From: Acidobacteriota bacterium
Lineage (GTDB): Bacteria; Acidobacteriota; Terriglobia; Terriglobales; Acidobacteriaceae
Length of the DNA: 64,000 nt
Reading direction: 5' to 3'
Assembly (NCBI GenBank): GCA_003225175.1
Contig: QIBA01000040.1
Coordinates: 1-64,000, forward strand
The notes below the pieces were generated by a model. The model saw nothing but the letters and a program-made list of their open reading frames with translations. It ran no database searches and was not told where the DNA came from. Positions 1 through 64,000 of this stretch are shown here, piece after piece. The first letter of the stretch is position 1. Each line of letters begins with the position of its first letter. Both the position numbers and the translations under genes were made by a program.

Positions 1-1864
1 GAGCTCCATTGCTGTCGGTTTCGTCGATGCTGCTGTCGGTCAAGCGTTTCACGGCACAGCCGAAGGCAGGATCGGTATAGCTCTGGCCCTTGGCCGGCGG
101 TACAAACGTCGCCCAGTTCGTAGGAATATGCACTAGCCCGTCATTCTGCTTGCCGCAGAGCGGAGTAGAGGAGCTAGTTACTCCCGTTCCGCTGAGCGAG
201 ACAGCGGGACTGTTCGAAGCGTTACTGACGAAACTGACGCTGCCGGTTGCGCTCGCACTAGCCGTTGGCGCAAACACCACAGAGAATGAGGTGCTCTGTC
301 CTGCCGCAAGTGTCACTGGCAGCGTGAGCCCATTCAGCGTGTAGGTGCTGCTCCCGGTGAGCGACGCGGAAGAGACCGTTACAGTTCCGCCGGACGCAGC
401 AAGCGTGCCGGAAAGGCTGCTCGTACTTCCAACCACAACGTTACCGAAAGAGAGCGAGCTGGGGGTAGCCGTCAATTGCAGGACGGGCGCGGTGACTCCG
501 GTACCGGCGAGTGGAACTGTTACCGAATTGTTGGAAGCATCACTCAGAATCAAAATCTGTCCAGAAGCAGCGCCAGCAGAGGTCGGTGAAAACTTCGCGA
601 GGTAGCTCGTGCTTTGGCCAGGCGTAAGCGTGAGCGGGACAGTGACGCCGCTTCCGCTGAAGCCCGCGCCGGAAGTCGTGATCTGAGAAATGGTCAGATT
701 CGCATTGCCGGTGTTGCTGATTGCTATTGATTGCGTGGCGCTGCTTCCTACGTTGACACTGCCGAAGCTGGCACTGGTTGGGTTGGGGGTGAGTAGACCT
801 GCCGGAGCCGCTGCGCCAGTACCGGTTAGGGAAACGAGAGTCGGGCTATTGGAAGCGTTGCTCACGAATGAGATTTGTCCGGAGGCGCTGCCCGCCGAAG
901 TTGGAGCAAATTGTGCAGTGTAGGTGGCGCTTTGACCGGGCGTAAGCGTTAGTGGAACAGCGATGCCGGTTCCGCTGAAGCCGGCGCCGGATGTCGTAAT
1001 CGACGAAATAGCCACGTTTGCATTGCCGGTATTACTCACCACGATCGATTGGGTGCCGCTGCTTCCCACGGTGACATTGCCGAAATTGGCAGTGGTCGGA
1101 TTAGCGGTGAGTTGAACCACGGGGGCGGCTGCGCCTGTACCGGTCAGAGAAACAAGACTCGGGTTGTTCGAAGCGTTGCTCACGAATGAGATCTGTCCAG
1201 AGACACTGCCTGTCGAAGTGGGCGCAAATTTTGCTGTGTAGGTAGCGCTTTGTCCGGGAGTAAGTGTCAGTGGAACAGTGATGCCGCTTCCGCTGAAACC
1301 AGCACCTGATGTCGTGACCGATGAAATCGTTAGGTTCGCATTGCCGCTATTGCTGATTGCGACTTGCTTCGTCGATGAATTATTTACAACCACGCTGCCG
1401 AAACTCAGCGAAGCCGGAGAGGCAGAGAGAGAAGCCGCAGGTGGAGCCGCACCCACTGCAGTCAGCGATATTGAGTTCGGAGAATTCGTTGCGTTGCTGA
1501 CGATAGCCAAATTCCCAGAGCTAGTGCCGGCAGTCTGAGGATTCGCCATTACGCTGATCGTCGTGCTTTGTCCTGGCGCCACGGTCAGCGGGAGTGAAGG
1601 CGCCGAGACACCGAAAGCTGAACCCGTAATGTTTAGCTGGGTGATCGTTACGCTGGCGGTTCCATTTGCGGTCGCCGTGACACTCTTGCTGGATGTAGTT
1701 CCAGTGACCACGCTTCCGAAGTCGAGAGTCGTAGAGCTGAGGCTAAGCTGGCTTGTCGCAGAAGGAGCGGGAGCCACGCCTGTGGTTCCACACCCTGAGA
1801 TCACGATCGCCATTAGGGCAACGAAAGGAAAGAGTTTGCGGACGAGAACAAGTGGATGGTTCAC
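1..1864 (-). CDS. ASH/choice-of-anchor-D repeat lipoprotein (3' end outside window)
   Basis: The minus-strand frame is open from a GTG at 1864 to the window edge, about 621 codons with no stop. An AAGGAGG ribosome site lies just upstream (about 1872-1879). The N-terminus has basic residues, a hydrophobic stretch and a lipobox ending Ile-Ser-Gly-Cys near residue 26, so it is probably an outer-surface lipoprotein. Residues ~40-560 are five to six immunoglobulin-like repeats of ~100 residues with the recurring features 'LSFGSVVVG', 'ISNTGNANLTIS' and 'PLTLTPGQS', typical of ASH/HYDIN (choice-of-anchor D) domains. Three central repeats keep an exact 318-bp period in the DNA. After the repeats the sequence changes to a Trp/Asn/Cys-containing region, perhaps the start of another domain such as a beta-propeller; it is cut by the edge. 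It is transcribed away from the polysaccharide locus. Function is unknown; an adhesive or scaffolding surface role is inference. Confidence 0.85.
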   Translation of the reverse strand, partial: MNHPLVLVRKLFPFVALMAIVISGCGTTGVAPAPSATSQLSLSSTTLDFGSVVTGTTSSKSVTATANGTASVTITQLNITGSAFGVSAPSLPLTVAPGQSTTISVMANPQTAGTSSGNLAIVSNATNSPNSISLTAVGAAPPAASLSASPASLSFGSVVVNNSSTKQVAISNSGNANLTISSVTTSGAGFSGSGITVPLTLTPGQSATYTAKFAPTSTGSVSGQISFVSNASNNPSLVSLTGTGAAAPVVQLTANPTTANFGNVTVGSSGTQSIVVSNTGNANVAISSITTSGAGFSGTGIAVPLTLTPGQSATYTAQFAPTSAGSASGQISFVSNASNSPTLVSLTGTGAAAPAGLLTPNPTSASFGSVNVGSSATQSIAISNTGNANLTISQITTSGAGFSGSGVTVPLTLTPGQSTSYLAKFSPTSAGAASGQILILSDASNNSVTVPLAGTGVTAPVLQLTATPSSLSFGNVVVGSTSSLSGTLAASGGTVTVSSASLTGSSTYTLNGLTLPVTLAAGQSTSFSVVFAPTASASATGSVSFVSNASNSPAVSLSGTGVTSSSTPLCGKQNDGLVHIPTNWATFVPPAKGQSYTDPAFGCAVKRLTDSSIDETDSNGA

Positions 1865-2175
1865 GCGACGATCCTCCTTAGCGGGTTCGGTTGTTACCCT
1901 TGTGGCTCCACGTGATCCGAACAGGGGTATGAGGGGCTTGCTAATGACCAAAATGGTAGGCTCAGCGGGTTCGCGATTGCAGATTACGGCGGACCGAAAA
2001 GAACCAATTCAGGACAATGTCCGCCGGTAGCGAAGCTCAATGCCGATTCGATACTTTCGTAACGTTGTCTGTTAGAGCGGATGTTATGCGCAAAAGTTCT
2101 CTTGGCTTGTCAGAACCCGGAATTCCTTTGGAATGACGGAAAAACACAGGAAATGAAGTGTAACGGCTTTCGCGA
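1865..2175. other. Divergent intergenic region, lipoprotein / polysaccharide locus
   Basis: This 311-base gap separates the minus-strand lipoprotein from the first glycosyltransferase. It should hold the promoters for both directions, including that of the ~36 kb polysaccharide locus. I see no convincing -35/-10 pair, sigma-54 site, riboswitch or strong hairpin. Short reading frames crossing it look like chance. Confidence 0.5.
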
Positions 2176-3300
2176 ATGAGCTCGCTCGTGAAGATTCTCC
2201 AAATCGGGAATTATCCACCGCCGCTTTGTGGCTGGTCGATACAGACCAAATTACTTGTCGAAGAAATTCGTCGGCGCGGAATTACCTGCGACGTGCTCAA
2301 TCTTAGCGAGAACCATCGCAGGAAAAGCCCGGACTATATCGACGTTCAGAACGGTCTCGACTACTTATGTAAGGTGATCCGGTTTGCACTCAGCGGTTAT
2401 CACTTTCAAGTGCACGTGAACGGCCAAGATACAACGGGATACCTGCTGGCGCTCGCCGCTGCGATCATTGGCCGGCTCACACGATGTCCTGTGGCCTTGA
2501 GCTGGCGCGGCGGATATCAGCAGAAATACTTTCCTCGGGCAGAGGCCTCTGTAGCACGTTGGGCTTTTCAGCTGCTGTTTCGATTGGCTGGCCAAATCTC
2601 CTGCAACAGCACGCCGGTCAAATCTGCGATTGAGCGATATGGAATCGACTCCGCTCGGGTGTCCGCCATTCCTGGCTTCTCGGCGCAGCACCTGGACTTC
2701 CGGCCAGTGGTTCTCTCCGCCGAAATCGAGACTTTTCTAAAACAGCGCGAAATGGCTTTCTTCTGCTATGTCTCATTTCGTCCCGAGTACCAACTGCCAG
2801 TGCTACGCGAAGGCATGCAACAGTTCCGAAAACTTTATCCGAGAGCAGGATTCGTTTGGCTTGGATTTCCGTGTAAGGAAATGGCGGCTGCAGTTCGATT
2901 CGTGAACGATTGGCCAGAAGGCGAGCGCCAGAGCTTACTCCTGCTGGGGAACCTGACACACGACGAGTTCTTGACCTTATTAAGCCGAAGCTTTGCAGTA
3001 ATTCGTACTCCTATGTGCGATGGCGTTTCTGCCTCAGTGCTAGAGGCGTTAGCGCTCGGAATTCCTGTCATAGCCAGTGACAATGAACATCGCCCTGATG
3101 CTGTCGTAACTTTTCGCGACGGTGACGCAGAGGATCTCTGCCGGAAACTCATTCACGTCGTCTCACACTACAAACAAATCAAGCAGCAGACCCGTTTTGA
3201 AGGTGCAGAAGACAATATCGCACGAACAGCTGACTGGTTGCTGGCAGATTCAGCCAGCACTGAACGGTTTGCCCGGAGCAACCTCGCCCATGCGGACTAG
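2176..3300 (+). CDS. Glycosyltransferase, GT4-like (GT-B fold)
   Basis: A 374-aa cytoplasmic glycosyltransferase. The N-terminus 'KILQIGNYPPPLCGWSIQT' is the first strand and glycine-rich loop of a GT-B enzyme. Near residues 280-300 'SASVLEALALGIPVIAS' followed by Asp-Asn-Glu is the nucleotide-sugar-binding E-x7-E-like region of family GT4. It should transfer an activated sugar to a lipid-linked glycan intermediate. It is the first gene of the plus-strand polysaccharide locus. Its end overlaps the heparinase-like gene by 11 bases, so the two are probably co-translated. The Shine-Dalgarno sequence is poor. Donor and acceptor cannot be told from sequence. Confidence 0.85.
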   Translation: MSSLVKILQIGNYPPPLCGWSIQTKLLVEEIRRRGITCDVLNLSENHRRKSPDYIDVQNGLDYLCKVIRFALSGYHFQVHVNGQDTTGYLLALAAAIIGRLTRCPVALSWRGGYQQKYFPRAEASVARWAFQLLFRLAGQISCNSTPVKSAIERYGIDSARVSAIPGFSAQHLDFRPVVLSAEIETFLKQREMAFFCYVSFRPEYQLPVLREGMQQFRKLYPRAGFVWLGFPCKEMAAAVRFVNDWPEGERQSLLLLGNLTHDEFLTLLSRSFAVIRTPMCDGVSASVLEALALGIPVIASDNEHRPDAVVTFRDGDAEDLCRKLIHVVSHYKQIKQQTRFEGAEDNIARTADWLLADSASTERFARSNLAHAD

Positions 3301-5623
3301 CAATTATTTGTACGAACGCTGCCGGCGATTGGCAGGCATGAGTTTGGACGAATTGCGCGTACGTACAGCTCAGGAGTTTACAAAGCGTTGGGATCTTGCC
3401 CTGTGTCGATTGGGCCTTCCTCTTCTCAAAGAAGATTCATGGCCATTGCCACACTTTTCCGATTCCTTCTTCTTTAAGCGTGACGAAGTGCCGCGGATTG
3501 CGGATGTGCTCGGCAAGCGCGTTCCTGAAGTTGTGGAGCAGATTATCGATCAGGCCGAGCAAATCTGCCGGCATCGGTTCGATCTTCTTGGCTACAAGGG
3601 AATTGACTATGGCCAGGAAATAGATTGGCATTCCGATGCGGTACATGGTAAGTGCGCCCCTCGCCTCCCATGGTTCCAAATCCGCTACCTCGATTTTGCG
3701 CAGGTCGGCGACGCAAAAATCATCTGGGAACTAAGTCGGCATCAGCATCTGGTCACGCTTGCCAAAGCGTACCGCTTGACTGGAGAAGAGCGTTACTCAA
3801 AGGAGCTGTTTCAGCAGTGGTATGACTGGAAGGGGCAAAATCCGTACTGTGTGGGAATTAATTGGGCTAGCAGTTTAGAAGTTGCTTTCCGAAGCCTGTC
3901 CTGGCTCTGGGTTTGGTATTTGCTCGACGGCTGTTCGAATCTCCCAAGCCGATTTTCGAAAGATCTTCGACATTCGCTGATATTGAACGCGCGTCATATT
4001 GAACGATTTCTTTCAACCTACTTCTCACCAAATACACATTTGCTCGGCGAGGGTGTCGGACTGTTCTTTATTGGAACTTTGCTTCACGGGTGCCAATCGG
4101 CAGCACGCTGGAAAGCACTTGGTTGGACAACGGTTTTGAAGGAAGCGCAGCGCCAGGTGCGACCCGACGGCGCGCACTTTGAACAGTCTACGTACTACCA
4201 CACCTATGCGGTCGATTTCTTCATACATGCACGAATACTGGCTGGATTGAACGGAATTACCGTTCCAGTCCATCTCGACAGAACAATCGAAAAGATGCTT
4301 GACGTCTTGCATTCCTTCGGAAGTGCGGGACCCGTGCCTCGATTTGGTGACGACGATGGCGGCAGAGTCTTCGATCCGCGACGTAACAGGAGTGAGCATC
4401 TGCTCGATCCTCTGGCAACCGGAGCAGTACTTTTCAATCGCTCTGACTTCAAGAGTCTGGTTGGTGATATCAGAGAAGAAACAATTTGGCTGCTGGGGTC
4501 CCATTCGGTTAGGCGATTCGATGAAGTAGATAGCAACAAATCCACGTTTAAGTCATTCGCGCTACGGTCAGCTGGAGTTTACGCGATGTGCCATTCCGGA
4601 CCTGCTCGACACCAGTTCGTAATCGACGCAGGTCCTCAAGGAACAGGATTAGCTGGACATGGACATGGAGATGCACTGAGCGTCCAACTCACTCTGGACG
4701 GCTACCCCATGCTGATAGACCCAGGTACGTTTGTTTATGCGGATACATTTGAACGAGATTTGTTCCGCGGAACTGCTAGTCACAACACCGTGCAAATTGA
4801 CGGCATGAGCCAGGCAGAACCGCGAGAGCCGTTCAAGTGGCGATATTTGCCGAAGGTTACGGTAGAGAGATGGCTCACCAACCCTGTCTTTGATTTCTTC
4901 ATAGGTTCACATGATGGGTATGCCCGCCTCAAAGATCCAGTTCGGCATCAAAGATACATCTTCTATCTAAAGTCTCACTTTTGGCTCGTTCACGATGTCC
5001 TCAGGGGCGCAGCTTTCCACAAGCTCGACCTTTCCTGGCACCTAGCACCTGGTTCTCTATCCTCAATCTCAGGAGGTGCGATCTTCGTCAGCGCTGAACA
5101 ACGGGAGGCGCTGGCTCTACTCTCTACGGGCAGCTCGCATTATGCAGCCAGGCTTTTGCAAGGTTGGCATTCACCAACGTATGGCAATAGAGAACGATGC
5201 CCAATTTTTCGAATTAGCTCTCAAACGCAGTTGCCCGCAAGCTTTGCGACTTTACTGATCCCATTAGAAGAACCTACCGGGTTTAACGGGACATTGCAGC
5301 CGTTTGAAGGGGAACAGACAGGAGTATCAGTTCGGGCCTATACATATTCAACGGCTGCTGGGTCGACGCAACATATGGTCTTCGCCGATGCTGCCGGAAG
5401 CTGGCAACTTGGAGGCTTGGTTAGCGACGCCCGATTTTTGTACTACTCGATTGGCAATGCAAACCGGCTGCAGCAATTTGCGTTGTGCGATGGCAGCCAT
5501 TTAGAAATTGATGGTGAACTACTCTTCAAAGCCACAGATGTTGTCCCGCAATTCAACTGGGTTTCGCAAGAGAATACATCTCATCTTTCTCACTCAAGCG
5601 AGCTTTCGGCAGCCCTCGTATAG
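3290..5623 (+). CDS. Heparinase II/III family polysaccharide lyase-like protein
   Basis: 777 aa from the ATG at 3290, which overlaps the end of the preceding gene; an in-frame start at 3122 would lie deep inside that gene and is rejected. The first ~400 residues look like the alpha/alpha toroid of alginate/heparin lyases, with 'FEQSTYYHTYA' (about residues 296-306) carrying the Tyr/His expected in the catalytic centre. The C-terminal half has the Hepar_II_III beta-sandwich signature 'GHGHGDAL' (~455) and 'RGTASHNTVQIDG'. Such enzymes eliminate uronic-acid-containing chains. Within EPS loci they usually trim, release or length-control the polymer, which suggests a uronate-containing product. 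No signal peptide is apparent, which is odd for a lyase that would act outside the cytoplasm. Confidence 0.85.
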   Translation: MRTSNYLYERCRRLAGMSLDELRVRTAQEFTKRWDLALCRLGLPLLKEDSWPLPHFSDSFFFKRDEVPRIADVLGKRVPEVVEQIIDQAEQICRHRFDLLGYKGIDYGQEIDWHSDAVHGKCAPRLPWFQIRYLDFAQVGDAKIIWELSRHQHLVTLAKAYRLTGEERYSKELFQQWYDWKGQNPYCVGINWASSLEVAFRSLSWLWVWYLLDGCSNLPSRFSKDLRHSLILNARHIERFLSTYFSPNTHLLGEGVGLFFIGTLLHGCQSAARWKALGWTTVLKEAQRQVRPDGAHFEQSTYYHTYAVDFFIHARILAGLNGITVPVHLDRTIEKMLDVLHSFGSAGPVPRFGDDDGGRVFDPRRNRSEHLLDPLATGAVLFNRSDFKSLVGDIREETIWLLGSHSVRRFDEVDSNKSTFKSFALRSAGVYAMCHSGPARHQFVIDAGPQGTGLAGHGHGDALSVQLTLDGYPMLIDPGTFVYADTFERDLFRGTASHNTVQIDGMSQAEPREPFKWRYLPKVTVERWLTNPVFDFFIGSHDGYARLKDPVRHQRYIFYLKSHFWLVHDVLRGAAFHKLDLSWHLAPGSLSSISGGAIFVSAEQREALALLSTGSSHYAARLLQGWHSPTYGNRERCPIFRISSQTQLPASFATLLIPLEEPTGFNGTLQPFEGEQTGVSVRAYTYSTAAGSTQHMVFADAAGSWQLGGLVSDARFLYYSIGNANRLQQFALCDGSHLEIDGELLFKATDVVPQFNWVSQENTSHLSHSSELSAALV

Positions 5624-5708
5624 ACACATCCCCGACTTACGCCGCGGTCGCTACTACATGCGCTAGACGCACAAAACCACTGAGAGTCTAGACAAAAGAG
5701 GTTGGACA

Positions 5709-6482
5709 ATGCAGATTCACCATGAGGAATTGAGCGACGTTACTCGCTATATCGATAACAAGCGCCACCTCACGCTCGAAGATCACCGCGCTACGTTCGA
5801 GGCCTACATCAGGCGCATAGGCCAGTTCAAGATGGTTGACCGGAGTACGAAGCTGCTTGAAATTGGGATCGGTACTGGATGGTTTCCGATCATGTGCAAG
5901 GCGCAAGGCCTCTCCTGCAAAGGGCTGGAGATCAGTCCCCAGCTGGTGGAGTACACCCGCGCGTTCGGGAGAAGATATGGAATCGAGCCTGACGTCGAAG
6001 TTGGGAATATTGAAACATACGACCTCGGCTTAGCCCAATACGACATTATTATCGCTTCGTCAGTCTTTGAGCATATAGAGAATTGGAAGGAAGCGATGAG
6101 AAAGAGTTATGCGGCCTTAAAGCCGGGCGGTGTGCTCTTCTTTGAATCCACAAACAAGTTCAGTTTCAGTTCGGGAGAATTCGATTTTCCGTTTTACGGC
6201 TGGCTTCCGGATCGATGGCGCTACCGCTTGCGCATTGCACGGCAAGGAGCGGACATCATGAACCTGGGAATCGACTTCCACCAGTTCACGTATCCATTGT
6301 TGAGGCGAGTGTTTCGCGATCTTGGATTCAGACAAATCGTGGATCGGGTGTCACTGGCTAATATCGATGCCATGGCTTCTTCCTGGAAACGACTTCTTAT
6401 AAGAGGAGCCAGGCAGTTCAGTCTCCTGCGCCAGTTGGTTCTCCTCTTCGTCGATTGCACGACCTTTGTTTGCGTAAAGTGA
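5709..6482 (+). CDS. Class I SAM-dependent methyltransferase
   Basis: 257 aa with SAM-binding motif I 'LLEIGIGTGWFPIM' near residue 46 and a post-motif 'DIIIASSVFEHIENW', typical of class I Rossmann methyltransferases of the Methyltransf_11/23 group. The start has a GAGGTTGG ribosome site 5 bases upstream. It sits between the lyase-like gene and asnB in the polysaccharide locus, so a sugar or glycolipid O-methylation is the likely role, but the substrate is not visible. The C-terminal ~60 residues are basic and hydrophobic and may contact membrane or a lipid-linked substrate. Confidence 0.8.
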   Translation: MQIHHEELSDVTRYIDNKRHLTLEDHRATFEAYIRRIGQFKMVDRSTKLLEIGIGTGWFPIMCKAQGLSCKGLEISPQLVEYTRAFGRRYGIEPDVEVGNIETYDLGLAQYDIIIASSVFEHIENWKEAMRKSYAALKPGGVLFFESTNKFSFSSGEFDFPFYGWLPDRWRYRLRIARQGADIMNLGIDFHQFTYPLLRRVFRDLGFRQIVDRVSLANIDAMASSWKRLLIRGARQFSLLRQLVLLFVDCTTFVCVK

Positions 6483-6562
6483 TGTGGGCGTTCTGATTCG
6501 CACAGAGTAAGACACCTGACACTGCATAGAAAAGCATAAGTTCTCATTCAATCGAACAAACT

Positions 6563-8527
6563 ATGTGTGGTATCTGCGGAATCCTTGCGATTAGAAATGG
6601 AGTGTTGTCGGCGCCCCACGTCGAGGCCATGTCCAGATCCTTGCGTCACCGTGGACCCGATGACAGCGGATTATTGATATTGCCTCCGGTTGCATTCGGA
6701 TTCCGCCGACTTAGTATTGTTGATCCTTCTGGCGGTCACCAGCCGATGAGCAACGAGGACCAGAGTGTATGGATTGTCTTCAATGGAGAGATCTACAACC
6801 ATCCCAAGCTTCGTCCCATTCTTGAAACGCGCGGTCATCGATATGTGACGAACAGCGATACGGAAACCATCCTTCATTTATACGAGGAATATGGAGAAGA
6901 CTGCGTTCATCATTTGCAGGGGATGTTTGCATTCGCAATTTGGGATCGCGTGCGACGAAAGCTCTTCTGCGCCCGGGATCGGCTCGGGATAAAACCTTTC
7001 TATTATGCGACGACGGCGGGCGATTTCGTATTTGCCTCAGAAATCAAAGCGCTGCTCGAGGTGCCTGGTCTTCGACATGAAGTGAATCGACGCGCACTCC
7101 CGGAATTCTTTGCCTTTGGTTATCTCTCCTCGGCGGAAACACTCTTTAAAGACATATATAAGCTCTTGCCTGGACATCGCTTGTCGATAGATTTGAACGC
7201 AGAAGAGAAGAGCCCTCACGTAACTCAGTATTGGGACCTGGACATCTCGCGCTCGGAATCGAGTGTCGCCGAAGCAGACTACGTTAACCAGTTTGACAGT
7301 CTTTTCACTGAGACGATCCGAATGCACCTAATGAGCGACGTCCCTCTCGGTGTGTTTCTGAGTGGCGGGCTAGACTCAAGCGCTATCGCCGCCGTAGTTG
7401 CGGATCTTCGCAAGGACGCCATCCAAACGTTCGCAGTAGGCTATAAGGAAGATAGCTTCAGCGAACTTCCCTTTGCGCGTCAGGTCGCCAGCCATATCGG
7501 AGCTGTCCATAACGAGGTCGTTCTCGGTCCGAATGATTTTATTGAGAGTCTGCCTCAGCTAATTTGGCATGAAGATGAACCGCTGGTCTGGCCCTCGAGC
7601 GTGGCGCTGTACTACGTAGCTCGTTTGGCTAATCAGAAGGTAAAGGTGGTGCTCACTGGTGAAGGAGCAGATGAGGTCTTTGCTGGTTATTTGAAATACC
7701 GGGCGACTCTCTGGAACATGCGCGCGGCGCCTGTCTACAAAAACCTCTTTCCTAACTTTGCCCAGGATCTTGCACAGAAACTGCCTGAATCACGATTCGT
7801 TCCCGATTGGATCCGACGCAAGCTGCGCCATTCGTTTGTGTACTATCGCGACAGTTTCGAAAAGATCCATTTCGACAACTTTTATTCGGTCTTTTCGGGA
7901 GATCAACAGCGCGAATTATTTAGTGATGAGGTCGATGGAGAACTACGCGAGATCAATCCTTACAAAAACTCGATGCGCTACTCGCCCTCGAAGGCAGGCA
8001 ATGGTGATTTACTGAACCAGCTTCTCTATCTCGATATCAAGACATATTTGGTGGAGTTGCTCATGAAGCAAGACCAGATGAGCATGGCCGCATCCATTGA
8101 GAGCCGGGTACCATTCCTGGATCACAAGTTGGTCGAGTGGGTTGCTCAATTGCCCGCGAATCAGAAGGTGCGAGGATTATCCGGAAAATACTTGCTTCGC
8201 CGCACGATGGCTCGACGTCTGCCGAAGGAAATAATTCGCCGTAACAAACGCGGATTTCCCACGCCAATTCGGCCCTGGTTACGCTATCAATTATTCGACA
8301 AACTCACCTCCGTTCTGACCGACGGACGCATGGCGGAGCGCCGACTATTCCGCCCTGGATATGTCGAAACATTGCTCAATGCCCATCGGCAAGGATTTTC
8401 CGATGCAACAGAGCGCTGCTGGCGGCTTCTAAATTTTGAACTCTGGAATCGAATTTTCCTGGATCGCGATCAGTCGGCATTCCATCCTGGGATGAATCGG
8501 AGTGAGAGCGCGATGGTTGCCGCCTAA
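6563..8527 (+). CDS. asnB: Asparagine synthetase B-type amidotransferase (glutamine-hydrolysing)
   Basis: 654 aa. It begins Met-Cys-Gly-Ile-Cys-Gly, so after Met removal Cys is the N-terminal nucleophile of a class II glutaminase domain (residues 1-~200). The synthetase domain follows with the PP-loop 'SGGLDSSAIAA' near residue 267. This is the full-length AsnB layout. A copy inside a polysaccharide/exosortase-type locus is common (XrtA/PEP-CTERM-type amidotransferase); there it probably amidates a carboxylate on the glycan, such as a uronate, rather than free aspartate. That fits the lyase-like neighbour but is inference. There is no clear Shine-Dalgarno site; the start is fixed by the catalytic Cys. 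Confidence 0.9.
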   Translation: MCGICGILAIRNGVLSAPHVEAMSRSLRHRGPDDSGLLILPPVAFGFRRLSIVDPSGGHQPMSNEDQSVWIVFNGEIYNHPKLRPILETRGHRYVTNSDTETILHLYEEYGEDCVHHLQGMFAFAIWDRVRRKLFCARDRLGIKPFYYATTAGDFVFASEIKALLEVPGLRHEVNRRALPEFFAFGYLSSAETLFKDIYKLLPGHRLSIDLNAEEKSPHVTQYWDLDISRSESSVAEADYVNQFDSLFTETIRMHLMSDVPLGVFLSGGLDSSAIAAVVADLRKDAIQTFAVGYKEDSFSELPFARQVASHIGAVHNEVVLGPNDFIESLPQLIWHEDEPLVWPSSVALYYVARLANQKVKVVLTGEGADEVFAGYLKYRATLWNMRAAPVYKNLFPNFAQDLAQKLPESRFVPDWIRRKLRHSFVYYRDSFEKIHFDNFYSVFSGDQQRELFSDEVDGELREINPYKNSMRYSPSKAGNGDLLNQLLYLDIKTYLVELLMKQDQMSMAASIESRVPFLDHKLVEWVAQLPANQKVRGLSGKYLLRRTMARRLPKEIIRRNKRGFPTPIRPWLRYQLFDKLTSVLTDGRMAERRLFRPGYVETLLNAHRQGFSDATERCWRLLNFELWNRIFLDRDQSAFHPGMNRSESAMVAA

Positions 8528-8587
8528 TTCGGAAACTTACAGAAACGTCATAGTCCGAAAATAGAACCATCCCACAGCTCTTATCAC

Positions 8588-9850
8588 ATGAAAATCCTGC
8601 TGGCGGTGCCGCGGCCTCTCTTTCCTGCCGATACAGGTGGAAAGATACGGTCGCTGAACATTTTTTCGCGTTTGGCCACACGTGCTGAAATTCATGCTGT
8701 CTCTTTTGCGGATCCTGTTTCTGACGCTGCAGGAATCGCTCAGATGGAGGCGACATTCGCAACGTACACACCGGTATTCTGGCGGGAACCGAAGAAATAT
8801 TCGTTGACTTTCTATGCAGAACTTCTAGGCAATCAATTCAGCTCGATGCCGTATTTCCTGGCAAAGTGCAATCTTCCGCGATTTCGGCGCGCGGTCGAAA
8901 AGTTGCTCGCGAGCACTCGGTTCGATCTGGTCTTCTGTGATTTCTTACATACAGCTGTGCCACTGCAGCCACTTGAGTTCAGGCCAAAGGTAGTGTTTGA
9001 ACACAACGTCGAATTCTTGCTCCGAAAACGCAAGTGGGAGAGGGAGGAGCAACCCCTACGTAGATTGGTGCTCGGCAGGGAATGGAAGAAAACGCACGCC
9101 ATCGAGTCTGAAGTCTGTAGATCCTTTGATCATGTGATCGCAGTCTCGGACGATGATCAGCGCACTTTGCAGCGGAACTTTGCAGTGCAAAATGTTTCCA
9201 CCGTTCCTACCGCCGTCGACACTGATTTTTTCCGACCACGTGAAGAAGCGGCGATTCCCAAACGGCTGGTCTTCGTAGGGTCCATGGATTGGGAGCCGAA
9301 CGAAGACGGAATTCTATGGTTTTGCAGGGATATTTACCCACTCATTCGAAAGCAGATGCCGGGAGTGACCCTTAATGTCGTCGGCCGGAATCCCTCCTCA
9401 AAACTTCAGAGGGTGGTTTCAGGAGATTCTTCAGTACAGATTACTGGATGGGTTCCAGACATTCGTCCGCATCTTGCCCAGGCCGAGGTGGTGGTCGTTC
9501 CATTGCGGGTTGGGGGAGGAACCCGAATCAAGATTCCTGAGGCCATGGCGATGGGAAAACCAGTTGTCTCGACTCCTCTCGGTGCCGAGGGCCTTCCATT
9601 TCGGGACGGTAATGAGCTTTGCATTGCCGAAGAGCCTGAACAGTTCTCCCGAAAAGTTCTCGAACTGTTGGACAACATTACCCTTCGAACTTCTATTGAA
9701 CAAACAGCCCGCGACCAAGTAGTCGCCGGATATGGATGGATTGCGGCCGTAGATAGACTCGAACAGACGCTCTTGCGAGTAACATCGTCCACACTAACAG
9801 GTATGACGATTCAGCAGGACCAAACACACTCAGTGTACGCGAGTCTATGA
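8588..9850 (+). CDS. Glycosyltransferase family 4, XrtA-locus-like
   Basis: 420 aa GT-B glycosyltransferase. The N-terminus 'MKILLAVPRPLFPADTGGK' is the donor-site loop typical of sugar transferases from exosortase-associated loci. The C-terminal half has 'RIKIPEAMAMGKPVVSTPL' followed by Gly-Ala-Glu-Gly, the E-x7-E nucleotide-sugar motif. It should add one sugar to a lipid-linked repeat unit at the inner face of the membrane. Its stop overlaps the start of the O-antigen-ligase-like gene by 4 bases (ATGA), indicating translational coupling. Confidence 0.88.
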   Translation: MKILLAVPRPLFPADTGGKIRSLNIFSRLATRAEIHAVSFADPVSDAAGIAQMEATFATYTPVFWREPKKYSLTFYAELLGNQFSSMPYFLAKCNLPRFRRAVEKLLASTRFDLVFCDFLHTAVPLQPLEFRPKVVFEHNVEFLLRKRKWEREEQPLRRLVLGREWKKTHAIESEVCRSFDHVIAVSDDDQRTLQRNFAVQNVSTVPTAVDTDFFRPREEAAIPKRLVFVGSMDWEPNEDGILWFCRDIYPLIRKQMPGVTLNVVGRNPSSKLQRVVSGDSSVQITGWVPDIRPHLAQAEVVVVPLRVGGGTRIKIPEAMAMGKPVVSTPLGAEGLPFRDGNELCIAEEPEQFSRKVLELLDNITLRTSIEQTARDQVVAGYGWIAAVDRLEQTLLRVTSSTLTGMTIQQDQTHSVYASL

Positions 9851-11116
9851 GTACCTCGAATGTAATCGGAGCAAACGAAGCCATTCCGGTCCCGGATCTG
9901 GCTGGTGCAAGCTTCGGAGAGCCGGCCTGCGAATGGACGTTCGTCTTTGTTTGGCTGTTTACGTTTGCAATCTACGCGCGACCAGAAGATATTCTGCCGT
10001 CACTCGGTGAGCTGCATTTGACATTCGCTCTTGGTTTGTGCGCCGGCTTAGCTTATTTCCTAGCTCTTGGGTCGGGCGGCACCCGCATCTCCTGGAGTCC
10101 ACAACTCCAAATAGTCAGCCTGCTCACGATTTGGTTTTTCGTAGGCGTCCCCTTCGCTTATTGGAAAGGCGGAAGCCTTCATCAACTCGTGCATCCCTGG
10201 CTGAAGACATTTTTCATATTCTTTCTGCTAACGCAAGTGCTGGTAACTGCCGATCGGATTCAGAAGCTTCTTTGGGCAATTATTCTTAGTGAGCTGCTGG
10301 TAACTGCATACTCCATCGTGGAGTCTTCGAAGGTGATGTGGGTCGGTGACCGAATGCTTGGTGTAAGTCTCGGGATTCTCGGTTGGAATTTTCTGGGCAT
10401 TGCTGCTGCTTCTACGATTCCTTATATGGCCGCATTGTTCGTTTTGCGGAAGTCTTATAGCCTTATCATTTCTGCTCGTCTTGCGTGGCAGTGCTCGAGG
10501 GAAAATGGTAGGTGTTGCAACCGTCCTGGCACTGATGGTTTCCGTTAGCCTGGCTCCAACCGTTTTCTGGGAACGTGTCGGAACTCTGTGGAACAGCTCG
10601 GAGTTGCAAGCGAACATGACAGCCGCATCGGCGAGAGAATCCACAGAGGATCGCCTGGTCGCATTGAAGCAAGCTGTTGAATACACTCTAGAGCACCCGA
10701 TCTTCGGCTTGGGGATCGGAAACTTCGGAATTGCCAGTGGTATCGACGTGGGTCAATCCACTGCTTGGCGGAGCACACATAATACTTATGCCGAGATATG
10801 TTCCGAAGCCGGCGTCCCGGCGCTGCTGCTCTTCATAGGACTGATCATTACTACATTGCGCAATTTGACCAAGATAATCAGAACGATTGCTGCAAAAGAT
10901 GCGGAACTCGATCTGATGGCACGTGCAACATTGGTCAGCGTCCTATCGTTCAGTTTCGGGGCTATCTTCGCCCACTTGACGTACGAGTACTACCTTTATT
11001 ACTTGATCGCCATTGCAGTGGGACTTCAGCAGAGAGCTCGTGCCAGCGTGGAACTGGCAACAACAGACTGGATACCAGAATATAACGCGAATTCCAGCTT
11101 ACCTAAGATGGTGTAG
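9847..11116 (+). pseudogene. O-antigen ligase/polymerase-like membrane protein, frameshifted
   Basis: Two overlapping frames together make one ~420-aa polytopic membrane protein. Frame 1 (9847-10548) gives the N-terminal transmembrane segments up to 'GIAAASTIPYMAALFVLRK'. Frame 2 (entered around 10440-10490, ending 11116) continues with further segments and the Wzy_C signature 'THNTYAEICSEAGVPALLL' in the large periplasmic-loop region. Neither half alone is a complete ligase. The shift corresponds to a net +1 base (or -2). Around it the Ser-Arg-Gly-Gly element usual for this family is not recognisable. It is either a real inactivating mutation or a sequence error. The family joins or polymerises glycan units in the periplasm, so its loss would block polymerisation unless another enzyme exists. 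Confidence 0.78.
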
Positions 11117-11124
11117 ACCTCGTT

Positions 11125-12402
11125 GTGGCGCATTACAGTCTAGACATTTTATTTTGGAGCTGCATGGGAGGCGTAGTGTATCACTATGCCGGTTATCCAT
11201 TGCTGCTTTTCATCGTGTCCACGCTTTCTCAAGCCAAGTCAGATCTGTTGTATTTACTTGGAAGAAGTAACCGGCGTTGTGAACCAGTTATGCGTGAACT
11301 TCCGCGTGTCGCTCTTCTGATCTCTGCGTACAACGAAGAGTCGGTTATTCAAGCCAAAGTAAAGAACTGTTTCGAAATTGATTATCCAGTTGACCGATTG
11401 GAGATGTTCTTCGGACTGGACGCACCGACCGATTCGACGCACGAGCTCTTAGCTCACATCGCCTGCAATCGCGTTAATGTAGTCGAGTTCATTACGCGGC
11501 GCGGAAAGCTTGCTGTCTTGTGCGATCTCGCACAGCGAACTTCGGCCGAGATTCTGGTGTTTACAGACGCTAACACAATGCTTGCGCCGAACTGCATTCG
11601 AAACTTTGTGCGCCACTTCAGCGATCCACAGGTGGGCTCTGTCAGTGGCGAGGAGATCCGGACTGTCGGTCCGGGCACTGATCCGGCCGCCGAGTCCGTT
11701 TACTGGCGGTATGAATCAGCAATGAAAATTCTCGAAAGCAGGCTCAACTGCTCGCTTGGAGGAAATGGAGCTGCGCTAGCAATAAGGCGATCACTCTTTC
11801 GACCGACGAAGCAATCGATTGTCGAGGATTTCCAAATACCGCTCGAAATTCGATTCAAGGGATTCCGAGTCGTTTACGACCCGGAGGTTATTGCGGTCGA
11901 GGAGATTACCCCAAATTATGCTGCTCAGTTTGCACGCCGTGTGCGCATAGGCGCAGGCAATTATCAAACTCTATTCAGGAACCTCGACTATCTGAATCCC
12001 TTGCAAGGGTTGCTTGCATTCTGTTTCTTTTCCCACCGAGTCCTTCGTTGGCTAGTGCCTTTGTTCCTCGTCACTGCGCTCGTCTGCAGCGTTGTTATGG
12101 CGAGAGATCCCGAATTTGGGCTTTTGGCTGTTTTGCAATGCGCTTTTTATCTGATGGCTGTGGCAGGGTATTACCGGAAAAAGGGCGGGAGGCCCGCAGG
12201 TCTGTTCTCTGTTCCGCTGTACTTTTGCTCGATGAATCTGGCCCTACTTCTGGGATTCCATGCTTACCTAACAGGTCGGCAGAGTGTTGTGTGGAATGCG
12301 ACTCCGCGGCGATTCGATTCTCGGACTCAGCAAGAGAGTTTGCTTAACAGACCTGTCGATCTCGAAGCTTCGAGTTCTGCTCTACAACGCCCGGCCGCCT
12401 GA
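11125..12402 (+). CDS. Membrane glycosyltransferase family 2 (processive-type)
   Basis: 425 aa, starting at GTG 11125, 9 bases after the preceding stop. There is one N-terminal transmembrane segment, then a GT-A domain: 'VALLISAYNEES' (strand 1), 'FTDANTML' (DxD-equivalent, metal/UDP), 'IVEDFQIPLEI' (catalytic ED) and 'RRVRIGAGNYQ' (counterpart of QxxRW). About four transmembrane segments close the C-terminus. This layout is that of membrane-embedded GT2 enzymes of the hyaluronan/cellulose-synthase or WcaA-like type. It acts at the cytoplasmic membrane on lipid-linked or growing polysaccharide. If processive, it could partly substitute for the broken polymerase upstream; that is speculation. 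Confidence 0.87.
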   Translation: MAHYSLDILFWSCMGGVVYHYAGYPLLLFIVSTLSQAKSDLLYLLGRSNRRCEPVMRELPRVALLISAYNEESVIQAKVKNCFEIDYPVDRLEMFFGLDAPTDSTHELLAHIACNRVNVVEFITRRGKLAVLCDLAQRTSAEILVFTDANTMLAPNCIRNFVRHFSDPQVGSVSGEEIRTVGPGTDPAAESVYWRYESAMKILESRLNCSLGGNGAALAIRRSLFRPTKQSIVEDFQIPLEIRFKGFRVVYDPEVIAVEEITPNYAAQFARRVRIGAGNYQTLFRNLDYLNPLQGLLAFCFFSHRVLRWLVPLFLVTALVCSVVMARDPEFGLLAVLQCAFYLMAVAGYYRKKGGRPAGLFSVPLYFCSMNLALLLGFHAYLTGRQSVVWNATPRRFDSRTQQESLLNRPVDLEASSSALQRPAA

Positions 12403-12482
12403 CACAGTAGATTATCGCCTGACTACAAATCGCACAGGTCGGCCCGATTGAGCGCGGAACGACCTTGAAGGAGACTCCGCAA

Positions 12483-13193
12483 ATGCAAAAGCACACATCA
12501 GCATCGATTATCGAAATGCCGGCGCCACCGAGAAGTGGCACTCTTCTCGAGGGTATCGCAGGAACAACAAGAGCGAGCACGGCGATTGCGAATGCTCATA
12601 GTTACTTCGCCAATTACAGCGAAGTCATCTCCGAATTGCCCTATAGAGACATTGAGCAAGCAGTAGATGTGTTGTACGAAGCCTACCGGGAAGACCGAAG
12701 AGTATTTCTGTTCGGAAATGGAGGTAGCGCGGCGCTTGCATCACATCTCGCCTGTGACTTGGGCAAAGGAACTTGTTTAGCGGGAGCGCGCGAGAGGCGC
12801 TTTCGCGTTCTAGCACTGACTGACAACATACCGCTTATAACTGCCTGGGCTAATGACACCTCTTACGAACAAATTTTTGCAGAACAGCTGTGCAACTTCA
12901 TTCAACCCGGCGATGTTGCTTTTGGTATCAGCAGTAGTGGATCGTCTCCAAATGTTCTGCTAGCCCTTCAGGTGGCTCGGGAGCTCGGCGCAACCACGAT
13001 TGGATTGACTGGCTTCAAAGGCGGCCAGATGCCGGCGCTTTGCAATATCTGCATCATCATTCCATCGGACAATATGCAAATCATTGAGGATTTGCAGCTC
13101 AGTATTTCGCATGCGCTGTTCACAGTGATTCGTCACCGGATCACCGGTCAAAATCTAAGCACCATGACCAGTGCTGCGACGGTCGCTGCGTGA
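12483..13193 (+). CDS. gmhA: SIS-domain isomerase, GmhA-like (sedoheptulose-7-phosphate isomerase)
   Basis: 236 aa from the ATG at 12483, which has AAGGAG 9 bases upstream; a TTG at 12465 is in frame but lies over that site and is rejected. A single SIS domain carries 'FGNGGSAALASHLACDLGKG' (phosphosugar loop, ~residues 78-97) and 'GISSSGSSPNVLLAL' (second loop), as in GmhA. GmhA converts sedoheptulose 7-phosphate to D-glycero-manno-heptose 7-phosphate. With the HddA-like kinase at 16413 it implies a heptose-containing glycan made from a GDP- or ADP-heptose donor. Other SIS isomerases cannot be excluded. Confidence 0.78.
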   Translation: MQKHTSASIIEMPAPPRSGTLLEGIAGTTRASTAIANAHSYFANYSEVISELPYRDIEQAVDVLYEAYREDRRVFLFGNGGSAALASHLACDLGKGTCLAGARERRFRVLALTDNIPLITAWANDTSYEQIFAEQLCNFIQPGDVAFGISSSGSSPNVLLALQVARELGATTIGLTGFKGGQMPALCNICIIIPSDNMQIIEDLQLSISHALFTVIRHRITGQNLSTMTSAATVAA

Positions 13194-13289
13194 GTCTTCG
13201 TAAGAGGCAATCAGGATTGTCAGTGGCGGCTGCTCTGAGTAGGCGTTTCTCCTCTACCTCAAGCGTTCTCTACATTCGAAAATAAGTCC

Positions 13290-13997
13290 GTGAGTGCGAC
13301 TCACTTCCGAGCAGTGCTGACTTCCAATAACCAATTCAAAGTGAGAACAGACATTCTCGAATCTGGGAAACTCGCGGTTAGAAGGCCTGAAGAGCTCCAC
13401 TTACAGCTTCTTTTGAAACGTTGTATAGATCTGGTCGGAGCCATTGTTTTGCTTATTTTGCTTTCGCCGATCTTTATCCTCACGGGATTATTCGTGTACT
13501 GCGGCGACGGAGCCCCCATCCTCTATCGCCGACGCGTTGTACGTGTAGTCGGTGAGTTCGATGCTTTCAAGTTCCGAACGATGCGCCGAGACGCGGACAG
13601 TATTTTAGCTTCTAATCACGCGCTCCAGGCTGAATATCAGCGTAACTTCAAGCTTGTCAACGATCCGCGTGTCACGAAGCTAGGAGTTTTTCTACGAAAA
13701 TTCAGCATTGACGAGCTCCCTCAACTATTCAACGTGCTCTTTGGCCAGATGAGCCTCGTCGGGCCGCGCATGATCACCGCTCCAGAGCTCGAAAAGTACG
13801 GCGCTTACAGCAGGCTCTTGCTTTCGGTGAGACCCGGATTAACAGGATATTGGCAGGTTTGTGGCCGGCAGAACGTCTCTTACCGCGACCGAGTCCGAAT
13901 GGACGTTGAATACCTGCAAAACTGGAGCTTGGGAATGGACTTAGCGATTCTGCTTCGAACTCCATTGACGGTCTTAAGAATGGAAGGAGCGTTGTAG
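13290..13997 (+). CDS. Bacterial sugar transferase (monotopic phosphoglycosyltransferase)
   Basis: 235 aa from GTG 13290. One hydrophobic re-entrant helix (residues ~43-68) is followed by the catalytic domain with 'FDAFKFRTMRRDAD', 'FSIDELPQLFNVL' and 'MSLVGPR'. The Asp-Glu dyad at 141-142 matches the PglC Asp93-Glu94 pair, in which Asp forms the covalent phosphosugar intermediate, so this copy looks catalytically competent. It transfers a sugar-1-phosphate from a nucleotide sugar to undecaprenyl phosphate, starting repeat-unit synthesis. It overlaps galE by one base, suggesting that GalE supplies its UDP-sugar. Confidence 0.9.
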   Translation: MSATHFRAVLTSNNQFKVRTDILESGKLAVRRPEELHLQLLLKRCIDLVGAIVLLILLSPIFILTGLFVYCGDGAPILYRRRVVRVVGEFDAFKFRTMRRDADSILASNHALQAEYQRNFKLVNDPRVTKLGVFLRKFSIDELPQLFNVLFGQMSLVGPRMITAPELEKYGAYSRLLLSVRPGLTGYWQVCGRQNVSYRDRVRMDVEYLQNWSLGMDLAILLRTPLTVLRMEGAL

Positions 13998-14989
13998 TGG
14001 AACGAATATTAGTAACTGGAGGTGCAGGGTACGTGGGATCGGCCTGCTGCGCTCGATTACTGCAGCGGGGCTATTCTCCCGAGATAATCGATAACTTTTC
14101 TACCGGACACGCACACGCTGTTCCGAAAGCTGTAACCGTACACAACTGTGATTTTGGCGATGGCGTTGGATTAGCAAAGCTCTTAACCTCAAAGACCTTT
14201 GACGTTGTATTTCACTTCGCGGCAAAGGCATTGATCCCTGAATCGGTAACAAGTCCAGGATCGTTTTTCGCTACCAATGTCGCGTCTGGCATTGTCATGC
14301 TGGAAACTCTTCGGAAATATGGAATTCGTAAATTTGTTTTTTCGTCTTCCGCAGCTGTCTATGGCTCGCCGAAAGTGGTTCCTATTCCCGAAGATCACGA
14401 AAAAGAGCCCACGAACGCATATGGGGAAAGCAAGTTAATTTTCGAGCAGGTTCTCAAGTGGTATGCCTCCGCTTACCAGTGGAGCATAGTCGCGTTTCGA
14501 TACTTCAATGCCTGCGGCGGAGGAGCAGATTGGGGCGAACGACATGATCCAGAGACGCACATCATCCCCTTACTATTGCAGGTGGCTTCAGGCCGACGAG
14601 AGTTTTTCGAGATCTATGGAACTGACTACCCAACTCCCGACCGAACATGCCTGCGTGACTACGTAAACGTGATGGACATTGCGGAGGCACACATTCTGGC
14701 TTTGCAGAAGTTAGGTTCACCGGGCTTTCACGCTTACAACATCGGTACCGGCACCAGTTATTCCGTCAAGGAGATCTGGGACGTAGCATCCAGTGTCACT
14801 GGGAGAAGAATTGAGTTACGAGCTGCGCTACGACGTCTGGGTGATCCGGCGGTATTGTGCGCCAGTCCGAAGAAGCTCATGACTGAATTTGGCTGGAAGC
14901 CAATGCACTCCGATTTAGAGAAGATTATTGCGGGTGCTTGGGCCTGGGAACAGGCGCTTTGTGAACGAGTATTTGCAAGGGCCGCCTGA
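13997..14989 (+). CDS. galE: UDP-glucose 4-epimerase
   Basis: 330 aa, GTG start overlapping the previous stop by one base. It is an extended SDR enzyme: NAD-binding 'VTGGAGYVGSACCARLL' at the N-terminus, catalytic 'SSSAAVYG' (Ser) and 'YGESK' (Tyr-x3-Lys), and the GalE-typical 'FRYFNACGG' and 'RDYVNVMDIAEAH'. It interconverts UDP-Glc/UDP-Gal (or the N-acetyl forms) in the cytosol. It lies between two sugar-transferase genes and probably supplies the UDP-sugar that starts the repeat unit. Substrate range between Glc/Gal and GlcNAc/GalNAc is not resolved. Confidence 0.92.
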   Translation: MERILVTGGAGYVGSACCARLLQRGYSPEIIDNFSTGHAHAVPKAVTVHNCDFGDGVGLAKLLTSKTFDVVFHFAAKALIPESVTSPGSFFATNVASGIVMLETLRKYGIRKFVFSSSAAVYGSPKVVPIPEDHEKEPTNAYGESKLIFEQVLKWYASAYQWSIVAFRYFNACGGGADWGERHDPETHIIPLLLQVASGRREFFEIYGTDYPTPDRTCLRDYVNVMDIAEAHILALQKLGSPGFHAYNIGTGTSYSVKEIWDVASSVTGRRIELRAALRRLGDPAVLCASPKKLMTEFGWKPMHSDLEKIIAGAWAWEQALCERVFARAA

Positions 14990-15010
14990 ATTGTCGGCAC
15001 GATAGGGATT

Positions 15011-16444
15011 ATGAACCGGACATTGCGGCAATTGATTTTGAGTGCGGACCTGTTGTGGATTGTCATTTCCTTTGGACTCGCCCAGATCTTGCGGAATCAT
15101 CTACTTCCCAACTCTGATGTTCTGCCACGATCCACTTATGCTTCTGCAGCTTTGATCGCGGCATCGATCTGGACTTTGCTTTACTTCAGCAAAAACTTAG
15201 AAGGCTTCTGCCGTGGATGGTACTTGCCAAGCGTCTTCGCTCAAGTAATTGTGGGCGTCTTCTGCATGATGATTTCGTTGGTGGCCTATGGATTCCTTTC
15301 CAGGCACTATTACTCCCGACTGGTGCTGCTCTACTTGGCATGTTTCTTGCCAGCGGGATTCATAACCGTCAGATGTCTTGCATGGTGGCTCGTCAAATCG
15401 CGAGTGCACAACTGGGTAAAGCGCCGGGTAATCATTATTGGCTCCGGCCGTATCGTACGCGAACTTCTAATTAAGATTGCCCGTCATCCGGAAGCATCGT
15501 TGGAGGTGGTTGGGGTCCTGTTCCCGGCCCTCACGGAATCGGCAAACGAACACTGGAATGAGGGCTGCGGTACCGTGTCACTTCGAACTTTGAACATTCT
15601 GAACTTGATACAAGAGAAGAGTGTTCAGGAACTGATTCTCGTTGAACCTGTGCCGCCAGGATCCGAAACAGAGGAGCTGATATCGAGCTGCCAACGGCAG
15701 GGTATAAAGGTTCATCTTGTCCCGCATCGGTACGAGCTCTACCTTTCCAAAGCGAGGCTCACAGAGATTGAGGATGTGCCACTACTCTCGTTAGAAGAGC
15801 AAACGCTTTCGGTCACCGGATTACAACTCAAAAGAGCAATCGATTTCACAGGAGCACTCTTTCTACTGCTCCTCAGTGCGCCGCTGCTGATCCTTTCAGC
15901 AGCAATATTGTGCTGGAACAAGCACGGGAATGTGTTTAGAAGGGAACTGCGGTGCGGTAAAGATGGAATCCCGTTCTGGATGTACCGCTTGAACATCGAT
16001 CGCGATGGGTCGGTATTGGACACCTACCAGCGAAGCCTTGTGCAGTTCAGCGCCACTGAATTGCCGCAGCTCATCAACGTTCTAAAGGGGGAAATGAGCC
16101 TTGTTGGGCCGCGCCCAGAATCGCCCGAAAGGGTGAAGCATTATTCAATGTGGCAACGCCAGCGTCTTACGGTGAGACCGGGACTCACGGGACTCGCTCA
16201 GGTAAATGGGCTGCGAGAACAACACTCATCAGATGAGAAAGTTCACTTTGATCTTCAATATATCTTTCACTGGTCTTTATTTCTGGATCTCTCGTTAGTT
16301 TTACAAACGGCGTGGACGCTGTTTCTTAGGCTCGTCAATGACAATCGGCTCGCGATCGCGCCTTTACTGAAGCCAACACTCGATCCTGATCTCGCTATTG
16401 GAAGGATATGGAATGCTAATAGTACGCAGTCCGGTACGGATTAG
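15011..16444 (+). CDS. Long-form sugar transferase (WcaJ/CpsE-like), catalytic Asp replaced
   Basis: 477 aa. Four N-terminal transmembrane segments (residues ~5-130) are followed by a Rossmann-like 'CoA-binding' domain ('VIIIGSGRIVRELL'), a further membrane helix (~277-300) and a C-terminal phosphoglycosyltransferase domain with 'MSLVGPRPESPERVKHY' and 'VRPGLTGLAQVNG'. This is the polyisoprenyl glycosylphosphotransferase architecture. Two conserved spots are altered: the catalytic Asp-Glu dyad reads Thr-Glu at 349-350 ('FSATELPQL'), and the 'KFRSM' element reads 'RLNID'. It is therefore doubtful that it works as a phosphoglycosyltransferase. It overlaps the kinase gene by 32 bases. Confidence 0.85.
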   Translation: MNRTLRQLILSADLLWIVISFGLAQILRNHLLPNSDVLPRSTYASAALIAASIWTLLYFSKNLEGFCRGWYLPSVFAQVIVGVFCMMISLVAYGFLSRHYYSRLVLLYLACFLPAGFITVRCLAWWLVKSRVHNWVKRRVIIIGSGRIVRELLIKIARHPEASLEVVGVLFPALTESANEHWNEGCGTVSLRTLNILNLIQEKSVQELILVEPVPPGSETEELISSCQRQGIKVHLVPHRYELYLSKARLTEIEDVPLLSLEEQTLSVTGLQLKRAIDFTGALFLLLLSAPLLILSAAILCWNKHGNVFRRELRCGKDGIPFWMYRLNIDRDGSVLDTYQRSLVQFSATELPQLINVLKGEMSLVGPRPESPERVKHYSMWQRQRLTVRPGLTGLAQVNGLREQHSSDEKVHFDLQYIFHWSLFLDLSLVLQTAWTLFLRLVNDNRLAIAPLLKPTLDPDLAIGRIWNANSTQSGTD

Positions 16445-17510
16445 TTTTGGGGGTGGCGGGACTGACCTGCCGGCGTATTACGAGAAGTTCGGCGGCGCCG
16501 TTCTCAGCACTTCCATCAACAAGCACTTCTACACTATTTTGCAAAAGAGAACAGACGGCAAAATCCAGGTGATTTCGTCAGATCTGCGCGTGGTAGAAAC
16601 CTGGCGAGACATTTCACGGATGAACGTGAAATGCAGTGCTCTTGAGATTCCTCTTTCGGTAATAAAAGAGCTTGGCCGTGATCTTTCGGTCGATCTCTTC
16701 CTCGCTTCCGAGATTCTTGCCGGTACTGGACTGGGGTCGTCAGCGAGTGTCTGTGTTGGAGTCTTAAAGGCTTTCGCCACCTACCTCGATCTTTCATTAT
16801 CAAAATACGACTTAGCGGAGCGCTCGTTCCACATCGCGCGCAACATTCTCGGGAAACCCGTGGGAAAACAGGATGAATATGCAGCTGCCTTTGGAGGAAT
16901 GAACTTCATCACATTTAATCAGGATGGCAGCACGAATGTGGAGCCGCTTGAGCTGAGAAGCGATCATCTTCGTGAGTTCGAGAGCAATCTCATGTTGTTT
17001 TTTACCGGTGCTGCACATAACTCATGGAAGCTTCTTCACGAACAGGAGCAATCGACAAAGAAGCAGGGCGGCACTACGGTCGAATCGTTGCATCAACTTC
17101 GGGATTTCGCTGAACAGATGCGTCGCGCATTGTTAAAAGGCGACCTGCTGACATTTGGTGGCTTGTTGCACGAGAGTTGGGAAGCCAAGAAGAAGATATC
17201 CTCAGCAATCTCGAATTCACTGATCGATGAGGCGTATGCATTGGCTCGGCAGAATGGTGCTTTAGGCGGAAAGATCGCGGGCGCAGGAGGCGGTGGCTTT
17301 CTGCTGTTATTTTGCGAGCAAAAGCACCAGGAAAAGGTTCGTGATGCCATGGCCAACCTTCAGTTACGCGAGATGGCCTTTGCACTGGACTCGCAGGGCG
17401 TGAAAGTTGTGGCCAACGATCCGTTTATCGATAGAGACGAAAAGTGCGGAATGCGGTGGACCTTTGCTCCAGCCTTCAGTCTGCGCACCGCGATGGGCAT
17501 TCCATCTTGA
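16413..17510 (+). CDS. hddA: GHMP kinase, HddA-like (heptose 7-phosphate 1-kinase)
   Basis: 365 aa from ATG 16413, with GGAAGG 7 bases upstream and overlapping the previous gene; an upstream in-frame start at 16398 is rejected. The N-terminus 'VRSPVRISFGGGGTDLPAYY' is diagnostic of the HddA/FGGY-unrelated GHMP heptose and fucose kinases. 'GTGLGSSASVCVG' is the ATP loop and 'KIAGAGGGGF' is motif 3. HddA phosphorylates D-glycero-alpha-D-manno-heptose 7-phosphate at C1 toward GDP-heptose. With the GmhA-like gene it supports a heptose pathway. A 7-phosphatase and a guanylyltransferase are not obvious nearby, unless the HAD domain of the 977-aa protein is the phosphatase. L-fucose or other sugar kinase activity is the alternative. 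Confidence 0.82.
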   Translation: MLIVRSPVRISFGGGGTDLPAYYEKFGGAVLSTSINKHFYTILQKRTDGKIQVISSDLRVVETWRDISRMNVKCSALEIPLSVIKELGRDLSVDLFLASEILAGTGLGSSASVCVGVLKAFATYLDLSLSKYDLAERSFHIARNILGKPVGKQDEYAAAFGGMNFITFNQDGSTNVEPLELRSDHLREFESNLMLFFTGAAHNSWKLLHEQEQSTKKQGGTTVESLHQLRDFAEQMRRALLKGDLLTFGGLLHESWEAKKKISSAISNSLIDEAYALARQNGALGGKIAGAGGGGFLLLFCEQKHQEKVRDAMANLQLREMAFALDSQGVKVVANDPFIDRDEKCGMRWTFAPAFSLRTAMGIPS

Positions 17511-17593
17511 GATGCATTGCGAATCGCGTATTTCCTGAGCGTATTCGACTATCGACTAACTGAGAGAAACTTCATCGGGCTCTAACCTCAGAT

Positions 17594-19315
17594 ATGAAGC
17601 CTTTTCAGATTCTACTTTTATCGGGAGTTCGGCCGTCGCGCACGCATAGAGTTGCGAATCGAATGATGCAAGAAGTGCGCGGAGTGAAGGTCTGCGGAAT
17701 TGTGCAACAGCCCGTGCTCTTGCTCCCAGTGGTTCAGCAATGCCTCGCGGCCGGGCTTTCGGAGCATACATTTAAGTCCTCACAAAACTCCTCGCAAATG
17801 CGACGTTGCCTTCATTTGCTTTTCAGATGGTTCATGCATTACATGCTGTGGTGGGTGCACGGGGCTCCCAGTAGTTGGAATGATAAGAAGGAATTCGAAC
17901 GCGCCGGGCTCATTCGGGAAGGTCAACGCAGTGGGTACCAATTCCTGCAGGTGGACTCTGACTATGATCTCAAGATTCGGAATTTCCTGCGCGAACTCAA
18001 CCCTGATTTGATCGTCCTCTTGGGCGATCTTCCATTGAAGGACCTCGCTGCATTGCCGCTCTTGATTCGAGTATCACAACGGGAAGGAACCACCAAAGAA
18101 AAAAACGTTCAGTTAGCGATCGAATACCTGGAGAGCGGTTCGGATCAATCGTGCCCGATAACGTCGTTCAAGCTTCCAATGCAAGCCTACGACACTCCGA
18201 TCGGTGTCGCTTTGAAAATGGATTTGATAGCTGACGACTTGCTTGTCCAGATCGTTGCAAATTTGACGTGCAGAAGTGCGGCCGAGACGTCCAGAGAAGT
18301 AAACGCATGGATGCAAAGAATGCTCTCCCCCTATATGGAGCAACTCGAACATGCTCCCTCAATCCAGCAACAACCGACCACACCTCGACGCCATCGCTCC
18401 GTATGGAAACTGTGTCTCGAAACGATATTCTTGTGCTCGCCATGGTTCGCTGGAAGGAATTTTTATCGCCGCCTGCGGGGCCGATATCCCGTGCTGGTAC
18501 TAGCACATCACTTGATATCAGATCGGCCGCACTATATGGGGGTTTCTACCGAAAACTTCTGGCATGAGGTTTGCTTCTTACGGCGGCATTATCAGATTGT
18601 TGCCTTATCGACAGCTGCGGAGCTTCTACGCTCAGGTCGTGTTAAGGTCCCGACTCTCGCTATTACTTTTGACGACGGATACGGCGAGAATTTTGTGAAT
18701 TTGCGAGCTGTGGCTGAGGAGTTCGGAATCCCGATTACTTTGTTTGTGAGCACGGAACCAGTAGAAGAGCATCGTGAATTCGAGCACGATCTGAGACGCG
18801 GCACCAAGGGTGCTTTCCCGCTGACGTGGGACCAGATCGGATATTGGGATCGAATGGGAGTGGAGATCGGTAGTCACACGCGTACGCACTTCGACTGTGG
18901 TTCTGATCGTACGAGACTGGAGCCGGAGATCGTGGGATCAAAGAATGAGTTGGAAGCTCATCTCGGGAAACAGATACGCTTCTTTGCTTTTCCCTTTGGT
19001 AAGCAGCGGAACATATCTTCGGACGCGCTGCAGCTGGCAGCCGATACATACATCTGTTTTGCATCGGCGTTCGGTGGCGAGAATTTTCCTAAAAAAGGGA
19101 TGGACCATTCGCATTTTTTTCGAAAGAACTTCTACCCGCATCCGTGGGAACTTGAACTGGAATTGCAATCCGTTTTTCACCTCGTCGATCGAATCAAAGT
19201 GTGGTTCTCGCCTCCGCTACAGGAATCGGCCTACTCAAGCGAGGTGAGTACTATTTCGCCTTTCACTACACAGGCGGACACACGGCACTTAGTTCCCACC
19301 AACGAAACGAATTGA
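17594..19315 (+). CDS. Formyltransferase-like / polysaccharide deacetylase fusion
   Basis: 573 aa in two parts. Residues ~1-240 resemble the Rossmann half of a methionyl-tRNA-formyltransferase-like fold ('LNPDLIVLLGDLPLKDLAAL' near 135), but the Asn/His/Asp formyl-transfer motif is not seen, so this part may be degenerate or only structural. Residues ~295-540 are a NodB-type carbohydrate esterase: 'LAITFDDGYGENF' (metal/catalytic Asp) and 'SHTRTHFDCG' (metal-binding His pair), then 'FFAFPFGKQRNIS'. The enzyme probably N-deacetylates a sugar, exposing an amine. No signal peptide is present, so it would act on a cytoplasmic or lipid-linked intermediate. A freed amine next to an NRPS is suggestive as an acceptor. 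Confidence 0.8.
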   Translation: MKPFQILLLSGVRPSRTHRVANRMMQEVRGVKVCGIVQQPVLLLPVVQQCLAAGLSEHTFKSSQNSSQMRRCLHLLFRWFMHYMLWWVHGAPSSWNDKKEFERAGLIREGQRSGYQFLQVDSDYDLKIRNFLRELNPDLIVLLGDLPLKDLAALPLLIRVSQREGTTKEKNVQLAIEYLESGSDQSCPITSFKLPMQAYDTPIGVALKMDLIADDLLVQIVANLTCRSAAETSREVNAWMQRMLSPYMEQLEHAPSIQQQPTTPRRHRSVWKLCLETIFLCSPWFAGRNFYRRLRGRYPVLVLAHHLISDRPHYMGVSTENFWHEVCFLRRHYQIVALSTAAELLRSGRVKVPTLAITFDDGYGENFVNLRAVAEEFGIPITLFVSTEPVEEHREFEHDLRRGTKGAFPLTWDQIGYWDRMGVEIGSHTRTHFDCGSDRTRLEPEIVGSKNELEAHLGKQIRFFAFPFGKQRNISSDALQLAADTYICFASAFGGENFPKKGMDHSHFFRKNFYPHPWELELELQSVFHLVDRIKVWFSPPLQESAYSSEVSTISPFTTQADTRHLVPTNETN

Positions 19316-19355
19316 TAATTCTTCCGCCCCAAGTCTTAGACTTAAACAGTCGCCG

Positions 19356-20129
19356 ATGACAACGCTGACACACGTCGACACTGCCCTCTGCAGCTCGATT
19401 AGCCAAGCTCAACCGATCGGTTGCGCGCGAGTGTTGCAGTCAATACGCCTTGAGGCCACTCGAATTGTGAAACGTTCACTTCTTCTCGATGACCGCCTTG
19501 CATTTGCGATTACTTCCGCAAATGATGGAGTCGACGGAATCTTACCCCTCGAGGAGAAAAGGCTTTTCACACCTCGTGCTTCCAGTAAGAGATTGAGGGA
19601 ATGGGCTTCAGGCAGAAGAGCAGCTCGCCTTGCGCTTAAACAGCTCGGTTTTGAAAATTCGCCTCCGATTTTGCGCGGAGATGGGGGAGAGCCCTTATGG
19701 CCTGAGGGGGTTGTGGGTTCGATCACTCACTGCTACCCGTGGAGCTTGGCCATGGTCGTGAGATCCTCGGCTCCTTTGAGTATCGGAATAGATTTGGAGT
19801 CCCAACTTAGGATGGGAAAAGTTGATATTAGCAGTGTAGTCTGTCGAAAACCGGAGCTTGAATGGATATTTGCCGACGGCGATTGCCAAGCGCGGCTCAT
19901 GATGATCTTCTCGGCGAAAGAAGCTGTCTACAAGGCTCTTCATCCTGTGTGCCGAAAGTATATCGACTTCCAGGACGTTGAGTTGTCGTGGGTTCCAGAA
20001 GAATCCAGATTTGTTGTCCGCTTTTCAGCTGCGTTCGAGGAACGCTTTTTGGTTAACCGCGTATGCAGTGTCCACTGCTGGCAGCAAGATACTTTCGTGT
20101 TTACTTGTTCAACTCTGCAGACCTTGTAA
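19356..20129 (+). CDS. 4'-phosphopantetheinyl transferase (Sfp/EntD superfamily)
   Basis: 257 aa. The Mg/CoA-binding motif 'SIGIDLE' and the downstream 'FSAKEAVYKAL' are the two signatures of Sfp/EntD enzymes; 'FTPRASSKRLREWASGRRAAR' type N-terminal residues fit the EntD-like branch. It converts apo carrier domains to holo form by attaching phosphopantetheine from CoA to their Ser. It sits 137 bases before the first NRPS gene and must serve the two carrier domains encoded downstream (Ser579 of the A-T protein and Ser1059 of the C-A-T protein). Confidence 0.93.
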   Translation: MTTLTHVDTALCSSISQAQPIGCARVLQSIRLEATRIVKRSLLLDDRLAFAITSANDGVDGILPLEEKRLFTPRASSKRLREWASGRRAARLALKQLGFENSPPILRGDGGEPLWPEGVVGSITHCYPWSLAMVVRSSAPLSIGIDLESQLRMGKVDISSVVCRKPELEWIFADGDCQARLMMIFSAKEAVYKALHPVCRKYIDFQDVELSWVPEESRFVVRFSAAFEERFLVNRVCSVHCWQQDTFVFTCSTLQTL

Positions 20130-20266
20130 CATCAGGCCTTAGCGCGCCTCCAAACCTGCGCAAATGTGCTGATTCCGCAGAAGCACAGACCGCAACAACA
20201 AATCTCATTGAATGTAAGTCAGTCATCTAGCTGATGCACTCGTAGCGTTCCAAGGAGGGTAATTGT

Positions 20267-22198
20267 ATGTCGCACGTTTCTACACACTCATTCCGGAGTG
20301 AATCTTCTCTCGGGAATCTAGACCAGCTGATGCTGGGAATGCGCAGTCCAACGCTTCAAGAGTTGTCGCCGGATGGGTGTGTACACCAGCTCGTGGCTGC
20401 TCAGGCCGCTGCAGCGCCAAGTGCGATTGCTCTAACTCATGGCAAGTCTTCTGTGACTTATGAAGAACTTGATCAGCGAGCAAATCGTTTAGCCCATTTA
20501 TTGCGCTCTCTCGGTGTTGGTCCAGATGTTGTTGTGGCCATTTACTTGAACCGCTCCGTGGCAATGGTTGTTGCAGCCCTCGCGGCTTTGAAGGCAGGCG
20601 GCGCATATCTCCCCCTCGATCCGAACTACCCGACAGATCGGCTGACGTTTCTTTTGAAAGATGCTCGGACTCGAGTTGTTGTGACTGGCGAGTGCATGAC
20701 AAGCGCGTTGCCAGCGCAACCAGAGCACGTCGTGGTGGTAGACCCAGGAGGAAAGATAGCGGTCGATAAACCATCACACTCACTCGACGTCGATGTGAAA
20801 CCGGAGAATCTGGCCTACGTAATCTATACATCCGGTTCAACTGGTCAGCCGAAAGGTGTTGAACTTACTCACCGAGGATTATCGAATCTTTTGCTCTGGC
20901 ATCATAAAGCCTTTAAAGTAATCGCTTCTGATCGGGCAAGTCAGATGGCGGCGTTGGGTTTCGACGCTGCGGTTTGGGAAATCTGGCCGTATCTCACGGC
21001 AGGCGCGAGTGTGCACCTAGCTGATGGATTTGCGGTGAATGAGCCTACGGCCGTCCGAGATTGGCTGCTCTCTCAGGGCATTACCATTACTTTCCTCGCA
21101 ACTCCTTTGGCGGAACGTGTTATGACGCTCGAATGGCCTGCAAAGGCAACTCTACGCTTGATGCTCACCGGCGCCGATACTCTTCACCATTACCCTTCGC
21201 GTAAGCTACGCTTTCAGTTGGTCAACAACTACGGTCCCACTGAGTGCACTGTAGTAGCTACCTCCGGAGTTGTTCCTGCTACGCCCGAGCAAGCAGATCG
21301 CCTGCCAACAATCGGTCGTCCAATCACGAATGCTCAAATCTACATTTTGAACGAGGAAATGCAGCAAGTGGCGATAGGTGAGTCTGGAGAAATCTACATT
21401 GGAGGAAAGGGTCTTGCTCGAGGCTATCGAAATCGGCCGGATTTGACTGCCGAGAGGTTTGTTCCTAACCCCTTCAGTCCAGAGCTCGGCGAGAGACTCT
21501 ATAGGACAGGAGACTTAGCTACTTATCTTCCGAATGGGGAAATCGCATTTCTTGGTCGGATCGATGAGCAGATTAAGGTTCGAGGGTATCGCATAGAGCC
21601 GGCCGAAATTGTAAAGGCTCTCGATGAACATCCAGCGGTCCAGGCAAGTACCGTTGTGGCGCGAGAGGTCGAGCCGGGAGACAAACGTCTGGTCGCCTAC
21701 TTTGTACCTGCTTTGAGCACTCAACCTACTCACACAGAGTTGCGCAACTTCCTTGCTGGACGCGTCCCAGAGTACATGGTTCCAGCGATCTTCGTGAAAC
21801 TGGATACCCTGCCTCTTAACGCAAGCGGTAAGGTCGATCGCGCCGCGCTTCCGGCTCCCAACACATCCAACACAGTACGCGACGGCGCATTCGTTGCGCC
21901 TAGAACGCAAATGGAAGAATCGTTAGTGAATATGCTCGCTACATTACTCGATCTCGAGCAAGTCAGCGTCGAGGACAACTTCTTTCTACTAGGTGGCCAT
22001 TCTCTGTTAGGTACGCAGCTTATAGCCAGAGTCCGCGACACGTTCGGCATAGAGCTCAGCCTGAAGAGTCTTTTTGATGCACCAACGGTCGCAAAGCTTT
22101 CAGAGGAGGTTGAGTCGCTGCTCCTTGCAAAGCTCGAGGCAATGAGCGAGGACGAGGCCCAGCGACTACTTGGGGGCGCCGCGCCGGCAGCCGCATAG
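20267..22198 (+). CDS. NRPS loading-type module, A-T (predicted Leu)
   Basis: 643 aa with a strong AAGGAGG ribosome site. Residues ~35-525 are an adenylation domain: A3 'YTSGSTGQPKG', A5 'NNYGPTE', A7 'YRTGDLA', and A10 'NASGKVDR' with catalytic Lys522. Residues ~548-620 are a carrier domain with 'LLGGHSLLG', Ser579 being the phosphopantetheine site. Aligning by eye to GrsA, the ten specificity residues read D-A-W-F-L-G-N-V-V-K, which I recognise as a leucine code. It has no condensation domain, so it loads and presents an aminoacyl thioester. The next gene is a P450, the usual arrangement for beta-hydroxylation of a carrier-bound amino acid. It is transcribed with the C and C-A-T genes downstream. 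Confidence 0.93.
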   Translation: MSHVSTHSFRSESSLGNLDQLMLGMRSPTLQELSPDGCVHQLVAAQAAAAPSAIALTHGKSSVTYEELDQRANRLAHLLRSLGVGPDVVVAIYLNRSVAMVVAALAALKAGGAYLPLDPNYPTDRLTFLLKDARTRVVVTGECMTSALPAQPEHVVVVDPGGKIAVDKPSHSLDVDVKPENLAYVIYTSGSTGQPKGVELTHRGLSNLLLWHHKAFKVIASDRASQMAALGFDAAVWEIWPYLTAGASVHLADGFAVNEPTAVRDWLLSQGITITFLATPLAERVMTLEWPAKATLRLMLTGADTLHHYPSRKLRFQLVNNYGPTECTVVATSGVVPATPEQADRLPTIGRPITNAQIYILNEEMQQVAIGESGEIYIGGKGLARGYRNRPDLTAERFVPNPFSPELGERLYRTGDLATYLPNGEIAFLGRIDEQIKVRGYRIEPAEIVKALDEHPAVQASTVVAREVEPGDKRLVAYFVPALSTQPTHTELRNFLAGRVPEYMVPAIFVKLDTLPLNASGKVDRAALPAPNTSNTVRDGAFVAPRTQMEESLVNMLATLLDLEQVSVEDNFFLLGGHSLLGTQLIARVRDTFGIELSLKSLFDAPTVAKLSEEVESLLLAKLEAMSEDEAQRLLGGAAPAAA

Positions 22199-22210
22199 CG
22201 GGGTTTTGCA

Positions 22211-23494
22211 ATGACAGCACAGGTTCAACCCATATCTACCGCTTCCTCAGCAGACCGCACTCTGAGTCTTTACCATCTCCTTGACCCAGAGGTTCTCGCG
22301 AATCCATACCCACTGTTTCATCGACTCCGAAGTGAGGATCCAGTGCACTGGGATCCTTTCCTACACGCCTGGGTCGTGACTCGATACAACGATGTTGTAA
22401 CCGTTCTTCACCATTACTCTGCCGCACGTACGCCTTCTCCTGAGCAGCTTACCGAAATGGGACTGGGCGCTCTCAATCCAATTGCGCAAGTCATGGTGAA
22501 ACAAATGCTTTTTCTGGACGCTCCCGCGCACACGCGGATGCGCAGCCTGGCGGCCCATGCCTTCACCCCTCAACGTGTCGAGGTGCTGCGTTCCCATATT
22601 AGAGAAATTGCCAATGCCTTACTGGACAAGGTGGAGAGCCAAGGTCACATGGACGTGATCGCTGACCTGGCGGAGCCTCTGCCTTGTATTGTTACTGCCG
22701 AAATGCTCGGCGTACCCGTGGAAGATCATCAGCAGCTGAAAGTCTGGTCCCAGGACTTTGCCGAGATGCTCGGAAATTTCCAGCACAATCCAGATCGAGC
22801 ATCAAGAGTGTTGAGAAGCACTCTTGCGATGGTCGATTACTTCCGCTGCGCAATACGGGAGCAGCGCCTCAACCCGCGCGATGGTCTTGTTAGATCATTA
22901 ATGAATGCTGAGATTGATGGCGACCGTTTTACGGACGAAGAAATCATTGCCAACTGTATTGTAACTATGGTTGGTGGCCAGGAAACGACAACTAACTTGA
23001 TAGGCAACGGCGTGCTTTCTCTGCTACGTAATCCAGACCAATTGGAAAAGTTACGATCCGATCTCTCGCTGATCCCCTCTGCCGTTGAGGAGATGCTCCG
23101 TTACGAAAGCCCCAGCCAGCATACTGCAAGGCTCGCTCCCGAAGATACAATCCTAGGCGGAAGGAGGATTGCGAAACGGCAGGCAGTGATCGCGGTGATG
23201 GCGGCCGGCAACCGCGATCCCGAGAGATTTCCGGACCCAGACCGGTTGGATATCACTCGCACGAACAATCGCCATCTTGCATTTGGTTGGGCGGCGCACT
23301 TCTGCTTCGGTGCTGCGCTGGCGCGGATTGAAGGACAAACAGCTTTTGAGCTAATGCTGCGCCGACTGCCCAACTGGATTCTCGAGCCAGAACGGCTTGT
23401 CTGGCGGACCAATTTGGGACTGCGCGGATTGACAAAGCTGCGAATCCGCTTCACCGAACAGGTAGCAGCCGCCAATTCAGCGCCACTGAACTAA
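22211..23494 (+). CDS. Cytochrome P450
   Basis: 427 aa soluble bacterial P450. The I-helix oxygen-activation motif reads 'MVGGQETTTN', the K-helix ExxR reads 'EEMLRYES', and the heme loop reads 'FGWAAHFCFGAALAR' with the heme-ligating Cys365. Two usual glycines of the heme loop (FGxGxHxCxG) are Ala and Ala/Phe variants but the fold appears intact. It starts 12 bases after the A-T gene. By context it likely hydroxylates the carrier-bound aminoacyl group (predicted beta-hydroxyleucine), as in known A-T/P450 pairs. Oxidation of the finished peptide or of a lipid is possible. A ferredoxin partner is not encoded here. Confidence 0.92.
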   Translation: MTAQVQPISTASSADRTLSLYHLLDPEVLANPYPLFHRLRSEDPVHWDPFLHAWVVTRYNDVVTVLHHYSAARTPSPEQLTEMGLGALNPIAQVMVKQMLFLDAPAHTRMRSLAAHAFTPQRVEVLRSHIREIANALLDKVESQGHMDVIADLAEPLPCIVTAEMLGVPVEDHQQLKVWSQDFAEMLGNFQHNPDRASRVLRSTLAMVDYFRCAIREQRLNPRDGLVRSLMNAEIDGDRFTDEEIIANCIVTMVGGQETTTNLIGNGVLSLLRNPDQLEKLRSDLSLIPSAVEEMLRYESPSQHTARLAPEDTILGGRRIAKRQAVIAVMAAGNRDPERFPDPDRLDITRTNNRHLAFGWAAHFCFGAALARIEGQTAFELMLRRLPNWILEPERLVWRTNLGLRGLTKLRIRFTEQVAAANSAPLN

Positions 23495-23545
23495 ATACAC
23501 CTAGCGGGTCATTCCATCGTTATCTGCAAGAACGGAGTAAAAAGC

Positions 23546-25012
23546 ATGGCATCTAGCGCGCCACTCTCGGATACGAAGCGAATGCTTCTGGAAAAATATG
23601 TTCGAGGAGAGGCCTTCCGATCTCTACCTCAGGCCAGCACGATAACTAAGCGGCCAGCGGGAGCACCAGCTCCCTTGGCTCCCTCTCAAGAGCGTATCCT
23701 ACGCCGCGAAAGACAAGTTCCAGAAATTCCGCCGCTTTACAACGAGTCCGTCACAATTTACCGATTCGGTGCTCTCGACATAGATGCTCTTGAGCAAGCG
23801 TTTACCGAAGTCATTAGGCGGCATGAAATCTGGCGAACTACGTATACGACTGTGAACGGCACTGCTGTTCAAGTGGTACATCCCGCGCCGGAACACATCC
23901 CCATTCCTTTCATTGATCAGCGTACCGTACCTGAGCACCGGCGCCTGGCCGACACTGTGCGGCTGATTTCAGAAAATGCTCGCAGACCCTTCGATATGGA
24001 GAAGGGTCCTTTGGTCCGCGCTTCTTTAGTCAGGTTCTACGATGGTGAGTTCCGGTTGTACTTGATCGTTCACCAAAGCGTTCTCGACGGAGTGTCGGTT
24101 TATCAGGTTCTGCTCACCGAGCTATCAGCGCTGTACGACGCTTTCTCGACTGGCAAACCATTGCCACTTACCGAGCCCTCCATCCAATTCGGTGATTATG
24201 CCTATTGGCAACGACAGAATCTGCAAGGAGAAACCCTGCAGCGGCAGCTGACGTATTGGAGAACCCAGCTCTGCGGTGATTTACCAGCGCTCGCTTGGCC
24301 AACGACTAAGCCGCGACCAGCAAAGCAGTCGTTTCGAGGAGCGATTCAGCCGTTCGCGTTTCCCAAGGCTGTTGGCGATCGTGCAAAATCACTGAGTCAA
24401 CAGATGGGAGTTACGCTGTTCACGACTCTACTAGCTGCATTTGTTGTATTACTCCATATCTATACGAAGCAGGTAGATTTCATCGTTGGGACAGTTTCGC
24501 CAGTTGGCCGTAAACGCTCTGAAGTTCAGAATCTCATCGGTTATTTCCTGAACCCAGTTCCCTTGAGGTTTTGGATCGGAGACGGTCCAACATTTCAGGA
24601 CTTGCTTTTCCGCGTTCAGGAGGTTGTCGCCGGAGCTCTTACTCATGACGATGTCCCATTCGAATATCTGGCGGAAGAATTGCAACCGAGCTCCGATCCC
24701 AGTCGAAACCCGTTCTTCACCGTCGCGGCATCCCTCGAGCCCCCGTTAGCGGATGTTGGCCCACATTGGAGTCTCACTCCGATGGACGTCGAATCCGGAG
24801 GCGCTCGGTGGGACCTCTATTTTGTCTGGGATAACCGACCCAGTGGAATGATTGGACGCGTTCAATACAATCCGGACCTGTTCGAGTGCGAGGAAATCAC
24901 TTCCCTCATCGCAGACTTTCAGGAAGTACTTGAGAAGCTAGCGAGCAATCCAGGAGAAAAGGTTTCTAATCTCCGCCTCGAGTCGTCACACTGTTCAGCG
25001 GCTTCAATCTGA
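23546..25012 (+). CDS. Stand-alone NRPS condensation domain, HQxxxDG variant
   Basis: 488 aa, a single condensation domain with no A or T domain. An N-terminal helix 'TKRMLLEKYVRGE' precedes a core with 'VIRRHEIWRTTY' (C2), the C3 active site 'VHQSVLDGVS' and 'YFLNPVPLRF' (C5). The C3 motif is normally HHxxxDG, with the second His assisting catalysis; here it is Gln177 while His176 and Asp181 remain. It is paralogous to the C domain of the next gene, including the N-terminal helix. With two aminoacyl-loading modules and two C domains, one extra condensation is available: N-acylation of the first residue or transfer of the peptide to an outside amine. Confidence 0.9.
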   Translation: MASSAPLSDTKRMLLEKYVRGEAFRSLPQASTITKRPAGAPAPLAPSQERILRRERQVPEIPPLYNESVTIYRFGALDIDALEQAFTEVIRRHEIWRTTYTTVNGTAVQVVHPAPEHIPIPFIDQRTVPEHRRLADTVRLISENARRPFDMEKGPLVRASLVRFYDGEFRLYLIVHQSVLDGVSVYQVLLTELSALYDAFSTGKPLPLTEPSIQFGDYAYWQRQNLQGETLQRQLTYWRTQLCGDLPALAWPTTKPRPAKQSFRGAIQPFAFPKAVGDRAKSLSQQMGVTLFTTLLAAFVVLLHIYTKQVDFIVGTVSPVGRKRSEVQNLIGYFLNPVPLRFWIGDGPTFQDLLFRVQEVVAGALTHDDVPFEYLAEELQPSSDPSRNPFFTVAASLEPPLADVGPHWSLTPMDVESGGARWDLYFVWDNRPSGMIGRVQYNPDLFECEEITSLIADFQEVLEKLASNPGEKVSNLRLESSHCSAASI

Positions 25013-25025
25013 GCTGACTACGAAT

Positions 25026-28000
25026 ATGAGAGAGATGACAAGCAACGACATTACGATTCTTCAAGCGCCGGATTCAGCCCGTGATGTAACGCACCTCTCA
25101 GAGAGCAAGCGGAAGCTCCTCGAAGGCCTGATGCGGGGTGCGCGTCTCAATTCTAGTGAGCGGATTCCCGCCATCACTCCTCGTCCAAACCAAACGAGGG
25201 TTCCTCTTTCTTTGCAACAATTGCAAGTGTGGTTACACGCTGGAATGGCGGTTGAGGTCCCGTTCTACAACGAGACCATAACTTTTCATCGTCAAGGTCC
25301 ACTCTCTCCGGATGTATTGCAACGCTGTTTGTGTGAGGTTGTGCGCCGCCACGAAATTTGGCGAACGACTTTCGAGATTCAAAACGGCGAGCCGGTTCAG
25401 ATTATCAATCCACCTCCGTCCATTTTTCCTCTCGAAGTTGCGGATCTCTCGGAATTGCCAGAATCTCAGCGGGTGCAGAAAGCGGCCGGCCTGGCGAGGG
25501 AGAATGCAAGACGTCCCTTCGACGTAGGCAAAGGGCCGCTGCTGCGTGCATTTCTCGTTCGAATGGGACGCGCGGATCACCGGCTGTATATGACTTTCCA
25601 CCAGCTCATTTTTGACGGTATAACGGCTCAGCGAATTTTCCTTCGCGAAATTGCGACTCTCTATGACGCCTTTTCTGCCGGGAAGCCCTCGCCTCTTCCG
25701 GAACCGCTGATTCAATACGGCGACTTTGCCTACTGGCAGCGAGATCAACTGGCACCGGATGTCTGGGCGCGAGAACGGTCTTTTTGGGAAAAGCAGCTCG
25801 CCGGAAAGCTGCCAGTTTTGGAGTGGCCCTCTGGGCATCAGCGCCCAATATTGGAAACGCATCGTGGTGAGATCCTGCGATTCACGTTCGAAGAGGCAAC
25901 AATTGGTCCGGTGAGAACCCTCAGCCAGCGGGAAGGCGCGTCGATGTACATGACGCTGCTCGCAGCGTTTGGGACCGTGTTGCATAGGTACACAGGGCAA
26001 GATGACATTATTATCGGAGGACTGAGCGCAGGTCGCAATCGCACCGATACGGAATCAATCCCGGGCTTCTTCGTAAATCCTCTAGCACTCCGCATCGATT
26101 TTTCGGGCAACCCAACATTTCGAGAGGTACTCAACCGTGTTCGCACAATGGTGCTGGAGAGTCTAGCTCACGCAGAGCTTCCTTTCGCTCAAGTCGTTAA
26201 GCAAGTTCAGCAGAAATCAGACCCCAGCCGACACCCGCTATTTCAGATCATGCTTTCCCAGCAGCCACGTGATTCGGCGAATCCGGATGGATGGGACTGG
26301 GCGATCGAGGAAGTCTCCAACGGTGGCTCGAAAATGGATTTGTTCGTGATTCTCGACGATCGCGGCGACGGAATCTTTGGCTCGACTACCTACAATCCCG
26401 ATTTCTTCGATGGATCGACGGTCTCCCGCTTCGTCGGCCATTGGCGGACACTGCTGCAAGCTGCGGGGTTGAATCCTGATGAGCACATCTCGGAGTTGCC
26501 GATGTTGACCGAAGCAGAGCGAAATCAGATCCTGGTCGAATGGAACAATACCCAGCGAGATTACGAGACCGATGCTTGTTTGCATGAGCTCATCGAGCGT
26601 CAGGTTGAGCAGAGCCCAGATGTTCCGGCGACCATTTATGAACAGCATCAATTGAGCTATCGGGAGCTGAATGCTCGAGCTAATCAACTGGCACATCATC
26701 TTCGCCAACTCGACGTAGGTCCTGAGACCCTGGTCGGCGTCTGCATGGAACGATCAATTGAAATGATCGTGAGCCTGCTCGGCATTCTCAAAGCAGGTGG
26801 TGCCTATGTTCCTCTCGATCCTGAGTACCCAAAAGATAGATTGCGCATGATGCTCGATGATAGCCGAGTTCCGGTTCTACTTACTCAGAAGCACTTATTG
26901 GAAAAACTGCCAGCCTCGTCTTCACAATTAATCTGTGTGGATTCAGATTGGGAGCAAATCGCTCGAGAGAGTCGCTCGAATCCAGACGGCGTTGCAAGGC
27001 CGCACAATGCCGCCTATGCGATCTATACATCTGGTTCGACCGGAAAACCAAAGGGAGTCCTCAATATTCATTCAGCGATCGTGAATCGATTGTTGTGGAT
27101 GCAGGACGCCTACGGATTGACGAATGACGACCGTGTTCTGCAGAAAACGCCTTATAGCTTTGATGTATCAATCTGGGAATTCTTCTGGCCGCTCATAACG
27201 GGTGCCTGTCTGGTAATCGCCAAGCCTGGTGGGCACAAAGATCCGGACTATTTAATGAATTTGATTTACCGGGAGAAAATAACGACTCTTCACTTTGTTC
27301 CTTCCATGCTGCAGGCTTTGCTGGAAGTGAACGGTCTTGAAGCTTGCAGTTCGTTAAGACGCGTAATTTGCAGCGGCGAAGCTTTATCTCTCGAAGTTCA
27401 GAGGCGTTTCTTCGCTCGTTGTAAGGCCGAGTTGCACAACCTGTATGGTCCAACAGAAGCAGCGGTCGACGTTACCTTCTGGCAGTGCCAGGCTGAACAC
27501 GACCAACCGATAGTCCCGATTGGCCGTCCGATAGCGAACGTCACAATCTACGTCTTAGATCGAAATCTTCATCCAGTGCCGGTAGGAATTCCTGGAGAGC
27601 TACACATAGGAGGGGTGGCTCTGGCCCGAGGGTATTTAAATCGCCCGGAACTAACTGCACAAAAGTTTATTTCCGATCCTTTCAGCAGCGCACCCGGAGC
27701 ACGTCTCTATAAGACAGGAGACCTGGCACGTTATATGCCCAATGGCGCCATAGAGTTTCTGGGCCGCATCGATGATCAAGTTAAAATTCGCGGATTTCGC
27801 ATTGAGTTGGGCGAAATTGAAGCGGTTTTGCATGAACATCCGGCGGTTCGCGACGCGCGCGTCATAGTTCGAGAGGACCTCCCGGGTGATCGCCGTCTGG
27901 TCGCTTATATCGTAACTCTCCAGGGCGGGACCTCTTCTGGGGAAGAAATCCGCGAATTCCTGAAAGAAAAACTGCCTGGCTATATGGTCCCAACGCTAGT

Positions 28001-28331
28001 GACCATTGATCATTTACCAGTGACGCCTAACGGGAAATTGGATCGCCGTGCTCTTCCTACGCCTGAACGCGAGGAGCACGAAGAGACATTTGATGAACCT
28101 ACAGACGAGATCGAACAAATGCTGGCGGAGATTTGGACGGACGTTCTCGGCGTGGAGCGTGTCGGCCTGTACGACAATTTCTTCGATCTCGGCGGACACT
28201 CTCTCTTGGCGATGCACGTAGTTGCCCGGTTGCGAAGCCGGCTGGATCTGCGCATAAGACCCAATGAGCTTGCTTTCCAGACGCTCGGACAAATTGCAGC
28301 TAGCTGCAAAGAGCAATTGCATTGCGCATGA
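25026..28331 (+). CDS. NRPS module C-A-T (predicted Ser)
   Basis: 1101 aa. An N-terminal helix 'SKRKLLEGLMRGAR' leads into a condensation domain (to ~480) with C3 'FHQLIFDGIT' (His192, Gln193, Asp197), again Gln for the second His. The adenylation domain (~510-1010) has 'YTSGSTGKPKG', 'NLYGPTE' and 'NGKLDRRALP'. By eye the specificity residues read D-V-W-H-I-S-L-V-D-K, very close to the serine code. The carrier domain has 'DLGGHSLLAM' with Ser1059. No thioesterase, reductase or epimerase follows. Its stop overlaps the start of the first hydrolase gene (ATGA), so product release probably depends on the hydrolases or on transfer by the extra C domain. Confidence 0.93.
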   Translation: MREMTSNDITILQAPDSARDVTHLSESKRKLLEGLMRGARLNSSERIPAITPRPNQTRVPLSLQQLQVWLHAGMAVEVPFYNETITFHRQGPLSPDVLQRCLCEVVRRHEIWRTTFEIQNGEPVQIINPPPSIFPLEVADLSELPESQRVQKAAGLARENARRPFDVGKGPLLRAFLVRMGRADHRLYMTFHQLIFDGITAQRIFLREIATLYDAFSAGKPSPLPEPLIQYGDFAYWQRDQLAPDVWARERSFWEKQLAGKLPVLEWPSGHQRPILETHRGEILRFTFEEATIGPVRTLSQREGASMYMTLLAAFGTVLHRYTGQDDIIIGGLSAGRNRTDTESIPGFFVNPLALRIDFSGNPTFREVLNRVRTMVLESLAHAELPFAQVVKQVQQKSDPSRHPLFQIMLSQQPRDSANPDGWDWAIEEVSNGGSKMDLFVILDDRGDGIFGSTTYNPDFFDGSTVSRFVGHWRTLLQAAGLNPDEHISELPMLTEAERNQILVEWNNTQRDYETDACLHELIERQVEQSPDVPATIYEQHQLSYRELNARANQLAHHLRQLDVGPETLVGVCMERSIEMIVSLLGILKAGGAYVPLDPEYPKDRLRMMLDDSRVPVLLTQKHLLEKLPASSSQLICVDSDWEQIARESRSNPDGVARPHNAAYAIYTSGSTGKPKGVLNIHSAIVNRLLWMQDAYGLTNDDRVLQKTPYSFDVSIWEFFWPLITGACLVIAKPGGHKDPDYLMNLIYREKITTLHFVPSMLQALLEVNGLEACSSLRRVICSGEALSLEVQRRFFARCKAELHNLYGPTEAAVDVTFWQCQAEHDQPIVPIGRPIANVTIYVLDRNLHPVPVGIPGELHIGGVALARGYLNRPELTAQKFISDPFSSAPGARLYKTGDLARYMPNGAIEFLGRIDDQVKIRGFRIELGEIEAVLHEHPAVRDARVIVREDLPGDRRLVAYIVTLQGGTSSGEEIREFLKEKLPGYMVPTLVTIDHLPVTPNGKLDRRALPTPEREEHEETFDEPTDEIEQMLAEIWTDVLGVERVGLYDNFFDLGGHSLLAMHVVARLRSRLDLRIRPNELAFQTLGQIAASCKEQLHCA

Positions 28332-29137
28332 GCCCGCATAACGGCATAACACCTTTCTATTTCGGTCTGCCCGATAAGCCGCTTTTCGGTTGCTACCATA
28401 AACCGCGAGCTGGACGCGACCGTCAATGCGCTGCAGTTATTTGTCAACCAATGGGGCACGAATACATCAATTGTCACCGTGCCCTGCGGCACCTGGCCAG
28501 TCGCCTCGCTGATGCTGGCTTTCCCGTTTTGCGCTTTGATTATTACGGCTGCGGCGATTCCGCCGGTGAGCCCGCAGATGGTGGAATCGCTCGATGGATG
28601 AAGGACATCTCTGCCGCCATCTCTGAAATAAAGACTTGGACGAGTCTGAGTGACGTCTGCGTGATTGGAGTCCGATTAGGTGCCGCTTTGGCAACCTTGA
28701 CCGCCGTTCAGAACGGTGGTTTTGAGAGCCTCGTGCTTTGGGATCCCGTGGTGGAGGGACGAGGCTATCTTCAAGAGCTTCTTAGCCTGCAAAAGGAAAT
28801 GCTGCGTTTCCGCCCCAAACCAATCCGGCGCAAGTGTCTTTCGGGTTTCATTGAAGTGCTCGGCTTTCCATTGTCAAACGATCTCTGTTCCGAACTGGAA
28901 AAGATTAATCTGCTGCAGATTTCGAAAAAACCCGCCAGGAACGTGCTAATCATCCGAAGCTGCCAATCAGGCGATGAGGGCGCTCTGGAAGGGCATCTGA
29001 ATCAAAGTGAAGCTTCGACGACAGGCGACCTACTAGATATTCCCAAGGTCTGGTTACCAACGGTTGATGGCAGCCTATTAGTTCCTAATAAGGCACTTCA
29101 ATCAGTAGTCTCTTGGGTCTCGAGAATTCACGCATGA
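28328..29137 (+). CDS. Alpha/beta hydrolase fold, exosortase-A-type hydrolase 1-like; nucleophile replaced
   Basis: 269 aa from ATG 28328, overlapping the NRPS stop; a TTG 6 bases earlier is not needed. 'ADAGFPVLRFDYYGCGDSAG' marks the alpha/beta hydrolase core and resembles the hydrolase pairs of exosortase-A loci. The nucleophile elbow reads Gly-Val-Arg-Leu-Gly, with Arg116 where Ser/Cys should be, and no clear C-terminal catalytic His is seen. It may be a non-catalytic partner of the next gene product, or use other chemistry. ATGA overlaps on both sides tie it tightly to the NRPS and to hydrolase 2. Confidence 0.82.
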   Translation: MSPHNGITPFYFGLPDKPLFGCYHKPRAGRDRQCAAVICQPMGHEYINCHRALRHLASRLADAGFPVLRFDYYGCGDSAGEPADGGIARWMKDISAAISEIKTWTSLSDVCVIGVRLGAALATLTAVQNGGFESLVLWDPVVEGRGYLQELLSLQKEMLRFRPKPIRRKCLSGFIEVLGFPLSNDLCSELEKINLLQISKKPARNVLIIRSCQSGDEGALEGHLNQSEASTTGDLLDIPKVWLPTVDGSLLVPNKALQSVVSWVSRIHA

Positions 29138-30084
29138 GAGAACAAGCTGTCGTCTTTGGCGAGTCGAACTCGCTGATTGGGATCGTAACTGATCCTTCAG
29201 AACCGAGTCGGACTCTTAACACAGGTGTCATTTTGCTGAATCCAGGTGTTGTGCACCGCGTCGCCCCTGGCCGCGTTTACGTGAAAATAGCACGAGCCCT
29301 TGCGGGAGCCGGTTTCGTCGTTCTTCGGTTTGATTTTTCAGGGATTGGCGATAGTGCGGTTCGCCGGGATAATCTTCCGTTCGAAAAGAGCGCAGTGGCG
29401 GAAACACAAGACGCAATAGAGTTTCTAAAGGGCACTCGAGAAATCGAACGGTTCATTCTTCTAGGCGGATGCTCGGGAGCGCGCGTCTCGTTTCGGACTG
29501 CCTGCTCCGACCGGCGTGTGGTTTGCGCAATTCCGATTAACTTCCCAGTCAGCGACGATGAAGACAGCAATCCCGATCTGATAAATCAGCGCGTTGCGCA
29601 ATACTATTGGAAATTTGCTTTTTTCAACCTGAAGAGTTGGATCAAGCTGTTTACTGGCAAAGCCGACTACAGCAAGATATTTAAAGCATTGCGCTCTCAG
29701 GCAAGGCGTCGTCTTAGCTCGGAGCGCACGATCTCGTCGGAGTCGCCTCAGCTTGCCGAGGACTTAAATCTGCTAGGTAGTCGAGGCGTTCGGCTTGTCT
29801 TTCTGTATTCAGAAAATGATCCACGTCTGGGCGAACTGCGTGAAGCAGGCGGAAAAGGGCTCAAGCGACTGTGTGAGCTGGAAAAGATTCAGCTTGAGGT
29901 CATTCGCCGGGCGGACCATACCTTCAGTTCGCTTGACGATCAAGAGCGACTTGTAGAAGCGATTCTTGCCCATGTTGAAACGATAACTCCCGCCAGGGCT
30001 AATTGCGCAAGTACTATTCGAGATGGCAATAGAGCGGCTCATCAAGTTCTCGGTTTAACCTGTACTGAAGCGCAGCCTGGCTGA
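29134..30084 (+). CDS. Alpha/beta hydrolase, exosortase-A-type hydrolase 2-like; candidate release enzyme
   Basis: 316 aa from ATG 29134 (ATGA overlap with the previous gene). 'VLRFDFSGIGDS' is the core loop. The nucleophile elbow reads Gly-Gly-Cys-Ser-Gly, placing Cys113 (or Ser114) as nucleophile. 'SENDPRLGEL' supplies the acid and 'RRADHTFSS' the His, so a triad looks complete. A Cys nucleophile is unusual for this fold but known in dienelactone-hydrolase-type and some thioesterase-like members. Directly behind a TE-less NRPS, it is the best candidate to cleave or transfer the carrier-bound peptide. Exosortase-A hydrolases have no established substrate. Confidence 0.83.
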   Translation: MREQAVVFGESNSLIGIVTDPSEPSRTLNTGVILLNPGVVHRVAPGRVYVKIARALAGAGFVVLRFDFSGIGDSAVRRDNLPFEKSAVAETQDAIEFLKGTREIERFILLGGCSGARVSFRTACSDRRVVCAIPINFPVSDDEDSNPDLINQRVAQYYWKFAFFNLKSWIKLFTGKADYSKIFKALRSQARRRLSSERTISSESPQLAEDLNLLGSRGVRLVFLYSENDPRLGELREAGGKGLKRLCELEKIQLEVIRRADHTFSSLDDQERLVEAILAHVETITPARANCASTIRDGNRAAHQVLGLTCTEAQPG

Positions 30085-30255
30085 TCAGATAGAGGGGCGG
30101 ATTTCTGGAATGCGTTTGCAGGCTCCTAGCCGCATGATGCTAAATAACACAGCCGCCGTAAACAATGAATCAGAACTCCTTAGCTCCGTCAAACTAGCAG
30201 CGAATAAGTATCGACAACTTCTGAAGGTCTTACTCCCCCACTATCAGGTGAAACT

Positions 30256-33189
30256 ATGGCTTGTGTCGAGAATCGTCTAAACGTACAAATGCCCGAGGTT
30301 TGCCCATTCGGAGCTACAACTTTGCCCGCGGTCGAGCAGCGTCCATTACCAGTTCAGCTGTTGCCAGCTGAACGCGAGTTCTACGCTTCATATTCCTGGT
30401 CTCTGAACATTTATCCAACTGTTCGCGAGGTCATCGCGCATCTTCGCGCCGAGGTTAACAGGTTGAGCGGGGCAGAGGAACCGTGGCAGCGGGCTGAAAT
30501 GCTGACGAACATCTTTCTATTCTGCTGCGCAATTGCAAACGAAGTTGACGATTATCTTGTGGGAAGACCTCGCGATTTCTCAAAGCTTTCCAAGCTTCCG
30601 CTTGGCGGAGCGGTGCTGCGGGCAATACGGCCCTTTGTACGTAATGGCCAAAGATTTCAAGAATGGAGACTGCGAGATCTTCGGGCCTGGAGAGATAGAT
30701 GGCACGTTGAGTTCGACGAATATCTGCAGAGCTTTGTCAGCGGAGAGTTCCTTTCTTCAGAGACGTCACCCCTGGCTGGGCTGATAACGGCATTCTCGAA
30801 TCGACTTCCCGCCCAGCTCTTAGATCGGCGCCTCAGAAATCCTGCATTTTTTCACGGTCGCGATCTTACCCACTTTGACATCTTGAGCTTAGGCGACAAA
30901 TTTGTCACTCGATTCCCGGATCCGAGCAAACCTATTGTGCTTGTGGGATTACGCACCGCCGGGTCGTACTTCGCACCTTTGGTACGAGCATATCTTCGAA
31001 AAAAAAGCTACGAAAATGTTGAGTTGGTCACTCTTCGCCCACGCAGTACTTTGAGCCAGGCTGAAAAGGCACACCTTGCTTCGTGTGCTAAACAGGAAAT
31101 GATAGCTGTCTTGCTGGATGAGGCTCCTATCGGCGGAGGATCGACGGCAGAAGTGATCAAGCACCTGGAAAAGTTAGGTTTTCACGAAGATCGAATCGTT
31201 GCTTTGTTGCCCATTCACCGCCTTCACACTGACTGGAAAAAAGGCTGGGATACACAAAGAATTGCAAAGGCCTGTGCTCTAACTCTCGAACCACATGAAT
31301 GGTACAAGGAAAAAGCTCTGGCAACTGAGTCTGTCGGGCCTCTTCTGAATGAATACTTCCAAGCGCGTGGCTATCTTTCCGCAGAAGTGATTAACAGTTC
31401 TAAAGCAGAGCGCTTGAACTTTGAACTGCAATTACTTTCGGATGAAAAATATCATACGCGGCACAAAAAGATTTATGAGGTCCATTTGCAAAAAGCTTCA
31501 GGGGATTTCGAAGTCCGCTTTGTCTTCGCAAAGAGTGTGGGTTGGGGTTGGCTTAGTTATCATGCCTTCACAGTTGGCGAGAGACTATCCAACTTTGTGC
31601 CTCCCGTGCTCGGGCTCAGAAACGGCTTCCTTTATACTGAGTGGAGACCCCAAGCGAGCGGCCACGTTGCAGAAATCTCCAACGCTCAGCTGAGCACTAT
31701 TGCATCCTACATTGCTGCGCGTAAGCGCACGCTCCCGTTACACGACGACCCTAGCTCGGATTTAATTCGCGAGAAACAGCACACTGCGCATGAAGAGTTA
31801 TTGAATACGCTGAGCCGGGCATATGGGTCGAGGATTGTGCGATTCCTCAAGCGACCTGAAGTCCAACGTCAGCTTGCACGATATGCCTGCCCCTACCCTA
31901 CTTTGATCGACGGAAAGATGCGTGGAGTTGAATGGGTCGCAGGATCTTCAACATTCTTCAAGGCTGATTTTGAGCATCATGGTATGGGGAAGAAAGAGCT
32001 TGAGATGACGGATCCTGCCTATGACCTGGCAGAAGCCATTCTTCACTTCAAGCTTTCGGAAGGGCAAGAGCACGAACTCGTTACTCGATACAGCGAAGAA
32101 TCTGGCGATCTGGATGTAAACAACCGACTGCTTCTTAATAAGCTGCTTGCGGGGCGTTGGTCGATGAATCAGGCCCTGGCGAATATCAGAGACACGCGTT
32201 TATTACACCGGGTGCAGGATTCGAATCGGCAATATCTGGATGCATGTGACTTTTTGACGAGACACACAATGCGGTTCTGCGCAGCCTTCTGCAATCGCCC
32301 GAAGGCTTCAGCGTGGCGCTCGCCGATAGTTGCGCTGGATATCGATGGAGTCATTGACAAACCGGTATTCGGCTATCCGTCCACCACTGCAGCCGGTATT
32401 GAAGCGATCGCGCTTCTCCATTCGCATGGCTTTGTTGTTGCCCTTGATACAGCCCGATCTCTTTCTGAAGTGAAGGATTATTGCCAGACTTATGGATTTG
32501 TCGGAGGAGTGGCCGAATACGGCAGTGCAATATGGGATGTGGTTGCTGGACGAGAACGTGCTCTCGTTGGGCCCGAAGCCTTAGCGCAATTGGACCGAGC
32601 CAGGAAGGCACTCCGGACAGTGCCCGGTATTTTTATAAACGAGGATTATCAATACTCTATTCGAGCCTACACCTACAGTAAAGAACAAACCTCCGCCCTG
32701 CCCACCATGCTCATTCAGAATCTAATCGGAACTCTCAATCTGGATCAGCTTAGATTTCATCAGACAACTCTTGATACTGCGATACTTGCCAAGAGTGTAG
32801 ATAAGGGTACGGGATTGATCGAGCTTATCAACGGGGTAAGCGTCAATGATCCTGAAATCATAGCGATTGGAGACTCAGAGCCAGATCTCGCCATGTTTCG
32901 AGTGACCACGCGATCCTACGCTCCTTCACACATCTGGTGTCGTGCCGAGGCGGAGGCACTGGGATGCCGCGTAGCTACTAAACCTTTGCAGTCGGGATTG
33001 CTCGAGAGCGTCCGCTCGTTGATCCATCCAGACGGAAAATGTTGTGAACTTTGCAAATCATGTGAGAAGGCGTGGAGCAAGTCTGATGATTTGATTCTGC
33101 GCCTTTTGCAAGTAGCCGATCAGAAAAGGCTTAAATTGCTCATGACCACCGCAGTGAATCCTCGTGTATGGCGGGCTTGTTTGCGGTAA
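30256..33189 (+). CDS. 977-aa multidomain protein: PRTase-like, kinase-like and HAD phosphatase regions
   Basis: I do not recognise this protein as a named family. Residues 1-~200 are helical and unassigned. At ~215-310 there is a phosphoribosyltransferase-like Rossmann region: 'PIVLVGLRTAGSYFAPLV', then 'VLLDEAPIGGGSTAEVI' (from ~285), which resembles the PRPP loop. At ~370-680 the sequence recalls aminoglycoside-phosphotransferase-type kinases, with 'LIDGKMRG', 'KADFEHHGMG' and 'DPAYDLAEAI' (Asp586). From ~690 there is a HAD hydrolase: 'ALDIDGVID' (Asp695/697), 'DTARS', 'KGTGLIEL' and 'GDSEPDLAMF' (~871). A short Cys cluster follows ('CCELCKSCEKAW'). The HAD part could be a sugar-phosphatase. 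Context places it between the NRPS/hydrolases and the flippase. Function unknown. Confidence 0.75.
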   Translation: MACVENRLNVQMPEVCPFGATTLPAVEQRPLPVQLLPAEREFYASYSWSLNIYPTVREVIAHLRAEVNRLSGAEEPWQRAEMLTNIFLFCCAIANEVDDYLVGRPRDFSKLSKLPLGGAVLRAIRPFVRNGQRFQEWRLRDLRAWRDRWHVEFDEYLQSFVSGEFLSSETSPLAGLITAFSNRLPAQLLDRRLRNPAFFHGRDLTHFDILSLGDKFVTRFPDPSKPIVLVGLRTAGSYFAPLVRAYLRKKSYENVELVTLRPRSTLSQAEKAHLASCAKQEMIAVLLDEAPIGGGSTAEVIKHLEKLGFHEDRIVALLPIHRLHTDWKKGWDTQRIAKACALTLEPHEWYKEKALATESVGPLLNEYFQARGYLSAEVINSSKAERLNFELQLLSDEKYHTRHKKIYEVHLQKASGDFEVRFVFAKSVGWGWLSYHAFTVGERLSNFVPPVLGLRNGFLYTEWRPQASGHVAEISNAQLSTIASYIAARKRTLPLHDDPSSDLIREKQHTAHEELLNTLSRAYGSRIVRFLKRPEVQRQLARYACPYPTLIDGKMRGVEWVAGSSTFFKADFEHHGMGKKELEMTDPAYDLAEAILHFKLSEGQEHELVTRYSEESGDLDVNNRLLLNKLLAGRWSMNQALANIRDTRLLHRVQDSNRQYLDACDFLTRHTMRFCAAFCNRPKASAWRSPIVALDIDGVIDKPVFGYPSTTAAGIEAIALLHSHGFVVALDTARSLSEVKDYCQTYGFVGGVAEYGSAIWDVVAGRERALVGPEALAQLDRARKALRTVPGIFINEDYQYSIRAYTYSKEQTSALPTMLIQNLIGTLNLDQLRFHQTTLDTAILAKSVDKGTGLIELINGVSVNDPEIIAIGDSEPDLAMFRVTTRSYAPSHIWCRAEAEALGCRVATKPLQSGLLESVRSLIHPDGKCCELCKSCEKAWSKSDDLILRLLQVADQKRLKLLMTTAVNPRVWRACLR

Positions 33190-33388
33190 TCCTAAATGTG
33201 AGTAGTATCCAGCCCAGCTGCGCACGAGTAGCGACGCAGGTCTCTTCTTTGCCTTCAATAAAGCATAGATTTTTCTTGTGGCCGCCTATCTAAATTGCTG
33301 TAACTTCGCCGGTCGGGCATGAATGATCGAAAGATGAAAAGAAAATAAGTAAACTTGCGCAGCAGATTCATGGCAACAAAGGAACGTG

Positions 33389-34933
33389 ATGCTACGTCGC
33401 GTCTTGCACGCCGCTAATGCCATCATTTTGGGAAATGTGATTACTCGGGCCGGAGGTCTAATTCTGGTCCCGCTTTTCTTGAAATATTGGTCAGCCACTC
33501 TCTATGGGGAGTACCTTGCGCTGTTTGCAGCCGCTGGTTACCTGTCCAGTCTGGATATCGGCATGCAGGGGGCGGCTGTCAATCGGCTTACTCAAGCTTA
33601 CGCAAGACAGGATCTCGATGAATATCAGGCTGTCCAACATACGGCTCTGACGTTTTTCATCATTCTCGCCGCGACCGTTACAGTCCTGGTTGCATGTCTT
33701 GCATGGCTATTACCTATCCCAAAATGGATCGGCCTCAGGCTTACACCGCCCGCAATAGCCACGCAGGTTATTATCCTCTTAGCTGCCTGGGTGATGTGGT
33801 CAATGCCAGTGCAAGTGGCTACCGCCACTCACCAAACGATGGGAAAGTTGGCGCGCACACAGTGGATCCGAAACGCGCAACAGGTGATCGTGGTAGTCCT
33901 CACCTCATTTGCGGTAATCGCTGGTGCAGGAATGAGAACCATTGCGTTCCTACAACTGCTGACCGTTGGACTACTTGCCTTATTCATGATCATGGAGCTG
34001 AGGTCTCAATATCCGGCGCTTACGCCTGGAATTACTGGGGCCAAACTTTCTTTGCTCAAGGAACTGATGCACCCGAGCTTCTTGTTCGCACTAATCATGG
34101 TCGGAAACTTAGTTGCTTTTGAGGGCAGTATTCTTCTCGTGTCGGCGGCAATGGGCGGTCTCGCGGTTGCCATGCTTTCAATCTCGAAATCATTGGTGGA
34201 CGTCATCCGTTTAGGTCTGTATAGCATCAGCCTGGCGTTCTGTCCTGATTTTGCGCGAATGGAGGCGCTGGGTGAACTTGAAAAACTGCGAAGGATTCAT
34301 CGGCTTTTGGTTGCTGGCACGGCCGCTATAACTCTCGCACTCGTCGCCAGTTTCTGGTACGAAGGTCCAGAGTTCATCAGCATGTGGACGCGTGGCCGTA
34401 TTACTCCCGATGCGATGTTATTGCGGTTGTTTTTGGTCTTGATGGCATTCCAGACCTCATGGGCCGCCAGCTCAACGGTAGCTCGAGCGAGCAACAAGCA
34501 CAATGCGCAAGCGATCGGCTACTTCTTCGCAGCAGTTATTGGCATTGCTTTTGTTGCGGCATTGCTGCCGCGTCTTGGAACCTGGGCTGTGCCTGTGGGA
34601 CTGACGTTAGGCGAGGCAATCTGTTGTTACCACTTTGTGATTAAGTCCACGTGCCGCATGATCAATGAGCCTTACGCGCCTTTTGCTGTGCGCTTCTGGT
34701 TTGGATTCGTCGCAGTGGCCACTGCAGTCCTCGCTGTGGGATGGATCGTGCACATGATACATGCACCGATGCTGATTCGCTGGATCTTAATGGGGTGTCT
34801 CACAATGGTGGTCGCCGCCGCTTGCGGATGGGTAGCCTGGCTGATGCCCGAAGATCGTCTGCTACTCCTGCCGAAGCTCCGCGCTCAGCTCAGCATCTCT
34901 GACATCAAGACCTGGCAGCGGCTGAATCCGTAG
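33389..34933 (+). CDS. Wzx-like oligosaccharide flippase / polysaccharide biosynthesis membrane protein
   Basis: 514 aa from ATG 33389 (a GTG immediately before it at 33386 is equally possible; AAAGGA lies upstream). It is almost entirely hydrophobic, with about 12-14 membrane segments, and starts with the family-typical 'NVITRAGGLILVPLFLKYW' in the first helix. This is the MOP/PST superfamily. It should flip undecaprenyl-linked repeat units across the cytoplasmic membrane. It is the only flippase candidate in the locus and sits near its end, with the polymerase-like gene far upstream at 9847. Confidence 0.87.
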   Translation: MLRRVLHAANAIILGNVITRAGGLILVPLFLKYWSATLYGEYLALFAAAGYLSSLDIGMQGAAVNRLTQAYARQDLDEYQAVQHTALTFFIILAATVTVLVACLAWLLPIPKWIGLRLTPPAIATQVIILLAAWVMWSMPVQVATATHQTMGKLARTQWIRNAQQVIVVVLTSFAVIAGAGMRTIAFLQLLTVGLLALFMIMELRSQYPALTPGITGAKLSLLKELMHPSFLFALIMVGNLVAFEGSILLVSAAMGGLAVAMLSISKSLVDVIRLGLYSISLAFCPDFARMEALGELEKLRRIHRLLVAGTAAITLALVASFWYEGPEFISMWTRGRITPDAMLLRLFLVLMAFQTSWAASSTVARASNKHNAQAIGYFFAAVIGIAFVAALLPRLGTWAVPVGLTLGEAICCYHFVIKSTCRMINEPYAPFAVRFWFGFVAVATAVLAVGWIVHMIHAPMLIRWILMGCLTMVVAAACGWVAWLMPEDRLLLLPKLRAQLSISDIKTWQRLNP

Positions 34934-35135
34934 AGCAACCATCTTGGCCGTTTACATCTTCAATCGCCCCACCAGTGTACTTTTTCGCACATGAATATCT
35001 GTCGGTGCGGGCCATTTCTTCCAAACAAAGCAAAAATCGGGCAGAGTATCTGGGCGACTGACATTTCATGTTCAACGGGCCGCCATACTGCAACCGGGAG
35101 CGAGATGGACGCGAGTCGGCTTCTCAGATACTTAC

Positions 35136-36272
35136 TTGAGACTAGAGAAATTGATTTTGTCGTTGCAAAGACTGTTCTCCGGCCTTCCGTTGCCAAAGAG
35201 AAAGCGGACGACCGCCGCATTGCCCTGGGGCACCGAGTCACCCAATCTCGATTTTCTGCGTGCCAACGCTGTGCTGCTCGTGCTGCTTTTCCACGTGCTC
35301 GCCTTTTTCGGCATCAGGAAAATTGGTCCTCTTGATTTGGAAAGTATGGGGATGTTTGGTCTCCTGTCTTTCTACGTGCATACAACTTTCGTACTTATGC
35401 TCTCTCTCGAACGACAGTTGGCGAAGTTCGGACCGCAAAGCCTGTTCTTGCTTTTCATGGCGCGAAGATTCTTTCGTGTCTATCCCCTCAGCATCTTCAT
35501 TGTTGCCATCATCGTGCTCTTCAGACTTCCTTTGGCTGGGCACCCGTGGTCGATGCATTACTTTCATGCTCTTGGAAAGCTGGATATTATTTCGAATTTC
35601 TTGCTGGCACAGAACATAACTTCGAGCGAGCCAGTGGAAGGGCCACTCTGGAGTCTCTCATATGAAGTGCAAATCTATCTGTTTTTGCCCGCATTATTCT
35701 TGATCGCAAAAAAAGTGAAATCCCCTTGGACTCTGGTGATTGGCTGGGGATTGCTGGCAATCCCAATATTCCTTTTAAAGCGTGCTGGCTATGGTCAAGT
35801 GATGCAATATGTGCCGTGCTTCTTGCCGGGAATTGTCGCTTATAAATTCTCAAAACAGGTACATCCTCGACGAGCTTTCTGGGGCTGGCCGGTGTTGCTG
35901 TGGAGCCTGGCAGGTCTATTTGGACTCGTGGGTAGACTGGGAATGGGCTGGCTGATTTGCTTGATGATAGGAATGGCGCTCCCGCAATTCACCGATCTAA
36001 AAAATCCTGCAGTGCAGCGAGCGAGTTATCTCATCTCAAAATATTCCTACGGCTTTTACTTGAGCCATTATTTCTGTGAATGGCTATCTTTTACTAAACT
36101 ACGTTATTTACCTACTGGCGCCCAATGGATAACATTCCTCGTTACTGTGACTGTCATTCCCATATTGCTCTACCATGCCCTGGAAGCTCCCATGATGCAT
36201 GTCGGTAAAAAGCTTACGGAAGCTCAGCGTAACTATGTGCGCAATGGGTTGCTTGCAAGCAGAGCTGCCTGA
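35136..36272 (+). CDS. Acyltransferase 3 family membrane O-acyltransferase (OafA/YrhL-like)
   Basis: 378 aa. 'LDFLRANAVLLVLLFHVLAF' is the first helix with the family Arg and the catalytic His. About ten membrane segments follow, and 'QNITSSEPVEGPLWSLSYEVQ' type residues match the conserved 'PxWSLxxE' loop. These enzymes O-acylate sugars (usually acetyl) at the membrane. The start is uncertain: the TTG at 35136 is the first usable codon in frame, and no ATG lies upstream in frame without crossing the gap. It probably decorates the glycan; transferring a peptide is not a known activity of this family. Confidence 0.83.
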   Translation: MRLEKLILSLQRLFSGLPLPKRKRTTAALPWGTESPNLDFLRANAVLLVLLFHVLAFFGIRKIGPLDLESMGMFGLLSFYVHTTFVLMLSLERQLAKFGPQSLFLLFMARRFFRVYPLSIFIVAIIVLFRLPLAGHPWSMHYFHALGKLDIISNFLLAQNITSSEPVEGPLWSLSYEVQIYLFLPALFLIAKKVKSPWTLVIGWGLLAIPIFLLKRAGYGQVMQYVPCFLPGIVAYKFSKQVHPRRAFWGWPVLLWSLAGLFGLVGRLGMGWLICLMIGMALPQFTDLKNPAVQRASYLISKYSYGFYLSHYFCEWLSFTKLRYLPTGAQWITFLVTVTVIPILLYHALEAPMMHVGKKLTEAQRNYVRNGLLASRAA

Positions 36273-36371
36273 GCCTGTCTAAACCTTCATTAGCTTTGTT
36301 CCCTCCTTTGAAAACTGCTGCGAGTTTGCAGCATACCAACTCTCCGCCTGGATCAAGTTTGTGAGGACCCA

Positions 36372-38213
36372 ATGAAACGCCTATTACTACCTCTCGTGTT
36401 GGCGCTCTTTCTGCTGTCACCTCTAGTTCCATTATGGGCACAGCTGCAGGAGCCATCTCCGCCAGTCAACATTATTATCGACTCTGACATGTCCGAAAAC
36501 GTGGACGACGTGGGCGACCATGCTGTTTTGTGGGCGCTTCAGAACCGTGGTGAGGCCAATATACTTGCGATCGTGGCCTCATCAGCGTACGACTATAGCG
36601 CTCCCGCCATGCGAGTAATCGCAAACTATTATGGCCATCCGAATGTCCCGATCGGCGCACACAAAGGCAGCACACCGACCAGTGAGGGCTCTAATACGAG
36701 CGTATACGCACAACAAATTGCGAATCAGTTCGGCACGCCGGGAGACACACGGTTCAATTACCCCGATGCAGTAACTGTGTATCGACAGGCGCTCGCAAAT
36801 GCTCCTGACCACAGCGTCTACATTGTGAGTAACGGCTACTTTCAGCCCTTGCAAGGGCTGCTGAGAAGTCAGCCTGATGGCATCAGCTCACTTACAGGTC
36901 TACAGCTTATTGCGCAGAAGGTGAAGCGCCTGGTGTGCTCAGCTGGCACTTTCCCATCCGGAAGCGAGCACAACTTCCGAGTCGATCCCGATGCTGCGAG
37001 CTATGTCTTTGCTAATTGGCCAGCTGAAATCGTCTCAGTTGGCTCCGAAGTAGGAGGAGATGTGCCCACCGGCCCATCACCGACATCAGATCCAAACCTG
37101 GATCCAGTGAGGGCGGCTTACGGTTATTTCGATGCCTACTATGGCCGGACGGACCTGACAATGTACGCATGGGGCCAGGTAGCGTTGTTATACGCAGTGC
37201 GAGGTGGAATTGGAACAAACTTTTCCATCGGCGGGTACAACGGTCAAACGACCGTTTGGGATAGTACACAATCGCAACCAGGATACGATGTTTGGTCCCA
37301 ATCACCCAGCGTTGGACATTCGTATCTGGAGAAATCCGTTTCTGCTTACACCATGTACACCATTCTTAATCCTATGGTGCAAGGCTCGTCCAGTATCCCA
37401 ATTCTCAGAAGCATCTCACCCTCAACGATCGCTGCAGGTAGCCCCGCCCAGACAGTAACTTTGACAGGCAACAATTTCTTTAACGACTCACAGGTGTTCT
37501 TCAATGGGAACAGCCGTCCATCTACATTGATCAGCGGGACGCAAGTTGGAGTCCAACTGAGCAGTACCGACTTAGCGCAAACTGGGACTGCTACATTGAG
37601 CGTCTTAAATGACGCCGAGGGTGGCTGGCGATCAAATAGCGTCAATCTGAATATTGTCAATCCCATGCCTTCTCTGGCCGCCATTTCACCTGCCAGTGTT
37701 AATGCCGGGAGTGCCGGCTTTACGCTGAACCTCACCGGCAGCAACTTCGTCCCTGGCTCCTCAGTTCAAGTGAATGGAACCAGCCGAAGCACTACATTTA
37801 TCAGTGCTACTCAACTAGGTGCTGCTATTCCCGCCTCTGATCTAACCGTTGGAACCTACCTCTCTGTGACAGTCTTCAATCCAGCTCCAGGGGGCGGCAC
37901 TTCGGCTGCGCTTACTCTGACCGTCAACAACCCAGCGCCTTCGATCTCCAGCGTCTCGCCAAATCCGGTTCTCGCAATGACGGGAAGCTATACCCTGACT
38001 GTTAATGGCGCTGGATACAACAGAGCGTCGGTTGTGAAGGTTGACGGCAAGTCAGTTACGACGGTACTTGTAAGTTCAACTCAAATGACTGCTCGAGTGC
38101 CTAACAATGATTTGCTTCTCGGGCAGCATGCGATCACTGTGTCAAATCCGACGCCTGGAGGTGGCACATCCAATTCAGTCACTGTAACCGTAGTCTCCAC
38201 TCCGATCTTCTGA
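36372..38213 (+). CDS. Secreted nucleoside-hydrolase-like protein with three IPT/TIG repeats
   Basis: 613 aa with GAGG before the ATG. A signal peptide ('LLLPLVLALFLLSPLVPLWA') precedes residues ~33-340, which resemble inosine-uridine nucleoside hydrolases: 'IIIDSDMSENVDDVGDHAVL' is a variant of the Ca-binding DTDxGxDDAxA motif, and 'NGYFQPL' matches a later loop. Three IPT/TIG immunoglobulin-like repeats of ~90 residues follow (from ~345, ~430 and ~520, each beginning 'P-x-I/L-x-x-I/V-S-P'). The repeats probably bind carbohydrate or hold the enzyme at the surface. It ends the plus-strand run and is followed by a strong terminator. True nucleosidase activity is unproven. Confidence 0.8.
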   Translation: MKRLLLPLVLALFLLSPLVPLWAQLQEPSPPVNIIIDSDMSENVDDVGDHAVLWALQNRGEANILAIVASSAYDYSAPAMRVIANYYGHPNVPIGAHKGSTPTSEGSNTSVYAQQIANQFGTPGDTRFNYPDAVTVYRQALANAPDHSVYIVSNGYFQPLQGLLRSQPDGISSLTGLQLIAQKVKRLVCSAGTFPSGSEHNFRVDPDAASYVFANWPAEIVSVGSEVGGDVPTGPSPTSDPNLDPVRAAYGYFDAYYGRTDLTMYAWGQVALLYAVRGGIGTNFSIGGYNGQTTVWDSTQSQPGYDVWSQSPSVGHSYLEKSVSAYTMYTILNPMVQGSSSIPILRSISPSTIAAGSPAQTVTLTGNNFFNDSQVFFNGNSRPSTLISGTQVGVQLSSTDLAQTGTATLSVLNDAEGGWRSNSVNLNIVNPMPSLAAISPASVNAGSAGFTLNLTGSNFVPGSSVQVNGTSRSTTFISATQLGAAIPASDLTVGTYLSVTVFNPAPGGGTSAALTLTVNNPAPSISSVSPNPVLAMTGSYTLTVNGAGYNRASVVKVDGKSVTTVLVSSTQMTARVPNNDLLLGQHAITVSNPTPGGGTSNSVTVTVVSTPIF

Positions 38214-38344
38214 TGAATTCAGAAATCGGAGTACTGAAGACCATCCAAAGGGCTTAGCTTAATCATTGATTTTCAATCAAGCTGGGATTCCGCCACTATG
38301 GCACGAAACGTAGTCCACACGTGAATGACTGAGTCCCTTCAAGT

Positions 38345-38375
38345 AGGCCAGCCCGAAAGGCTGGCCTTTTTTTTT
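38345..38375 (+). terminator. Rho-independent terminator ending the polysaccharide locus
   Basis: A perfect 9-bp stem (AGGCCAGCC at 38345-38353 with GGCTGGCCT at 38359-38367), a 5-base loop CGAAA and an unbroken run of nine T including the stem end. It lies 132 bases after the IPT-repeat gene and reads rightward. The minus-strand side lacks a T run, so it does not serve the subtilase gene. Confidence 0.92.
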
Positions 38376-38409
38376 CTCAAGATGGATGAACTTGGCTTTT
38401 GGCTCGGTT

Positions 38410-39852
38410 TCAGCAGCTACCCAATATGGCACAAGGAGCAGCGACACTCACCGGCAGAGAACTCTGCCAAGACTGCATGGCCTGATACGTATCCAACACA
38501 CCGAATCCGTATCCGAGCGCCGGAATCGGTTGCGCATGGGACAGAGCGTCTGCAGCTTTGGCCTGGTTAAGCAAGCCAGCATTTGCCGGGGAGAGGCTCG
38601 CCATCAAGGCTACAGTTCCGGAAACAAACGGAGCACTGAACGAGGTCCCCCATCCAAGCGCATAACTCTCGTTCGGATAAGTTGTCAGCACAGCCTCGCC
38701 TGGCGCGGAAATCCAAACTGGTGGCGTGCCATAATTCGAGAATGAGGATGGGGTCTTGGAGTTCGAGGTCGAGGCCACGTCAATCACGTTTGGCAATCCG
38801 GAGGGGTACACAATCGCCATGGAACCGTCGTTGCCTGCGGAGCCGACGCAGATCAGTCCCTTATTAGTGGCATAAGTAACGGCGTTCGCGAGTTCAACCG
38901 ATGGGCCTGTGAACTCAAAGCTCATGTTGATGACGTTCGCCCGATGGTTTACGGCATAGTAGATCGCGCGCAGAACATCGGATTCGTATCCTTGGCCGCT
39001 CGCATTGAATGCCTTGAGAGGCATCAACGACGCGTTCGGAGCCACTAGGTGGACGATTCCGGCGGTCATGGTCCCATGCCCGAAAGCCGAAAAGCCCGAT
39101 TGATCGACGACGCCAACCGTCGATTGCTGGACCGTGCCTTCCGAAGATTGATTCAGCGTCGCCGATTGTCCATCAACCACCCCAACGGTGGATTGCGTCA
39201 CATCCGCCATCTCTGAACCGCCGTCTGTGTTCCGTGTAAAGTCGTAGCCGTAAACCAGATGGGGAGCGAGGATTGTATTATTCGGATCGATACCTGTATC
39301 AATCAAGGCCACGGCGGTTCCCGAGCCACTGACGCCAAATGCGGACTGGGTGTCTGCAGTGCGAACAATTTGATTGGGAGTTTGTAGCAGATATCCTTCC
39401 CAAACAGTTGCGCCGAAATATGGGACGGGCGTCCTGTCACTCGCATACCACGGCCAGCCAGCCACGCGCGCTGGCGGAGTATTTCCCGTCTGATCCGGTT
39501 CCGCGCTACTCACGCCACTAGCGGATAGTAATTGAGTGAGAAATAAAGCAGAGCTAACTACTCCGGAACTCTGCACGACGAAAAGCTGACCATCAGGATC
39601 ACCAATGTTCTGCATCACCTGGCAGCCCAATTGCGAACACGTGAGGCTAATGTCCGATATGCCTTGGAGATCGCGGACGATGAATCGCGCCGGAGACGGA
39701 GTTGGTGTTCCGCGGATCAACTGTGTGTCTAGCCGCAACGATCCGGTCACGGCCGCGAACCCAGTGTCCAAGGCGGCAGTGAGTACCAGACAAAAGAACG
39801 CGATGTGAAGACTAGTTATTACTGCATTACGATCAATGGCTCTGTCCTTCAT
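38410..39852 (-). CDS. Secreted subtilisin-like serine protease (S8)
   Basis: 480 aa from the ATG at 39852, preceded by AGGTGGAGG; an ATG at 39906 only adds an unlikely leader. A signal anchor/peptide ('SLHIAFFCLVLTAALDTGFA') and a ~100-residue propeptide precede the S8 core: 'VALIDTGID' (Asp), 'GHGTMTAGI' (His) and 'GTSFSAPFVSG' (Ser), with 'NMSF' and 'GSAGNDG' between them. All triad residues are present. Between Asp and His there is an insert with the octamer 'QSTVGVVD' duplicated, as if by a tandem copy. The small gene at 39934 lies 81 bases upstream on the same strand and probably shares its transcript. It is likely periplasmic or extracellular. Confidence 0.9.
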   Translation of the reverse strand: MKDRAIDRNAVITSLHIAFFCLVLTAALDTGFAAVTGSLRLDTQLIRGTPTPSPARFIVRDLQGISDISLTCSQLGCQVMQNIGDPDGQLFVVQSSGVVSSALFLTQLLSASGVSSAEPDQTGNTPPARVAGWPWYASDRTPVPYFGATVWEGYLLQTPNQIVRTADTQSAFGVSGSGTAVALIDTGIDPNNTILAPHLVYGYDFTRNTDGGSEMADVTQSTVGVVDGQSATLNQSSEGTVQQSTVGVVDQSGFSAFGHGTMTAGIVHLVAPNASLMPLKAFNASGQGYESDVLRAIYYAVNHRANVINMSFEFTGPSVELANAVTYATNKGLICVGSAGNDGSMAIVYPSGLPNVIDVASTSNSKTPSSFSNYGTPPVWISAPGEAVLTTYPNESYALGWGTSFSAPFVSGTVALMASLSPANAGLLNQAKAADALSHAQPIPALGYGFGVLDTYQAMQSWQSSLPVSVAAPCAILGSC

Positions 39853-39933
39853 GCTTGCAACGTGCCTCCACCTCTTCTGGGGAACAAGAGCCGCAGTGGG
39901 ATCCAAATAAGTCTGCAGGCTCTAATCTCATCT

Positions 39934-40449
39934 CTAAGCGTGCTGGGCTATCGAATCTGCACCTGCACTCGTGTCTTGGCTCTTGCTGGAAGAATCAGCA
40001 CCTGATGGCGCCTCCAAATTCGTGATTGGGAGGTGCACAGGATGTCTGCGGTCCATTGCCAGGCAGAGTCTTAGATCATTCTTCGCAATAAATTCGAGGT
40101 GAAATTCACCGTTATCGTTGCTTACCGTATGGGCAATGCTCCGCCCTCGTTCGTGCAGCGCCACTGGAATCCCGGCCATCGGATGTCCGGGCCTGGCGCT
40201 ATCTAGCATTTGGCCGACAAGCAATACCCGGTCTGAATCGCCGTTCTTGTCGAGCTGGATGTCGACGTAAACCGAACCAATCCTGTATAGCAATTGTCGT
40301 CCGCGCACTGCGGAGGCTCTTGCTCCGGGAGGAAGTGCTTGCGCCTTGCTGTCAAACAAGAGTTCGAAGCACTCAGCTGGGTTGGTTTCGGCTTGCCTTC
40401 TAATGGCAATGGAGGCTTTTACGCTCAAAACGATCCGGTCGGCAGGCAT
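39934..40449 (-). CDS. Hypothetical protein with a carboxypeptidase-regulatory-like beta domain
   Basis: 171 aa, ATG at 40449 with AGGAGC about 10 bases upstream. No signal peptide. The middle and C-terminal part ('GIPVALHERGRSIAHTVSND' followed by 'NGEFHLEF') looks like a small beta-sandwich of the carboxypeptidase-regulatory type. I do not recognise the family. It precedes the subtilase gene on the same strand. In similar acidobacterial arrangements such small proteins accompany surface proteases, but the role here is unknown. Confidence 0.65.
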   Translation of the reverse strand: MPADRIVLSVKASIAIRRQAETNPAECFELLFDSKAQALPPGARASAVRGRQLLYRIGSVYVDIQLDKNGDSDRVLLVGQMLDSARPGHPMAGIPVALHERGRSIAHTVSNDNGEFHLEFIAKNDLRLCLAMDRRHPVHLPITNLEAPSGADSSSKSQDTSAGADSIAQHA

Positions 40450-40792
40450 GGTATTGGGCTCCTGGGCCCCGCGGAGCGCGATGCGGCAGCATACTTCACC
40501 ACCGCGCGCAGTGGTGCAGGAGAGTTGATGCTGCGTCGGCTTCCCGCGTTGTTCACCTCAATAAGATTTTCAGCCTGTGGTAGCCGTCACACAGCAGTCA
40601 ACAACCATTAAGCTAAGGATGGATAGCCTATACGCTGAGCTGAGTTCATCGCGATGAGTCGCAATTGAGAACGGATCTTTGGGAGCTGTCAAAAACAACG
40701 ATCGAGAGCGCGTTATCGTTGATCCCTTAAATCTGCAGTTCAGTTCTTGCTGTTCAGATTTTCAGGATGTATCTTGCTTCTGTACTTGGGTT
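40450..40792. other. Divergent intergenic region
   Basis: 343 bases between the minus-strand hypothetical gene and the plus-strand small secreted protein. It must hold the promoter for the protease pair. I see no strong hairpin, repeat or operator. Reading frames that cross it have no recognisable product. Confidence 0.45.
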
Positions 40793-41158
40793 ATGCGTCG
40801 CACCCTCACCATAACGCTGCTTTTGGCAATGGAGCTTCCCTTTGCCATGTCCTTCGCGCAGGGCGCTGCGACGGACCCGTTGCCGATTTGCTGCAGGCGG
40901 CTGGGTGCGCACCATTGTGCGGCGATGCAGTCAGAACCTCCTGGTTCCGTGCCTATGATCGGTCAGAGGCAGCAGCCCTGCCCCTATCGGGCGTTTATTC
41001 TTCAATGGCGAGCAGACGAGTATCATCCGGCTGGGCTTGTACAGAACTTCCAGCAACTGCTCTCCTATCGCCGCGCTCCAGTCCAGGCTGTCATCGATTA
41101 TGTGGTGAGCGATGCGCGCACTCATCACAAGCGTGGCCCACCTTCTCCTCTCTCCTAG
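40793..41158 (+). CDS. Small secreted Cys/His-rich protein
   Basis: 121 aa from ATG 40793; the frame is open further upstream but the signal peptide 'MRRTLTITLLLAMELPFAMS' begins here. The mature part starts with 'PICCRRLGAHHCAAM', a Cys-Cys-Arg-Arg...His-His-Cys cluster. I believe a similar motif occurs in short acidobacterial proteins next to Oar-type receptors. The Cys/His arrangement suggests metal or copper binding. It lies just upstream of a decayed TonB receptor gene and may be a leftover of the same unit. No clear ribosome site. Confidence 0.5.
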   Translation: MRRTLTITLLLAMELPFAMSFAQGAATDPLPICCRRLGAHHCAAMQSEPPGSVPMIGQRQQPCPYRAFILQWRADEYHPAGLVQNFQQLLSYRRAPVQAVIDYVVSDARTHHKRGPPSPLS

Positions 41159-41307
41159 CAACCGAGTTGTGTCGAGTTGTCAGGGCTAAGCCTCGATTGG
41201 GGTTGCAGGACCAGAACGAACTGCTTTGCATTCCACCCGTTCGCTCAGTCCTAGGCTGTGATCTCTTGACCTGCAATCTTTTGTTGCCAGAAATGCAGGA
41301 GATAGTC

Positions 41308-43222
41308 ATGCTTCGATTCATCCGTCATCTGGCGGAAGTTACCTTGCTTTCGGTCCTAATTGTTCCTGTAACGGTCCATGCTGGAGACGCTGGCCAGCGC
41401 GTCGGTGACTGGCCGCGTTCTTGATCCGAGCGGCGCAGTTGTTCCGAACAGCACAGTAAAGGCACTTGCTGTTGCCACCAATCAGATCTATACCGTTCAG
41501 GCCGATGAGCAAGGCCGATTCCGAATTCCGTATCTTCCAGTCGGTCAATATCGCATCAGCGCGCAAGCCAGTGGCTTCGCCGAGAGCTCCCGACAGATTC
41601 GGCTCACCGTCGGCTCAGCGTTCGACCTGACGTTGCAGCTCGCGCTGGCATCGGCTGCTACCAGCATTGAGGTAACGAGCGAGCCAGCGATGATTGAGGC
41701 AAACCGAAGTCAGGTCGGCCAGACAGTCCTGGAACCGGAAATTCAGAATCTACCTCAGGCGTGGCGATCTTCGGAAGGTCAACTTCCTCACCAACGGGAC
41801 GGCTGAATTATTTGGGGGAGTTTGTCGATAACCTGGTTTTGCAACGGGGAGCACACACACTAAAAACCGGGAGTGATTTTCTTTACAATGACGATACCAT
41901 CACGTTCCCGCAATCGCTTCGTGGCTCCTACAATTTTTCATCGCTGGCGACCTTTTTCACCGGAACGTATAACTCGCAGGGATATAGCCAGAACTTCGGC
42001 ACTCCGGTAATTCACCAAAGCAATCCCAATATGGGTTTCTATTTTCAAGATGAATGGAAGGTTCGACCTGCACTGACGCTGAATGTTGGTATCCGGTACG
42101 ATTTGCAATGGCTGCAAGCGATCAATACCGACACCAACAATCTCACGCCGCGTATCGGCATAGCCTGGTCACCCTTCCCAAATCGAGGCACTGTCGTGCG
42201 CGCGAGCTATGGACTGTTCTACGACCGTATCCCATTACGGCCTCTAGCGAACGCATTACTCTCGGCAAACAACACGATCGACCCTGCACAAGCGCGGTTC
42301 CTCAGCTTTTCGTTCTCTCCGACGGACGCCGGCGCTCCCGTATTTCCCGCGGTTGCCAGCGCTTCGCCAGGGATCAGCAGACCAAACTTCACGACAATGG
42401 ATCCCAGTATTCAGAGTCCATATGCGCAGCAGGCCAGCCTGGAAGTTGAGCAGCAGATCTCTTCCATTGGTTCGCTAAGCTTCAGCTATCAGCATGTTCG
42501 CGGCATCGATCTCATCGCGGCCATTAATACGAACATCAATCCTGATGGGAGCCGTCCCGATCCGACGCGTGGCAATATCAAGCCCTATAGTTCCACGTTC
42601 GACTCGTACTATGACGGACTGGAAGTTTCTTACTTGCGGCGTCCAGCGTCATTGGGTGTCGATGCGGCTGTCGTACACGTTTTCCAAAGCCATCGACAAT
42701 CTCGGAGAATTCTTTTTCAGTTCGCCGATCAATAACTTAAGCCTGCGCCAGGATCGCAGCCGCTCAGACGATGATCAGCGGCATAGAGTCGTCTTCAATG
42801 CCATGTTGAACTCGCCCGCCTCTGCGGCTCATGGCTTCGTCGACCATCTCACTCACGGCTGGAAATTGAATGGAATACTTCAGTACTACTCAGCTCTCCC
42901 GTTCAACATAATTACAGGCACAAACACGCGGCAAGCGACTTCACAACGTCCTTGTGCCCCTGGTTTCACACGTGTCGATACAAATCCGTGCACAGAAGCG
43001 TTAGCCGGAGCCGTGATTGGTCGCAACGCCGGCATCGGTTTCGATTCTTTCACTCTCAACACTAGAGTGAGCCGAGAGTTCGCGCTCACTGACCGCGTGA
43101 AGCTGGAAGGCATTGCGCAGGCATTCAACACTCTCAATCACCGCAACCAATTGCGACTTGGGGAACTGGGGCTTATCCGACAAGTCCAAATGCCAAAGCG
43201 AGCTGCGCATTCCAGTCAGTAA
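41308..43222 (+). pseudogene. Decayed Oar-like TonB-dependent receptor
   Basis: Four pieces in alternating frames belong to one receptor. A signal peptide starts at ATG 41308. After a shift near 41385 comes a carboxypeptidase-regulatory domain ('TGRVLDPSGAVVPNSTVKAL'). Near 41758 it jumps to barrel sequence ('FGRSTSSPTGRLNYLG' and 'MGFYFQDEWKVRPALTLNVG'). Another shift near 42655 leads to 'RLSYTFSKAIDNLGEFFFSS' and 'RVSREFALTDRVKLEG', ending at 43222 without the expected C-terminal aromatic strand. The plug and first barrel strands, several hundred residues, are missing between 'IQNLP' and the barrel. At least three frameshifts plus a large internal deletion make function very unlikely. Confidence 0.88.
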
Positions 43223-43419
43223 GGAACGCGTGATTATTCGGAAAGAAGCCGTGATCTCAGAGATCGTGAAGGTTCGGCGTCGAAAAATCGGAGAGTCACA
43301 GCGAATTTCCCAAACTGGTCAAGCACGAGGAGCTGCGAATTCAACAGCAAGGAAATGCGCACATCTCCAGCGAGAATCGCCCAGCAAGCGAGGAAGAAAA
43401 TGCAGCCTGAGTAAGCCAG

Positions 43420-43444
43420 AGCCCCGCTCAACGAGCGGGGCTCT
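43420..43444. terminator. GC-rich hairpin, possible terminator
   Basis: A 10-bp perfect stem GAGCCCCGCT / AGCGGGGCTC with a 5-base loop (43430-43434). It lies 24 bases beyond the stop of the minus-strand YeaQ-like gene and after the receptor pseudogene. Neither side has a T run, so it would be a weak or Rho-assisted terminator. Confidence 0.5.
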
Positions 43445-43468
43445 CGCCCGAGGCAAGAGGAAAGTGCA

Positions 43469-43753
43469 TCAAGCCACCTTGCGAAGCCCGCCGCTTCCGC
43501 TCGGTCGTCCACTTCCCGTCACAAGACGGAACACCCAAGTCAAAATGACGGCGCCGAGGATCGCAACGAGTATGGTATAAAGCATGCCACCTTGGCCTGA
43601 AAAGCCGAGAGCGCGCATGATCCAGCCGCCCACAACTGCACCAACAATACCAATAACGATGTCCATTAGAGGACCATATCCTGAGCCGCGCATAATCTTT
43701 CCAGTCGCCCAGCCAGCGATCAACCCGACGATGATCCACCAGAGCAAATGCAT
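43469..43753 (-). CDS. GlsB/YeaQ/YmgE family small membrane protein
   Basis: 94 aa, AGGAGG just upstream of the ATG. Three hydrophobic segments with the family pattern 'WWIIVGLIAGWATGKIMRG', 'IVIGIVGAVVGGWI' and 'ILVAILGAVILTWVFRL'. This Transgly_assoc family comprises small inner-membrane proteins linked to stress or stationary phase, with no known enzyme activity. It stands alone, with a GC-rich hairpin downstream. Confidence 0.9.
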   Translation of the reverse strand: MHLLWWIIVGLIAGWATGKIMRGSGYGPLMDIVIGIVGAVVGGWIMRALGFSGQGGMLYTILVAILGAVILTWVFRLVTGSGRPSGSGGLRKVA

Positions 43754-43977
43754 AGAACCCTCCTAAATTTGGCGTATGCAGGGTCGGATACGCGCCGCGC
43801 GGCTGTTGGTTTGCCAAGCTCCAGCTAATTTCGAGCGTTGCTGTCCAGCAGGTCCTTCGGACAACTCGCATGTCGATATGCTTGGAGGAATGGCTGCGTC
43901 TAATCTGCAAAGCGCGAGATCGCTGCTTCTTGCCTAATGAAATGTGCTCTCAGCTCGTCTTGTTAAGATGGGCAGCC

Positions 43978-45378
43978 ATGAAACGTTATCTCCTTCTCCT
44001 GGTCGCTTTCTCGCTGCTTGCCGGTCGCACTAGTGCAGTTTCGGCGCAAATCGGCGCGCCTGATCCCGACTCGCCCGAGGCGAAGCAGGCGCGACTTGCC
44101 TGGTTCAAAGAGGCCAAGTACGGCCTCTTCATTCATTGGGGACTCTACGCCATTCCCGGTGGCGAGTGGAAAGGGAAACAGATTCCCGGATTGGGAGAAT
44201 GGATTATGAACCGCGCTCACATTCCGGTGAAGGAGTATGAACAACTGGCAAAGCAGTGGAATCCAGTGAAGTTCGACGCAGATGCATGGGTGCAGCTCGC
44301 CCAGGATGCGGGCATGAAGTACATCGTGATTACCTCGAAGCACCACGATGGTTTTGCCATGTTTGATTCCAAGGTCAGCCGCTACAACGTTGTGGCCGCA
44401 ACGCCCTTCCATCGCGACATCCTTAAAGAGCTCGCTACAGCCTGCCAAAAGCGTGGAATGCCGCTCGGCTTCTATTACTCGCAATCGCAAGACTGGCATG
44501 AGCCAGGCGGTGCGGGCAATGACTGGGATTTCGGTGCCGATCAGGGACCCGATAAGAAGGAGCTCAAGGATTACGACGGATATCTTCGCGGCAAGGCCGA
44601 GCCACAGGTGCGCGAGCTACTCACCAACTACGGTTCGGTCGCGCTCATTTGGTTCGATACACCGCGCATGATGACCCCCGAGCGCGCACAACGTTTTGCC
44701 GGGATTCTACGGACTACCCAACCAAAGACATTGATCGATGGTCGCCTTGGCGCGGCCGGAGACTATGTATCGACGGGCGATAACGTGATTCCGTCAGGCG
44801 TGCAGTCTGAATATTGGGAAGTTCCTGCCACTACAAATCACACTTGGGGATTTCGCAAAGACGACCAGGACTGGAAGTCTCCCGGCGAGATCACTTTCAA
44901 ACTCATCGACATCATCAGCAAGGGTGGCAACTATCTTCTCAATGTCGGGCCGATGGCCAACGGAGTGATTCCACAAGCGAGCCAAGACAATCTGCGCACT
45001 GTGGGGCGCTGGCTGAAGCTCAATGGCGAGGCGGTGTACGGGGCGGGACCATCTCCGTGGGGCGACGAAGTGGGCGAGCCCAGTAGTCGCGGGACTAAAG
45101 ACCTGCGCGGCCAAGCACTCGTGCTTGCGCACAATGAATGGCGGGCAACTACGAAGCCGGGAAAAGTGTACTTCACCTTCTTTCAGGAGCCGCGCGTTCC
45201 CTTTGAACTCCCTCCAATGAAGAACACGATCAAGCGAGCCTATCAGCTCGCCGATGGCAAACCGGTTGAGATCAAGGAAGAAGGTGGCAAACGACAACTC
45301 GTTCTGGCCCGTCCCATTTCGGACCCGATGGCGACGGTGGTTGTTGTTGAAGTCGAAGGTAATGCTGTGGAACCGTGA
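43978..45378 (+). CDS. Secreted alpha-L-fucosidase, GH29
   Basis: 466 aa from ATG 43978 (in-frame upstream codons add no signal sequence). Signal peptide 'LLLLVAFSLLAGRTSAVSA', then the GH29 barrel: 'YGLFIHWGLYAIPGGEW' near the N-terminus, 'SKHHDGFAMFDSKVS', and 'ALIWFDTP' with Asp227 as the expected nucleophile. A C-terminal beta-sandwich follows. It should remove alpha-L-fucose from glycans outside the cytoplasm. It is followed 35 bases later by a GH97 gene, forming a small glycan-degradation operon. The exact linkage is not predictable. Confidence 0.93.
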   Translation: MKRYLLLLVAFSLLAGRTSAVSAQIGAPDPDSPEAKQARLAWFKEAKYGLFIHWGLYAIPGGEWKGKQIPGLGEWIMNRAHIPVKEYEQLAKQWNPVKFDADAWVQLAQDAGMKYIVITSKHHDGFAMFDSKVSRYNVVAATPFHRDILKELATACQKRGMPLGFYYSQSQDWHEPGGAGNDWDFGADQGPDKKELKDYDGYLRGKAEPQVRELLTNYGSVALIWFDTPRMMTPERAQRFAGILRTTQPKTLIDGRLGAAGDYVSTGDNVIPSGVQSEYWEVPATTNHTWGFRKDDQDWKSPGEITFKLIDIISKGGNYLLNVGPMANGVIPQASQDNLRTVGRWLKLNGEAVYGAGPSPWGDEVGEPSSRGTKDLRGQALVLAHNEWRATTKPGKVYFTFFQEPRVPFELPPMKNTIKRAYQLADGKPVEIKEEGGKRQLVLARPISDPMATVVVVEVEGNAVEP

Positions 45379-45413
45379 TTAGGGATGACTATAGCTGCGA
45401 GGGACCAATACCA

Positions 45414-47393
45414 ATGAGCATTTGCCGAAGCGCTGCGGAGTTTCTAGCCAGATCTGCAATTTTATTCCCGGTATTCGCATTATGGTTTTCTGCATCCACG
45501 GCGGCACAAACAAGTTTCGAATTGCGTTCGCCGGACAATCGTATCCAAGTCAGAATCCGCGCTAGCGCTGCAATCCAGTACGACGTGCTTCTAGGTGGCA
45601 GAACTCTGCTTGAGAACAGCACGTTTTCTCTCGACATCGACCACAAAAAGCTGGGTCCGCAACCCAAGGTGATTGATTTGAAGGAGCGCGCCTCCGATCA
45701 GGTAATCAAGCCGGCAGTCCGCCAGAAATTTGCGCAGATTCGCGAGAACTACAAAGAGCTGCATCTCAGCATGTCGGGCGAATATGCCGTCGTCTTCCGT
45801 GCCTATAACGAAGGAGTCGCCTATCGGCTGGAGACTTCGTTGCCAACACGGCAAGTGAGGATCTACGGCGAGAAGGACAACTGGAATTTCCCTGCGAATT
45901 TCATCGTGTATTATCCGCAGGAAGACAGCTTCTTTTCCCATAACGAACGAAAATACCTGCCAGACTTTCTGAGTGGAATCAGTCCTGCTTCGTTAGCGAC
46001 GCTGCCGGCTGTGGTTGATGAAGGAGGCACAAAAATCGCGATCGCCGAGTCCGACGTCGAGGATTATCCCGGAATGTGGTTGCGCGGCACGAATGGAAAC
46101 GGGCTGGCTGCAGCTTTCCCTCCCTATCCGCTGAAGGAAAAGCTGGAAGGCGACCGCGACGTCAAGGTGGTCGAGAGTGCTGACTACATCGCCGTCACTT
46201 CGGGTACACGAACTTTCCCGTGGCGAGTGATTGGCATCGCGGAAAAAGACGGCGATTTGCTCACGAACCAACTGGTGTGGCTGCTCGAGAAGCCATCGCA
46301 ACTGCAGGACACCTCATGGATCAAACCCGGGAAAGTTTCATGGGACTGGTGGAATGCCAACAACATCGCTGGTGTCGACTTCAAATCGGGAATCAATACC
46401 AAGACTTACAAGTACTACATCGACTTCGCGGCGAAGTACAAGATTCCCTATGTAATCCTCGACGAGGGCTGGTACAAGCTGGGTAACGTGCTCTCTGTGG
46501 TTCCCGAAATCGACATGGAGGAAGTGACTGCCTACGCGAAACAGAAGAATGTAGGCGTCATTCTCTGGGTTGTGTGGAAGACACTAGACGATCAACTCAT
46601 TCCCGCGCTCGATCAGTACGAGAAATGGGGGATTAAGGGCATCAAAGTAGATTTCATGCAGCGCAGCGATCAGCTCGTGATGAACTTTTATCGCAAAGTA
46701 TGTATCGAAAGCGCCAAGAGGAAGATGCTAGTGGATTTCCATGGAGACCAAAAGCCTGCTTCGATGACGCGCACCTGGCCCAACCTGATCAATGCGGAAG
46801 GAGTGCGCGGGCTGGAGTGGAGCAAGTGGAGCGCCGAAGCGGAGCCGGAGCACAACGTCACGTTGCCCTTCACGCGTATGTTTCTTGGCCCCATGGACTA
46901 CACGCCAGGAGCCATGCGCAACGCGTCGAAGGCGAGTTTTGCTCCAATCTTTGCGCAGCCGATGTCGTTGGGTACGCGCTGCCATCAGCTCGCAATGTAT
47001 GTCGTGTATGAGGGCCCCCTACAGATGCTGGCAGATAGTCCCACGAGCTACCTGCGTGAGCCTGAAGCGATGCAATTTCTTGCTGCAGTCCCAACTGAGT
47101 GGGACGAGACCAGAGTGCTCGACGCAAAAATCGCGGATTACGTCGTCGTGGCCCGAAGGAATGGACAGGATTGGTACATCGGCGCAATGACAGATTGGAC
47201 TCCTCGCAGCTTGGACATTGATTTGTCTTTCCTGCCTGAAGGAAGTTTCACGATGGACGCGTACCAGGATGGAGTGAACGCCGACAAGCTTGCCAGCGAC
47301 TACAAGAAGACGACCACTCAAGTAGGGAAGGGAAGCAAGCTTACCATCAAGTTAGCACCAGGCGGTGGATGGACGGCGAGAATCCATCCCTGA
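45414..47393 (+). CDS. Secreted glycoside hydrolase family 97
   Basis: 659 aa from ATG 45414, with a signal peptide ending near 'STAAQ'. The N-terminal beta-super-sandwich begins 'SFELRSPDNRIQVRI', the barrel contains 'GKVSWDWWNANNIAGVDF', 'ILDEGWYKLG', 'GIKVDFMQRSD' and 'INAEGVRGLEW', and a C-terminal beta domain closes the protein; this is the complete GH97 layout. In this family the Asp of 'KVDFM' is the nucleophile of the retaining (alpha-galactosidase-type) branch, whereas inverting alpha-glucosidases lack it, so retaining activity is likelier. It is paired with the GH29 gene. Confidence 0.9.
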   Translation: MSICRSAAEFLARSAILFPVFALWFSASTAAQTSFELRSPDNRIQVRIRASAAIQYDVLLGGRTLLENSTFSLDIDHKKLGPQPKVIDLKERASDQVIKPAVRQKFAQIRENYKELHLSMSGEYAVVFRAYNEGVAYRLETSLPTRQVRIYGEKDNWNFPANFIVYYPQEDSFFSHNERKYLPDFLSGISPASLATLPAVVDEGGTKIAIAESDVEDYPGMWLRGTNGNGLAAAFPPYPLKEKLEGDRDVKVVESADYIAVTSGTRTFPWRVIGIAEKDGDLLTNQLVWLLEKPSQLQDTSWIKPGKVSWDWWNANNIAGVDFKSGINTKTYKYYIDFAAKYKIPYVILDEGWYKLGNVLSVVPEIDMEEVTAYAKQKNVGVILWVVWKTLDDQLIPALDQYEKWGIKGIKVDFMQRSDQLVMNFYRKVCIESAKRKMLVDFHGDQKPASMTRTWPNLINAEGVRGLEWSKWSAEAEPEHNVTLPFTRMFLGPMDYTPGAMRNASKASFAPIFAQPMSLGTRCHQLAMYVVYEGPLQMLADSPTSYLREPEAMQFLAAVPTEWDETRVLDAKIADYVVVARRNGQDWYIGAMTDWTPRSLDIDLSFLPEGSFTMDAYQDGVNADKLASDYKKTTTQVGKGSKLTIKLAPGGGWTARIHP

Positions 47394-47427
47394 GAGTGTT
47401 AGGAAGGGCATCGGCTTCATTGCCGCT

Positions 47428-47578
47428 AACTTACGCGCTTCGGGCCGCCCTCGGCCGAGCACGTTATCGAACTTCGTGACTGTTTGCTCGGGCGATTTCT
47501 TGATTTGAATTGGATTGCGGAATTACTCACTCACGACGTTTCCACGTGCCCGGCCGAGGGCGGCCGGAAGCACGTAAC
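47428..47578. repeat. REP-like inverted repeat pair between convergent genes
   Basis: Two ~34-base arms in opposite orientation, ~47430-47463 and ~47542-47575, share the core GGCCGCCCTCGGCC with CACGT at one end and GCTTC at the other. Each core is itself nearly palindromic. They lie between the convergent GH97 and prolyl oligopeptidase genes. The layout is that of a REP doublet and may also act as a transcription end. Confidence 0.7.
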
Positions 47579-47606
47579 CTTAATGGACCGGACCTATGTC
47601 CTCTCT

Positions 47607-49742
47607 CTACTTCCCAGTCGTTTCGTTCCACAAGAAAGCCAACTCATCTGCCGTGTCGTTAACCAGCTGCTGAATCGATATTCCCGAGCTGTGCCCCGCT
47701 TTAGTCTCGTAGTGCAGCAACACTGGACGATCGCTTCCATCTTCCGCTTGCAGCAGGGCCGTCATTTTGCGAGCGTGCAGCGGAGCGACACGTGTATCTG
47801 AATCGCCAGTGTTCAGCATGATCGCCGGATATTTCGTCCCCGCCTTCACGTTCTGATACGGCGAGTACTTGATCAGATACGCATACTGGTGAGGTTCTTC
47901 CGCCGATCCGTATTCCGAAGTCCACCAGCGCCCGACGAGGAACTTGTGGAAGCGAATCATGTCGAGCAGGGGATATCCGACCCAGATCGCACCAAACAGA
48001 TTCGGACGTTGCGTGAGCGCGGCACCCATCAGTAAACCGCCGTTGGAGCGTCCACGAATAGCCAGCCGCGCAGGCGAGGTGTACTTGTTCGCAATAAGGT
48101 ATTCTGCAGCCGAGAAGAAATCCTCAAAGACGTTCTGCTTCTTCTCGAACATGCCGGCTTTGTGCCAGGCTTCGCCGTACTCGCCTCCGCCGCGCAAATT
48201 AGGTTGAGCATAGAATCCGCCTTGCTCCATCCACCACGCATACTCGGGATTCCAATGCGCGGTCTGCGAAAGTAGGAACCCCCCGTAGGCATACATCAGC
48301 GTAGGCACGCTTCCATCCTGCTTCAGTCCCTTTTTGGAAGAGATGAACATCGGCACGCGTGTGCCGTCTCTCGAGTTGTAGAAGACCTGCTTTACTTCGT
48401 AGGCCTCGGAGTTGAATGGGACCTTGGGTTTCGCGAAGACTTCGACTTTTCCTGTGGACACGTCGTAGTGATAGACAGCCGGAGGAATATTGAATGAGTC
48501 AAAGGTGTAAAACCCGTGCCTGGAATCCTCGCGCCCAAAGACGTCACTGGCAGAGCCCAAATCGCGGTACTGAATGGTGCCCGTTTGTTTGCCATCGAGG
48601 GTAAAGATGCGCGTCTGAGTGACGACATCGTGCAGACCAGTCACGAACAACTTCCCGCCGACAATTGAGATTCCCGAAATAGTATCTTTGCTTTCGGGAA
48701 CAATGACCTGCCACTTGTCCGGAGCCGGATCCTTCATGCTGATCTTCACGACGCGATAGTTCTCCGCCTCATAGTCGGTCAGCACATAAAGGTCATCTTC
48801 ATAGTTCACCGGCGTGAAACGACTATCGATGCCATGGATGACTTCCCGCAGTTCGGAATCCGCCTTTCGCAGATCCTTAGCGTAGATGTCAACCCGCTTA
48901 GCGGGGACGCCGTGTCCGACGGCGATGAGTAGGTAGCGGCCATTTTCTGTGATCTCGGGAGAGATCAACTCCATTTGTCCGAATTTTTCTCCTTTATATT
49001 CCTTGCCGAAGACAAGTTCATCCGACTCTAACGGGGTGCCTACCTTGTGGTAGTACACGATCGTGCCGGTAGGTTCGTACTTGGCGTAGTACAGTCCCTC
49101 CTTATCCGGCGCCAGGCTTACGCCGCTGTAGCGGGCGCGCGGAAGCACATCGGCAAGGTCTTTGCGACTGCTTACATGCATCAGGTGGACGGTTTGTTCG
49201 TCAGCCCCGCCTTCACGCACTCCGTAGACGAGGAGCGAACCATCTTTAGAAACGTCGCTAATGTGAACTGACGTATTCTGATCGGCGCTCAGCTTCGTCG
49301 CATCAATCAGCCGCTCGTCACTGCCGTGCAGACCTTTGCGAATGTAAATCGACGCCTGATTCTCGTCGGGTAGACGCTTGTTATAGAAATAGGTGTCGTT
49401 GCGCTCAGTTGGAATTCCGATCGTCTCGATGTGCTCCAATTCCGTGAGACGGTTAACGATCTCCGGCCTGATCTTCACCTGCGACAAATATTGCTGCGTA
49501 TAGCGCGTCTGAGCGACGATCCACGCCCGCGTCTCTGGGCTGTTCTGATCCTCGAGCCAGCGATACGGATCGGTGAGAGAGTGTCCCGAAACGGTATCGG
49601 TTATGGGCTTGGCTTCTGTCGGCGGCGGAGGCGGGAGGATGATTCCGTTTCGTCCATGAACTTCTTTTTTCTGTGGGAGGTCAGCTGCCGTAGCAGCGAA
49701 GCAGGAAAGAAGCGCGAAGACAAAGACCGACCGGATTTTCAT
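47607..49742 (-). CDS. Secreted prolyl oligopeptidase family protease (S9A)
   Basis: 711 aa from the ATG at 49742, where the signal peptide 'MKIRSVFVFALLSCFAATAA' starts; the ATG at 49787 is rejected. The N-terminal part 'LTDPYRWLED' leads into a seven-bladed propeller, and the C-terminal alpha/beta hydrolase domain has 'AIRGRSNGGLLMGA' (Ser), 'NTGDSDTRVAPLHA' (Asp) and 'ETKAGHSSG' (His). It cuts short peptides after proline. Length is normal for S9A. It is probably periplasmic and stands between two other minus/plus units without an obvious operon partner. Confidence 0.94.
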   Translation of the reverse strand: MKIRSVFVFALLSCFAATAADLPQKKEVHGRNGIILPPPPPTEAKPITDTVSGHSLTDPYRWLEDQNSPETRAWIVAQTRYTQQYLSQVKIRPEIVNRLTELEHIETIGIPTERNDTYFYNKRLPDENQASIYIRKGLHGSDERLIDATKLSADQNTSVHISDVSKDGSLLVYGVREGGADEQTVHLMHVSSRKDLADVLPRARYSGVSLAPDKEGLYYAKYEPTGTIVYYHKVGTPLESDELVFGKEYKGEKFGQMELISPEITENGRYLLIAVGHGVPAKRVDIYAKDLRKADSELREVIHGIDSRFTPVNYEDDLYVLTDYEAENYRVVKISMKDPAPDKWQVIVPESKDTISGISIVGGKLFVTGLHDVVTQTRIFTLDGKQTGTIQYRDLGSASDVFGREDSRHGFYTFDSFNIPPAVYHYDVSTGKVEVFAKPKVPFNSEAYEVKQVFYNSRDGTRVPMFISSKKGLKQDGSVPTLMYAYGGFLLSQTAHWNPEYAWWMEQGGFYAQPNLRGGGEYGEAWHKAGMFEKKQNVFEDFFSAAEYLIANKYTSPARLAIRGRSNGGLLMGAALTQRPNLFGAIWVGYPLLDMIRFHKFLVGRWWTSEYGSAEEPHQYAYLIKYSPYQNVKAGTKYPAIMLNTGDSDTRVAPLHARKMTALLQAEDGSDRPVLLHYETKAGHSSGISIQQLVNDTADELAFLWNETTGK

Positions 49743-49829
49743 GAGCAAAGTTTTACGGCAGGGAACAGCTAATAGGCAAGAGACCATAAGAAATAAGTCA
49801 GCTTTCGACTATTGCCTATTGCAAGCTTC

Positions 49830-51641
49830 CTACGTGACGCTCACTTCCTCGTAAGTGCCGTATACTTCGCGCAGCGCATTGCAGATTTCACCCACAGTTG
49901 CGTAGGCGCGCACTGCATCGATGATGTACGGCATTGTATTCGCGTCGGACATTCTCCCGTCGGCTTTCACCACAGGATCCTGCGCAGCGGCTTTCTTGAG
50001 CGCATCGAGGCTGCGCTTGACTTCTTCGTTTGAGCGACGCGCCTTCAGGGCATCGAGCTTCTTCGTCTGGTGACTCGCTACTTCCCGATGGTCGATGTAG
50101 AGGATCTTGGGAGGAGTTTCTTCGATGACAAATTCGTTGGCTCCGACGATGAGCTTCTCCTTATTCTCGACCGCCCGTTGATACTGATAAGCGGCCTCGG
50201 CAATTTCTCTTTGCGGATATCCGCGCTCGATAGCCTTCACCATGCCGCCCATCGCGTCGAGTTTGTTGAAGTAGTCAAAAGCTCCTTTCTCCATATCGAG
50301 CGTCAGCCTCTCGACGAAGTATGAACCGCCCAGCGGATCGACTGTTTGCGCTACTCCAGATTCATACGCGATCACTTGTTGTGTCCGCAGGGCTATGCGA
50401 GCTGCATCTTCCGTGGGAAGCGCAAGCGCCTCGTCGTAACTGTCTGTGTGCAGCGACTGCGTTCCGCCCAGAACAGCAGCGAGAGCCTGGATGGCTGTTC
50501 GCGCAATGTTGTTCAGCGGCTGTTGTGCTGTGAGAGATACGCCGGCAGTCTGAGTGTGAAAACGCATCAGCCAGGTGCGCGCATTCTTCGCGTCGAAGCG
50601 ATCCTTCATGAGCTGGCACCAGATCTTGCGTGAGGCGCGGAATTTTGCGATCTCTTCAAAGAAGTCGTTATGTGAATTAAAGAAGAAGCTTAGTCGAGGT
50701 CCGAATTCATCGATGTTCAATCCACGGCGCCGAGCCCATTCAACGTATTCGACTCCGTCGTAAATCGTGAACGCGAGTTCCTGCAGGGCAGTCGATCCAG
50801 CCTCACGGATGTGATATCCGCTAATGGAAATCGTGTTGAATTTCGGTGTGAAGTGCGTACCAAACTCGAAGGTGTCGATCACCAGGCGCATGGAAGGAGC
50901 GGGCGGATAGATGTATTCCTTCTGCGCGATGTATTCCTTCAGGATGTCGTTTTGAATTGTCCCCGAAACTTTCTTCCAATCGGCGCCTTGCTTCTCCGCG
51001 ACCACGAGATACATTGCCCACAATACCGAGGCAGGCGAATTGATGGTCATCGAGACCGTGGTCTTCTCGAGATCGATGCCGTTGAAGAGGATCTCCATAT
51101 CCTCAAGCGAATCGATGGCGACGCCGCATTTGCCAACTTCGCCTTCGCTCTCCACCGCATCGGAATCGAATCCCATGAGCGTAGGCAGATCGAAGGCGAC
51201 AGAGAGTCCGCCGCCTCCGTGAGAAAGTAGGTATTTGTAGCGCTGATTCGTCTCCTCTGGCGACGCGAAGCCGGAGAATTGGCGCATCGTCCAGAGCTTG
51301 CCGCGATAGCCAGAGGCGTGGATTCCGCGTGTATACGGCGAATGTCCAGGAAAGCCTAAATATTTTTCCGCACTCCAATCTTCAGGCAAATCAGCCTGCG
51401 TGTAGAGTCGCCGCACCGGCATTCCCGAAATGGTTGTAAAGCGGGCATCGCCGTTTCCCTCGAGATTGACTCCAGAGCGCGCGCCGATCGGCTGCTCTGG
51501 AGCCTTCTCCAGCGCAGGCAGCAGCGTTTTCTCTGCCCATTCCTTCTCTGCAGGCGAGGGGTGGCGTCCTTCGAATGTGTCGCAGATAGGACTTTCGGCC
51601 AGAATTCGAGGGCCGCTCTTGCTGTTCTTCTCAGCGCACAT
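49830..51641 (-). CDS. Methylmalonyl-CoA-mutase-type catalytic (large) subunit without B12 domain
   Basis: 603 aa. The N-terminal TIM-barrel mutase domain is complete: '[20 protein letters not shown]' type residues, '[20 protein letters not shown]', '[16 protein letters not shown]', '[15 protein letters not shown]' and '[19 protein letters not shown]'. The protein ends before any cobalamin-binding domain (no DxHxxG), as in the two-subunit acyl-CoA mutases (archaeal/ICM-type large subunits). It needs a separate B12-binding small subunit, not seen in this window. It rearranges a branched acyl-CoA, most likely methylmalonyl-CoA to succinyl-CoA, although isobutyryl- or ethylmalonyl-CoA type substrates cannot be excluded. 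Confidence 0.92.
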
Positions 51642-52355
51642 GAGTTCCTGATGCCTGCCTATTCCGGGCGTTTACGACATGGTAGAAGCCGAACGATCCA
51701 TCATAAAGATGCCGAAGGGGCAGAGCAATGAAGGACGTTGACGTTTGGCGAGTGATCCCTGCTAATCGTTCATCCATCGGATCGCGTTGGTTTAGTCCCG
51801 GTTCACCAGAACCGGAAGAGCGTTAACATTCCCACAGCTACAAAAAGGAGGAGCAGTATTACTCCGATAATCAGCATCAGCAGGGCCCGCCTCTCTTGGC
51901 CTTCTTTCGGAATCGAAATGCCCAAGAAAGAGACGAACATCCAGAAGAGCGAACGATGAGGATCAGACTGCGACAGTTTTCTCTGACTCCGGACTGCGGG
52001 TGACCCGTTCCACTACTTTGACTATAACAAGGTGCCACCGTCTGCGCCTTGCAGGCGCCAGTAAGCCGCGAGAGAGAACCCGTTTTGAATTTCTGAGATC
52101 CCTGAGGAATGCTGATAAGTGTTTTCGAGCTGACGGAAATGCATGGAAGCTCCCTATTATCGCGACGTTGGATCGAATCTTTGCGAATCCATGTTATTTC
52201 CCTGCCTCTGCGCAGAACTTGCCAATTTCGGGCAGAATCTGAGGATATGGCAACCGAGGTCTGGAAATTTCCACAGGTATCTTCAATCGTTGCAAGCTGA
52301 TACAACAGGCAGCAGCTCCGGCGCATCGAAGATTTGGAGGGCAGATTCCATCACA
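51642..52355. other. Long gap with two doubtful tiny ORFs
   Basis: 714 bases between the mutase gene and the sigma factor. A 32-codon plus-strand ORF (51728-51826) has a fair ribosome site but no recognisable product. A hydrophobic minus-strand ORF is listed separately (51803-51940). A 7-bp perfect hairpin CCGGTTC/GAACCGG lies at 51798-51815. The part from ~52000 to 52355 probably holds the sigma-factor promoter and leader. Confidence 0.45.
51803..51940 (-). CDS. Possible 45-aa single-pass membrane peptide
   Basis: ATG at 51940, stop at 51803, 45 aa. A short charged section 'PKEGQERR' precedes one strongly hydrophobic helix 'LLMLIIGVILLLLFVAVGML' and a short aromatic tail. The composition looks like a genuine membrane peptide, but no ribosome site is seen and the family is unknown. 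Confidence 0.3.
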   Translation of the reverse strand: MFVSFLGISIPKEGQERRALLMLIIGVILLLLFVAVGMLTLFRFW

Positions 52356-53003
52356 GTGCCAACAGCACCGCTAAAGGAAAAAGCAGCCCAGCAGCCAAGA
52401 GCATCGGGCAAGAGGGCCTCAGCTTCCGGATTCAGCGAAGCTGAAGCCATCGAGCAGGCAAAAGGTGGAGACGCTTACGCCTTTGAGCAGCTCTATGGAC
52501 TGCACAAGCGCCGCGTGTATTCTCTGTGTCTCAGAATGACGGGAAATACCGCCGAAGCTGAGGATCTCACGCAAGAGGCGTTCCTTCAGCTTTACCGCAA
52601 AATTGCCACATTTCGCGGTGAATCGGCATTCTCCACCTGGTTGCATCGGCTCTCGGTGAACGTTGTGCTGATGCACCTGCGAAAGAAAGGGTTACCCGAA
52701 GTTTCGTTGGAAGAGACGCTGGAGCCGCAGCAGGAAGACGGTCCCAAAAAGGATATTGGCGCTCGCGACAACGTGCTCGCCGGCTCGATTGACCGTGTCA
52801 ATCTGGAGCGCGCAATCGAGAATCTGCCACCGGGGTATCGCATCATTTTTGTGCTGCATGACATCGAAGGATATGAGCACAATGAAATCGCGGAGATGAT
52901 GGGATGTTCCATCGGCAATAGCAAGTCGCAACTGCACAAGGCACGAATGAAACTCCGCGATCTGTTGAAGCAGAGCAAGGCAGAAAAGGCGGTGCGCCGA
53001 TGA
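52356..53003 (+). CDS. ECF (RpoE-type) RNA polymerase sigma factor
   Basis: 215 aa if the GTG at 52356 is used (GGAGG about 14 bases upstream); the frame is open to 52143 but that part has no family resemblance. Sigma region 2 has '[19 protein letters not shown]' and '[19 protein letters not shown]'; region 4 has '[20 protein letters not shown]' followed by '[16 protein letters not shown]'. It directs RNA polymerase to a small stress or envelope regulon. The stop overlaps the start of the anti-sigma gene (ATGA), so both are made together and the anti-sigma presumably holds it inactive. Confidence 0.93.
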
Positions 53004-53335
53004 GCGGCGGAGAACGTAAGAAAATGACGTGCGCCGAGTTTCAGGAAGTCCTGCCCTATATTTTCGAGAGCGGCGGCCACGCGACCGAGATGGAGCACCT
53101 GAAGAGCTGCCCCATCTGTACCGATCTGGTACAGGATCTGCGTTACATCGCTGATCAGGCGAAGCTGCTTCTGCCTCTTCGTGATCCCAGTCCCAAGGTC
53201 TGGGACAACATCCAGGATTCCCTGGAGCGCGAAGGCCTCGTTCGGCCACAAGCTAAGGCGCAAAGCGCCGGAAAAAAAAAAGTAGCTGAAGTAGGCAATC
53301 AGGTGATCGAGTCATCGGGTGATCGGGTGAAATAG
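53000..53335 (+). CDS. Zinc-finger anti-sigma factor (soluble, ZAS-like)
   Basis: 111 aa, ATGA overlap with the sigma gene. The N-terminal half carries '[14 protein letters not shown]', the His-x3-Cys-x2-Cys core of the zf-HC2/ZAS anti-sigma fold. No transmembrane helix, so it is a cytoplasmic regulator, perhaps redox- or metal-sensitive through the Cys/Zn site. The last ~9 codons run through an 8-bp tandem repeat (53305-53328), so the C-terminal tail appears to derive from a repeat that extended into the gene. Confidence 0.85.
53305..53328. repeat. 8-bp tandem repeat array 1 (three units)
   Basis: Three octamers GATCGAGT, CATCGGGT and GATCGGGT, inside the 3' end of the anti-sigma gene. The same octamer recurs at 54863 and, reversed, at 53428 and 54967. 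Confidence 0.8.
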
Positions 53336-53427
53336 ATTTCTTCTCAGCTTTACAAGATATTTCCAAAATCGCGGCACCGGGCTTCTAGATCCTCTCATTC
53401 ACTCAAACGCCTCGCAGCTGTTCACTT

Positions 53428-53459
53428 CCCCCAATCCCCCAATCCGCCGATCCTCCGAT
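53428..53459. repeat. 8-bp tandem repeat array 2 (four units, reverse orientation)
   Basis: Four octamers CCCCCAAT, CCCCCAAT, CCGCCGAT and CCTCCGAT keep an exact 8-base period. On the other strand they read like diverged forms of the ATCGGGTG unit. It lies in the gap before the shikimate kinase gene. Confidence 0.65.
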
Positions 53460-53466
53460 TGGATTA

Positions 53467-53482
53467 CGAAGGTGCACCTTCG
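53467..53482. promoter_or_regulatory. Perfect 16-bp palindrome upstream of aroK
   Basis: CGAAGGTG/CACCTTCG, a perfect dyad 121 bases before the aroK start. It could be an operator for a dimeric regulator or a small REP core. No promoter box is clear around it. Confidence 0.4.
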
Positions 53483-53602
53483 CAGGTACTCCCGCCGGTT
53501 CCCTTTTGTGCTGAACTTCGGTGGTAGAATCCGGCCGAGAAGCGAATAAAAGCTGTGGTCTTCGACGGTTAGCTGAGCTGTGAAAGCTGTGGAACCCTGG
53601 CT

Positions 53603-54148
53603 ATGACGAGCGAAGCGGAGTTAGTTGTCCTCGTCGGATTCATGGGAGCCGGCAAGACTACTGTGGGCAGGGAACTCGCTCGGGTGTTGAACTGGTCTTT
53701 CTATGATCTTGACGCGCTCATCGAGGGGCGCACCGGTCGGACAGTTCCAGCGCTTTTTGTTGAGCGGGGTGAGTCGGCTTTTCGCAAGTTAGAAGCTCAA
53801 TTCTTGCGGGAGCTTCTCGAATCGCTCGGAGACGAGCCGGCCGCTATCGCTCTGGGTGGCGGTGCCTTCGTGCAGGAAGCAGTCCGGCAAATTATCCGCG
53901 ACCATTCCGCCTCTGTGGTGTATCTGGACGTAGGCCTGGAAGAGGCGTTGCGCCGTTGTGCCTCGGCGCCCGGTTATCGTCCGCTTCTGCAGGACGGCGA
54001 GCAGATTACTCTTTTGTATGAGGAGCGATTGCCTTTCTATCGTACCGCGCATGTCGCAGTGCGGACAGACGGAAAGACGCCGCTTGCGGTGGCCCAGGAG
54101 ATTGCTTCGACGTTGCAGTTGAGTCCAGGAAATCAGGAGGCTGAATGA
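53603..54148 (+). CDS. aroK: Shikimate kinase
   Basis: 181 aa P-loop kinase. Walker A 'GFMGAGKTTVG' at residues ~12-22, 'FYDLDALIEGRTGRTVPALF' with the shikimate-binding Asp pair, and 'ALGGGAFV' (substrate-binding GGG). Length matches the family. It phosphorylates shikimate at the 3-hydroxyl using ATP in the aromatic amino acid pathway. Its stop overlaps the ATG of the next gene (ATGA), so the secreted unknown protein is translationally coupled, with no evident functional link. Confidence 0.94.
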   Translation: MTSEAELVVLVGFMGAGKTTVGRELARVLNWSFYDLDALIEGRTGRTVPALFVERGESAFRKLEAQFLRELLESLGDEPAAIALGGGAFVQEAVRQIIRDHSASVVYLDVGLEEALRRCASAPGYRPLLQDGEQITLLYEERLPFYRTAHVAVRTDGKTPLAVAQEIASTLQLSPGNQEAE

Positions 54149-54858
54149 AATTGGCGTTTACTTCATTCGTCATGATGATGACGATCGCGTGCGCATTGGA
54201 GGCAAAGGCTCCAAGTTCACAGGTCATCGACTCGGGTAGCTTTGGAGTTTTTGTGAATGGCCGGCGTGTGGCGACCGAGACCTTCAAGATCGAACAGCGA
54301 TCCGGTGGAAGCACGGCAAAATCTGAACTGAAGGTTGAGGACGGTTCACTCCAGCGTTCTGAAATGGAACTTACCGACCGTGGAGAAATTATCCGCTACG
54401 GATGGCAGCAGGACAAACCGACGAAGGCCGAGCTCTCCGTCGTGCCGAAGGACGAGTTTCTGAGCGAAGTCATCAACACGGGCTCAAACCAAAAGTCATT
54501 CAATGTGCCGCACCTCATGCCACACTCGACTCCAATTCTCGATGACAACTTCTTCCTGCATCGGGAGATCCTGATTTGGCGTTACCTAGCGATGGGGTGT
54601 ACTTCGAAGCCGGAGGGATTGAGCTGCAATTCCGCTCCGCTGCAATTTGGCGTATTGATACCTACTCAGCACGCGTCGGAGGTGGTGACGGTTGATTTCA
54701 AAGGCAAGGAAAAGATTTCGTTGAAAGGGAAGGATGTAGAATGCACCAGCTTCCGCCTCCACAGTGACGACAGCAACCTGCTCATTTATATGGACGATCA
54801 AAAAAAGGTCATAAGAATGGCGGCCTCAGCCTCGGGCTTGGAGGTCGTGCGAGACTAA
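54145..54858 (+). CDS. Secreted protein of unknown function
   Basis: 237 aa with a signal peptide ('LAFTSFVMMMTIACALEAKA'). The mature protein is beta-rich: 'SFGVFVNGRRVATETFKIEQ' near the start and alternating hydrophobic strands thereafter, ending with 'SFRLHSDDSNLLIYMDDQKK'. It resembles the outer-membrane-associated 'DUF3108/DUF6134-like' beta proteins in style, but I cannot name the family. It overlaps aroK by 4 bases. Confidence 0.75.
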   Translation: MKLAFTSFVMMMTIACALEAKAPSSQVIDSGSFGVFVNGRRVATETFKIEQRSGGSTAKSELKVEDGSLQRSEMELTDRGEIIRYGWQQDKPTKAELSVVPKDEFLSEVINTGSNQKSFNVPHLMPHSTPILDDNFFLHREILIWRYLAMGCTSKPEGLSCNSAPLQFGVLIPTQHASEVVTVDFKGKEKISLKGKDVECTSFRLHSDDSNLLIYMDDQKKVIRMAASASGLEVVRD

Positions 54859-54862
54859 GAAG

Positions 54863-54894
54863 AATCGGGTGATCGGGTCATCGGGTGATCGGGT
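54863..54894. repeat. 8-bp tandem repeat array 3 (four units)
   Basis: AATCGGGT, GATCGGGT, CATCGGGT, GATCGGGT in series, starting five bases after the stop of the secreted-protein gene. With the reversed array 72 bases further on it can form a long stem-loop before the transporter gene. Confidence 0.85.
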
Positions 54895-54966
54895 GAAGTA
54901 AGATCGCGAATGATCAGGGCGCCTAACGTGATCGGAAATCGGAGTATTCATTTACTTCGCCTAATG

Positions 54967-54990
54967 ACTCGATCACCCGATCATCCGATA
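54967..54990. repeat. 8-bp tandem repeat array 4 (three units, reversed)
   Basis: ACTCGATC, ACCCGATC and ATCCGATA, the reverse complement of the unit in array 3. It ends three bases before the ATG of the AI-2E-type transporter, so pairing with array 3 could mask the start region. Confidence 0.8.
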
Positions 54991-54993
54991 CGT

Positions 54994-56061
54994 ATGTCTC
55001 CCGTTCTCCATCCCATTCCTAACCGCCGCGCCGACATTCTCTTTACGATCGCGGTCATCGGAGGACTCTACGCTGCATACGTAGTCCGGCACATGCTGTT
55101 GCTCATCTACGTAAGCGCTCTCTTCGCGGTTGTGCTGTCGCCGCTGATCCAGCTCATCGCGCGCATTCACATCCGCAAGTGGCGTCCTGGACACGGGATT
55201 GCGCTGTTAATTTTGATTGTAGGTCTGGCAACGGTATTGACGCTGTTCCTGGTTTTCGCACTGCCCCCGATCTTTCACGATGCACGCTCAATGGCTTCAG
55301 AATGGCCTAAGCGTCTGGCAGAACTTGCGAATCGCGCGCGTAACGTGCCATTTGTGGAAAGCATAGACATAAGTAAGATCGATGACTACATCGCTGCGGC
55401 CTCCGGCGGTGCATTCGGATTTTTCACTGGCCTGGCAGGCAGCCTCTTCGGTCTGTTCACTGGCATTGTCCTGACTTCGTATTTCATCATCGACGGCGAG
55501 ACCGTCTTCACGTGGGCTATTACGTTATTCCCGCTTGATCAACGCGAGCGGCTATCGCGTACCTTGCTACGAGCCGAAGAACGGCTGCGCCATTGGCTAG
55601 TAGGTCAGGGCGCATTGATGATGAGCATCGGGGTGTGCAGTTTCGTTGTATTTGGACTGATGCATGTGAAGTACTACTACGTGCTGGCCGCGTTTGCGGC
55701 TCTGGCGAACGTTGTTCCCGTTGTGGGAGCTCTTACTTCATTGGGTTTGGCCAGCGTTGTAGCCGCGTTCGACTCTTGGCATAAGCTGCTAGGGGTGCTC
55801 ATCTTTTATGGTGTCTACTATCAGCTGGAAAACGCGTTTCTAACGCCGCGAATCATGAAAAGCACGATCGATTTGCCTCCGCTTGGTGTCATTACAGCCT
55901 TGATGATTGGAGGTGCCTTGGCCGGGATTCTCGGAGCACTGGTTGCGGTCCCAACCGCAGCGCTGGTTGCGGTGCTGGTGGACGAATATCTCGTACAAAA
56001 GCAGCGGATCGTAAGCCACGATCACGACTTTGAAGTAAGCCGCACCAGTCACGAGTTCTAA
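54994..56061 (+). CDS. AI-2E family transporter (TerC-unrelated, UPF0118/PerM)
   Basis: 355 aa from ATG 54994. An ATG at 54910 is in frame, but the codons between run through the 8-bp repeat, so they are judged non-coding. Seven to eight membrane segments with the family features 'HGIALLILIVGLATVLTLFL', 'ALANVVPVVGALTSLGLA' and 'IMKSTIDLPPLGVITALMIG'. The family includes AI-2 exporters, Na/H antiporters and PerM permeases, so the cargo is unknown. A bidirectional terminator follows. Confidence 0.9.
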   Translation: MSPVLHPIPNRRADILFTIAVIGGLYAAYVVRHMLLLIYVSALFAVVLSPLIQLIARIHIRKWRPGHGIALLILIVGLATVLTLFLVFALPPIFHDARSMASEWPKRLAELANRARNVPFVESIDISKIDDYIAAASGGAFGFFTGLAGSLFGLFTGIVLTSYFIIDGETVFTWAITLFPLDQRERLSRTLLRAEERLRHWLVGQGALMMSIGVCSFVVFGLMHVKYYYVLAAFAALANVVPVVGALTSLGLASVVAAFDSWHKLLGVLIFYGVYYQLENAFLTPRIMKSTIDLPPLGVITALMIGGALAGILGALVAVPTAALVAVLVDEYLVQKQRIVSHDHDFEVSRTSHEF

Positions 56062-56074
56062 TTCGAAAAAAAAT

Positions 56075-56102
56075 AAGGAGGGCCAACCAGCCCTCCTTTT
56101 TT
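56075..56102. terminator. Bidirectional Rho-independent terminator
   Basis: Stem AAGGAGGGC (56075-56083) with GCCCTCCTT (56090-56098), 6-base loop, T run on the plus side and A run (T on the minus strand) on the other. It lies between the convergent transporter and TonB-receptor genes and can end both transcripts. Confidence 0.93.
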
Positions 56103-56114
56103 AGAGCTGAATTC

Positions 56115-59100
56115 TCACCACCGCAAACGCAAACCGAACTCAATTTGACGCGAGTCGTATCCGGTTGCCTGAGCACTGACACGACCAAAGGTTGCCGGAC
56201 TGTTCAGGTTCATAGACGGATCGTCTGGTTGGAAGTGGTTTAGCACGTTGGTCATCATCGCTGTGAAGGTAAGACCGACGCGCTCGGTTGCGCGGATGTC
56301 TTTCGTTACCGTCATGTCAAGGTTCCAACGCGGGAAGCCGCGAAGAATGCCAAAGCCATTGCCACGCTCGTCGACTCCCAAAATGAGCCTACGGAACTGG
56401 CCGTAAGCGGCAGTAGGATCGCCGAACATGTTGAGCCACTCCGTGGATGTGCCGGTGACGCCCTTGGAGGTTGCTGTTGTCCCCACTGTACCCGTAGGTG
56501 AACTCGTGAAGTAGTGGAGCGAATTGCCGGCGTTGAAGCTGCCATTCGTCAGCACTACGTTGTAAATCGAGCTTTGGCTTGGATCCGATTGTCCAAAAGC
56601 TTCGCGGCTGGTGCTGGTTCCGGAACCATCCTGCTGGACTACATTCAATGGGAAGCCGCTCTGTGCCGTGAATAACGGTGAGATCGACCAGCCACCGAGC
56701 AAGTGTCCTAAGATCCCCTGCTGGGTTTTATAAAACGAGGGCTGGTAGTTGAGAGCGACGTTATAGATGAACTTTACGTCAAATCCGTTCGGTCCATATT
56801 CGCTTTCCAGATTCCACGGATCGAGAACTGTACGCGTGCTGCGAGCCTGAACTTCTCCGCCGGTACCGAAAGATCGTCCCCAGGTGAAGTTCGAGCGCGC
56901 AGTGATTCCATGCCAATCACGGAAAGTCGCCGTCGCGAACAAGGCATTGTAATTGCCCCAACCGTTGCTGGTATCAAACTCAAATGCCTGGAACTGACGG
57001 CAAACGATAACGTTCGCAGCGCATCCACCGGGAGGATTCATTCCCGGATTGGTCCTGCCCAGCTGCCATGAGGTTGAGGTCTCCATTGCATTCCACAGCT
57101 CGTAAACGCGATTGGAGGCAATGAGAGAGCGTTGTGCTGCAATCAGCGCAGCGGTACAACTGGAAGCTGCCTTGCAGAAGTTAGAAGTTGGTCCACCTAG
57201 CGCCTGTTCAATAAACGGTTGCGGTGAAGGTGTGCTTACGTTTGCAGCAGGGCACACCTGCACATTCAGTCCGCAAATGGCTGTATAGAGGTTGCCGTAA
57301 GCATTCGCGAACGTCTGTCCACCAAGCGTTGTCATGTAGGGGACCGCGTCCACGTTGATTTCCTGGAACTCGTTGCGGATCAACTTCCCAATGTAGCCGG
57401 TCTCGATGAAAAGTTTTGACGAAACCTCGCGTTGGATCGACAGCGTGAACGAGTCGTTGACACTCGGTCGCGTGTCAGGATCCAATCCAGAGCCGGGCGC
57501 CGCTGCCAAATTCCCGTTAACGCCTGGGAAGTAAGGTTGCGCCAGCGTATTAGAAGGAGCGCCGCCGAGAGGTGCGACCAGTCCATCTGTCCCGATTCGG
57601 AACGCAGTTGATGGATTTACTCCGCCCGTCCCTAAGCATTGGCCGTTCATCGATGCGCCAACGCACGCAACTGCCTGCATGATTCCTGTGCCTAGCAGGG
57701 GTACCAGCACCTGGTTCACGCCGTTGAGCCGGCCGTAAATGCGACTGTAGCCGCCGCGAATAACGCTCTTGCCGTCGCCTAGTATTGACCCAAGGATGCC
57801 GCTGCTGAAGTGCGGGTTCCAAGCTGCGGCGACACGCGGACTAATCCCCTTATAAAACGGATCGTAAGGATACTTCCGCCCGCCGGTGACATTGTTCACA
57901 AGAGCGAAGCCGAGGACGGGGTCATAAACCTGCCCGGCGAGTGCGGCGCTCTTACGCTGCGCAAGATAATCCTGCATGTGGACCGCATTTCCGCCCTGAT
58001 CCACCAGCATCACCTGCTTTCCGGATTGCTCGTACGGCGGCATTTCTACCGCGTAGGAGAGACCGTAGGTAAGCGTGAAGCTAGGCTTCATGTGCCATGT
58101 GTCGCTCCAGTAGCCTTGGTAGTACGGAATCACGCTCTTGTCTTGTGCGTGTGTACCCAAGGGAAGCAGATGAAGGTCCGAGCCCGCACGCGTGTACAAG
58201 CTCTGTGGCTGACTTACGATTCCAAGCACATCGGCGGCGAGCGTCTGGAAATTGCTTTGCTGCGATGCAGGCACAATGCTCGTGGGCGGCAGGAAGCCGG
58301 ACCATGAAATGCCAGCGCCATCGGTGACCTGATACACATTCGCGGCCATCGTTCCTTGACCATTGTCGTTCCGATCGTGCCAATCGAAGTTCCGCTGATA
58401 GAGGCCACCGAACTGGAACAGATGGTTGCCTTTCAGCAGATTCAAATCGTCGCGGAACATGTGATCCTGGCCGTCCCAAAAGCGCGTGCGGACGTCCTGC
58501 GTGTTCACGTTGTAGGGAATCAAGGCGTTACGACCGCCTCCAGCCGCGGTGACTTCTCCGCCAATTTCTACTGCGCCACCGAGGCCGGCAATTGGCTGCG
58601 GAGGAGCTCCTGCATCGCCCCACTGCCACCAGTTATAGGTATAGCTGTAATGGAAGTCGTTGGTCAGATTGTTGCCAATCGTAGTGTTGAGCCCGAAGAC
58701 CATGATCGAAGGATACGACGGCAAGTTCCGCGTCGAAGTGTATTGACCCTTGGTTCCCCCCAGGATTCCACCCACATCGGACTGACCAAGATCGGCCTGG
58801 CTCAGTTTGTAGTAGCGATAGCTGCCCATGAAGTGCCAGTTCTTCGCGAAGTCATGATCTAACCGAACGACCCAGTTGTTGTCGCTCTGCGGCAATCGGA
58901 TGGTGTTGCGATAACCAACTGTGTTGAACGTGTCGCCGACGGTTGAAGCCGGAGCGAAGTCGTTCGCGACTGGCATGAATTGCGACCAAATCCGATTCAC
59001 GATGGGGTTGAGTCCGATGCCGCGAGGGTCACATGGCTGATTGCCTGCCGTGCCACATACATTTGCCGGCTGGTAAGTGACACCGTTTACGGTGACTTGG

Positions 59101-60362
59101 CCCGGATTCAAATTGAACGGCATCCATGCGTTCGGGGCATAGTTAACGCCATTCAGAGTGATTGGGCTCGAACTGCTGTTCTGGACTTGTATGACGCCAG
59201 CTCGCAGCAAGGCAGAGGGAGTGGATCTTTCAAAAGTAGTGATGTTGGGAAAGCGAACACCTTGGTAGAAGCCGAAGATGTAGGTTTTTCCGCCGAGGAA
59301 GTTAAAGGGCAGAACTGGCCCGCCAGCGGAAGCGCCGAAACGGTTCTGATGACGGGAAGGTAGTGGCGTGAAGCCTCGCGTGGTGCCGGTGGCAGGATCT
59401 GTTGAGGGCGTATGGCCGTTTGCCCAGCTGTTGGCAGAAAAGTTCGTCCCATAATAGTACTCGTAAGCAGTGCCATGCCAGTTGTTGGTGCCGCGCCGGG
59501 TCGCCATCGTGACCTGACTACCTGCTGCAGAGTTGAAGTCTGCGGTTTGTCCAGCAATGCCAACCTTGAACTCCTCAATACTTTCAATAGGAGTCGGCAC
59601 AACGCCGTTGGGAATTGCGCTACCACCTCCGGTGATCGGATTGCCAGCGAAGCCGCTCAAATAAACTGTGTTCGTGCCGTCCATGTCGCTCGAGTTGTTG
59701 CCGCCGTCGAGCACGAACATATTTTGATCTGCATTGGAGCCGGCAACCGAACCGGCTTGTCCCGCCGTTCCGTTCACCGGAGTGGTGGCGGGCTGCAGCA
59801 GTGCTAAACCGGAAACGTCACGGCTCAACCCAGGCAGAGATTGCGCCATGTCGAAGTTCATGGTAGTGCCGATTGTCGCGTTCATCGTCTGCAGCTGAGC
59901 GCCGCTAGCCTGCACCTCGACGACTGTGCTCACAGCGCCAACTTCCAGCGAGATATTCGTATTCGCAACAGACCCAACCTCGACGTTTTGCCTTAGCTTC
60001 ACGACTTTGAATCCCGGTTGAGTAACGTTGAGCTCAAAGGCTCCGGGCGGAAGGTTGGCAAAGACGTAGCGGCCTGCGGTATTGGTCGTCGTAGTCCGCT
60101 TTTCCCCGGTTGAAGTATCGACGGCGGTGATGTTCGCGCCAACAATTACCGCTCCCGTGTTGTCGGTGACAACGCCAACGATGCTGCCGGACGAGCCAAC
60201 TTGAGCCATCACCGGCATTGCGCACAGCGCAATGAGAAAGCTTAGCCATGCGATGAATTGAATAATGGTTTTGAGTTCCTCTTTTATTACTGTGCTTGGG
60301 GTGGGAAAGAATCCTCTGCCGGTCAGAGATGGGCTCTGACACGGCGAGACTTGGCTTGTCAT
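56115..60362 (-). CDS. Oar-like TonB-dependent outer-membrane receptor
   Basis: 1415 aa from the ATG at 60362, which has GGAGGG 5 bases upstream. A long N-terminal leader is followed by a signal segment 'WLSFLIALCAMPVMA' ending near residue 53. A carboxypeptidase-regulatory domain (~58-140, 'GSIVGVVTDNTGAVIVGANI') precedes the plug ('QNMFVLDGGNNSSDMDGTN' near 215) and a very large beta barrel that ends 'IEFGLRLRW' with the usual terminal aromatic residue. Such Oar-like receptors import large substrates, probably glycans or peptides, using TonB energy. It stands alone with its own promoter region, divergent from asd. It is intact, unlike the copy at 41308. Confidence 0.92.
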   Translation of the reverse strand: MTSQVSPCQSPSLTGRGFFPTPSTVIKEELKTIIQFIAWLSFLIALCAMPVMAQVGSSGSIVGVVTDNTGAVIVGANITAVDTSTGEKRTTTTNTAGRYVFANLPPGAFELNVTQPGFKVVKLRQNVEVGSVANTNISLEVGAVSTVVEVQASGAQLQTMNATIGTTMNFDMAQSLPGLSRDVSGLALLQPATTPVNGTAGQAGSVAGSNADQNMFVLDGGNNSSDMDGTNTVYLSGFAGNPITGGGSAIPNGVVPTPIESIEEFKVGIAGQTADFNSAAGSQVTMATRRGTNNWHGTAYEYYYGTNFSANSWANGHTPSTDPATGTTRGFTPLPSRHQNRFGASAGGPVLPFNFLGGKTYIFGFYQGVRFPNITTFERSTPSALLRAGVIQVQNSSSSPITLNGVNYAPNAWMPFNLNPGQVTVNGVTYQPANVCGTAGNQPCDPRGIGLNPIVNRIWSQFMPVANDFAPASTVGDTFNTVGYRNTIRLPQSDNNWVVRLDHDFAKNWHFMGSYRYYKLSQADLGQSDVGGILGGTKGQYTSTRNLPSYPSIMVFGLNTTIGNNLTNDFHYSYTYNWWQWGDAGAPPQPIAGLGGAVEIGGEVTAAGGGRNALIPYNVNTQDVRTRFWDGQDHMFRDDLNLLKGNHLFQFGGLYQRNFDWHDRNDNGQGTMAANVYQVTDGAGISWSGFLPPTSIVPASQQSNFQTLAADVLGIVSQPQSLYTRAGSDLHLLPLGTHAQDKSVIPYYQGYWSDTWHMKPSFTLTYGLSYAVEMPPYEQSGKQVMLVDQGGNAVHMQDYLAQRKSAALAGQVYDPVLGFALVNNVTGGRKYPYDPFYKGISPRVAAAWNPHFSSGILGSILGDGKSVIRGGYSRIYGRLNGVNQVLVPLLGTGIMQAVACVGASMNGQCLGTGGVNPSTAFRIGTDGLVAPLGGAPSNTLAQPYFPGVNGNLAAAPGSGLDPDTRPSVNDSFTLSIQREVSSKLFIETGYIGKLIRNEFQEINVDAVPYMTTLGGQTFANAYGNLYTAICGLNVQVCPAANVSTPSPQPFIEQALGGPTSNFCKAASSCTAALIAAQRSLIASNRVYELWNAMETSTSWQLGRTNPGMNPPGGCAANVIVCRQFQAFEFDTSNGWGNYNALFATATFRDWHGITARSNFTWGRSFGTGGEVQARSTRTVLDPWNLESEYGPNGFDVKFIYNVALNYQPSFYKTQQGILGHLLGGWSISPLFTAQSGFPLNVVQQDGSGTSTSREAFGQSDPSQSSIYNVVLTNGSFNAGNSLHYFTSSPTGTVGTTATSKGVTGTSTEWLNMFGDPTAAYGQFRRLILGVDERGNGFGILRGFPRWNLDMTVTKDIRATERVGLTFTAMMTNVLNHFQPDDPSMNLNSPATFGRVSAQATGYDSRQIEFGLRLRW

Positions 60363-60672
60363 GCGTCCCTCCAGAAAATTTCAGCCGCCGTGTGGCGCCG
60401 AAGCAAAATTCCAGACGACTATGAAAAGAAGGAGCCCGCAGCCAAGTCCAGAAAGAGGACTTGGCTTGTATTTGGCCGGGGAGCTTAGCACAAGCCGATA
60501 GTCATTGTCAGGGATGAAGTGCGGCTAGAAAGGGCGGAAGCGGTGGAATTTTCGATGACTGCCATTGGTACCGATTATCAGTCCCTCATTTTTAGGTGTT
60601 GGGCCCAGGCTGGGCAACCTGCTGCCAGCATTTTCCAAAGCTGCTACCTTAAATTAAAGAAGTGATTCCAAG
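60363..60672. other. Divergent intergenic region, TonB receptor / asd
   Basis: 310 bases holding promoters for both genes. A 10-bp perfect hairpin AGCCAAGTCC/GGACTTGGCT lies at 60440-60466, in the probable leader of the receptor mRNA about 80-105 bases before its ATG. Part of it (ACTTGGCTTGT) is repeated near 60350 at the receptor start. No clear -35/-10 boxes. Confidence 0.5.
60440..60466 (-). promoter_or_regulatory. Hairpin in the leader of the TonB receptor gene
   Basis: 10-bp perfect stem with a 7-base loop (60450-60456), 78 bases upstream of the receptor ATG. The element could be a dimer-regulator site or an mRNA structure. The right half recurs just at the gene start. Confidence 0.4.
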
Positions 60673-61725
60673 ATGGCGAATAAGATCCCAGTCGGAATAC
60701 TCGGCGCGACCGGAATGGTCGGGCAGCGTTTTGTTCAGTTGCTCGAACACCATCCATGGTTCCAAGTCGCATGGCTGGCGGCTTCGGAACGCTCTTCCGG
60801 ACTTGAATATCGCGAAGCTTCGCGGTGGAAGCTGAATACACCCATTCCCGAGCGTGTGGCCAACATGATTATGAGCGACGCTGCTCCGGATCGCGCGCCA
60901 AGAGTCATCTTTGCGGCTCTCGACGCAGCTATCGCGAAAGAACTCGAACCGAAATTTGCCAACGCGGGGCACGCCGTTATCACGAACTCCAGCGCTTTTC
61001 GCATGCAGGCCGACGTGCCGCTGGTGATCCCTGAGGTCAACGCCGATCATCTGAAGCTGATCGACGAGCAGCCGACACGCAGGCGCAACGGAGGCTTCAT
61101 CGCCACCAATCCCAATTGTTCCGCAATAGGGCTCGTGATGGCGCTCGCCCCGCTCCATCGCACATTTGGTGTGGAAGCTGTGTTTGTTGCAACCATGCAG
61201 GCCGTCAGTGGCGCTGGATATCCTGGTGTCGCCTCACTCGACATTCTCGGCAACGTGATTCCGTTCATCCCGAACGAGGAAGAGAAGCTGGAGGCCGAAA
61301 CCAGGAAACTGCTGGGGGTGCTGGAAAACGGCGTTGTGAAAGACGCTCCATTCAAAATCAGCGCGCAGTGCAACCGTGTCGCGGTGGAAGATGGTCACAC
61401 GGAATCAGTTTCGATCAAGCTGAAGAAGTCAGCGAAGGCCGAGGATATTCTGGAGCAGTGGCACTCGTTCCGCGCGCGTCCGCAGGAGATCTCGCTCCCC
61501 ACGGCTCCTGAGCAGCCGGTAATTTATGACTGCTCCGTCGACCGGCCGCAGCCACGTCTCGACGTGAATCGCGGACGCGGCATGAGTGCAACTGTCGGTC
61601 GCCTGCGGCCCTGTGGATTGCTCGACTGGAAGTTCAGCGTGCTCTCACATAACACAATTCGAGGCGCAGCCGGCGCCGCGCTTCTCAATGCCGAGTTGCT
61701 CAAGCACGAGGGCTACCTCGATTGA
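60673..61725 (+). CDS. asd: Aspartate-semialdehyde dehydrogenase
   Basis: 350 aa. The NADP-binding start 'VGILGATGMVGQRFVQLL', the catalytic 'NPNCSAIGLVMAL' (active Cys in Asn-Cys-Ser) and 'AVSGAGYPGVASLDILGNVI' are those of the archaeal/fungal-type (shorter-loop) Asd branch. It reduces aspartyl phosphate to aspartate semialdehyde for lysine, threonine and methionine. It is followed by a REP-like repeat, then lysC and dapB, forming a biosynthetic group. Confidence 0.95.
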   Translation: MANKIPVGILGATGMVGQRFVQLLEHHPWFQVAWLAASERSSGLEYREASRWKLNTPIPERVANMIMSDAAPDRAPRVIFAALDAAIAKELEPKFANAGHAVITNSSAFRMQADVPLVIPEVNADHLKLIDEQPTRRRNGGFIATNPNCSAIGLVMALAPLHRTFGVEAVFVATMQAVSGAGYPGVASLDILGNVIPFIPNEEEKLEAETRKLLGVLENGVVKDAPFKISAQCNRVAVEDGHTESVSIKLKKSAKAEDILEQWHSFRARPQEISLPTAPEQPVIYDCSVDRPQPRLDVNRGRGMSATVGRLRPCGLLDWKFSVLSHNTIRGAAGAALLNAELLKHEGYLD

Positions 61726-61734
61726 GCGAGATTG

Positions 61735-61968
61735 CGTGGTTCAGGCCGCAGCCTTCATCCCAGCAACCGCAAAACCGGAGCTTGCCCGGGGACCCGGCCT
61801 CGGCCGGTTGCTGCGGACTGCATTGGCAGCAAAAGCGCATATGCTTCGTGAGCCTGCTTTTTCCTGAGGTTCTTGGTGTTGCCTGCCTCCTACTACCCGA
61901 GGGCCGGTTCCCCAGCAAGCGCCGGTTTTGCGGTTGCTGGGGTGAAGGCGGCGGTCGGAACCACATTG
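61735..61968. repeat. BIME-like element: two REP arms in inverted orientation
   Basis: Two ~70-base arms at ~61735-61803 and ~61900-61968 are imperfect reverse complements (roughly 80% by eye), separated by ~95 bases. Both contain CCCAGCAA-type and ACCGCAAAACCGG blocks. The right arm folds on itself (CCCCAGCAAGCGC with GCGGTTGCTGGGG). Structure and position between asd and lysC fit a non-autonomous palindromic repeat. Confidence 0.8.
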
Positions 61969-61984
61969 GGTTCTGGAGTCCCCG

Positions 61985-63270
61985 ATGATCATCATGAAAT
62001 TCGGGGGTACCTCTCCAAGGTCACCGATCAACTGCTCGCAGCGGGCCAGGCAGCGGGGGCCGGCGATCCTGGGAAGTCGCTCGAGCTGTCACGCGCATTG
62101 AGAGAGCGTCACTATTCCACCGCCGGAGAACTCCTCGGCACCGGACTTTTCACGCAATTTCATTCCGAGCTCGAAACCGAGTTTGACGCGCTCGACGAGT
62201 TGCTGCGCGGCATCGCCGCCGTCGGCGAGCTTACTCCTCGCACAACGGATCTCGTTGCATCATTCGGCGAACGTATTTCAAGCCGGATAGTGACTTCAGC
62301 CTTTACCGTCCGAGATTTGCCGGCGGCACACGTGGATTCGCGCAAATGTGTAATCACAGATGCAAACCACACGAAGGCAGTGCCGCTCTTCCCGGAGATC
62401 GATCTTCGCCTTGCGCGTCAGGTGAAGCCGTTGCTCGAGAAAAAGCAGATTCCCGTAATGGGAGGATTCATAGGCGGCACGCGCGAAGGAGCAACCACCA
62501 CTCTGGGGCGCGGCGGCTCAGATTTTACGGCAGCCATTGTCGGCGCAGGACTTGGAGCAGAGTCGATCGAGATCTGGACGGATGTGGACGGCATGATGAC
62601 CACTGACCCTCGGCTCTGCAAAGAGGCTCATCGTATTCGCACCATCAGCTTCGATGAAGCCGCCGAACTCGCCTACTTCGGCGCGAAGGTTCTCCACCCC
62701 GCGACACTGCTGCCGGCAGTCCAGAAAGACATTCCCGTATTGGTCCTAAACTCGCGTAATCCGGGTTGTGAAGGTACACGCATTACAGCCCGAGCTCCGC
62801 AATGCCGCAACTACTTCAAAGCTATTGCCGCAAAGCGCAGGATCACCATCGTCGATGTAGTTGCCACGCGCATGCTGATGGCGCACGGCTTTTTGAAGAG
62901 CATCTTCGAAGTATTCGACCACCACCGTTGTCCTGTGGACATGGTCTGCACGTCCGAAGTGAGTGTCTCGTTGACGGTAGATTCAACGGAGGCGATTCCC
63001 GCCATTGCAGCCGAATTGGAGAAGCTGGCTGATGTGAAGTACGAAGGACGCAAAGCCATCGTCTGCCTGGTGGGAGAAAACATCCGCGGCACACGCGGCA
63101 TCGCCGCAAAAGTATTTGGCGCGTTGCCCGAGACCAACGTGCGCATGATTTCCCAGGGAGCCTCCGAGATCAATATCAGCTTCGTAATCGAGGAAGACGA
63201 CGTTGACGAGACTGTGCGAACACTGCACGAGGTATTCTTCGCCGATCCTGATCCGGCGATCTTCGCGTGA
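61985..63270 (+). pseudogene. lysC: Aspartate kinase with an out-of-frame 5' deletion
   Basis: From ATG 61985 (GGAG upstream) the frame reads 'MIIMKFGGTS', the universal aspartate-kinase start with the ATP-binding Lys. Immediately after Ser the sequence jumps to 'KVTDQLLAAGQAAG' in another frame (from 62017). Family members have about 30 residues between these points (the helix after KFGGTS and the 'VVVVSA' strand), so roughly 90 bases, not a multiple of three, are missing. The rest is normal: 'GGFIGGTREGATTTLGRGGS' and 'WTDVDGMMTTDPR' (catalytic), then two ACT domains. The in-frame reading from 61873 starts in the repeat and lacks KFGGTS. As written the enzyme should be inactive; a sequence or assembly error is possible. 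Confidence 0.82.
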
Positions 63271-63280
63271 AAGATACTTT

Positions 63281-63405
63281 GAACACGGAGGACACGGAGG
63301 TCACAGAGGGGCGCGGCTCAATTCCGTATTGTCCGTTCCGCGCTGAATGATGGTTAGACCAAAAATCACTTCTCCTTGCCTCTCTGTCCTCCGTGTTCGC
63401 TCCGG
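63281..63405. repeat. ACACGGAGG-type dispersed inverted repeat
   Basis: GAACACGGAGGACACGGAGG at 63281-63300 with inverted CCTCTCTGTCCTCCGTGTTC near 63379-63398, in the gap between lysC and dapB. This GGACACGGAGG motif is a common intergenic repeat in many environmental genomes. No coding potential. Confidence 0.65.
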
Positions 63406-63451
63406 GTTTTGCTTTTCGCCTCACTTGCCTCCATGTTGAAATAGCCCTCAA

Positions 63452-64000
63452 ATGAATCTTCTACTTATCGGTCATGGCAAAACAGGATCGCTGGTGGGCA
63501 ATGTCGCGCGAGAGCGCGGCCACAATGTGCAGGTCCTGTCATCGCGCGATAACGAACAGGCGCGTGCTCTCACGGCCGACCGCCTTCGCGACATCGATGT
63601 CATCATCGATTTCACGAACCCTGACGCGGTGCTCGAAAACATGCGGGCATGCATTCGCCATAAGAAAGCGATCGTAGTCGGAACCACAGGTTGGTATCAG
63701 CATCTTCCCGAAATTGAGCGGCAGGTGCTGGAAGCCAAAGCCTCCTTGCTCTTTGGATCGAATTTCTCCATTGGCGTAAATGTCTTTTTTGAAATTGCCG
63801 CAGCCGCCGCATTAGGTGTGCCACTCGGATATATCCCGCGCATCGTAGAACGCCACCACATGCAGAAGAAGGATGCTCCTTCAGGCACCGCGGTTTCGAT
63901 TCAGCGGATCGTTGCCGAAGTGGGAAACACGAATCCGGAGATTGCTTCTGTACGTGAGGGAGATACGGTCGGCACGCATGTGCTTTTGCTCGATGGCCCT
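63452..64000 (+). CDS. dapB: 4-hydroxy-tetrahydrodipicolinate reductase (cut by window end)
   Basis: 183 codons from ATG 63452 to the edge with no stop. N-terminal NAD(P) loop 'LLLIGHGKTGSLVG', 'IIDFTNPDAV', 'VVGTTGW', and the catalytic/substrate region 'ERHHMQKKDAPSGTA' with the His-His and Lys of DapB. It reduces HTPA to tetrahydrodipicolinate in lysine/diaminopimelate synthesis. Next to asd and lysC. The N-terminal Lys-Thr after the glycine loop differs from the usual GRMG form. About 60 residues are missing at the right. Confidence 0.92.
   Translation, partial: MNLLLIGHGKTGSLVGNVARERGHNVQVLSSRDNEQARALTADRLRDIDVIIDFTNPDAVLENMRACIRHKKAIVVGTTGWYQHLPEIERQVLEAKASLLFGSNFSIGVNVFFEIAAAAALGVPLGYIPRIVERHHMQKKDAPSGTAVSIQRIVAEVGNTNPEIASVREGDTVGTHVLLLDGP

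Follow-up and report, generated by a model that had tools for sequence, protein, structure and literature searches.

What can a protein do that carries, in one chain, a phosphoribosyltransferase (PRTase)-like region, a kinase-like region and a HAD phosphatase? The question is raised by a 977-aa ORF of an Acidobacteriota bacterium, located in the first 64,000 nt of contig QIBA01000040.1 (assembly GCA_003225175.1; this whole stretch is called the window below). A sequence-only reading had proposed this order of domains, had known of no characterised protein with it, and had suggested that the protein could make or modify a phosphorylated precursor. The features relevant to the question are listed in Table 1.

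Table 1. Position in the window of the fusion gene, its domains and its neighbours
Feature	Coordinates	Strand	Basis or remark
PRTase / kinase-like / HAD fusion protein, 977 aa	30256..33189	+	ATG start
All-helical N-terminal domain, about residues 37-190	30364..30825	+	AF2 secondary structure, hmmsearch
Type I phosphoribosyltransferase-like domain, residues 195-385	30838..31410	+	Profile versus PDB, hhalign, Foldseek
PRPP-binding loop, residues 284-297	31105..31146	+	Sequence alignment
Choline-kinase/APH-like domain, residues 390-680; K426, D552, D571, D586 and D590 kept, inferred catalytic Asp replaced by K554	31423..32295	+	Profile, hhalign, Foldseek, alignment
HAD-IIB (C2-capped) phosphatase domain, residues 688-925	32317..33030	+	Pfam, NCBIfam, structure matches
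Cys-containing C-terminal tail, not family-conserved	33031..33186	+	Alignment
Alpha/beta hydrolase related to exosortase-associated hydrolase 2, upstream	28322..29137	+	104 bits, cut-off 202.75
Alpha/beta hydrolase related to exosortase-associated hydrolase 1, immediately upstream	29113..30084	+	105.4 bits, cut-off 168.45
Wzx-like flippase, immediately downstream	33386..34933	+	Weak match, 18.5 bits, cut-off 300
Nucleoside-hydrolase-like domain with TIG repeats	36372..38213	+	Relatives near family gene in several loci

An unnamed family in seven phyla

The 977-aa ORF was confirmed, and its relatives form with it a family that has no name. The three regions follow each other as first proposed, behind a helical N-terminal domain, and no Pfam or NCBIfam model spans the whole protein. 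Among the titles and abstract openings listed in searches of an open-access library, none described the three-domain architecture. An earlier scan of the GTDB contigs with the window sequence alone as query gave no family match; the scan with a six-row alignment gave 45 loci, a few of which (L054, L076, L078 and L094) duplicate genome-set matches on identical contigs. According to the record titles these loci span seven phyla, with Acidobacteria, Alpha- and other Proteobacteria, Bacteroidetes, Gemmatimonadetes, Nitrospirae, Rokuibacteriota and Armatimonadetes among the names given. The carriers are mostly metagenome bins, the named strains being Flavobacterium cellulosilyticum AR-3-4 and Confluentibacter sediminis DSL-48. 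In a 46-row alignment (A3), the 45 other rows are 29 to 53% identical to the copy of the window.

Among 61 genomes near that of the window, its own (268 contigs) included, 4 carry a full-length copy and 12 show any match at E<=0.001. For the 396 genomes of the phylum, again with its own, a full-length or nearly full-length copy was found in 3 and two pieces near contig ends in one more, any family match being present in 12. The plasmid records contained no full-length copy, and a partial match in three Sinorhizobium medicae records only.

A tree of 48 rows, rooted at the midpoint, divides deeply into sides of 19 and 29 rows (SH-aLRT 100). The phylum labels need 11 changes on this tree for a possible minimum of 6, so that some exchange across phyla, ancient paralogy or mixing of bins is likely. 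Two loci, L063 and L068, each carry one copy per deep side within 9 kb. The window copy is on the side opposite to clade A, the side characterized below by a PRODH-fold gene.

Domains and conserved residues

An initial AlphaFold2 model built with six rows was poor (pLDDT 62.8); with the 46 rows of A3, residues 29-977 were modelled with a pLDDT of 90.7 and a pTM of 0.92. One A3 member, L084, had a Glycos_transf_1 match that suggested a PRTase-HAD-glycosyltransferase fusion; this is an artefact of an ORF that extends across a stretch of Ns in the assembled contig, and the row was retained in A3, in the structure model, in the tree and in the 44 focal loci considered below. The helical N-terminal domain and the PRTase, as seen by hmmsearch, also make up a 367-aa ORF (L005) without kinase-like or HAD part. 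Residue conservation was counted over 49 rows, denominators of 48 or 46 being the rows that have the position.

The Pfam model Pribosyltran matches 29 of the 46 family members at E<=0.1 (best 1.8e-7) and gave no match to the window copy itself. The PDB matches of the family profile for this domain were UMP synthase (E 1.9e-4) and a purine PRTase (3.4e-4), then PyrR proteins; the pur operon repressor was matched as well. Alignment by hhalign to PRTases of related genomes gave 76% (E 2e-5), versus 0.1% and 0.2% for two mismatched controls, and a Foldseek search of the whole model against viral models returned a phage phosphoribosyl transferase (probability 1.00, E 0.03, positions not given). It is mainly in the PRPP loop, rightly spotted near residue 285, that the sequences match. 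There the family fits the type I pattern hhhhD[DE]xxxTGxT: D288 and D or E at 289 are each found in 48/48 rows, T or S at 293 in 45/48, G294 in 40/48 and T296 in 44/48. The loop of the window copy is slightly odd, with G293 and S296.

The middle domain likely has the APH/choline-kinase fold. Its profile matches choline kinase weakly (E 0.014), as does hhalign (probability 3.4%), and the whole-model Foldseek search against viral models gave ethanolamine and choline kinases (probability 1.00, E 4e-3 and 1.4e-2, positions not given). The DPAYDLA motif announced near 586 is indeed present at 586-592, D586 and D590 being found in 48/48 rows, as is D571, and K426 and D552 are invariant (49/49). Position 554, on the other hand, is occupied by K (20 rows), R (18), N (6) or Q (5) and never by Asp (0/49); it corresponds to the catalytic Asp in a register deduced from the single weak hhalign alignment and from W560, where the following strand begins in the model. 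In the hhalign register, the His of the HxDxxxxN catalytic motif is found in 0/49 rows. Because of these substitutions we read the domain as a pseudokinase: it is probably not a kinase, to the extent that the register is right, and an active kinase step is not supported.

For the window ORF, Pfam reports a single family, Hydrolase_3 (42.8 bits, cut-off 20.9); the HAD-IIB subfamily model of NCBIfam scores 29.4 bits, under its cut-off of 41.8. The best structural match of the domain is 1wr8 (Z 23.7, rmsd 2.6, 224 aligned), followed by other C2-capped sugar phosphatases. The full set of HAD motifs claimed from 695 onwards exists and is conserved: D695, D697, R734 and a T or S at 732 occur in 48/48 rows, and K850, D873 and D877 in the 46/46 rows having the position (L084 set aside). 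Motif II lies 37 residues after motif I and motif III another 118 residues further, with an alpha/beta cap in between; the HAD-IIB features, motifs I-IV and a C2 cap, are present. As to the Cys-rich tail, it exists in the window copy and is not a trait of the family, C930 being found in 20/49 rows and C933 in 21/49 (gaps counted in the 49).

Genomic context

Family genes sit in surface-glycan clusters. This emerged from a survey of 44 focal loci (L054, which is on the same contig as the copy of G004, a genome of the same genus as that of the window, was excluded) and 20 control stretches. With the window proteins as phmmer queries, a glycosyltransferase (GT) or sugar transferase was found at 15/44 focal loci and in 1/20 control stretches, any of seven proteins at 19/44 and 1/20, and no match at the nine HAD-less loci described below; since this test was insensitive, iterated profiles were used instead. 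They revealed a GT, sugar-phosphate transferase or Wzx within 10 kb at 34/44 focal loci versus 3/20 controls (GT4 alone, 20/44 versus 2/20), the models having been built by iteration on the pooled focal and control DNA and the controls hand-picked from four genomes close to that of the window, whereas the focal loci come from many phyla. The genome-context survey of homologues suggested at the outset speaks, across phyla, for a transfer step with later removal of the phosphate and not for the making of a phosphorylated precursor. In 10 of the 44 loci no GT or Wzx was found; three of them hold less than 6.2 kb and seven hold 17-23 kb.

Other functions were found at focal loci and at 0/20 controls: FemAB-type acyltransferase (27/44), polysaccharide deacetylase (19/44), PRODH fold (17/44), AsnB (9/44) and AMP ligase (7/44). 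A cluster of 62 neighbouring ORFs (c1) had been a candidate set of glycosyltransferases; its largest part, 32 ORFs, turned out to be the FemAB-type group, and the context count used separate models. Neighbours were also scanned with Pfam, on simple longest-ORF calls, some of which may be spurious. The focal set was of 136 proteins from 40 loci (L054, L084, L090, L094 and L095 unused), reduced to 125 by dropping 7 over 780 aa and then 4 over 690 aa; the control set of 145 was reduced to 132 by dropping 13 over 780 aa. Acetyltransf_6 was the commonest family near the family genes (18/125) and was outside the top 25 families of the controls. In 8/8 genomes asked, a match above the Pfam cut-off lies on the contig that carries the family gene, within the surveyed stretch.

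Two of these functions follow the tree. The PRODH-fold gene, whose profile matches Thermus proline dehydrogenase at E 5e-28, tracks clade A (17/19 loci versus 0/25 others) and the AMP ligase the other side (7/25 versus 0/19); in these counts the two-clade loci L063 and L068 are placed in clade A, and L090 and L094, absent from the tree and both without PRODH match, among the 25 others. In the window, where FemAB and PRODH gave no match, NRPS modules and a P450 are present, and the gene lies, as first read, between hydrolases and a flippase, here two exosortase-type hydrolases, both under their cut-offs, and a Wzx-like gene.

Relatives without the HAD domain

ORFs of 552-653 aa with the same pair of PRTase and kinase-like domains, the same loop motifs and no HAD were found in the genome of the window (L021), in six other genomes (L045-L049 and L051), at L044 and L050, and on the pSymB plasmid of Sinorhizobium medicae (L170). 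No family-type HAD was detected among the ORFs around the HAD-less loci tested, and 1 of the 9 tested for a GT, sugar transferase or Wzx has one nearby, a GT4. A histidine phosphatase gene lies near the L045 and L170 copies, in two distant genomes and on the opposite strand in both; the two proteins are 39% identical, and at L170 an overlapping ORF lies between the phosphatase and the HAD-less gene. In the PDB both match phosphoserine phosphatase 1 best, CobC alpha-ribazole phosphatases being lower in the list. This is no more than a hint that a phosphatase step accompanies the PRTase and is supplied by a separate gene in the HAD-less cases. Against it weigh the opposite strand, the overlapping ORF at L170, the better match to phosphoserine phosphatase 1 than to CobC, which slightly lowers confidence in the function proposed below, and the fact that relatives of the histidine phosphatase were not found at the other eight of the 10 HAD-less loci.

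Proposed function and alternatives

On balance we lean towards viewing the protein as one that transfers ribosyl groups from PRPP to a surface glycan. Ribose-phosphate from PRPP would be attached to a building block of the glycan, and the fused HAD-IIB domain, to judge from its intact motifs, would then remove the 5'-phosphate; the kinase-like domain, deprived of its catalytic Asp, would most likely bind the acceptor rather than phosphorylate it. The conservation of the PRPP loop and of HAD motifs I-IV argues for ribosyl transfer followed by dephosphorylation, and the glycan-cluster context supports a surface glycan as the target; the confident full-length model and the single-chain enzymes known for this chemistry also speak for the proposal. 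Counting against this explanation are the PRTase match mostly limited to the loop, the window copy with its altered loop and without Pribosyltran match, the 10 loci where no GT or Wzx was found, and the use of near-window controls. A bolder proposal, which we put forward tentatively, is that of an independent third route to PRPP-based ribosylation of bacterial surface glycans, next to gPRT/PRP and the UbiA-type synthases, combining a classical PRTase, a dead kinase as acceptor binder and a C2-capped HAD, with the two deep clades acting in series on one glycan. That they could do so is suggested by L063 and L068, bins of different origin that hold both clades in one cluster.

The ribosylated acceptor could also be a small molecule (an amino acid, an NRPS- or ACP-bound group or a base) later joined to the glycan. 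Such a scheme, which we consider rather unlikely, would make sense of the NRPS modules and P450 of the window, of the AMP ligase at 7 of the 25 loci outside clade A, of the PRODH-fold enzyme at 17 of the 19 clade A loci and of the FemAB-type acyltransferases seen at 27/44 loci. The hydrolase pair and the P450, however, recur only in the nearer relatives of the window gene, and there is no direct tie to the PRTase.

It is improbable that the PRTase domain only binds PRPP, as a sensor or scaffold, the HAD being a sugar phosphatase for nucleotide-sugar supply: D288 is invariant to the same degree as D695 of the HAD, and the HAD-less PRTase-kinase relatives stand alone. Regulatory PRTase folds do exist, though, two of which, PyrR and the pur operon repressor, were hit by the domain profile, and the loop of the window copy is altered. 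Very doubtful is an active kinase with unusual residues in a protein that would both phosphorylate and dephosphorylate. The invariance of K426, D552, D571, D586 and D590 suggests a working site, but the presumed catalytic Asp is replaced in 49/49 rows, in a register taken from one weak hhalign alignment (3.4%) and a strand start in the model.

A heptose role, with the HAD as the missing heptose-bisphosphate phosphatase for gmhA/hddA-like genes, is hardly credible and was rejected for the family: such genes are indeed in the cluster of the window gene (both under model cut-offs), but the HAD belongs to a different class, the single match of the GmhB model TIGR00213 in the genome (E<=0.001) is not the fusion protein but a GmhB-like gene elsewhere on the same contig (G000:C40:132780; 117.3 bits, under the 149.6 cut-off), and the gmhA/hddA-like pair was found at only three of the loci surveyed, that of the window and those in two genomes from the same family, many flanks being short. 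The suggested link to ter-type operons found no support either, no Ter-associated PRTase, TRSP or ATP-grasp model being among the 24 Pfam families matched by the 46 members at E<=0.1.

Comparison with known systems

Taken separately, the HAD and the kinase-like domain have familiar counterparts. The whole HAD domain and its cap resemble those of the HAD-IIB sugar phosphatases (PH1421/1wr8, mannosyl-3-phosphoglycerate phosphatase), which unlike it are not fused to a PRTase. With choline and ethanolamine kinases and APH the middle domain likely shares its fold, and has the DPxxDLA motif in common; where these enzymes have HxDxxxxN, the family has Dx[KRNQ]MxxxE, in the register deduced above. The family may also provide an example, open to experiment, of a kinase fold that has been put to a new use and lost its original chemistry. 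If ribosyl transfer followed by dephosphorylation is its true function, its occurrence in seven phyla, by record title, would predict ribose in the glycans of those organisms.

The proposed chemistry has precedents. In the excerpts of PMC11127046, PMC10299916, PMC12096443 and PMC11231755, transfer from PRPP and subsequent dephosphorylation form the established scheme of the bipartite ribofuranosyltransferases, and those of the last three give PRPP transferase and HAD in one chain for Bcs3, Cj1432 and the Klebsiella O4/O7 enzymes. The family resembles these dual-domain proteins (gPRT plus PRP; Klebsiella O4/O7, Bcs3 CriT/CrpP, Cj1432) in having a PRPP-type transferase domain and a HAD phosphatase domain in one chain and a surface-polysaccharide cluster around the gene. 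It differs from them by its additional kinase-like and helical N-terminal domains and by its HAD cap, which is of the alpha/beta C2 type between motifs II and III, whereas the known PRP phosphatase domains have a helical cap (excerpts of PMC10299916 and PMC11127046). Since the caps differ, we do not file the family with the gPRT+PRP enzymes, though the proposed logic is the same. The family PRTase matches ordinary type I PRTases; known gPRT enzymes are absent among the listed Foldseek/VIA rows, but as these are filled by HAD matches, their absence carries no weight. Ribose-adding polysaccharide enzymes have been found only recently, and the known HAD (PRP) domain served as a marker for finding more, according to the excerpt of PMC11127046; having a different HAD, the family would probably escape such searches.

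The polyprenyl phosphoribose synthases (ORF15 of Citrobacter, Rv3806c) likewise take ribose-5-P from PRPP, and ORF15 also has a fused HAD. They are described in the excerpt of PMC11127046 as UbiA-type membrane transferases, whereas the PRTase of the family is Rossmann-like. Set beside these systems, the family looks like a separate invention of the ribofuranosyltransferase logic.

Genes of the window and of its genome

Coordinates of the features considered (G000, genome of the window; C40, contig of the window; L-numbers, loci with relatives in other contigs)
Feature	Location
NRPS module	window 25026-28331
Nucleoside-hydrolase-like domain with TIG repeats	window 36372-38213
Exosortase	G000:C40:95317-96102
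Exosortase	G000:C116:6745-7539
Conserved protein of about 90 aa	L049:7558-7836
Conserved protein of about 90 aa	L051:6745-7029
PRODH-fold protein	L076:8958-9986
Apparent glycosyltransferase fusion	L084:3645-7142

Several family loci have relatives of the nucleoside-hydrolase-like/TIG protein in their gene clusters, and ribosides could be among the substrates of this protein. The adenylation domain of the NRPS module is, by its specificity code, presumably similar to serine-activating domains. The genome carries two exosortase genes, one of them on the contig of the window.

Family copies and their neighbours

In L063 and L068, which come from bins of different origin, each gene cluster holds one family copy from each of the two deep clades. 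Four loci (L069, L070, L072 and L074) encode, directly upstream of their family copy, a protein of 767-813 aa; the L069 version of this protein gives a protein-kinase match below the Pfam cut-off. The apparent glycosyltransferase fusion was rejected as an assembly artefact, with a run of N inside the ORF. In L049 and L051, the conserved protein of about 90 aa adjoins the PRTase/kinase-like gene that is without a HAD domain, and L048 contains a stretch related to it.

Close to the family gene, in L076 and in 16 more of the 44 family-gene loci, is a PRODH-fold protein. Profile comparison matched its family to Thermus proline dehydrogenase (E 5e-28), an enzyme whose sequence has an Arg-Arg pair with a role tied to proline as the substrate. 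Since this pair is absent at the corresponding place of the family profile, the substrate may be other than proline.
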